Below are positions 1-22,047 of a DNA stretch of 22,047 nucleotides, one piece after another. A program made the translations under genes and the position numbers. Under the pieces are notes generated by a model. It saw only the letters and a list, made by a program, of their open reading frames with translations, ran no database searches and was not told where the DNA came from. Where the stretch lies: the IMG/VR virus record IMGVR_UViG_3300032073_002078, positions 1 through 22,047 of that record. One strand, written 5' to 3'. Numbering within the stretch: position 1 is the stretch's first letter; every line of letters starts with the position of its first letter. The DNA is from a virus.

Positions 1-21
1 TAATACTGCTTCGCTATCCAT
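1..21 (-). CDS. Start of an unidentified gene cut by the window edge
   Basis: An ATG at 21-19 overlaps the TAA stop of the formate dehydrogenase gene in a TAATG arrangement, the same coupling used at other junctions in this window. Only seven codons are visible (MDSEAVL) before the edge. No clear Shine-Dalgarno sequence precedes it. The product cannot be identified, and the call rests on the coupling alone. Confidence 0.35.
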
Positions 22-1217
22 TATTTTTTAAACTTTGTTGCCTCTTCGGAACCGCCTGTTGCTGTTCCTTTTGTATAAGAGTGAGCACCCATACCTGCAA
101 GGTCTCCATCTTTAACAATTAGATATTGATTTCTAATTTCTGAACCATCAAAAAAGCATTCAAGTATTTCTCTTACACCATCTGCATATCTAGTCTGCGC
201 TGATAGTGAAGTACCTGAAGTGTGTGGTGTCATACCGTGATGAGGCATTGTTCTCCATACGTGGTCGTTAGGTGCTGGTTGTGGAAACCATACATCACCT
301 GCGTAGCCACTTAATTGTCCTGACTCTACTGCTCTTGCAATAGCATCCTTATCACAAATCTTTCCTCTTGCTGTATTAATTATGTAAGCACCTTTTTTAC
401 ACTTACTAATTAAATCATCATTAAACATATGTTCAGTTTCAGGATGTAAAGGACAACTTATATTAATTACATCACAAACTTTAACCATATCTTCTACTGA
501 TTCGTGATAGATTAAACCTAATTCTTTTTCTTTTTCTTCTGGCAATCTATGTCTATCAAAGTAATGTAAGTGTACATCAAATGGTTTCATTTTTCTTAAC
601 ATATCATAACCAATTCTACCAGCGGCAATTGTTCCTATATGCATACCTTCTACATCATAAGAACGTTTAACTGCGTCTGCGATATGCCAACCACCTTCGT
701 TAACTATTTTATATTGATTGTGATAATCTCTAACTAGTGCTAGTATCATCATAACAATATGTTCCGCAACACTTCTACTATTACAATAAGTTACTTCAAC
801 TACATCAACTTTATGATCCATAGCCGCTTGTAAATCTACGTGGTCAGAACCAATTCCTGCTGTAATTGCCATCTTTAATTTTGGAGCACTCTCTATTCTT
901 TTTCTTGTTAGATAGTAAGGCCAAAATGGTTGTGAAATGACTACATCTGCGTCAACTAATTCTTTATCTGCTGTACAACCATCAGCGTCTTTATCAGACG
1001 TAACTACTAAAGTATGTCCTGCGTCTTCTAAAAATTTTCTTAATCCTAATTCACCAGAAACACAACCTAATAATTCTCCTGCGTTGAAATCTCTTCCTTT
1101 AGGAGATGGTAATGTCATACCATCTGGATACTTTTCTAATTTTGGTAAGTCTTTGACTGGATATGATTTTGGCATTCCGTCTTTTGGGTCATCATATAAT
1201 ATACATAATATTTTCAT
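21..1217 (-). CDS. fdh: NAD-dependent formate dehydrogenase (D-2-hydroxyacid dehydrogenase superfamily)
   Basis: Oxidises formate to CO2 with reduction of NAD+ to NADH, as a soluble metal-independent enzyme. The 398-residue product is full length and aligns almost without gaps, from memory, to the Pseudomonas sp. 101 enzyme. Known functional residues fall at the same numbers: Pro97 in SQPFWP, Ile122, Asn146 in TYCNS, Arg284 in NTARGK, Asp308 in YAGDVW, Gln313 and His332 in TPHTSGT. The dinucleotide-binding loop is AAGRIG (198-203). Asp221-Arg222 after the second strand predict NAD rather than NADP preference. The C-terminal GAHSYTKGTATGGSEEA segment typical of bacterial enzymes is present. 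The start is backed by AGGAAAG upstream of the ATG. It lies 3 bases after a small phage-type gene and shares its strand and AT-rich codon use, so it looks like a resident auxiliary metabolic gene. It is intact and probably active. Confidence 0.95.
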   Translation of the reverse strand: MKILCILYDDPKDGMPKSYPVKDLPKLEKYPDGMTLPSPKGRDFNAGELLGCVSGELGLRKFLEDAGHTLVVTSDKDADGCTADKELVDADVVISQPFWPYYLTRKRIESAPKLKMAITAGIGSDHVDLQAAMDHKVDVVEVTYCNSRSVAEHIVMMILALVRDYHNQYKIVNEGGWHIADAVKRSYDVEGMHIGTIAAGRIGYDMLRKMKPFDVHLHYFDRHRLPEEKEKELGLIYHESVEDMVKVCDVINISCPLHPETEHMFNDDLISKCKKGAYIINTARGKICDKDAIARAVESGQLSGYAGDVWFPQPAPNDHVWRTMPHHGMTPHTSGTSLSAQTRYADGVREILECFFDGSEIRNQYLIVKDGDLAGMGAHSYTKGTATGGSEEATKFKK

Positions 1218-1220
1218 TGT

Positions 1221-1433
1221 TTACTTTCCTTTTTTACTGTCTTCAACTGCTGTTATAATTTTCTGCTCTTGTTTTTTAACTTCAGGTTGCATAGCTAGAC
1301 CTTGTAAATTATAGATAGCAGTTTTAGCTCTAGGGGTTCGTTTTTCTGCAACTCTTTTTTTTAATTTTGAGTCATATCTATGGTCTATAAAATATATTTC
1401 ATTGCCGTCTGCGCCTTTATATGAATCGGTCAT
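1221..1433 (-). CDS. Small basic protein of unknown function
   Basis: A 70-residue, Lys/Arg-rich soluble protein beginning MTDSYKGADGNEIYFIDHRY. I see no membrane segment or known motif. Its ATG overlaps the TAA of the lipoprotein gene (TAATG), and an AAGGAG sequence lies a few bases upstream, so the start is well supported. It sits between the spanin-like pair and formate dehydrogenase and is probably co-transcribed with both. Function unknown. Confidence 0.75.
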   Translation of the reverse strand: MTDSYKGADGNEIYFIDHRYDSKLKKRVAEKRTPRAKTAIYNLQGLAMQPEVKKQEQKIITAVEDSKKGK

Positions 1434-1807
1434 TATTCACTCTCCTTTTCTTCTTTTTTCTCATCACTTGGTTCATAATATTCTTTATATTGTTCAAGTA
1501 AATCATTTGTATGTTTTAAATGTGCTCTTATTTGAGCAAAGTTTTTTGCAATTAATTGGAAGTCTTTATCACTTAATCCAAATAATACTGGATCAAGTCC
1601 TTCTGCTTCCATCTTTTGGAATACTTCTTCTGCATTGTCAGAAGTAATAATAATCCATCTCAACTTTTCTAGTTCAGGCATTGTAGGTTTCTGTAAGTCT
1701 AACTCCTGCCTAGGTTCTTCTAACTTAAATATTTTAAGTCGTTTCTCACCGATTGAACAACCAGTAAGTATTAAAACAGCAATGATACTAATTATTATAC
1801 GGTACAT
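1433..1807 (-). CDS. Phage lipoprotein, probable o-spanin (Rz1-like)
   Basis: A 124-residue protein with a lipoprotein signal peptide: a short basic start (MYR), a hydrophobic stretch (about 4-14) and a lipobox LTGC with Cys17 as the expected lipidation site. The mature part is hydrophilic, with a helical segment around residues 80-112 and a very acidic Lys/Glu C-terminus. It overlaps the upstream i-spanin-like gene by 20 bases in another frame. An outer-membrane lipoprotein that follows and overlaps a membrane-anchored coiled-coil gene is the hallmark of Rz/Rz1 spanins, which fuse inner and outer membranes in the last step of lysis. The region LRWIIITSDNAEEVFQKM resembles lipoproteins I recall from marine T4-like phages. 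It is longer and less proline-rich than lambda Rz1, so the role is inferred from architecture. Confidence 0.75.
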   Translation of the reverse strand: MYRIIISIIAVLILTGCSIGEKRLKIFKLEEPRQELDLQKPTMPELEKLRWIIITSDNAEEVFQKMEAEGLDPVLFGLSDKDFQLIAKNFAQIRAHLKHTNDLLEQYKEYYEPSDEKKEEKESE

Positions 1808-2264
1808 AATTTGGGTTCGCTATTGACGGACACTCTCTATTAATTTCTGATTTTTTTGTTGCGTTGATTTCTTCTTCTGTAAGTGGTGACCCACCTGCTA
1901 TCTCAACACATCTGATTGCTTTATCACTTGCGCCATTAACTATTCTTTCAATTGCTTCTGTTTTTTCTATTGCAAGTTTACCAAAATCTCTTCCACCTTT
2001 GTTAAATCTATTATCTAAATCATCTATATCTTTTTTAAGAGCGTTCACTAACTCATTAAATTTTTTATTTGCTTTTAAAATTTCTTTAAAGTCTTCTTGC
2101 TGTTTAGCAATCAGCTCCTTTTGAGAGCTGACCGCTTCTTCAAGTTTAATTTGATTGGCTTTTAAAATGGCATTATCGGATCGTAATTTCATAACATACA
2201 TACCTGCTCCAGCAAGTCCGCCTATCATTATTACAACCATTACCATTTTCATTGTGCCAAACAT
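1788..2264 (-). CDS. Membrane-anchored coiled-coil protein, probable i-spanin (Rz-like)
   Basis: A 158-residue protein with one N-terminal membrane segment (about 6-25) and no cleavage site, followed by a long charged helix (about 28-95) expected to form a periplasmic coiled coil. This is the usual i-spanin build. Two cysteines (119 and 145) flank the conserved-looking stretch SPLTEEEINATKKSEINREC and could form a disulfide. The C-terminal SIANPNYVPY matches the endings of Rz-like proteins I recall from marine phages. The start has only a weak purine-rich sequence upstream (AAAGAAAG). It follows a 52-residue membrane protein by 4 bases and overlaps the lipoprotein gene by 20 bases, so the three form a plausible lysis unit. 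Confidence 0.75.
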   Translation of the reverse strand: MFGTMKMVMVVIMIGGLAGAGMYVMKLRSDNAILKANQIKLEEAVSSQKELIAKQQEDFKEILKANKKFNELVNALKKDIDDLDNRFNKGGRDFGKLAIEKTEAIERIVNGASDKAIRCVEIAGGSPLTEEEINATKKSEINRECPSIANPNYVPYNN

Positions 2265-2268
2265 TGTT

Positions 2269-2427
2269 TTAGTCTTTCTTTAAAATTGCCCAAGCGCCGT
2301 AAGCAATTGCAGCCCAAGCCGCAATTTTAGCAATGGGACTAAAAAATAAAACCACAACACCTAAACCGATTAATACTGCACCGTGTAAAGATGTTAGTTC
2401 TTTAATTCTTCCTGTTATAAACTCCAT
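2269..2427 (-). CDS. Small two-segment membrane protein, holin candidate
   Basis: A 52-residue protein read from the sequence: start MEFITGRIKELTSLHG, a hydrophobic segment GAVLIGLGVVVLFF (16-29), a short SPIAK turn, a second hydrophobic segment IAAWAAIAYGAWAIL (35-49), and the charged end KKD. The start is well supported by AAGGAG 9 bases before the ATG. It lies 15 bases after the DUF1353-like gene and 4 bases before the i-spanin candidate. Size, two helices, charged tail and position beside the spanins fit a small class II holin. Sequence alone cannot separate a holin from an antiholin or another small membrane protein. Confidence 0.7.
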   Translation of the reverse strand: MEFITGRIKELTSLHGAVLIGLGVVVLFFSPIAKIAAWAAIAYGAWAILKKD

Positions 2428-2442
2428 TAGTTTTTCTCCTTT

Positions 2443-3024
2443 TTACTTAATCTTAGCGTTGACTTTACGGTGTTTATTCCACGCAACAAAGCCACCTAGT
2501 CTTAACGACCAGTATGCTAAGTAGTTCATAAGATAGAAACCATTTACGCCAATATTAATATCTCTAAAGATTTCGTCTGCTCTTTTTTGAGATATAATAC
2601 CAAGGGTATCTGCCTTATTTATTTTTAATAGTGTCTGATACTTATAAGCATAATCGTGTACCAATCCACCCATTAAAAGTACTCCAACTGGTGATAAAAA
2701 TGTATGCAAGAATTTTGGTATACTTGCACCATCAAATTTAAAACCTGCTGGTATAACGTATTTAACGTCATTTATTTCGTAGTTAAAATCTTCTACAATT
2801 TCCCAATGTCTAACACCGAGTAACCATAAAAGTATTCCTTTAAAAAATCCTTTGCCTTTTGTTCTTATTGGTATGGGTCTCATTACTGGCATTGTTTTAT
2901 AACTAAAATTATGACACTTTGGTTTTTTCTTATCAAATAAATTGATAATTAATCCTAATATAATAACTAAAATTACTATTGACCACATCCAAAATTTAAT
3001 TGCTAAACTTATTATTAGTTCCAT
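2443..3024 (-). CDS. DUF1353-like membrane-associated protein
   Basis: A 193-residue protein with a strong N-terminal hydrophobic segment (about 11-30) and a second hydrophobic stretch near 61-70. The soluble part carries two features of the phage-associated DUF1353 family: an IPAGFKFDGASIPK-type stretch (91-104) and VHDYAY (122-127). The family's biochemical role is unknown to me. The conserved His-Asp pair suggests a metal site or catalysis, but that is inference. An AAGGAAAA sequence precedes the ATG, and the ATG directly follows the stop of the upstream gene. Its place just before the holin candidate hints at a cell-wall or lysis-related role. Confidence 0.75.
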   Translation of the reverse strand: MELIISLAIKFWMWSIVILVIILGLIINLFDKKKPKCHNFSYKTMPVMRPIPIRTKGKGFFKGILLWLLGVRHWEIVEDFNYEINDVKYVIPAGFKFDGASIPKFLHTFLSPVGVLLMGGLVHDYAYKYQTLLKINKADTLGIISQKRADEIFRDINIGVNGFYLMNYLAYWSLRLGGFVAWNKHRKVNAKIK

Positions 3025-3306
3025 TTATTTTTTCCTTGTTCTCATACTAGATGTTGGTTGGGCACCTCTTACGTGAACCATACCACCCATAGTATTTTCG
3101 TCTTTCTTTTTTTTCGGAGCAGCATTTGTAAAAGGTCTTTGATTCATAGCACTTGTATAATTTGCGTGTAATCCAACACCCCTAACATTTTTACCACCCG
3201 CTCTTTTTTTAGGTGGCACATCACCTAAACTTGCTATAGGTTGTACATTTGAATAGTTTCCTATTCTAACACCTGTTGTACCTATAAATTCTTTAAAACT
3301 TTTCAT
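3025..3306 (-). CDS. Small basic protein with capsid-targeting-like leader
   Basis: A 93-residue, strongly basic, Gly- and Asn-rich protein that is probably disordered. It begins MKSFKEFIGTTG, close to the MKTYQEFIAE leader that sends T4 internal proteins into the prohead, although the Glu expected before the protease cleavage point is missing here. Its ATG overlaps the stop of the upstream gene (ATGA), giving translational coupling. A basic, disordered, late-region protein with such a leader could be a DNA-condensing internal head protein. That role is inferred. Confidence 0.65.
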   Translation of the reverse strand: MKSFKEFIGTTGVRIGNYSNVQPIASLGDVPPKKRAGGKNVRGVGLHANYTSAMNQRPFTNAAPKKKKDENTMGGMVHVRGAQPTSSMRTRKK

Positions 3307-3635
3307 AGTCTTGCTTTTTCTTTAATAGTCTTTTTTCTTTTAGGTGTTTCAATTTTAATTTCTTCTTTCACAACTCCACTTAATTCATCAATCTTTTCTT
3401 CAAGTTTATTTAGTACACTATAAACACCTTTCAATACAACATTATTGTTATCATCACTCTCTTGTACTTTTCTTTTTAAAGTACCCATAACTCTTTTCTT
3501 ACCTGTTGGATTCATATCTACGCCACCGTGTGCTACTGCATTTGCTGGTGCGTCTTCTTTTTTGACTTCTTTTTTATCATCTTCATCAATCTTGTTGATG
3601 ATTTCATCCATCATATCTTTATAATGTTTTGGCAT
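3303..3635 (-). CDS. Charged helical protein of unknown function
   Basis: A 110-residue protein, rich in Lys, Glu and Asp, starting MPKHYKDMMDEIINKI. The C-terminal half (about 62-95) looks like an amphipathic helix or short coiled coil. The ATG lies inside the end of the upstream gene (17-base overlap), with GGAG 8 bases before it. I recall similar short MPxHYKD-starting proteins in marine T4-like phages, of unknown role. Charge and coiled coil would suit a scaffold or core protein, but nothing here proves that. Confidence 0.65.
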   Translation of the reverse strand: MPKHYKDMMDEIINKIDEDDKKEVKKEDAPANAVAHGGVDMNPTGKKRVMGTLKRKVQESDDNNNVVLKGVYSVLNKLEEKIDELSGVVKEEIKIETPKRKKTIKEKARL

Positions 3636-4098
3636 ATTCGTACTCCGATACTAGTTTATTATTTTGTTCATAGATACCCACACCTAAACAAGTCATCACA
3701 GGTTCATCTTCTATGTCTGGTATATCTCTTACTTCATTTAACATATTATCATACTGATTAGTTTCTTTTAAATATGAAACAACACCTGCTTCTATAGCGT
3801 CTTTGTGTGTCATTAATCTATTATCTTCTCTCAATATCATTGCCATAGCACCAAAAAAAGAACCAAACTTACTACCTAATCCTACTTTTGCAAATAGTCT
3901 TTTCATATTAAAAACAAATCTATGTAAATAAGTATATGCTTTTTTATCTTTAGTTGTTTTTAATGTCTTATTAGGTCTTAATACAGTACCTTTTTTATCA
4001 ATAATACCTTGTTTAAATGCTTCTTGCTTCTCCCAAGGTGTTACCAATAGTTTAACTACTCGGTAAGTTATTAACATATCTACTGCTCTACTAGCCAT
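3619..4098 (-). CDS. Conserved marine-phage protein, unknown function
   Basis: A 159-residue protein. The central part, with LLVTPWEKQEAFKQGIIDKKG (19-39) and then a basic segment KKAYTYLHRFVFNMKRLF (52-69), resembles a short family I remember from cyanophages and pelagiphages, located among virion genes. It has no signal peptide, and a moderately hydrophobic stretch falls near 75-90. Its ATG overlaps the upstream TAA (TAATG) and is preceded by AAAGGAA. The 3' end overlaps the next gene by 17 bases. A virion or head-assembly role is likely only from the neighbourhood. Confidence 0.65.
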   Translation of the reverse strand: MASRAVDMLITYRVVKLLVTPWEKQEAFKQGIIDKKGTVLRPNKTLKTTKDKKAYTYLHRFVFNMKRLFAKVGLGSKFGSFFGAMAMILREDNRLMTHKDAIEAGVVSYLKETNQYDNMLNEVRDIPDIEDEPVMTCLGVGIYEQNNKLVSEYEYAKTL

Positions 4099-4460
4099 TA
4101 AAGTTCCTTTAACATTTGTTTTATCTTTTCATCTTCTTCAACATCACCCATTTCGTGTTCATAAAGTAATTTAAGATAGTTCAATACTGTTTTTAATACT
4201 GACCAATATTCTCTATCTATCTTAAATAATAATAAAGTTATCGCTACATCTGCACTAAAAACATTTTGTAATACTACAATGTGATTAATAATTAATCTTA
4301 TTTTAACTTCACCTGTAGTCTTATACTTACGAAATAACCTTTTAAGATATTTAAATCTTTTAATATCTTCCAAAAACTCTACATTGGTTTCCAATGTAGG
4401 ATTACTATAATTTTTGCTTGCAAATAGCAACCAATTATCTTTGGTTATCTCTTCAAACAT
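4098..4460 (-). CDS. Conserved marine-phage protein, mostly helical, unknown function
   Basis: A 120-residue protein beginning MFEEITKDNWLLFASKNY, with a basic helix (about 29-54) that includes YLKRLFRKYKTTGEVK, a hydrophobic middle (about 55-80) and an acidic end. The motif RLIINHIVVLQNVFSADVA is typical of a small uncharacterised family that I recall from marine T4-like phages. It is coupled to the gene below by TAATG and follows the gene above by 6 bases. No catalytic motif is visible. Confidence 0.7.
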   Translation of the reverse strand: MFEEITKDNWLLFASKNYSNPTLETNVEFLEDIKRFKYLKRLFRKYKTTGEVKIRLIINHIVVLQNVFSADVAITLLLFKIDREYWSVLKTVLNYLKLLYEHEMGDVEEDEKIKQMLKEL

Positions 4461-4466
4461 TTTGAC

Positions 4467-4892
4467 CTACACTAACTTAGCGTAGACCTTGGATGTACCG
4501 TTCTTTAAAGTTTCATAACTAACTTCTAAATTTAGACCGCCAGATTTTTTGTGTGATATACCATCATCATTTAAATCAGAACCATCAGTATCTTTCCCAA
4601 ATCTTCCACCAAATTGACTAACTTTCGCACTAACTTTTCCAGATGTTCCTTCCATTGTAACTGGAGAAACAGTTAAACCTATTCGGTTTAGTTTTTCTCT
4701 TAAACTATCTACCGCTTGTTGTGGTTTAATGAATTCTACGTCTGCAATAGAACCTACAAAAGCATTAACTCTATTTAATACTTCTGGATCGGAAATGTTA
4801 TGAGCGCCTAAATTACCATCTTCAACAGCGTTAGATGTAGCTGTGCCAACCATCTTGCCGTCTTCTGTAATATGTTGTTTAAACGTTTTCAT
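4467..4892 (-). CDS. Probable internal head protein with T4-type targeting leader
   Basis: A 141-residue protein whose first residues, MKTFKQHITEDG, strongly resemble the T4 internal-protein leader MKTYQEFIAE. The I-T-E followed by D matches the L/I-x-E rule of the T4 prohead protease gp21. The remainder is soluble and Gly/Ser/Thr-rich, with a central SQFGGRFGKDTDGSDLNDDG stretch whose alternating acidic residues could bind a cation. An EVSYETLKNGTSKVYAKLV beta-type ending follows. The start has GGAAAA upstream. If cleaved as predicted, the mature protein would begin near residue 11 or 12. Function unknown; packaging is an inference. Confidence 0.7.
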   Translation of the reverse strand: MKTFKQHITEDGKMVGTATSNAVEDGNLGAHNISDPEVLNRVNAFVGSIADVEFIKPQQAVDSLREKLNRIGLTVSPVTMEGTSGKVSAKVSQFGGRFGKDTDGSDLNDDGISHKKSGGLNLEVSYETLKNGTSKVYAKLV

Positions 4893-5007
4893 TTTTTGTT
4901 TTTTCCTTTTCTTTTGCTGTGTCCTCTTCAGGACAATCAGCGATTACTTCTTCCTCAAAATCGTCCAAGTCTTTATCTTCATAAAAAATCTTAAACTTTT
5001 TTATCAT
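4879..5007 (-). CDS. Possible 42-residue acidic protein bridging two genes
   Basis: An open frame of 42 codons runs from an ATG inside the end of the upstream 73-residue gene to a TAA inside the start of the internal-head-protein gene. It fills a gap that would otherwise be about 100 bases without a gene. The product begins MIKKFKIFYEDKDLDDFEEE and ends in a Lys/Glu-rich tail. Only a weak AAGAAG sequence precedes the start. The even-handed overlaps and sensible composition favour a real gene, but it is too short to be sure. Confidence 0.42.
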   Translation of the reverse strand: MIKKFKIFYEDKDLDDFEEEVIADCPEEDTAKEKEKTKNENV

Positions 5008-5212
5008 CTTCTTTTTTAACTGGATTTGTTGTATCTCCTCCAGCCATTCCTATTAATTTATTAACTTGTTGAATAGCGCCATTGATTGCATTTAAATTTG
5101 CTTTCATCTGACCCAAATCAGTTTCAACTTGTTTTATATTTTTACCTAAAGTATCAAAGTCTTTTTGTAGACCAAGTTTCTCCGAGGTAAGTTGTTCCAA
5201 ATTTATATCCAT
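4991..5212 (-). CDS. Small coiled-coil protein
   Basis: A 73-residue protein. Residues 5-55 form an apparent heptad-bearing helix (LEQLTSEKLGLQKDFDTLGK onward), followed by a flexible GMAGGDTTNPVKK tail. AGGAG lies 7 bases before the ATG, so the start is firm. It follows the virion-type gene at 5234 by 21 bases and is probably on the same late transcript. Small coiled-coil proteins of this kind are common beside structural genes in marine T4-like phages; their function is unknown to me. Confidence 0.7.
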   Translation of the reverse strand: MDINLEQLTSEKLGLQKDFDTLGKNIKQVETDLGQMKANLNAINGAIQQVNKLIGMAGGDTTNPVKKEDDKKV

Positions 5213-5233
5213 AATTATCTCCTATATTATATA

Positions 5234-5695
5234 TTATGCAACTGCGTATCCGTGACCTGCAATTACGTTCCAATTTGAATTTTTAAATAATAAAGTAACT
5301 GTTTCACCTGGCGCATTTAAAGTTACGGTTGTTCCGCCTCTTAAATTTGCTGGTGTTATAGTTATTGCGTTAGTACCTGCTGTTGCTGTATCTATAAACG
5401 TTTTAACTTGACCGCTTGTGCCGTCTGCTAAAGATACTGCCGCTGTTCCTGAAGTTGCTTCTACTTCTGTAACTGCACTTTCTACATCTGCAACTAAAGT
5501 TCCAGAACCTGTGCCTGTTAATGATTGGGATGCTTGAGCAAGACCTAAAAACGTTGGTACGTTATTAAATACATTTGCCGCTGATACTTTTTTGTTTATC
5601 GGTGTGCCTGATGGATCATCTATTACGTGAAACAGGTCTACACTCGCTAATGCGTTACCTAAATCGGTAAGCTGTGTGACTTTTTTATCTGCCAT
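5234..5695 (-). CDS. Virion structural-type protein (beta-rich)
   Basis: A 153-residue protein, rich in Thr, Ala, Val and Gly, with a predicted beta-sheet C-terminal half (repeated short T/V strands and an ending like NSNWNVIAGHGYAVA). The N-terminus MADKKVTQLTDLGNALASVD, followed by VDLFHVIDDPSGTPINKK, closely resembles a structural-protein module I recall from many marine phage virion genes. An exact late promoter lies about 60 bases upstream and a GGAG-type ribosome site precedes the ATG, so high late expression is expected. The exact place in the particle (head decoration, fibre or other) cannot be told from sequence. Confidence 0.8.
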   Translation of the reverse strand: MADKKVTQLTDLGNALASVDLFHVIDDPSGTPINKKVSAANVFNNVPTFLGLAQASQSLTGTGSGTLVADVESAVTEVEATSGTAAVSLADGTSGQVKTFIDTATAGTNAITITPANLRGGTTVTLNAPGETVTLLFKNSNWNVIAGHGYAVA

Positions 5696-5757
5696 TTGTT
5701 TTCTCCTATTAACCCTTTCGGGAATGCTACTGTAGCCAGTTGACTACATCATAATAT

Positions 5758-5765
5758 TATTTATA
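5758..5765 (-). promoter_or_regulatory. T4-type late promoter TATAAATA
   Basis: Exact TATAAATA on the coding strand, in the intergenic space before the structural gene at 5234-5695. By T4 rules, transcription would start about 6 bases downstream, near 5752, giving a leader of roughly 57 bases. T4 late promoters are read by RNA polymerase carrying the phage sigma gp55 with gp33 and the sliding clamp. Confidence 0.8.
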
Positions 5766-5766
5766 A

Positions 5767-5790
5767 GGGCAACCCTATAGAGGATTGCCC
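5767..5790 (-). terminator. Intergenic hairpin, possible terminator of the 5806-6096 gene
   Basis: GGGCAA pairs with TTGCCC, and after one mismatch CCT pairs with AGG, leaving a 4-base loop: nine base pairs in total. It lies 16 bases after the stop of the 5806-6096 gene and immediately before the late promoter. On the coding strand it is followed by TTATAAATAATA rather than a T-run, so it is a weak intrinsic terminator at best. It may instead protect the 3' end of the upstream message. Confidence 0.5.
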
Positions 5791-5805
5791 CTACGTTATT
5801 GATTA

Positions 5806-6096
5806 TTAAGCGTCAGCTGAATTAGTCAATACGACTAATGTTTCGTGTGATACACGACCTGCTCTGCCACCAGAACCAGTTGTTTTTAGGTTCCAACCTG
5901 CGTGAGCAACTTTTCCATCTGATACTTCACTATCTTTGTAATTAAACAAACCAATAGTAACACCTGTGATGAAATTGTCAGCAGTTGCGTCATTAAAAAG
6001 GTCAGTACGGTTAGCACTAGACCATTCTTTTCTGATTGCTGCTGTTGCCCATAATGGTGCTCCAGCTGCTTCGTCTTTATTTGTATGACTTGACAT
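5806..6096 (-). CDS. Small virion structural-type protein
   Basis: A 96-residue protein beginning MSSHTNKDEAAGAPLWATAA, with a Gly-rich segment HAGWNLKTTGSGGRAGRVSHETLV near the end (64-88). That segment matches a small structural protein I recall from pelagiphage and cyanophage genomes. It has its own exact late promoter and an AAGGAGAG ribosome site 5-10 bases before the ATG. It is also followed by a hairpin, so it seems to be a single-gene transcription unit expressed strongly late. A head-decoration or other small capsid role is plausible but not shown. Confidence 0.75.
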   Translation of the reverse strand: MSSHTNKDEAAGAPLWATAAIRKEWSSANRTDLFNDATADNFITGVTIGLFNYKDSEVSDGKVAHAGWNLKTTGSGGRAGRVSHETLVVLTNSADA

Positions 6097-6151
6097 ATTA
6101 TTCTCTCCTTTAAATTTTATGTTAAAGTACTCAATTCTTAATATATGTGTA

Positions 6152-6159
6152 TATTTATA
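6152..6159 (-). promoter_or_regulatory. T4-type late promoter TATAAATA
   Basis: Exact TATAAATA on the coding strand in the 76-base gap between the nucleotidase gene and the small virion gene at 5806-6096. The predicted start site near 6146 gives a leader of about 50 bases with a strong AAGGAGAG site close to the ATG. Confidence 0.8.
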
Positions 6160-6172
6160 ATGGGAAGGTGTG

Positions 6173-6661
6173 CTAGAAACCTAGCTTTTTTAGTTCTCGG
6201 ATAGTATTTGATGTATTTCTATGAAAGATACCAATACCACCTCGTCTTGTAAATTGATCCGTATTAGGTTTATAATCATCAATTAATACAGCAGGACTTC
6301 TGTATCCTGTTTGAGCATAGTTTTGTTTTTGACTTCTCTTTACAAGATTAACTCTTGCACCACTTATACCTAATTGACTTCTACACCATTTACTTTTACC
6401 AGGTTTACAATTTGGGTCTCTATCTGTATATGCTGATAGAATATCTGGTGAATGCTTTTTGATATAGTTCCATAATGTTTTACCATCTGACATCCACGGT
6501 AGTTTTTCCCAAAAAGTTTTATCATTCATAATTGGGTTCCACTTGTCTTGTTTTGTGAGGCTCATCCATTTACTGATAGGGACGCCAGTTGCTTTCTCAG
6601 CACCTTTTTTAAAGTCTGCCAAGACACCATCCATATCACAATAGAGTTTAGGAAGAGGCAT
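6173..6661 (-). CDS. HAD-superfamily 5'-nucleotidase-like phosphatase
   Basis: A 162-residue HAD phosphohydrolase. Motif I is YCDMDGVLADF (7-17), with the nucleophile Asp9 and the acid/base Asp11. A motif II Ser lies in LSAY (76). Lys108/Lys112 in VKRSQK are candidates for motif III, and Asp128-Asp129 in VLIDDY form motif IV. Size and motif I fit the 5'(3')-deoxyribonucleotidase group, which dephosphorylates nucleoside monophosphates, although the substrate is not certain. A textbook AGGAGG lies 10 bases upstream of the ATG. It follows the 496-residue gene by 14 bases and probably shares its late transcript. That is an odd place for a nucleotide-metabolism enzyme and may mean a role during head filling or right after injection. 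Confidence 0.85.
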   Translation of the reverse strand: MPLPKLYCDMDGVLADFKKGAEKATGVPISKWMSLTKQDKWNPIMNDKTFWEKLPWMSDGKTLWNYIKKHSPDILSAYTDRDPNCKPGKSKWCRSQLGISGARVNLVKRSQKQNYAQTGYRSPAVLIDDYKPNTDQFTRRGGIGIFHRNTSNTIRELKKLGF

Positions 6662-6675
6662 AATCTAATTGCCTC

Positions 6676-8166
6676 CTAGGTATTATAGTTTATCTCTGGA
6701 TCTGTATTTACTTTTGAAGCAGGATTTCCAGTCATTGTTCTACCCTTGGTAGGTTCATCTTTTTTCTTAGCAAGTTTTTCTTTTTCAGCTTTTTCTTTAA
6801 GTCTTGCTCTCAAAGTTTCATATTTTAATTTGTAAGGACTGACTGCTTCTTTTTTAATTTCTTTTTTATCAGCTTCTTTTTCTGCTTTATCTCGTAAAAG
6901 TTTGTTTGCAATTCCAACTGTTAAAGGAACTTGACCTGTTTCTTTATCTGCAACAGGTTTAATTACTTTACCTTTTTCATTTTCTAATTTTGCTTTTAAA
7001 ACATTTACTTGACCTTGCAAAGTTAAAATTTGTTTCTCCATTGCTGTAGGGTCTTTTGCACCATCAGATTGTCCATCTTCTTTATCTCTTGTCGCTCTTA
7101 TCTTTGCAATTTTAACACCTGGTTTATTATCTTTTTCAATAGGTGGAATTTTACTTTCATTTCTTGTAGGTAACAGTACAGAGTCTCCTCTTTCTGTTGT
7201 TTCATTAGCTGCTTTATTCCAAATATTTCTAATAGTATTTTCTAAATTTGTTTCTGGTTTTTCATTACCAATAACTTCTTTTTTTGGATCTTTTTTATCT
7301 TCTGTAGTAGATACGTTAGCAGTTTTAAAATCAACTTCTTTTTTCTTGTCTTTCATTTTAGATACTTCGCCTGCGTCAATAGTTTCTTGCATATCTTCTG
7401 TAGGTCTTTGTGTTTCTACACCTGAAATAGCAAAAGCACTATCGTGGTCTACTGATTCATTTGCTCTTTTTAATGCGTTAGCAACATCTGGATGTTTTGA
7501 TAATCCTTTTGCAAGTTTTTCAATAGCTGCAACTGCACCTGAATAATTACCTGCTTTGTATCTAGGGTCGTTTAATATACCGTATGCTTGTTTGATTTGT
7601 TGTTGAGAAAATGATTCTTCTATATCATCACCTTTAGGTTGTTTTTCTGCAACTCTATATCCAAATCTATATTTTGGTTTTCTACTTTTAGCAAAACTAC
7701 CTTGTTTTGAAGATGTATTGGCACCACCTCTTTCAGAAATAGTTTCTTCTGTCATTTGTTTTTGACGTTCTAAATTTCTTTCGTTTGCTAGATGTGGTTT
7801 AATTTTGTTACCTATGTAAGCAGTTTTACCTTCAGGTATCTTTTCTACTTTTCCGCCTTTGTCAATAAAGTCTTTCATTAATGTTTCATCAGCGTGTTTT
7901 CCATTAGAAGGTTTCCATTCTTCTTTTTTTAATTCTCTTTTACTATCAACGTTTTGCTTCTGAGCTTTTTTTGCGTCTTCTTTTTTAACTGTGTCTAACT
8001 TATTAAAAAATTCTGACTTTTCTTTAGGTGTCATTGAACCAATTCCACCCATAGAGTTTTTTAATGCTTCGTCAAATTTTGCTTTGTAATTAGGGTCTTG
8101 ATATTGTGATTGCTGTTTAGCAATTACTTCTTCAACACTACCTGGTTTTTGTTTTAAATATGTCAT
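6676..8166 (-). CDS. Large Lys/Glu-rich protein, scaffold- or internal-head-like
   Basis: A 496-residue hydrophilic protein with few aromatic residues and much Lys/Glu, likely disordered between short helical modules. One module (about 185-238, starting SFSQQQIKQAYG, with NYSGAVAAIEKLAKGL in the middle) resembles modules I recall from other marine phage proteins and is loosely similar to ones in the next gene upstream. Coiled-coil segments are visible near 373-400 and 445-470. The composition is like a prohead core or scaffold protein. A late promoter lies 6 bases from the ATG, with no Shine-Dalgarno sequence between them, so the predicted late message would be leaderless. The next in-frame Met is residue 39. 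Function unknown. Confidence 0.8.
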   Translation of the reverse strand: MTYLKQKPGSVEEVIAKQQSQYQDPNYKAKFDEALKNSMGGIGSMTPKEKSEFFNKLDTVKKEDAKKAQKQNVDSKRELKKEEWKPSNGKHADETLMKDFIDKGGKVEKIPEGKTAYIGNKIKPHLANERNLERQKQMTEETISERGGANTSSKQGSFAKSRKPKYRFGYRVAEKQPKGDDIEESFSQQQIKQAYGILNDPRYKAGNYSGAVAAIEKLAKGLSKHPDVANALKRANESVDHDSAFAISGVETQRPTEDMQETIDAGEVSKMKDKKKEVDFKTANVSTTEDKKDPKKEVIGNEKPETNLENTIRNIWNKAANETTERGDSVLLPTRNESKIPPIEKDNKPGVKIAKIRATRDKEDGQSDGAKDPTAMEKQILTLQGQVNVLKAKLENEKGKVIKPVADKETGQVPLTVGIANKLLRDKAEKEADKKEIKKEAVSPYKLKYETLRARLKEKAEKEKLAKKKDEPTKGRTMTGNPASKVNTDPEINYNT

Positions 8167-8171
8167 AGTAC

Positions 8172-8179
8172 TATTTATA
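8172..8179 (-). promoter_or_regulatory. T4-type late promoter TATAAATA abutting a start codon
   Basis: Exact TATAAATA in the 16-base gap before the 496-residue gene. In T4 the start site is about 6 bases beyond the element, which here is the A of the ATG at 8166. The promoter therefore predicts a leaderless message, or serves mainly the nucleotidase downstream. Confidence 0.72.
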
Positions 8180-8182
8180 AGG

Positions 8183-9613
8183 TTATTTACCTGCTTTATC
8201 TCCTCGCTTATGTTTCAACCACAATCTTTCAAAGGTTGCTTTAGGACCTACACCAACTACTTGTTCATCTTTTTTAATTGCCTTAGCAATTTCGTGACCT
8301 TTTTCTACTGTTGATTTTTTCAATGGTGTTCCGTGGTCTTTTTTAATCTCTTTTGCTTTTGCCATACCTATTGCATATGCTTTATCGTTGTCTTCTTTTC
8401 GTTGTTTAGGAATATCACCGTCTTTATTTGGAACACAATTTGGTACTTGTCTTCCGTCTTTTTCTTTCATACCAACTTGCGTATAACCTTTCCAACAAGC
8501 TTCTATTAATTCTTCATTTGAACCTTCAATTAATTTTGATATATGTGGTATGTCTGCGTGTTTAATTGCTAGTTGAGTAGGTATATCCATTCTCTTAATC
8601 ATTTGTTTAACAGCGTCGGTTACATCTGTTGCTTTTTTATTCTTCCATACGTTTTTAATATTAGCAATTTGTTTATCACTCATTTTACTTTGTAAATATC
8701 CAGTATCTTCTTTAACAATTTCTATTGATTTAGTTTGTCTTACGTCACCAGTTTTATACCACTTAATCCATTTTTCTGCTTCTGCTTTAGTTTTATAACT
8801 GCCGTGTATAAATTTACCACCATCCATTTTAGTAACTTGTACAGCAAACGCTTCTGGTACTTCTGTTTTACCTTCTGGTTCTGGTAGTTTTTGTTCAACA
8901 GGTGATGTATTTCTACCCATTTTATTAATCTTAAATCCTTTAGCTCTTAATTTCTGTGCTTTGTTTTGTAAATCTTGTAATGTTTTTGCGTCTTCAAAAC
9001 CTGCGTGTTTTCCATACTTGTCGTCATAAGATAATCTGAAAGGTGCTTTTGCTTCTTCTAATTCTTCTTTTCTCATTTGTGCCAACTGGGAAGCGTTTGC
9101 TCCGTGTCTTGAAATGAGTCTTGCTTGCGCTAACATTGACACAAATGGAATATTTGCTTTTAATATCTTAATTAAAAGCTGTTTATTCTTATCAAACTTA
9201 TCAAATATTTTCATCAACTTATTAGCATTTGTTCCACTAATTGTTTTACCTCTTAATGGTTCGTATTCTTTTTTAAGTTGTGATATTTGACTGTCTGAAA
9301 ATTCGTGTAATGTTTCAACGTTTTCTCCTAAAATGGATTTAACTGTTGATACTCTTAAATTTAATCTCTTTGCAATCTCTTGAGCAGATTTGCCTTCTGA
9401 ATCTAACGTATAGATGTCCTTCATACGTCCTTCATCAAACATTTCTTCTTTAACTGTTTTAACAGGTTCGGTATTCATCCACTCTTGGTGTCTTTTACCT
9501 GGGTGTACTTTAGAGCAATCGTGTCTTTCTCTTACTTCCGCAAGAGCAACGCTCATAGGTTTTTGATACCTACTTTTTTTCCACTTTGCTAATTCTTCTT
9601 TTAAGTCGCCCAT
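8183..9613 (-). CDS. Modular protein with HTH and repeated helical modules
   Basis: I prefer the ATG at 9613 (MGDLKEELAKWKKSRYQK, 476 residues). It follows the upstream stop by one base, whereas the longer frame starts with a GTG and overlaps the previous gene by over 80 bases. Modules in order: a basic start (1-45); a helix-turn-helix-like unit (62-97, with KSAQEIAKRLNLRVSTVKSI); a helical unit SDSQISQLKKEYEPLRGK onward (106-167) with NIPFVSMLAQARLI; a domain with SPOR-like spacing (255-300); a second helical unit (311-362) that looks like a shortened copy of the first; and a C-terminal CWKGYTQVGMKEKDGRQVPN unit (373-395) seen in several marine phage proteins. Between modules are L/I-x-E sites such as LIEG (361) and LIEA (369), which suit the prohead protease. 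Probably an internal or core head protein; function not established. Confidence 0.78.
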   Translation of the reverse strand: MGDLKEELAKWKKSRYQKPMSVALAEVRERHDCSKVHPGKRHQEWMNTEPVKTVKEEMFDEGRMKDIYTLDSEGKSAQEIAKRLNLRVSTVKSILGENVETLHEFSDSQISQLKKEYEPLRGKTISGTNANKLMKIFDKFDKNKQLLIKILKANIPFVSMLAQARLISRHGANASQLAQMRKEELEEAKAPFRLSYDDKYGKHAGFEDAKTLQDLQNKAQKLRAKGFKINKMGRNTSPVEQKLPEPEGKTEVPEAFAVQVTKMDGGKFIHGSYKTKAEAEKWIKWYKTGDVRQTKSIEIVKEDTGYLQSKMSDKQIANIKNVWKNKKATDVTDAVKQMIKRMDIPTQLAIKHADIPHISKLIEGSNEELIEACWKGYTQVGMKEKDGRQVPNCVPNKDGDIPKQRKEDNDKAYAIGMAKAKEIKKDHGTPLKKSTVEKGHEIAKAIKKDEQVVGVGPKATFERLWLKHKRGDKAGK

Positions 9614-9614
9614 T

Positions 9615-10037
9615 TTATTTGAATCTATTATCTCTTTTAAAATTATATGATAAACTATGTCTACTGTATAAATGTCCACCGTGTGTATCAAATACACGGT
9701 TTAATGAGTCCATATACTTTTTGTCTAAAACATTTCCTCTGGCACCTTTTGCTGGAGCATTAACACCAGCCGCCTTTAAAACATCTCCTGTAATTTTATC
9801 TACAAAAGCGTGTATAGCTCTTCTTTGTCCTCGTTCAGTATCCCAAATTTTAATGTACTTGCCACCTATACTAGTAGCTACATCACGTCTTTGGTCTCTA
9901 TATAAATTAGCAAATTGTGGGTGTCTTTTAATTTTTTCCCTAGCAATTTTAAGGTAATCGTCAACCCCTTTTAAAACCATAGCCGAGCTTTCAGCAATGT
10001 ATAGGTTGTGTACGTAATCTTTGAATTTAGTTGCCAT
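9615..10037 (-). CDS. Conserved phage protein with leader-like N-terminus
   Basis: A 140-residue basic protein. The start MATKFKDYVHNLYIAES contains a KFKDY core and I-A-E followed by Ser, resembling a T4 capsid-targeting leader with a gp21-type cleavage point. The central part, with YIKIWDTERGQRRAIHAFVD and then GDVLKAAGVNAPAKGARGN, is a compact domain that I recall from many T4-like marine phages without assigned function. A GAGAGAG site precedes the ATG. It lies 8 bases after the 910-residue gene and 1 base before the modular protein gene. Confidence 0.7.
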   Translation of the reverse strand: MATKFKDYVHNLYIAESSAMVLKGVDDYLKIAREKIKRHPQFANLYRDQRRDVATSIGGKYIKIWDTERGQRRAIHAFVDKITGDVLKAAGVNAPAKGARGNVLDKKYMDSLNRVFDTHGGHLYSRHSLSYNFKRDNRFK

Positions 10038-10045
10038 TTCTCTCT

Positions 10046-12778
10046 CTAAAGTTTCTCAATCATCTTTGCGACTACTTCGTTTAGTTTCGCTTTCCACTCT
10101 TCTTTATAACGTTCCTTATATTTATCTATTACTGAATCTGAAGTTGCCCATTCTTTTACTTCATTTTTAGTTAATTTATCCTCACCAACTTTAGCATCCG
10201 TAGCCTTACCTGGTCGTGATATGTATGTATCAGTAGGTTTTCCACGGTCTTTTGAGTCAACAGGAGGTGCGTCCTCTTTCTCTCCTGGTGTCATTTGCTT
10301 ACAATGATTAGCATAATCAGCACCTATTTCATAACTATCTTTAATTTGTGAGTATGGTTTTGGTACTGGTATTGTTTCAACTGCTTCAAATCCATAATCA
10401 ATATCTAGGTTGTACTCTCTTAACATTGGTTCTTTATCAGCGGCAACTGGAATACAATCCCATATCCAACATTTGTGTAAATTATTATTTGTATCTTCTA
10501 ATACAACATAGTTCGTACCTCTTCGTACTACTTTACCTTGTTTATCTTCTTTAAGATACTTGACCTGGTCTCCGATATTGAATATCATCTCCCTAACGTA
10601 TAGGTCTCTAACTTGTTTCTGTTCAAACTGTCCTAATGTCATAACAGGTTTTGAAATATCTGGTTTATAGTCTTCTCTTATACCCATACCTTTTCTGACC
10701 GCTTTAAACAGTCCATCAACATCTCTAAATTGAGATGGTAGTCCTCTCTTAAATGACGCCACATCACCTTTTTGAGCAGCATCCCTCATCTTACTCGCAC
10801 TCATACCTGAAGCGCCTTCAGCGTCTGGATCACGCTCTCCAGCAGATATAACATCTATTGTTTTAAAGTTATAGTATCCGTGTCTATTTTTCTGGTCGTT
10901 ATACTTTTTAAGTATAGTATCAAACTCTCTTACTCTATCACTACCTACAACAAATTTTAAAATATTATGTCCTTTGTTATATAACATAGTAGCTAAATCT
11001 AAAATCATATTTGTTGTATTGATTTCAATGTTTCTAGCATATTGTGGAAACATCTTTTTCATAAAAGATAATTTTTCTCTAGCAGATAATGGATTCTTTT
11101 TACTATCTTCTGACCTACTGATATAGATTTTATAATTTCTATCTGCTCTTACAACTTTATTAATAAGTTTTTCGTGACCTATTGTAGGTGGATTAAATCT
11201 TCCAAATGTAATTGCAATAGACTTATCAGCAACTGCTTCAGATTTTAAACTATCTATCTCAGCGTCTGTAACTTTATTATCATCTAATATCTCTTTACAT
11301 TTCTTATAGAATTTTAAGTAATGATATTTCTCTAATAACTTATAGACTACATTTTTAGGTAATCTATTTTTAATACTAAACGTTTTAATTTGTTCTGGTG
11401 TCATATCAGAATCAAACGCAGCTCTTCTAGCAGTTAATACATCATCTCCAATATCAACAATATCTTTTATAGATTGTTCAATCTCTTCTAACTTCTCATT
11501 AATCTTTTCTTGTAAGTTTAAAATATCATCTGGTTGTAAATCTTTTAATTCATCATAGTCTATAATATCTCTTTTTAATTCTCCTTTAACTACATCTATC
11601 TCTTGTACCTTTCTTTGATATGCTGACATATATAATTTCATATCAAACGTATAGTCTGCTGGTCTTTTAGTAAATACATTACCTCTATAATCAAATACTG
11701 CGTCTGCTTTATCCTCTTGGTCTTGATGAGTTATAGGATCAGTAATGATGTAATAGTTAATAGGGTGTTGTGTATCAGGTATTAATTTACCATTAATCTT
11801 TTCTGGACTTTTAGCAGATAGATACTTATGAGATAATCTTAATCTTTCTTCTTCTTGTTTATCTACAGGTACATCAAACAGTACATTAAAATCTAAATCT
11901 GCGTCCTTTCTATATCTCTTTGTAAGTATAGAACCTACTAAACTAACTTTTAAAACTGGATATTCTTTACCAAATTCTTTAAGTTGATTGTCAACTATTT
12001 CTCTAACACTAGGTTTAATTCTAGGTGTTTTAGTTTCATAGTCATCAAAAACTCCAGGTGCATATGTATTTCTAGGAGCGTCTATAATACTTTCGTTTAA
12101 TTTGTTTCTGTACATTTTTTCTTTTGTCATCCAAGTTTTTGCAAGATAACTTTTAATTGGCTGCCTCATATATCGTCTAACTAATCTGTCACAGTTTTGT
12201 AAAGTTTGTGACACTAGTTCTTTATCTGACCTATTGTTATCTACTACAATAAAATTTGATTGACCAAATAATCTTTGAAACTTACCTATATTAGATTGTA
12301 CTTTTTCCCAAGATGATTTAACAATATATTCTGGTATAGTTCTACTTCTAATTTGATTTCTTTCTAACGCAACAGGTAATGTTGTGTTAACAAATATCAT
12401 ATAACAATCATAACCTAATGAGTGTAGTTGATTATATTCTGCACTTATTCTTCCATAATCTCTTCCAGTTGCGTCAATAACTAAACCTAATCTACCAGTT
12501 ACATAAGTATCTAATTGTCTTTTTGTTGTACCTTTGGCATTATTTCTTATAATATCTCTAAAATATTTTTCTTGGTCAGGCATTTTATCTGAAAGATTTG
12601 CCTTCTTTAAACCTCTTTCAAATACTTGGTCTGAATTTACAAATTTTAATCCAGAACCTGCAAAAGTATTACTAGCGATAAATGATTTACCACTACCAGG
12701 TCCTCCTGCCATAAAGAAAGCTTTAAATATACCTGGGTCATATAAACCTTCTTGTAATAAAAATTCTTTAAACTTCAT
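10046..12778 (-). CDS. Four-domain enzyme: P-loop kinase, Pol-beta NTase, NMNAT-like, KOW-like
   Basis: A 910-residue fusion protein. Residues 1-10 (MKFKEFLLQE, then G) look like a capsid-targeting leader with an L-Q-E cleavage point. Residues 18-200 form a P-loop kinase with Walker A GGPGSGKS (25-32) and a DATGRD strand end (102-107), in the zeta-toxin/polynucleotide-kinase style. Residues 255-400 carry the Pol-beta nucleotidyltransferase signature, GS (282-283) followed by DADLDF (292-297). Residues 518-700 form an HxGH-type nucleotidylyltransferase with GRFNPPTIGH (526-535) and SASKMR (660-665), most like NMN adenylyltransferases. Residues 732-779 look like a small KOW/SH3 barrel (FNIGDQVKYLKEDKQGKVV). 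The C-terminal 120 residues are Lys-rich. AAGGATGG precedes the ATG, which directly follows the upstream stop. Substrates are not known. NAD synthesis, nucleic-acid end modification or protein modification are all possible. Confidence 0.85.
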   Translation of the reverse strand: MKFKEFLLQEGLYDPGIFKAFFMAGGPGSGKSFIASNTFAGSGLKFVNSDQVFERGLKKANLSDKMPDQEKYFRDIIRNNAKGTTKRQLDTYVTGRLGLVIDATGRDYGRISAEYNQLHSLGYDCYMIFVNTTLPVALERNQIRSRTIPEYIVKSSWEKVQSNIGKFQRLFGQSNFIVVDNNRSDKELVSQTLQNCDRLVRRYMRQPIKSYLAKTWMTKEKMYRNKLNESIIDAPRNTYAPGVFDDYETKTPRIKPSVREIVDNQLKEFGKEYPVLKVSLVGSILTKRYRKDADLDFNVLFDVPVDKQEEERLRLSHKYLSAKSPEKINGKLIPDTQHPINYYIITDPITHQDQEDKADAVFDYRGNVFTKRPADYTFDMKLYMSAYQRKVQEIDVVKGELKRDIIDYDELKDLQPDDILNLQEKINEKLEEIEQSIKDIVDIGDDVLTARRAAFDSDMTPEQIKTFSIKNRLPKNVVYKLLEKYHYLKFYKKCKEILDDNKVTDAEIDSLKSEAVADKSIAITFGRFNPPTIGHEKLINKVVRADRNYKIYISRSEDSKKNPLSAREKLSFMKKMFPQYARNIEINTTNMILDLATMLYNKGHNILKFVVGSDRVREFDTILKKYNDQKNRHGYYNFKTIDVISAGERDPDAEGASGMSASKMRDAAQKGDVASFKRGLPSQFRDVDGLFKAVRKGMGIREDYKPDISKPVMTLGQFEQKQVRDLYVREMIFNIGDQVKYLKEDKQGKVVRRGTNYVVLEDTNNNLHKCWIWDCIPVAADKEPMLREYNLDIDYGFEAVETIPVPKPYSQIKDSYEIGADYANHCKQMTPGEKEDAPPVDSKDRGKPTDTYISRPGKATDAKVGEDKLTKNEVKEWATSDSVIDKYKERYKEEWKAKLNEVVAKMIEKL

Positions 12779-13993
12779 TTATTTCCATCCTTTTGGCAAC
12801 GTAAAGTTTGCCCTACTAAATTCTAATCTATCTACTATTTTTACTGCACCCGCTACTCTATCTACTGCAACATATCCTTCAGGTGCTGTTACTCTATAAC
12901 CTGTTCCAGTTTTAATGTAGTGTCCTATCTGTTGAATTTGATTCATCTTTTGTATCAATGTGTTCTTCGCATTGCCTAAAGTTACGTGACTTGCTATCGC
13001 CATATATAAACCTGATTTATTTTGATTAATAAATCTTAATCCATTTGCTAATATATCTCTATATTTTTGTTTTGCTTTTTCAGTTTTTCTTTGGTCTATT
13101 TCTGTCTTCAAAACGTTCTCATAATAATCTCTAAACATATCTTGTAAGACTTTAACCTTTGCCATACTACCTTTATTATTTCTAATGTAATGATTGAAAA
13201 ATGCTTTTAATCTAAACCCTACAGATAAAGGGTCACTAGCACGACTTGTCATTTCATCTAATACTTTACTTGCTCTACTTAATGAACCTTCTGCCATTCT
13301 TAATTGAGCATTAAATGTATTCAATTCTGTTTTAGTAAAAGTAATAGAACCAGAATCGTCTTTATAAGAAGCACTTGCTACCCATACTCTTGAATTACCT
13401 GATCCTCTAACATTACCAAAACTTGCATTTAAACTTTTCATATCTTTACCAGTATACATTGTATGAAATACTATACCCATTTTAGCACGAGCAATCTTCT
13501 TACCAATATTGCTACTTGCCTGTACTGCATATGTGATTGTATTTGGTGTAAAGGTTATCATTTTTTCACCATCAATTGAAGCTGATTTTGTATCGTTAGT
13601 GAATAATAAATCACCTTGTAAAATTTGTTTAATATTTAAACTAGATAGATGAGCAAGACATACTGTTAGTTTTTGAGCGACAGCACCAGAATGGTTTTGT
13701 CTTATGTCTGCTGTTGTGTAATTGATTTTAGGAGTTTTATTGAATATTGATTTAGTACCAACAAAGAATTTACCGTTTTCAGGATTGACCCCACATATAA
13801 TAGCAGGTGCGCCATCCCATTTAACAGTAGTATTGATTTTTGCTCCCGAGTGACCTGCGAGCATATCTCTTACTGATTTTAGAAAGTTAATTGCATTAAC
13901 TCCACCAGATGAACCTCTATTGATTATATCATCTTCTAGGTGTTCTAGGTGTGTATTCTTGTCGTTTGTGGTAAAACCTTTAAAACTAAACAT
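12779..13993 (-). CDS. Conserved phage protein with ligase-like nucleotidyltransferase motifs
   Basis: A 404-residue protein of a family I recall as uncharacterised (DUF6267-like) in T4-like phages. Motifs in order resemble the covalent nucleotidyltransferase superfamily (DNA and RNA ligases, capping enzymes): VKWDGAP with Lys58 (motif I, KxDG); FVGTKS (77-82); LQGDLLF (125-131, like motif III); GIVFHTMYTG (173-182, like IIIa); PEGYVA (371-376, like motif IV); and VKIVDRLEF (384-392, like motif V). A helical insertion of nearly 190 residues separates IIIa from IV. If the match is right, the enzyme would form a Lys58-nucleotide adduct. The N-terminus MFSFKGFTTND has a weak targeting-leader look. 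GAGGAA precedes the ATG. It lies just before the kinase/nucleotidyltransferase fusion, which suggests a joint nucleic-acid end-processing role. Confidence 0.75.
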   Translation of the reverse strand: MFSFKGFTTNDKNTHLEHLEDDIINRGSSGGVNAINFLKSVRDMLAGHSGAKINTTVKWDGAPAIICGVNPENGKFFVGTKSIFNKTPKINYTTADIRQNHSGAVAQKLTVCLAHLSSLNIKQILQGDLLFTNDTKSASIDGEKMITFTPNTITYAVQASSNIGKKIARAKMGIVFHTMYTGKDMKSLNASFGNVRGSGNSRVWVASASYKDDSGSITFTKTELNTFNAQLRMAEGSLSRASKVLDEMTSRASDPLSVGFRLKAFFNHYIRNNKGSMAKVKVLQDMFRDYYENVLKTEIDQRKTEKAKQKYRDILANGLRFINQNKSGLYMAIASHVTLGNAKNTLIQKMNQIQQIGHYIKTGTGYRVTAPEGYVAVDRVAGAVKIVDRLEFSRANFTLPKGWK

Positions 13994-14057
13994 TATTCCT
14001 CATTTATTCCATTAGTATAATCTATCTTCAAATATCCATTAACAAATCATATAATAC

Positions 14058-14065
14058 TATTTATG
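14058..14065 (-). promoter_or_regulatory. Possible variant late promoter CATAAATA
   Basis: CATAAATAG differs from the T4 late consensus only in the first base. It occurs at the stop codon of the 461-residue gene, about 65 bases before the ATG of the ligase-like gene. The 67-base gap it opens into is unusually long for this window, which favours a promoter. Being inexact, it could be chance. Confidence 0.45.
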
Positions 14066-15446
14066 TACATTCTTTCTCTAACAATTCTTTAAATTCTGGA
14101 TGTAGAGTTCCTGTAAATTGTGGTTGTGATCCGAAGGCACCTTTATATCTTAATTCTAAATTAAATATTTTAACATTACCTCTCTTTAACCACATTTTAA
14201 TTTTAGCTGCTTCTTCAACAGAATCACCTTTAACACTTTCATCCCTCATAACAATTTCCCACTTCTTACCTTTCATTTTTTTCTCAATTCTATGATAGCC
14301 ACAAAGTAAAGTATTAACTTGAAAGTCAACTGAATTGCCTACAGTTACATTACCCTTTGAGGTAACATTACCTACACCTGTTGTCAATTGAAAATCAAAT
14401 TCCGCTTCATCTATATCTTTCTTTTTTAATTTATTGAATAAATTAACTTTTAAAATAACATCAATAAGACCTTCTGCAAATTTTTCAGCATATTCATTCA
14501 TAAGTTTTAATACACCTTGCCAATATTTACTTTTAGAACCACCATATAAAGATTCGTTCATAAACTTTCTCAATTTCCATTGTGTATTTGGTAAATCTCC
14601 TGAGCCATCTTTATTTTTTGCAAATAATTTTTGAATTAAAATTTTATCTGCTGCCTTTTTAATATCAAAGTTATTTTTTATTACTCCTTCACCTTTTAAA
14701 TCAATTAGTTTTATGTTTCCTGTTTTATAAGGATGCTTAATTGTTTTATAAAATATTTCTTTATTGTTTGATGGTAATGAAAAGCCTTTTATTTTTATAA
14801 TTTTATTGGTAATTGCTTGCTTTAATCTATCAGCAAAAAATTTATACTTAAACTCATCAACATCTTTCATTAATTTATTAAAGGTTGAATCACCTTCTAT
14901 AAGTCTATCAAATGCTTTATTAATAAGTGGTGGTGGGGTAGCCTTTTGAGTTGATTTTTTCTTTAAAGAAATGCCGTAATATTTTTTTACTCTTGCTTTA
15001 GCAGAATTATTTTCAACCATTATATCAGCAGAATTATATTGATATCCTCCACCTTCAGGTAAAGAAAACTTTTCAATCTCACTAGGCCATTTAGAGCCAG
15101 TCATAAAAACTTTTTTAGTTGGTTGATTGTCGCCTTTTTTTCTAGCAAAACCACGAATACCTAATGCAGCTGATATACCTACAGCAAAATCGCTTAAGAT
15201 TTTATCATTACTTGAATCAAGTATTTTCATAAACCCTTGTTCTTGCGAACCATCTGCAAAAACAACCTGGCCAACTTTAGCTTTAGGTCTACCAATTTTC
15301 ATAAGTGATTTAGCTTCTTCTAGTTTTTCAACTAAATCATCCCTATCTAATTTGTTTGAATTAAAACCTACTTGTAATTTTTTTAGTTCATCTGTAGTAA
15401 ACATTAATGCTGCCGCTGTACAGATTTCTGAAGCTTCGTATGCCAT
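14061..15446 (-). CDS. Large unknown protein with a possible PD-(D/E)XK-type site
   Basis: A 461-residue soluble protein that I do not recognise with confidence. Residues 139-162 read SADIMV (Asp141), then, after a Lys-rich loop, YYGISLKKK (156-164). Asp followed some 18 residues later by S-L-K on a strand is the arrangement in some PD-(D/E)XK endonucleases, where Ser replaces the Glu. The N-terminal 100 residues are helical. The C-terminus carries strand-rich segments such as VKIFNLELRYKGAFGSQPQF. It has an exact late promoter and a GAGAGAG site 3-9 bases from the ATG, so it is a late product. Nuclease function is a hypothesis; a structural role is equally open. Confidence 0.72.
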   Translation of the reverse strand: MAYEASEICTAAALMFTTDELKKLQVGFNSNKLDRDDLVEKLEEAKSLMKIGRPKAKVGQVVFADGSQEQGFMKILDSSNDKILSDFAVGISAALGIRGFARKKGDNQPTKKVFMTGSKWPSEIEKFSLPEGGGYQYNSADIMVENNSAKARVKKYYGISLKKKSTQKATPPPLINKAFDRLIEGDSTFNKLMKDVDEFKYKFFADRLKQAITNKIIKIKGFSLPSNNKEIFYKTIKHPYKTGNIKLIDLKGEGVIKNNFDIKKAADKILIQKLFAKNKDGSGDLPNTQWKLRKFMNESLYGGSKSKYWQGVLKLMNEYAEKFAEGLIDVILKVNLFNKLKKKDIDEAEFDFQLTTGVGNVTSKGNVTVGNSVDFQVNTLLCGYHRIEKKMKGKKWEIVMRDESVKGDSVEEAAKIKMWLKRGNVKIFNLELRYKGAFGSQPQFTGTLHPEFKELLEKECT

Positions 15447-15463
15447 ATCTCTCTCTTTATAAC

Positions 15464-15471
15464 TATTTATA
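15464..15471 (-). promoter_or_regulatory. T4-type late promoter TATAAATA next to the tRNA 3' end
   Basis: Exact TATAAATA starting on the base right after the CCA of tRNA-Thr. The predicted start site near 15458 leaves a 12-base leader, AAAGAGAGAGAT, that contains the ribosome site of the 461-residue gene. It is the clearest promoter and start pair in the window. Confidence 0.82.
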
Positions 15472-15547
15472 TGGTGCCCAAAGAAGGAATTGAACCTCCA
15501 ACCTACTGATTACAAATCAGTTGCTCTACCAATTGAGCTATTTGGGC
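15472..15547 (-). tRNA. tRNA-Thr (anticodon UGU)
   Basis: A 76-base tRNA including an encoded CCA. The acceptor stem GCCCAAA pairs perfectly with TTTGGGC, followed by discriminator A and CCA. The D arm is GCTCAATTGGTAGAGC. The anticodon stem ACTGA/TCAGT holds the loop TTTGTAA, giving anticodon TGT. The T arm GGAGG/CCTTC (one G-T pair) holds TTCAATT. It reads ACA threonine codons, which suit an AT-rich genome. The 5' end overlaps the stop codon region of the preceding protein gene by 10 bases, and the 3' end touches a late promoter. Confidence 0.96.
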
Positions 15548-15801
15548 TGAACACGAACACATAAGTGCTTGACAACGCCACCATTTTCTTGCCAGACTTT
15601 ATGTTTGTTTTGAAATTTTGCTAATTTATCTGCGTCTTCTTCAAAAAACGTTTCTGATATAATAGAGCCTGTAGGTTTCTCTACTACCTGCCAAAGTATC
15701 TTTCTACCTTTCTTAACTGGTTTCGTTTCGTAAGAAAGTGTATACTTATACTTTGCTGGTCTCTTGTCGTTTCTGCTGAACCTTACTTTTTGTTTTGCCA
15801 T
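15538..15801 (-). CDS. Small basic protein ending inside the tRNA gene
   Basis: An 87-residue protein from the ATG at 15801 (MAKQKVRFSRNDKRPAKYKY). A longer version from a TTG at 15825 is possible but less likely. The middle, KILWQVVEKPTGSIISETFF followed by EEDADKLAKFQNKHKVW, matches a small conserved family that I recall from marine T4-like phages, function unknown. The last codons and the TAG lie within the 5' acceptor stem of tRNA-Thr (10-base overlap). The start lies 56 bases inside the previous small gene, in another frame. An AAAGAAAAAG purine run precedes the ATG. Confidence 0.72.
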   Translation of the reverse strand: MAKQKVRFSRNDKRPAKYKYTLSYETKPVKKGRKILWQVVEKPTGSIISETFFEEDADKLAKFQNKHKVWQENGGVVKHLCVRVQPK

Positions 15802-15901
15802 TTTTCTTTTTCTTTTTATCCCCAAAAATATCTTCCCAATTAGCTTTATATTCTTTAGTAGGAACCATTTTATTACTCTTATAAAATCTAGGTCTGCCCA
15901 T
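15746..15901 (-). CDS. 51-residue basic protein (MGRPRFYK type)
   Basis: A short gene read directly from the sequence: starts MGRPRFYKSNKMVPTKEYKA, continues NWEDIFGDKKKKKNGK and ends in a Lys/Gln/Arg tail. Its ATG follows the stop of the oxygenase-like gene by one base. Short proteins with an MGRPxxYKxxxMVP start and a WxDIFG motif recur in marine T4-like phages as I recall, which supports a real gene. The 3' third overlaps the next gene in a different frame. Function unknown; the charge suggests nucleic-acid or protein binding. Confidence 0.7.
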   Translation of the reverse strand: MGRPRFYKSNKMVPTKEYKANWEDIFGDKKKKKNGKTKSKVQQKRQETSKV

Positions 15902-15902
15902 A

Positions 15903-16454
15903 TTATTTCCAGTACGTATTAAAACTTAATACTATCCTTTCATCACTTTGATTAACACTACCACCTGAACCGTGCATTAAATAACTAGGCCACATTACCA
16001 ATAGTCCTTTTTCAGGTGTTAATTCATAAATTTGTTCGTGTGGTGAAACAGCAGTTGGTGGCCTTGGAGTAAGTGGATTTTTAAAGACTAACTTGCTACT
16101 ATGTTCATCACATTTTAGAAATATAATACCAGAAATAACTGAATTAGGATGATTATGCCACTCTAATGTACTATCTCTACCTTGTATATTACACCAAGAG
16201 TCTGCCATTCTTTGATTAGGTGCAGCTATTGGTACTTCTTTTAAAATTTTTTTTTGTATATCACTATGAAAATCTAAAATGTTAGGGTTTTGTTCTTGCA
16301 TAGCAACGTATGTTGACTTAGCAGAACCTTTAAAGAAATTATAATCTAATAAATCTTTTTGTAAAATACTATTAGTTACTAAATCTATTTCATCATCATT
16401 TAAAAAATTATATTTCTTCCATATATCTAGTGTAAAAATTGGTTGAGTATCCAT
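15903..16454 (-). CDS. 2-oxoglutarate/Fe(II) oxygenase-like protein
   Basis: A 183-residue protein with the double-stranded beta-helix pattern of a 2OG-Fe(II) oxygenase of the TIGR02466 type. The pattern includes SWCNIQGRDSTLEWHNHPNS, where His100 and His102 are candidates for the metal site, then SGIIFL. Further on are LLVMWPSYLMHGSGG with His161 as the distal metal ligand, and DERIVLSFN with Arg173 as the probable 2-oxoglutarate anchor. Such enzymes hydroxylate proteins, nucleic acids or small molecules; the substrate here is unknown. Its ATG overlaps the helicase TAA (TAATG), so it is coupled to the replication genes. 2OG oxygenases are frequent in marine T4-like phages. The superfamily call is firm; the reaction is not. 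Confidence 0.85.
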   Translation of the reverse strand: MDTQPIFTLDIWKKYNFLNDDEIDLVTNSILQKDLLDYNFFKGSAKSTYVAMQEQNPNILDFHSDIQKKILKEVPIAAPNQRMADSWCNIQGRDSTLEWHNHPNSVISGIIFLKCDEHSSKLVFKNPLTPRPPTAVSPHEQIYELTPEKGLLVMWPSYLMHGSGGSVNQSDERIVLSFNTYWK

Positions 16455-17848
16455 TATACTTTAAAATCCGAAAACTTATCGTAAGCGATATCTTTTTCTT
16501 TTGGTTGTTCTTCTTGTTGATTTGAGTCAACTATGTTTTGTGCTTGTTGACCTACGTCATACAATCTCATTTTTGCTCTATCAACACCTATAATAAATGA
16601 CCTATTAATACCTGGATCGTTATATCTATTCTTCAATTGTTTAATTTTTAACTGTCCTAATGCTTCTAAATCCTCATTTGATATGATTGCAAACATAAAG
16701 TCTGCTGTTGCTGGTAATCCAAAACTTTCTGCTGTATCTTCTAGTCCTATATCTGTACTCATAAAACCAGTTCTTGTTGTTTGTGTAGCAGAAAACAATG
16801 GTACATTAAATTCTACTGCAAGTCCTCTTAATTCTTCTGCAATTGCTTTGATATAGAAATAAGAACCTATATTACCACCTTTAAATCTACTTGACGCACA
16901 TATATTTAAATAATCTATGAACACTACATCTGGTTTAAAACTTTTCTTTAATGCAAGTTCATTAAACAATGCTCTAAAGTGTCCACTATGAGCAGACGCT
17001 GTTGGATATTCTTTAATAATTAATTTACCACCAGTCTTCTGTCTTATCTTCTCTATTTTATTATCATATAAATCTTTTGGCATTGTATGTAAATCGTCCA
17101 TAGTTACATCTAATAAGTTTGCGTCAATTCTTTCAGCAATTCTTTCTTCTGCCATTTCTAAAGTGATATACAATACATTTAAACCTTGTGCCAAATAAGC
17201 ACTTGCACAATGACACATAAACAAAGACTTACCTACACCTGTGCCTGCCAATGCAATATTCAAAGTCTTACTTGGAATACCACCTTTGGTTATTCTATTC
17301 ATATAATCTAAATCAAATTGATATTTTGTTTCTTTAGTATGATACCATTTAAATCTTCTATCAGCGTCATCTATATAATCGTGACCTATATGTTGGTCAA
17401 AAGATACTGCTAATGCGTCTGCTAATATACTAGGTATTGCTTCTGGTGTTCTTTTAGTATCTTTCTTATCTAAAATTCTAATACCATCTAATACAGCATT
17501 ATGTACTGCTCTATCTTTACAAAACTTTTCAGTTACATCTAACAACCATTTAGGATCGGAATCTATTTTAGTTATAGAATTAATATTATCTTTTAATGTA
17601 TTAATTTCATCTTCATTAATATCTTTTCTTTGCCCTAATTCAATTGTAATAGATTCTTTTGTTGGTATATTATTATACTTCTCAACAAACTTATATATTT
17701 CTGTAAATAAAATCTTATCAGTTCGTAATGGAAAGTAATCTTCTTTTAAGAAAGGTAATACTTTTCTAGCATAATCTTCGTGAAAGAAAAGATTATTTAA
17801 GATAGTTGTTTCTAATCTATCTGAATTATGAAATGACTGCTGTACCAT
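16454..17848 (-). CDS. 41: Replicative DNA helicase (T4 gp41/DnaB type)
   Basis: A 464-residue hexameric 5'-3' helicase, close in length to T4 gp41. The N-terminal helical domain (1-150) precedes the RecA-like motor. Walker A is AGTGVGKS (201-208), the catalytic Glu is in TLEMAEERIAER (Glu231), and Walker B is VVFIDYL (308-314). A polar SATQTTR motif (353-359) corresponds to the DnaB sensor, and the DRAKMR segment (423-428) is an arginine-finger candidate. The C-terminal tail is acidic, Gln-rich and probably flexible. It unwinds DNA ahead of the polymerase and works with the primase and loader, neither of which is in this window. The ATG lies inside the end of the 108-residue gene (23-base overlap), close to UvsX as in T4. 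Confidence 0.95.
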   Translation of the reverse strand: MVQQSFHNSDRLETTILNNLFFHEDYARKVLPFLKEDYFPLRTDKILFTEIYKFVEKYNNIPTKESITIELGQRKDINEDEINTLKDNINSITKIDSDPKWLLDVTEKFCKDRAVHNAVLDGIRILDKKDTKRTPEAIPSILADALAVSFDQHIGHDYIDDADRRFKWYHTKETKYQFDLDYMNRITKGGIPSKTLNIALAGTGVGKSLFMCHCASAYLAQGLNVLYITLEMAEERIAERIDANLLDVTMDDLHTMPKDLYDNKIEKIRQKTGGKLIIKEYPTASAHSGHFRALFNELALKKSFKPDVVFIDYLNICASSRFKGGNIGSYFYIKAIAEELRGLAVEFNVPLFSATQTTRTGFMSTDIGLEDTAESFGLPATADFMFAIISNEDLEALGQLKIKQLKNRYNDPGINRSFIIGVDRAKMRLYDVGQQAQNIVDSNQQEEQPKEKDIAYDKFSDFKV

Positions 17849-18152
17849 CTTTTAATTGTGTTTCTAAAATTTCTATTAATATATCACCAATATACTCCAC
17901 AAACTCATTATTGTCAACGTTCAATACTTCATCTGTAGGATTTACTTTAACAACAAAATCAAACTTCATAGGTAAAGTACCATCAGGATTTTCATCTTTA
18001 GCAAATCCAAGTTTGCCATAATGATATATTACACCTCTATACTTACCTTCTTTAAGTTTTATACAAGAAAAATCATCACCTTCTCTTTGAGCATAGGTGA
18101 ATCTTTTACTCTTCGTCTGATCCGTATGTGAATTTTTGTCTTGCGTGTTCAT
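17826..18152 (-). CDS. Unknown protein between uvsX and the helicase gene
   Basis: A 108-residue, probably beta-rich protein, with [20 protein letters not shown] near the middle and [16 protein letters not shown] after it, a pattern I recall from marine T4-like phages at the same position. It occupies the slot of T4 gene 40 (between uvsX and 41) but does not look like gp40, having no membrane segment. It overlaps UvsX by 47 bases at its start and the helicase by 23 bases at its end, so all three are translationally linked. The ribosome site is weak. A replication or recombination accessory role is inferred from context only. Confidence 0.7.
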
Positions 18153-19131
18153 CTATTTTTTCTAATACTTCTTTTGTAAAATATTTTTCTGGTTCATCAT
18201 TGATTGCTTTACCAAATACTTTAGAACCATCTGGCATTTCATATCTTGTTGATACTTTCTTAAAGATACCTGCCTCTTCACCAAGTTGAAGAAGACCATA
18301 ATGTTTATCTAGTCCTCTTTTATATGTTAACTTAACATCAATTTGAGAATTTTCTTTTGTGATTCTTGACTTATAGGTTTTGCAATGAATAATATTACCA
18401 ACTACTTCTGTACCGATTTTTTCTTTTCGTTTACCTAGATAGATGATTGTAGAGGCAGCGTATTTCAATCCTGAACCGCCACCCATTTCTTTTTGTGGGA
18501 ACATAGAACCAATAACATCATAAGTGTGATTGGTCATTAACATAGGAACATTTGCTTGTCCTAGTTTAAGTGTTAAAACTCTAAATGTAGATTTGACTAT
18601 TTGACTTCTAGTCATATCTCTTGTTTCTTTACCTTCTGCTGTGTCTGTCATTTCTTTTGTAGTAGATAACATACCTAAACTATCTAATACAAACATCAAA
18701 GGTTTTCTTTCTGAATCTGATTGTTGTAAATACTTGTCTAATATTTTTATTGATTGACTTCTAAATTCTTGTACTGTTGATACTGGTACAACTACAACTC
18801 TGGAACTATCAACACCTCTTGCCTCTATCATATCTTTTGATACTGCATTTTCTGATTCAAATAAAACAACGCCTGCGTCTTTGTCTTTATCTAAATAATT
18901 TTTTAAAATACCTAATGCAAAAAATGTTTTACCAGTTGCGGCCTCGCCTGCGATTGCTGTTATACGGTTGCCTGGTAGTCCACCATAAATTGAACCTGAT
19001 AAGAGAGCATTAAAAGAATAAGAACCTGTATCTATAAATGAAGTTACATCACCTGCTGTGATTCCATCACTTGCTAAACTAGCAAATTCATTTCCTGTTT
19101 CTTTAATTATTTCTTTTAGAAAGTCTTTCAT
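18106..19131 (-). CDS. uvsX: UvsX-type RecA recombinase
   Basis: A 341-residue strand-exchange ATPase that forms filaments on single-stranded DNA and drives recombination-dependent replication. Walker A is GEAATGKT (62-69), followed by FESENA (91-96) with the catalytic Glu, and Walker [10 protein letters not shown] (145-153). The DNA-binding loop region [15 protein letters not shown] (215-229) is typical of phage UvsX. The C-terminus is acidic (YGSDEE), like other RecA family tails. GAGGAG lies about 13 bases before the ATG, inside the upstream 57-residue gene. Length and motif order match T4 UvsX (about 390 residues) with a shorter C-terminus. Neighbours gp41 and gp43 reinforce the call. Confidence 0.95.
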
Positions 19132-19276
19132 ATTCGTTCCACTCCTCTTCCGTATAACTTATTGTGTACCATTTGATGTTGTTAATATAACATAATTCTC
19201 TTACCGAGTCAAGTTCCGTTGGTAGAAAATTTTGACTAATGTAATCATTATATCTTCTATATACTGTTATTCTCAT
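19103..19276 (-). CDS. 57-residue protein overlapping the uvsX start
   Basis: A short open frame from the ATG at 19276 to a TAA inside uvsX (29-base overlap). The product starts [20 protein letters not shown], includes [20 protein letters not shown], and ends with a charged helix. The composition (Tyr, Asn and charged residues) looks like a genuine small protein, and it fills an otherwise empty 150-base gap. No Shine-Dalgarno sequence is seen. The late-promoter-like element at 19280 would start a message at about this ATG, so translation from that message would be leaderless or absent. Function unknown. Confidence 0.6.
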
Positions 19277-19279
19277 ACA

Positions 19280-19287
19280 TATTTATA
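19280..19287 (-). promoter_or_regulatory. T4-type late promoter TATAAATA upstream of uvsX
   Basis: Exact TATAAATA at the 3' end of the second methyltransferase gene, just before the gene pair 19103-19276 and uvsX. The predicted start site falls near 19274, so the message would carry uvsX with a long leader. A late promoter for a recombinase is unexpected, and the match could serve an early sigma-70-type role or be chance. Confidence 0.6.
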
Positions 19288-20512
19288 TAAATGCCTCTAG
19301 CGTCCCTAATCTTGAATTCTTAAATAGGTCTATCTTCTCACCAAAACACCATACATTTTCAATATAAGTCATAGCCATAAAGATATTTAACTCTTCTTTA
19401 GTCTTAAATTTCTTATTACCTTGTGGTCTTTGCATAATTCTCATACCAATCTGACCTAAAAACTTATCTTTAAATCTATCAACTAGTTCATCACTTGACC
19501 TATATCTTACAGTCTTAATTTTTGGATCCATAATATTAACAAACATATATTTTGATTTACTTAAAGTCTTTTCTGCAACTGGAAGATAAAAATTATCTCT
19601 CCATTGTTCATATTCATTAAACTTAAACCAAGATTGATTCTCTTCTTTCTCACCACCTTTATTATATTGTTCAGTACTAAAGTAAGGTGGACTTGTAAAT
19701 GCACAATCTATATTTGGTAGTTCATTATAAGGTAAGTCTTCTGCACCACAATTCCATATCTTAACAGTTTTGTTTTTAAAGAATTTACTATACTCTTCTA
19801 TCTGTTTTTGATATATTCTATATGTATTTGGATTAGGATCACAACCATAATAGTGTGTTGCCTTACTAGCAAAGAAACCAGCAAGTCTATCTCCCCAACC
19901 ACAACTGGTATCTAATACTGTTTCTGCATTGGTTAAATCATATATTGTTTTTGCAACAACTGGTTTAAATTGTGTTGCAATATATGTACCCAATCTAAAT
20001 GCACTCATATATACATCTTCATCTAAAACTCTTTTTGTATTAATACCTCTCCATATAGGACCTAAACACTTCCATATATCTCTTGCATTACCATTTTGCC
20101 AAACTTCTATCGGCGCTCTAAATCCATAACTAGAACAATTTAATCTCAACTCTTGCATAAAATAATTAGAAGAAGTATTAAATGTATTAGGACCATCTAT
20201 GATACCTAAACCATATTCTTTAAAATTATATTTGTAATCTTCATACTTTTCAAATACATCTTTAGTTATTTGTTCTTTAGGTGTACATATAGCAGAAGTA
20301 TCATACTTTGATAATGCAATTATATTATTACGCATATCATCATAAGATATTTTTCTTAAAGGAAATTCTGGTCTATTTTCAGCAATATATTCTGATAATA
20401 ATTCTCTAAATTTTTCTTTACCTAACTCTTCTGTCCATCTATCAAATTGAATAGTGTCCATTATAGGCAGTCTATTTTCGTTTGCGTATTGTTTAAGGTC
20501 TAGGTTTTTCAT
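19283..20512 (-). CDS. DNA methyltransferase-like protein with TSPPY motif
   Basis: A 409-residue protein with the Rossmann methyltransferase order of S-adenosylmethionine site first and catalytic motif second: VLDTSCGWGDRLAGF (199-213) is motif I, YYGCDPNPNTY follows as the acidic end of strand 2, and CAFTSPPYF (270-278) is motif IV. TSPPY usually marks amino-group methylation of cytosine N4 or adenine N6, but the domain order differs from the common beta-class cytosine-N4 enzymes. The N-terminal 190 residues are a family-specific helical domain, perhaps for target recognition. GGAA lies shortly before the ATG, inside the end of a 31-residue peptide gene. The base and sequence targeted are unknown. 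No partner nuclease gene is adjacent, so protection or regulation is more likely than classical restriction. Confidence 0.82.
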   Translation of the reverse strand: MKNLDLKQYANENRLPIMDTIQFDRWTEELGKEKFRELLSEYIAENRPEFPLRKISYDDMRNNIIALSKYDTSAICTPKEQITKDVFEKYEDYKYNFKEYGLGIIDGPNTFNTSSNYFMQELRLNCSSYGFRAPIEVWQNGNARDIWKCLGPIWRGINTKRVLDEDVYMSAFRLGTYIATQFKPVVAKTIYDLTNAETVLDTSCGWGDRLAGFFASKATHYYGCDPNPNTYRIYQKQIEEYSKFFKNKTVKIWNCGAEDLPYNELPNIDCAFTSPPYFSTEQYNKGGEKEENQSWFKFNEYEQWRDNFYLPVAEKTLSKSKYMFVNIMDPKIKTVRYRSSDELVDRFKDKFLGQIGMRIMQRPQGNKKFKTKEELNIFMAMTYIENVWCFGEKIDLFKNSRLGTLEAFI

Positions 20513-20588
20513 TGTTCCATAATATTAATAATAACATTGGTATTATAATACATAAAGCTGATAAAGTCAATGCAAGTAATAATGTCAT
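20493..20588 (-). CDS. 31-residue single-span membrane peptide
   Basis: Starts MTLLLALTLSALCIIIPMLL and ends LILWNNEKPRP: one hydrophobic helix with a short charged tail. Its ATG overlaps the TGA of the beta-class methyltransferase (ATGA), and its stop lies 20 bases inside the next methyltransferase gene, so it bridges the two. The coupling and coherent composition support a real gene. Function unknown; small membrane peptides of this kind are common in T4-like replication regions. Confidence 0.55.
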   Translation of the reverse strand: MTLLLALTLSALCIIIPMLLLILWNNEKPRP

Positions 20589-21490
20589 ACAAAAAACTTA
20601 TTCACTTTCTTTAATCTATTCTCTATGTCTTTAAAATAATTCTTTTCTCTTTCTATTAAATAGTATTTTCTACCTTCTAATAATGCAGCCTCACCAGTAG
20701 TACCTGTACCTGCAAATGGATCCAATACTGTACCATCTTTAGGTGTAACTAACTTAACAAGATATCTCATTAAATCTAATGGTTTAACTGTAGGGTGTTC
20801 AGTATCTCCTTTTTCTTTTTTACTTGCCTTATGACAATAAAAATACTTTGCCCACTCTTCTGCTATTCCATCGTGTATAACATTAGCAGGATATCTTCCT
20901 TTTATTTTTTCTCCTGCACCTGTTTTCTTTAAACCTAATTTATAAACTGCTTCTTTATGTTTTTTAGGTTCTCTTCTGTTTTTAGTTGTGTCCCACTCAT
21001 ATCCAGGTACTCTACTCTCATCTATGTTTAAACTTTTATTAACTCCTTTACGTGCCATTACAATAGGTTCGTGACCAGGTTTCAAATAATTTTTTCTTTT
21101 AGGAAATCCACTACCATATATCCAGTTTATCATATCAAAAATTTCAAAACCTGCGTCTTCAATTGCAACTGCCATTCTATGATAATTTCTAGTGGCAGCA
21201 AATGCCAATAGAACACAACCAGGTTTCATAACTCTATATACTTCTTTCCAAAAATCTTTATTAAATGCTATATCACCACCGTCCCAAGTCTGTCCCATAA
21301 ATCCTTTTGCAGCTCTATGATAAGGTCCATTACGACCTTCTTTCTCATCTTTATTATTAATTCCTTTTTGACCTGGTCCAAATCGTTTAAGTATAGACGC
21401 CAAATGATATGGTGGATCAGTTACACACGAATCAAACGTATTCTCTTTAAGTGTTTTTAAATGTTTTAAACTTTCTTCGTTAACTAACAT
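20585..21490 (-). CDS. Beta-class DNA methyltransferase (probably adenine-N6)
   Basis: A 301-residue site-specific DNA methyltransferase. Catalytic motif IV DPPY (25-28) comes first, and the S-adenosylmethionine site DPFAGTGTTG (257-266), preceded by HPTVKPLDLMRYL (232-244), comes last. This is the beta-class order. The roughly 130-residue segment between (about 115-230), with FPKRKNYLKPGHEPIVMARK, holds the target recognition region. DPPY favours adenine N6, although cytosine N4 is possible. The start overlaps the 47-residue membrane peptide gene by 11 bases. It probably marks phage DNA or evades host restriction; the recognition sequence cannot be read from the protein. Confidence 0.9.
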   Translation of the reverse strand: MLVNEESLKHLKTLKENTFDSCVTDPPYHLASILKRFGPGQKGINNKDEKEGRNGPYHRAAKGFMGQTWDGGDIAFNKDFWKEVYRVMKPGCVLLAFAATRNYHRMAVAIEDAGFEIFDMINWIYGSGFPKRKNYLKPGHEPIVMARKGVNKSLNIDESRVPGYEWDTTKNRREPKKHKEAVYKLGLKKTGAGEKIKGRYPANVIHDGIAEEWAKYFYCHKASKKEKGDTEHPTVKPLDLMRYLVKLVTPKDGTVLDPFAGTGTTGEAALLEGRKYYLIEREKNYFKDIENRLKKVNKFFV

Positions 21491-21623
21491 AACTTACCGC
21501 CACAAATTTAATTAATAATAACATTAAACAAAACTTCCAAAATGATATTTTAGTCATAGCAAATATCTCTCCTACTCTTACAGCAAATACTATAATAGCT
21601 AGAAATAATAACTGGTCTATCAT
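21480..21623 (-). CDS. 47-residue two-span membrane protein
   Basis: Uses the ATG that overlaps the polymerase stop as ATGA. The longer frame beginning further upstream would overlap the polymerase by 46 bases and is less likely. The sequence starts MIDQLLFLAIIVFAVRVGEI and ends LMLLLIKFVAVSYVS, giving two hydrophobic helices (about 4-18 and 29-44) joined by a short polar link. It is a probable inner-membrane protein of unknown role, translationally coupled to the polymerase and the methyltransferase. Confidence 0.6.
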   Translation of the reverse strand: MIDQLLFLAIIVFAVRVGEIFAMTKISFWKFCLMLLLIKFVAVSYVS

Positions 21624-22047
21624 CCAAAAAACGCCTCCAGACTTGCTTTCTTTTCGTGTTCCCAACCTATTGAATTCAATATAAATCTCATAGGGTCTAG
21701 GAAAGTTTTCTCAAACTGTACTTCATAATCAATATATTCTTGTAGATTAAACTCTTTTGGTAGTTTAGTTATATAACTAATCACATCAAACTTAAATGGA
21801 TTTGCCGCTAACAATTTAATAAATTTAATCTTATCTCCTTCTTGAATATAAGGATACTTATTCTGTAATCCAAATTGTTTTACTTGATGATTATAAATCA
21901 ATGAACCTTTAACGTGTATTGGTGTACCTTTGATAAACACATCTTTACTACTACCATATTTTCTCATATTATTACAAGACCTAGGAAATGATATCTGCTC
22001 AGCAGACATACTCATAAATTCTTTTTTAAAATCTGCAATGAAAGTAT
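21620..22047 (-). CDS. 43: DNA polymerase (family B, T4 gp43 type), C-terminal end only
   Basis: The gene runs off the right edge: the frame is open from the last base (TFIADFKKEF precedes the first visible Met), so about 141 C-terminal residues are present. The segment SFPRSCNNMRKYGSSKDVFI followed by KGTPIHVKGSLIYNH matches the thumb region of T4-like phage polymerases from memory. KTFLDPMRFILNSIGW near the end and the final LEAFFG are typical of the C-terminal peptide, which in T4 binds the sliding clamp gp45. The catalytic palm and exonuclease domains lie outside the window. Position upstream of uvsX and 41 fits a T4-like replication region. Confidence 0.88.
   Translation of the reverse strand, partial: TFIADFKKEFMSMSAEQISFPRSCNNMRKYGSSKDVFIKGTPIHVKGSLIYNHQVKQFGLQNKYPYIQEGDKIKFIKLLAANPFKFDVISYITKLPKEFNLQEYIDYEVQFEKTFLDPMRFILNSIGWEHEKKASLEAFFG

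What the first reader, a model, noticed from the sequence alone, without database searches (positions are those of the whole stretch)
3025..13993. Several proteins, including large enzymes, start with a T4-like capsid-targeting leader
MKTFKQHITE|DG (4892), MKFKEFLLQE|G (12778), MATKFKDYVHNLYIAE|S (10037) and MKSFKEFIGTTG (3306) all resemble the T4 IPIII leader MKTYQEFIAE. The first three end in the L/I-x-E expected by the gp21 protease; MFSFKGFTTND (13993) is a weaker case. If real, this phage packages and injects enzymes, including a 910-residue multi-domain one, together with its DNA.
Basis: partly seen in the sequence, partly recalled or inferred. Interest (0 to 1): 0.72.

Follow-up and report, generated by a model that had tools for sequence, protein, structure and literature searches.

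The report
Capsid-entry tags on marine phage enzymes
A marine relative of phage T4 carries, at the start of several unrelated proteins including a 910-residue enzyme, a short tag like the one T4 uses to load proteins into its head, and the same tag sits on enzymes that others have found inside related ocean phages, which suggests a general way for these viruses to deliver ready-made enzymes with their DNA.

Summary
Three end in L/I-x-E as claimed; 3306 and 13993 do not. A sixth, at 5007 (MIKKFKIFYE; relative MKKFKSFIKE|E), was missed. The strict motif exceeds within-N-terminus shuffles (2 against 0.04 expected in the window). The strongest evidence comes from relatives. In cyanophage S-CREM2, enzymes found in purified virions by published mass spectrometry start with the same tag: SAM lyase MKDFDSFLEE, kinase MKRFDAFLTE, cytidylyltransferase/NMNAT MKNFSSFLTE. 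So do the virion NMNATs of S-SM1 (MKKFSAFLNE|A) and S-SZBM1 (MRFRQFIIE|A). In 80 cyanophage NMNAT loci F4, F7, L8, E10 and A11 are invariant while position 9 is free: the gp21 L-x-E rule. A profile trained only on marine leaders finds T4 IPII and IPIII. In relatives of the 910-aa enzyme the tag stays first while the next domain changes (kinase, PAP2 phosphatase or none). I judge the strong leaders to be capsid-targeting propeptides. Packaging, cleavage and injection are inferred for this phage, not shown. The CTS itself is known from T4; its link to these virion enzymes was not found in the papers searched. New variant of a known kind.

The parts
4863..4892 (-). Leader MKTFKQHITE of the 141-aa protein (4467-4892); predicted cut ITE|D
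   Evidence: 40 distinct relatives: mean entropy 0.42 bits over leader columns, 1.54 over a length-variable linker, 0.53 over the body; M1, T3, K5, E10 invariant, 8 and 9 variable
12749..12778 (-). Leader MKFKEFLLQE of the 910-aa enzyme; predicted cut LQE|G
   Evidence: HTVC008M has the same kinase body behind a shorter leader, MIPFILKE|GLYDPG
12296..12715 (-). Kinase-like P-loop domain of the 910-aa enzyme (residues 22-161)
   Evidence: Pfam AAA_33 E 1e-10, zeta toxin 2.3e-4; a separate gene in HTVC008M
12092..12103 (-). Internal KLNE|S motif at the kinase/nucleotidyltransferase junction (residues 226-229)
   Evidence: aligned with the leader end (E|SIIDIPRR) of relatives that lack the kinase domain
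11834..11989 (-). Nucleotidyltransferase domain (residues 264-315)
   Evidence: Pfam NTP_transf_2 E 3.3e-6
10898..11212 (-). Cytidylyltransferase/NMNAT-like domain (residues 523-627)
   Evidence: PHROG 395 E 4e-68; Pfam CTP_transf_like just under cutoff; AF2 model matches PPAT/NadD folds, prob 1.00, E about 2e-4
9990..10037 (-). Long leader MATKFKDYVHNLYIAE of a DUF7717 protein; predicted cut IAE|S
   Evidence: Pfam DUF7717 E 2.3e-16; conserved in close relatives
4978..5007 (-).
   Evidence: relative MKKFKSFIKE|EDLKDF in L020
13964..13993 (-). Leader-like start MFSFKGFTTN of the DUF6267 protein, no E; Melnitz orthologue has MINFSKYITE|DK and HTVC008M MYNDLLVE|DK at the same point
3277..3306 (-). 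Leader-like start MKSFKEFIGT, no cleavage site; resembles T4 IPI MKTFKEFTSTTT
8183..9613 (-). Protein with embedded SRYQKPMSVALAE; relatives start M[ST]RYRxTMxEA

Best explanation
The strong leaders are T4-type capsid-targeting propeptides. The aromatic core (F-x-x-F/Y/H) docks the protein to the prohead scaffold core; the prohead protease gp21 then cuts after L/I-x-E and leaves the mature protein in the capsid, from where it enters the host with the DNA. The cargo is mostly enzymes and small unknown proteins. In this phage it would include a kinase-nucleotidyltransferase-NMNAT fusion. Shown: the N-termini, their conservation, their occurrence on several unrelated families, their presence on virion-detected enzymes of related phages, and gp21/gp22/gp23 in a close relative. 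Inferred: docking, cleavage, packaging and injection here, and the purpose, probably immediate defence or metabolic preparation such as NAD supply.
For: Same leader on S-CREM2 proteins that published mass spectrometry found in the virion: gp6 SAM lyase, gp13, gp14 kinase, gp154 NMNAT, plus LRFASFMAE|A at residues 17-25 of gp12. With a marine-trained profile, 4 of the 5 S-CREM2 proteins scoring at least 7 are virion-detected proteins not assigned a structural role, and 0 of 24 structural ones (hypergeometric P 0.001). Virion NMNATs of S-SM1 and S-SZBM1 carry it. 80 cyanophage NMNAT loci: F4, F7, L8, E10, A11 invariant and position 9 free (1.9 bits), matching the T4 mapping of targeting to residues 4 and 7 and processing to 8 and 10 (PMC9026906). 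The profile ranks T4 IPII and IPIII joint 6th of 271. Leader kept while the next domain changes: AAA kinase (window), PAP2 phosphatase (L041, L089), NTase directly (most relatives), NMNAT directly (cyanophages). gp21 of the relative matches the T4 protease structure, E 1e-22; its gp23 has YLAE|AAP at the presumed propeptide end. Shuffle tests.
Against: No virion data exist for this phage. Many pelagiphage-type NTase relatives have only MKTFKE|SIIDIPRR, with no L/I-x-E, and E229 is invariant, so E-[SA] may partly belong to the NTase domain. HTVC008M has no strict leader. Some virion proteins of S-SZBM1 (136, 139) have no clear leader. T4 IPI and Alt score low with the marine profile (ranks 25 and 196). 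Over all S-CREM2 proteins, virion non-structural versus other scores differ only marginally (Mann-Whitney P 0.05). The pattern was written after seeing S-CREM2 starts. gp23 cleavage is itself inferred in this lineage.
Confidence: 0.77

Rival explanations
1. The leaders are a chance outcome of N-terminal composition (K, F, I, E rich starts) in AT-rich genomes.
For: Many phage proteins start MK; two of the five cited starts lack the cleavage site; HTVC008M shows no enrichment and a loose long-leader pattern is not usefully enriched.
Against: Shuffling residues 2-16 gives 0.04, 0.17, 0.12 and 0.23 expected against 2, 3, 3 and 3 found in four genomes; conservation with a hypervariable linker behind the leader; invariant F4, F7, L8, E10, A11 in cyanophages.
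Confidence: 0.08
2. The N-terminal segment docks the proteins to another target (core, portal, membrane or each other) or belongs to the folded enzyme, and is not a cleaved capsid-targeting propeptide.
For: E-[SA]-IIDIPR is invariant with or without a long leader; DUF6267 and 3306 starts are conserved without a cleavage site.
Against: The same motif precedes unrelated folds and can be followed by variable linkers; position 9 of L-x-E is free exactly where the protease does not read.
Confidence: 0.1
3. The enzymes found in cyanophage virions are contaminants from lysed cells, so the link between leader and packaging is coincidental.
For: The S-CREM2 and S-SCSM1 authors raise this caveat.
Against: NMNAT recurs in virions of several independently studied cyanophages, and the detected non-structural proteins of S-CREM2 are enriched for one N-terminal motif. 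In S-SZBM1 the leader-bearing NMNAT (140) was detected and its leaderless neighbour 141 was not.
Confidence: 0.05

Closest known systems
T4 internal proteins IPI, IPII, IPIII with the capsid targeting sequence (Mullaney and Black 1996)
   Same: About 10-residue N-terminal M-K-x-F/Y-x-x-F/H-I/L-x-E leader shared by otherwise unrelated proteins, in phages with gp21
   Different: Cargo here is mostly enzymes up to 910 aa with changing domain architecture; no packaging experiment; mature parts not recognised as IP homologues
T4 Alt (injected ADP-ribosyltransferase)
   Same: A large enzyme delivered from the capsid after prohead-protease trimming
   Different: Alt has a 6-residue ITE propeptide and a C-terminal one (PMC5694885); its start scores low with the marine profile
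Virion-associated NMNAT/cytidylyltransferase of cyanophages (T4-GC190; S-SM1, S-SZBM1, S-SCSM1, S-CREM2)
   Same: Homologous NMNAT domain; leader present in S-SM1, S-SZBM1 and S-CREM2
   Different: In the window it lies in a kinase-NTase-NMNAT fusion; the papers read do not name a targeting leader
Ejection proteins of giant phages (SPN3US)
   Same: Prohead-protease-processed head proteins carried with the genome
   Different: Several propeptides are over 100 residues and the cleavage specificity differs (A-X-E)

Membership tests
T4-type capsid targeting sequence (CTS) | Short N-terminal leader with aromatic residues near 4 and 7, I/L near 8 and E near 10 | tested here: met
   4892 in exact register (F4, H7, I8, E10); 12778 shifted by one (F3, F6, L8, E10); not met by 3306 and 13993
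T4-type capsid targeting sequence (CTS) | Same leader on otherwise unrelated proteins of one phage group | tested here: met
   NTase/NMNAT, 4892 family, RimK ATP-grasp, SAM lyase, kinase, PAP2 fusion
T4-type capsid targeting sequence (CTS) | Phage encodes prohead protease gp21 and a processed gp23 | tested here: met
   Found in a close relative, not in the window itself; gp23 processing inferred from sequence
T4-type capsid targeting sequence (CTS) | Leader-bearing protein present in the virion | tested here: inconclusive
   Published MS for related phages, none for this one
T4-type capsid targeting sequence (CTS) | Leader removed after L/I-x-E by gp21 | not testable with these tools
   Needs mature N-terminal peptides; sequence pattern agrees
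T4-type capsid targeting sequence (CTS) | Leader sufficient to carry a foreign protein into the head | not testable with these tools
   Known for T4; needs a fusion experiment
T4 internal proteins IPI/IPII/IPIII | Homology of the mature part | not tested
   Not compared directly; no Pfam or PHROG hit for the 93-aa and 141-aa proteins, other families for the rest
CTP_transf/NMNAT-like adenylyltransferase (domain of 12778) | Nucleotidylyltransferase fold with HxGH-like motif | tested here: met
   PHROG 395 E 4e-68; GRFNPPTIGH; Foldseek prob 1.00 to PPAT/NadD; Pfam just below cutoff

The most novel reading that the evidence does not exclude
Kyanoviridae use one exchangeable leader as a general address for building the injected protein set of each phage, and the 910-aa protein is a polyprotein cut by gp21 at both the leader (LQE|G) and the kinase/nucleotidyltransferase junction (LNE|S), so that separate enzymes are delivered from one gene.
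Probability: 0.25. Interest if true: 0.85.

Novelty: new variant of a known kind. Interest (0 to 1): 0.68.

Why it matters
Several groups have reported enzymes such as NMNAT, kinases and a SAM lyase in cyanophage virions without explaining how they get there, and some have suspected contamination. A leader readable from sequence would explain it, make the injected protein set of very abundant marine phages predictable from genomes, and allow a direct test by re-searching existing spectra. The same profile points to an uncharacterised T4 protein, gp61.1, as a possible packaged protein.

Tried and rejected
Ligase reading of DUF6267: its 31-sequence alignment has invariant K58-W-D-G, E372-G and K385, reminiscent of covalent nucleotidyltransferase motifs, but the AF2 model is poor (pLDDT 66) and Foldseek and profile searches of the PDB gave nothing convincing, so it is not claimed. 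A loose regular expression for long leaders excluded the canonical form and was uninformative. A search with S-CREM2 NMNAT found one locus only. The AF2 model of the 910-aa protein is confident only in the NTase and NMNAT parts. The 'Cas9' annotation of S-CREM2 gp12 has no Pfam support, so it is not counted as a known enzyme. Supplementary proteomics tables (S-SM1 Table S8) could not be read.

Full report
What is in the window. The 22-kb contig is a virus record of a T4-type phage related to Methylophilales phage Melnitz and Pelagibacter phage HTVC008M, family Kyanoviridae. The region runs from uvsX and gp41 through DUF6267, the 910-aa enzyme and a string of small proteins. The five N-termini of the finding are present on the minus strand exactly as written. 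Three end in L/I-x-E; two (3306, 13993) do not. A sixth candidate is the 42-aa protein at 4879-5007, MIKKFKIFYE; a relative reads MKKFKSFIKE|EDLKDF.

Is it more than chance. The pattern M-x(1-4)-[FY]-x-x-[FYH]-[ILV]-x(1-2)-E, based on the T4 leader and the finding, is found at 2 of 32 starts in the window, 3 of 238 in the 177-kb relative, 3 of 217 in Melnitz and 3 of 219 in S-CREM2. Shuffling residues 2-16 of the same proteins gives 0.04, 0.17, 0.12 and 0.23 (P 0.0005 to 0.0035); HTVC008M has none. Internal positions match at about 0.06% or less. The long form at 10037 is not supported by these statistics, only by conservation.

Conservation behaves like a processed leader. In the 4892 family (40 distinct relatives) the ten leader columns are conserved (mean 0.42 bits), the next 22 are hypervariable with indels (1.54) and the body is conserved again (0.53). 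E10 is invariant, position 8 is I/V/L/M, position 9 varies. In 80 cyanophage NMNAT loci the start is MK[KNS]F[SN]AFL[NTSIV]E|A with F4, F7, L8, E10 and A11 invariant and position 9 free at 1.9 bits. In T4, targeting depends mainly on residues 4 and 7 and processing on 8 and 10 (PMC9026906).

Leader stays, cargo changes. The 910-aa protein is leader + AAA/zeta-like kinase + nucleotidyltransferase + cytidylyltransferase/NMNAT domain. Most relatives lack the kinase and start directly, for example MRFKDYIKE|SIIDIPRR or MRFKDFINE|SIIDIPRR; two have a PAP2 phosphatase between leader and nucleotidyltransferase; in HTVC008M the kinase is its own gene, MIPFILKE|GLYDPG; in cyanophages the leader sits on the NMNAT. 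In the window the old junction survives as KLNE|SIIDAPRN, itself an L-x-E site. Other carriers in the group are a RimK-like ATP-grasp enzyme (Melnitz MTQKFSQFITE|EP, the 177-kb relative MQIPKFKDYITE|AK) and a 361-aa protein, MQGFKTFLSE|A.

Link to virion proteomes. S-CREM2 virions contain, besides structural proteins, a SAM hydrolase, a kinase, a protein annotated as Cas9, a cytidylyltransferase and small unknown proteins (PMC10665884 Table 3). Their starts are MKDFDSFLEE|F, MKRFDAFLTE|E (GTG start), LRFASFMAE|A at residues 17-25, MKNFSSFLTE|A and, for gp13, MKDLHSFLTE|Q. Pfam confirms gp6 as a SAM lyase and gives no domain for gp12. A profile built only from window-lineage and Melnitz leaders puts four virion-detected proteins without assigned structural role among the five S-CREM2 proteins scoring at least 7 and no structural one (P 0.001), although the whole distributions differ only marginally (P 0.05). 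The pattern used was written after S-CREM2 starts had been seen and is not independent. The virion-detected NMNATs of S-SM1 and S-SZBM1 have the leader; the leaderless DUF6267 neighbour in S-SZBM1 was not detected. S-CRM01 carries it on its kinase and NMNAT too. Some virion proteins without a clear leader exist (S-SZBM1 136 and 139), and some NMNATs have none (MED4-213).

Link to T4. The same marine profile, which has seen no T4 sequence, ranks T4 IPII and IPIII joint sixth of 271 genes and the uncharacterised gp61.1 (MKTFKEFIKE|D) first; IPI and Alt rank 25th and 196th. The 177-kb relative encodes gp20, gp21, gp22 and gp23; gp21 matches the solved T4 protease (E 1e-22) and gp23 carries YLAE|AAPTNATG at the presumed end of its propeptide.

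Mechanism. I propose that leaders bind the prohead core, that gp21 removes them after L/I-x-E, and that the mature proteins leave with the DNA. Only sequence and relatives' proteomics support this; docking, cleavage and injection are inferred. Why these enzymes: NMNAT could restore NAD, a SAM lyase could blunt restriction or methylation, a kinase could modify host targets; these are inferences from families.

Limits. E-[SA] before IIDIPR is invariant even where the leader is only MKTFKE, so that E may have a structural role. HTVC008M shows that the strict leader can be lost. No paper found in the searches links these virion enzymes to a capsid-targeting leader, but subscription literature was not searched; PMC9026906 already suggests in general terms that T4-like phages use the CTS to package various proteins.

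Noticed in passing
L118:18966-19130 (T4 genome): T4 gene 61.1 encodes a 54-aa protein starting MKTFKEFIKE|D, the best match in T4 to the marine leader profile and a candidate packaged protein; residues 7-53 also match the C-terminal part of PHROG 2086, the family of window protein 3619-4098.
   Followed up: partly
L010:7704-13331 and L203:2657-5929: Behind the leader, S-CREM2 gp12 and gp14, S-CRM01 g128 and the S-SM1/P-SSM7 NMNATs share a second short module of the form LGLxxxGxGxYxDxxTGxIxxRxxxGEL, possibly a further core- or DNA-binding element.
   Followed up: partly
L204:5000-5518: P-SSM7 protein 194 (T4-GC119) starts MKTYSQFIEE|G, almost the T4 IPIII leader MKTYQEFIAE.
   Followed up: no
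window 12779-13993: DUF6267 has invariant KWDG, EG and K motifs reminiscent of ligase-type nucleotidyltransferases; structure prediction did not confirm it.
   Followed up: partly
L009:14343-15236: S-CREM2 gp160, a virion-detected protein, contains ATGFTGAAAPEGPVAGYDP, close to a stretch near the N-terminus of the major capsid protein of the same phage (GFTGAAAPGGPNAGFDP).
   Followed up: no
window 15472-15547: tRNA-Thr(TGT) gene on the minus strand between the 461-aa protein and the ORFs at 15538-15901.
   Followed up: no
L010:7704-10313: S-CREM2 gp12 is annotated Cas9 but has no Pfam domain at E 0.01; the annotation looks doubtful.
   Followed up: partly

Follow-up and report, generated by a model that had tools for sequence, protein, structure and literature searches.

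A predicted head-cargo polyprotein built of nucleotide-transfer enzyme modules in a T4-like marine phage

The 910-residue protein encoded in the window (the whole 22,047-nucleotide stretch of IMG/VR virus record IMGVR_UViG_3300032073_002078 analysed here) is probably a polyprotein that a T4-like marine phage packs into its head as cargo and that a gp21-type prohead protease would cut into a kinase and a nucleotidyltransferase (NTase)-adenylyltransferase piece that are ejected with the DNA. Its first ten residues would serve as a capsid-targeting sequence (CTS), drawing the protein into the prohead core, and the protease would remove this leader at LLQE↓G (arrows mark cleavage). A second cut at KLNE↓S would leave a free 25 kDa kinase and a 79 kDa NTase-adenylyltransferase-KOW protein in the head; ejection of both pieces, by analogy to T4, would let the delivered enzymes act ahead of any phage gene expression. 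Their likeliest use is RNA-end repair or NAD restoration after host defences have acted, with presumed substrates throughout. We infer packaging and cleavage from conservation at the leader and the joint, exchange of modules between related loci, the restriction of the fused form to a single clade and a gp21 gene in a contig that encodes the identical protein.

As the first-pass annotation had placed it, the gene spans positions 10046 to 12778, and it is read on the minus strand (12778 to 10046, 910 aa), the plus-strand reading of 10046-12778 being full of stops (Table 1). The chain is real and neither a chance ORF nor an assembly artefact, because the same fusion of kinase, NTase and adenylyltransferase was present in 21 of 79 related loci on viral contigs; for three fused contigs the best segment showed 100% identity with the window protein. 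At least two catalytic domains unrelated to each other lie in this one phage chain. The three nucleotide-transfer domains proposed earlier are borne out by Pfam and fold comparison, and all three active-site signatures are there and show conservation in an alignment of 51 rows. The predicted model (AlphaFold, pTM 0.33) has no fixed domain arrangement, and pLDDT falls below 50 at residues 1-12 and 226-235.

Table 1. Features of the 910-residue protein and its neighbours, in window coordinates.
Feature	Residues	Position	Strand	Basis or remark
Whole ORF, predicted head-cargo polyprotein		10046..12778	-	910 aa + stop, 105.2 kDa
Predicted capsid-targeting leader MKFKEFLLQE, cut after E10 (LQE↓G)	1-10	12749..12778	-	leader pattern, pLDDT
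P-loop kinase, polynucleotide-kinase type	11-229	12092..12748	-	Pfam AAA_33, Foldseek, Z-score
Walker A GGPGSGKS	25-32	12683..12706	-	motif position, alignment
Predicted internal cleavage site LNE↓S, kinase/NTase joint	227-230	12089..12100	-	Glu conservation, pLDDT
Pol-beta type nucleotidyltransferase + helical region	230-515	11234..12091	-	Pfam NTP_transf_2, motif conservation
NTase catalytic motif GS...DADLD	282-296	11891..11935	-	motif position, alignment
HIGH-superfamily adenylyltransferase (NMNAT/NadD/PPAT type)	519-700	10679..11224	-	PHROG 395, 3otw, NadR model
GRFNPPTIGH	526-535	11174..11203	-	motif position, alignment
SASKMR	660-665	10784..10801	-	motif position, alignment
Possible further cleavage site IRE↓D	700-703	10670..10681	-	not conserved, Glu in 15/35 rows
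KOW-like small beta domain	731-778	10445..10588	-	strands in model only
Mostly low-confidence linker + C-terminal helix	779-910	10049..10444	-	model
Neighbour, 404 aa, DUF6267		12779..13993	-	Pfam E 2.8e-124
Neighbour, 140 aa, DUF7717/PHROG 818; starts MATKFKDYVHNLYIAE↓S, leader-like		9615..10037	-	Pfam, PHROG

The kinase module (25.2 kDa and pI 9.8, computed, if cut out) matched Pfam AAA_33 over its cut-off (residues 22-161, E 1e-10), and its modelled fold was close to the bacterial polynucleotide kinase (PNK) 4gp7 (Foldseek E 3.7e-6; Z 17.5 over residues 15-206, rmsd 2.7 over 165 residues), with the O-phosphoseryl-tRNA kinase 3adc tied (Z 17.0). A profile alignment with 4gp7 also covered the lid region (E 0.0025). 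The module has a P-loop fold of the PNK type, including Walker A and the lid arginines. The Walker A lysine was kept in 21 of 23 rows of the 51-row alignment, and AGGPGSGK was invariant in all 17 rows counted in a kinase-only alignment. Zeta toxin (profile E 2.3e-4) and tRNA kinases were about equally close by profile or fold, and among the matches listed the NadR kinase was more distant from the module than PNK or zeta toxin. We describe the module as polynucleotide-kinase-like, with phosphorylation of 5'-OH ends as a candidate activity.

For the NTase, Pfam NTP_transf_2 matched residues 264-315 over its cut-off (E 3.3e-6). The GS pair (282-283) was kept in 36/36 rows with letters, and in DADLD (292-296) the first Asp was kept in 35/36 rows and the second and third in 36/36. 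Among the Pfam matches listed, NTP_transf_2 and Polbeta appeared and no entry bore the name RlaP. A profile search against solved structures returned chance-level rows only, the window member had no match in PHROGs, and none of 50,697 phage records matched at E 0.01. In the same records the kinase alone matched 30 and the whole protein 526, the latter, among those listed, almost all over the adenylyltransferase.

The adenylyltransferase matched PHROG 395 (E 4e-68), PPAT 3otw (Z 14.1 over residues 518-693) and NadD entries (Foldseek E 1.1e-4), while Pfam CTP_transf_like fell just under its cut-off (residues 523-627, E 5e-4, 20.6 bits vs 21). NMNAT/HIGH adenylyltransferases share a Rossmann-like fold, (H/T)xGH and a C-terminal motif of the S-x-x-x-x-R type. 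The module has this fold with both motifs, and GRFNPP-T-GH and SASKMR were invariant in 36/36 rows at the columns examined. The best NCBIfam match was the NadR NMNAT domain (E 1.9e-6, 27.4 bits vs a cut-off of 341), and the CoaD model reached 20.6 bits vs 103; no named NMNAT, NadD or CoaD model scored over its cut-off. Phage records label such adenylyltransferases as cytidylyltransferases. A fourth, KOW-like domain had also been proposed: structure prediction and fold search gave clear folds for the kinase and the adenylyltransferase, whereas for this part the model offers only five predicted strands at about 738-777, and no Pfam family matched it.

We assessed how leader and joint are conserved among relatives. 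T4 internal proteins (IPs) carry an N-terminal propeptide of 10-19 residues with a targeting and cleavage pattern (PMC9026906), and in T4 a 10-residue CTS is enough for packaging and is removed by gp21 (PMC9026906, PMC10229621). By sequence, MKFKEFLLQE↓G is a short N-terminal candidate propeptide of this T4 type. All 13 distinct kinase leaders ended in [LI]xE directly before the module. Upstream of the NTase module, P1 was Glu in 33 of 34 distinct strings and Asp in one (Asp at P1 is reported to block T4 processing; PMC9026906), and P3 was hydrophobic in 34/34, being L or I in 20 and F, V or M, outside the strict [LI]xE rule, in 14. This pattern held whether an own leader, a kinase or a phosphatase preceded; the background composition of the 910-aa protein is 13.8% L+I, 26.7% LIVMF and 6.6% E. 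Within the fused clade the joints read KLNE, KLSE, LKLNE, MLPE or VMGE, with Glu always kept and the preceding residues varying. A strict T4-register expression matched only 6/13 kinase leaders and 5/17 NTase leaders among those listed, and 3 of 12 LxE/IxE sites fell in low-confidence segments, little above the expectation from length, which we did not count as evidence. Neither the kinase (MIPFILKE) nor the adenylyltransferase (MKTLKELLRKK, no Glu) of Pelagibacter phage HTVC008M, the closest isolate, fits the leader pattern, and the RaK2 and Deifobo homologues have no leader.

Modules were exchanged around this joint. Besides the fused loci, 29/79 had a separate PNK-like gene followed by an NTase-adenylyltransferase gene, 4/79 an adenylate kinase gene with its own leader (MKSLKQFLE or MKTLKQFLE) before the NTase, and 4/79 a PAP2 phosphatase domain fused before the NTase. 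In the tree, a single derived clade of 13 rows (support 100/97), placed among split forms, holds the fused forms, and PAP2 fusions lie at three separate places. In phage Melnitz the kinase lies ~50 kb away from the adenylyltransferase.

A gp21-family prohead protease is encoded by the same phage, as judged from a 67 kb contig and isolates: Peptidase_S77 was absent from the 22 kb window, found in the 67 kb contig that encodes the identical protein and also in one other (L053) of eight contigs searched, most of them fragments, and present in 4/4 isolate genomes. The major capsid protein of the 67 kb contig has YLAE↓A near its N-terminus. Virion presence has been reported for a homologue: gp154 of S-CREM2 was found by mass spectrometry (3 peptides, 11.2% coverage), as was gp156, a Pol-beta NTase two genes on (6 peptides; PMC10665884 Table 3), although coverage is thin and its authors call co-purification possible (PMC10665884). 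Gp154, which starts MKNFSSFLTEA, is 31% identical to residues 521-775 of the window protein (E 3e-31); gp156 has no detectable homology to the window NTase.

Three leader patterns were tried on the 219 S-CREM2 proteins, 52 of which are in the mass-spectrometry list; the "non-structural" test leaves out listed structural and endolysin proteins. A loose pattern gave 19 matches with 6 in virions (p 0.28; non-structural 0.026), and the T4-register pattern 5/9 in the virion list vs 47/210 of the others (p 0.037; non-structural 0.0026). A narrower pattern with Phe at position 7 gave 6 matches with 5 in virions (p 0.0032; non-structural 0.00017), values that are not independent because the pattern was chosen after the N-termini were seen. 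In HTVC008M, the T4-register pattern occurred in only 2 of the 180 proteins covered, out of 198 annotated features.

ATP-dependent ligases have a nucleotidyltransferase ligase fold with motifs I, IV and V. The DUF6267 neighbour contains KWDGAP, PEGYV and VKLVDR, which we take to be ligase-like motifs, and the KWDG, PEGYV and VKLVD columns are invariant or nearly so in alignment. Its model is weak (pLDDT 67.6; T4 Rnl2 at Z 5.0 and archaeal DNA ligase at Z 4.5, among noise), no clear match to it emerged from Foldseek or VIA-align, and a profile search against solved structures returned nothing. We therefore dropped DUF6267 as a proven ligase and keep a motif-based idea. The window copy starts MFSFKGFTTND, without the leader Glu.

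The first-pass annotation took the fusion to suggest stepwise work on one substrate; this part of its interpretation is not supported, whereas the three domains with conserved signatures are. A single cytosolic enzyme, left uncut, might act stepwise as PNK, end-adding NTase and adenylyltransferase on RNA ends, or as a NadR-like kinase and NMNAT making NAD. All active sites are conserved, the kinase and NTase-adenylyltransferase genes are adjacent or fused in the proportions given above, NadR unites an NMNAT-type domain with a P-loop kinase and provides the best NCBIfam match, and in other large phages RlaP Pol-beta NTases operate alongside RNA ligases and kinases (PMC7824862). We nevertheless regard it as unlikely: among matches listed the NadR kinase resembles the kinase module less than PNK and zeta toxin do, the model lacks a fixed arrangement, the kinase slot also takes adenylate kinase or PAP2, and the joint retains a protease motif. 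Since the modules occur apart, a one-substrate pathway drawn from gene linkage is weakened; several of the modules might still serve together in RNA repair or in a NAD pathway, and the genes are mostly neighbours. Comparative genomics comes close to the picture that the earlier annotation had itself named as its counter-case, unrelated cargo modules separated by protease sites.

Head cargo could also be delivered as a whole chain, with only the N-terminal leader removed. It is the N-terminus that follows the T4 leader rule most closely, and the P3 residues at the joint stray from [LI]xE in 14/34 strings; however, the joint Glu persists in the fused clade despite differing residues before it and pLDDT falls there, and we consider delivery of the uncut chain quite improbable. 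That the protein is a prohead core or scaffold component with purely structural enzyme folds would suit the place of its gene in a block whose genes are of late type and begin with leader-like sequences, but such a role would not need near-invariant catalytic residues, which makes it very unlikely indeed. We favour a packaged polyprotein that is cut at both sites.

More tentatively, and with clear reservations, the locus may be a swappable cargo slot in T4-like marine phages, in which enzymes are joined at prohead-protease sites so that one leader brings several in and maturation separates them. Its contents (polynucleotide kinase or phosphatase, NTase, adenylyltransferase and the ligase-like DUF6267 neighbour) might form a pre-emptive repair kit that undoes the effects of defences cleaving tRNA or draining NAD, ahead of phage gene expression. 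If the polyprotein reading is true, enzymatic polyproteins join the known T4-type head cargo, multi-domain fusion need not imply one pathway, and a leader-type hydrophobic-x-Glu at a domain joint becomes a simple rule to spot cargo in SAR11 and picocyanobacterial phages, which are very abundant but whose internal proteins have received little study. With the leader pattern, many marine phage proteins that lack a name could also be tested directly as injected effectors.

Among the open-licence papers listed by our searches, none describes the fusion, or enzyme cargo with such leaders in T4-like phages from the sea; that the cyanophage adenylyltransferase is present in virions has already been published (PMC10665884). 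Cyanophage cytidylyltransferase/NMNAT-like proteins of PHROG 395 (S-CREM2 gp154, P-SSM4 PSSM4_155) have the same adenylyltransferase and KOW-like tail at the same locus beside DUF6267, with the leader MKNFSSFLTEA or MKKFSAFLKEA, but are without the kinase and NTase. NadR likewise combines its two enzymes in one chain, whereas in the window protein the order is reversed, an NTase lies between, the kinase is PNK-type and the score falls well short of the NadR cut-off. The RNA repair sets of phages (PNK, RNA ligase, RlaP NTase; PMC7824862 section 21) share a PNK-type kinase, a Pol-beta NTase and, in DUF6267, a ligase-motif neighbour; they differ in that the window NTase matched NTP_transf_2, with no RlaP among the matches listed, DUF6267 is ligase-like by motifs only, and that section describes no head-cargo role for them. 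Polyvalent proteins also carry many unrelated catalytic domains per chain, are predicted to be virion-borne and include Pol-beta NTases and kinases, the NTases mostly in firmicute mobile elements; their processing is ascribed to built-in MPTase domains (PMC5512222), whereas a separate capsid protease is proposed here. The Pfam matches to the window protein included no MPTase, DdrB-like ParB, ArdC-N or MuF, which not every polyvalent protein need have. T4 IPI-III and Alt have in common with the window protein a short leader of similar pattern, a gp21-type protease, a hydrophobic-x-Glu cut site and virion presence, here reported for a homologue. While the T4 IPs are single small proteins, the window protein holds several enzyme modules in one chain, predicted to be packaged and cut, with the cut motif kept at their joint.

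In the window, a viral record of 22,047 bases, the open reading frame of the window protein is on the minus strand, and stops interrupt plus-strand reading of the same interval. In a search of the phage collection, the closest isolate was Pelagibacter phage HTVC008M, annotated as Kyanoviridae; the match covers 52% of the protein at 45% identity. Pfam recovered AAA_33 and NTP_transf_2, with CTP_transf_like slightly below its cut-off, while PHROGs gave kinase families at the N-terminus and cytidyltransferase families over residues 498-839, along with PHROG 455, which elsewhere joins DUF6267 (the family of a neighboring gene) and the same adenylyltransferase in a single protein. Active-site letters were kept in alignments of relatives, in agreement with the first-pass annotation, which had judged the signatures intact. 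The kinase and adenylyltransferase folds it had proposed were also matched by structure search of an AlphaFold2 model built with 51 aligned sequences (mean pLDDT 72.0, pTM 0.33; pLDDT <50 at residues 1-12, 226-235, 374-378, 395-404, 440-447, 706-717, 780-820 and 843-867). The kinase domain matched 4gp7, a polynucleotide kinase from Clostridium thermocellum (Foldseek E 3.7e-6; Z 17.5, rmsd 2.7, 165 aligned), tied with O-phosphoseryl-tRNA kinase (Z 17.0) and followed by T4 Pnk (Z 14.3) and zeta toxin (Z 14.2). Residues 518-693 matched phosphopantetheine adenylyltransferase 3otw (Z 14.1, rmsd 2.9, 149 aligned); Foldseek matches of the model included NadD entries, and the nearest named NCBIfam model was the NadR NMNAT domain (E 1.9e-6, 27 bits versus a cut-off of 341). 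These matches make the class clear but do not single out a substrate.

We sorted 79 related loci from a viral contig scan by architecture. The kinase, NTase and adenylyltransferase were fused in 21, whereas in 29 an NTase-adenylyltransferase gene adjoined a separate PNK-like kinase gene and in four its neighbor encoded an adenylate kinase (Pfam ADK E 5e-35 in locus L083). A PAP2 phosphatase was fused ahead of the NTase in four loci (PAP2 E 8e-10 and 1e-8 in the two tested), one of which also has a kinase gene. Ten loci had no adjacent kinase, one lacked the NTase motif, seven had too little upstream sequence and three were cut at the 5' end. In a 53-row tree of the adenylyltransferase domain, fused forms all fell in one 13-row clade (support 100/97) nested among split forms; the clade's two remaining rows are a 5'-cut form and a partial one. 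PAP2 fusions lie at three separate places. A search of 50,697 phage records gave 526 matches for the whole protein (E 1e-5), 469 for DUF6267 (E 1e-5), 30 for the kinase (E 1e-3) and none for the NTase (E 0.01). Phage Melnitz has its kinase gene at about 66 kb, far from its adenylyltransferase at about 15 kb. The single chain had earlier been taken to suggest stepwise processing of one substrate; the swapping of kinase for phosphatase or adenylate kinase argues instead for modules that work independently.

This modular anatomy was accompanied by conservation of the leader and joints (↓ marks the boundary). Separate kinase genes start with leaders (for example MKQFKQIIQE, MKSYSQILTE, MKTFNYKQFLIKE and MKYRQLMAVLQE), with G-(V/L/I)-Y-D directly after. 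Fifteen distinct strings came from 49 kinase ORFs whose 5' ends are intact; trimmed at Glu they gave 13 leaders, all ending in (L/I)xE. The NTase module starts with S-I-I-D or S-V-I-D. Of the 34 distinct strings upstream of it, 33 have Glu directly before this start and one has Asp; at P3, 20 carry L or I and 14 carry F, V or M. What precedes it may be its own leader (MKSFNQFKE, MLEKFKDFIKE), a kinase tail (KLNE, LKLNE, MLPE, VMGE) or, in PAP2 fusions, a phosphatase tail (TFKE, NIQE, SMNE). The 34 strings do not include six more fused loci, L018-L022 and L027, four of which were read; the joint there is KLNE↓S, KLNE↓A or KLSE↓S. Adenylate kinase genes carry leaders of this type as well (MKSLKQFLE, MKTLKQFLE), as does DUF6267 in some relatives (MQGFQDYLTE, MQKFQDYLVE); in loci L056 and L057, a leader-like MKNFTEYLAE lies inside the C-terminal part, before a module that HTVC008M encodes in its own gene, gp131. 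In T4 IPIII, the first 10 residues are enough for packaging, residues 4 and 7 serving mostly targeting and 8 and 10 processing (PMC9026906). The sole NTase group with Asp at the boundary comprises loci L054 and L055 (VLKD↓S); in T4, Asp at this position reportedly prevents processing of the leader (PMC9026906).

Peptidase_S77, the T4-type prohead protease (gp21) family, was found in all four isolate genomes tested and in two of eight contigs holding relatives, one of which encodes an identical window protein; the other six, mostly fragments, gave no match. The major capsid protein has YLAE↓A near residue 51 in the contig with the identical protein and FLGE↓I near residue 52 in HTVC008M, which by analogy with T4 we infer to be cut sites. 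We propose that the window protein would be expressed late, that its leader would drive entry into the prohead core, and that gp21 would cut it at E10 and E229; a basic kinase (computed 25.2 kDa, pI 9.8) and an NTase-adenylyltransferase (78.8 kDa) would then be kept in the head and ejected with the DNA.

Virion presence has been reported for a homologue. Among 52 virion proteins listed for phage S-CREM2, the cytidylyltransferase gp154 is represented by 3 peptides (11.2%) and gp156, two genes on, by 6; the authors of the list discuss virion delivery and NMNAT, with caution about co-purification (PMC10665884). Gp154 starts MKNFSSFLTEA and is homologous to window protein residues 521-775 (31%, E 3e-31). 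Gp156 is a Pol-beta type NTase, as judged through an 80.5% identical S-N03 homologue that scored slightly below cut-off against NTP_transf_2 (6e-4); sequence comparison detected no relationship between gp156 and the window NTase. The virion list is enriched in leader-bearing proteins, an effect that is modest and, over three tests, pattern-dependent. The Cas9-like gp12, also reported in virions, has a leader-like LRFASFMAE↓AA at residues 17-25, away from the annotated start, with residue 17 encoded by CTG; this protein may be capsid cargo whose start has been misplaced.

Two known functional frames fit this protein and are not distinguishable: RNA repair, framed by PNK, NTase and ligase (PMC7824862), and NAD restoration, framed by a NadR-like pair (PMC7824862; PMC9503650), myoviruses being argued to often package NAD-related enzymes (PMC9503650).

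Other genes were also observed (see table). In Agrobacterium phage Atu_ph07 (L089 gp053-gp055), the same kinase family is embedded in a 778-aa protein, where it follows VTE↓GVND; the region ahead of it and the two neighboring genes have a common YRGM-type pattern, which resembles that of an ADP-ribosyltransferase. The PHROG 3060 protein beside DUF6267 corresponds to HTVC008M gp126 and Melnitz_15, two isolate proteins in which TKTPKTD(F/I)xIGNxxxSLKxG is conserved, a pattern resembling that of a PD-(D/E)xK nuclease.

Coordinates of features in the window and of S-CREM2 gp12
Feature	Position	Strand	Remark
NAD-dependent formate dehydrogenase	21-1217	minus	398 aa; NCBIfam NF005750 E 2e-196, 652 bits versus cut-off 329; likely a metabolic gene carried by the phage
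Small protein	3025-3306	minus	starts MKSFKEFIGTTG; possible further head cargo
Small protein	4467-4892	minus	starts MKTFKQHITEDG; possible further head cargo
Window protein	12778 to 10046	minus	910 codons plus stop
PHROG 3060 protein	14061-15446	minus	
tRNA-Thr (TGT)	15472-15547	minus	between replication-type genes and cargo block
S-CREM2 gp12	L103 (S-CREM2 entry):7704-10313	minus	

T4 internal proteins and Alt are known kinds of head cargo, and polyvalent proteins are likewise a known kind (PMC5512222). As far as our literature searches show, what appears to be new is a predicted enzyme polyprotein of a T4-like phage, one whose joints keep the capsid-protease motif and which has an exchangeable slot.
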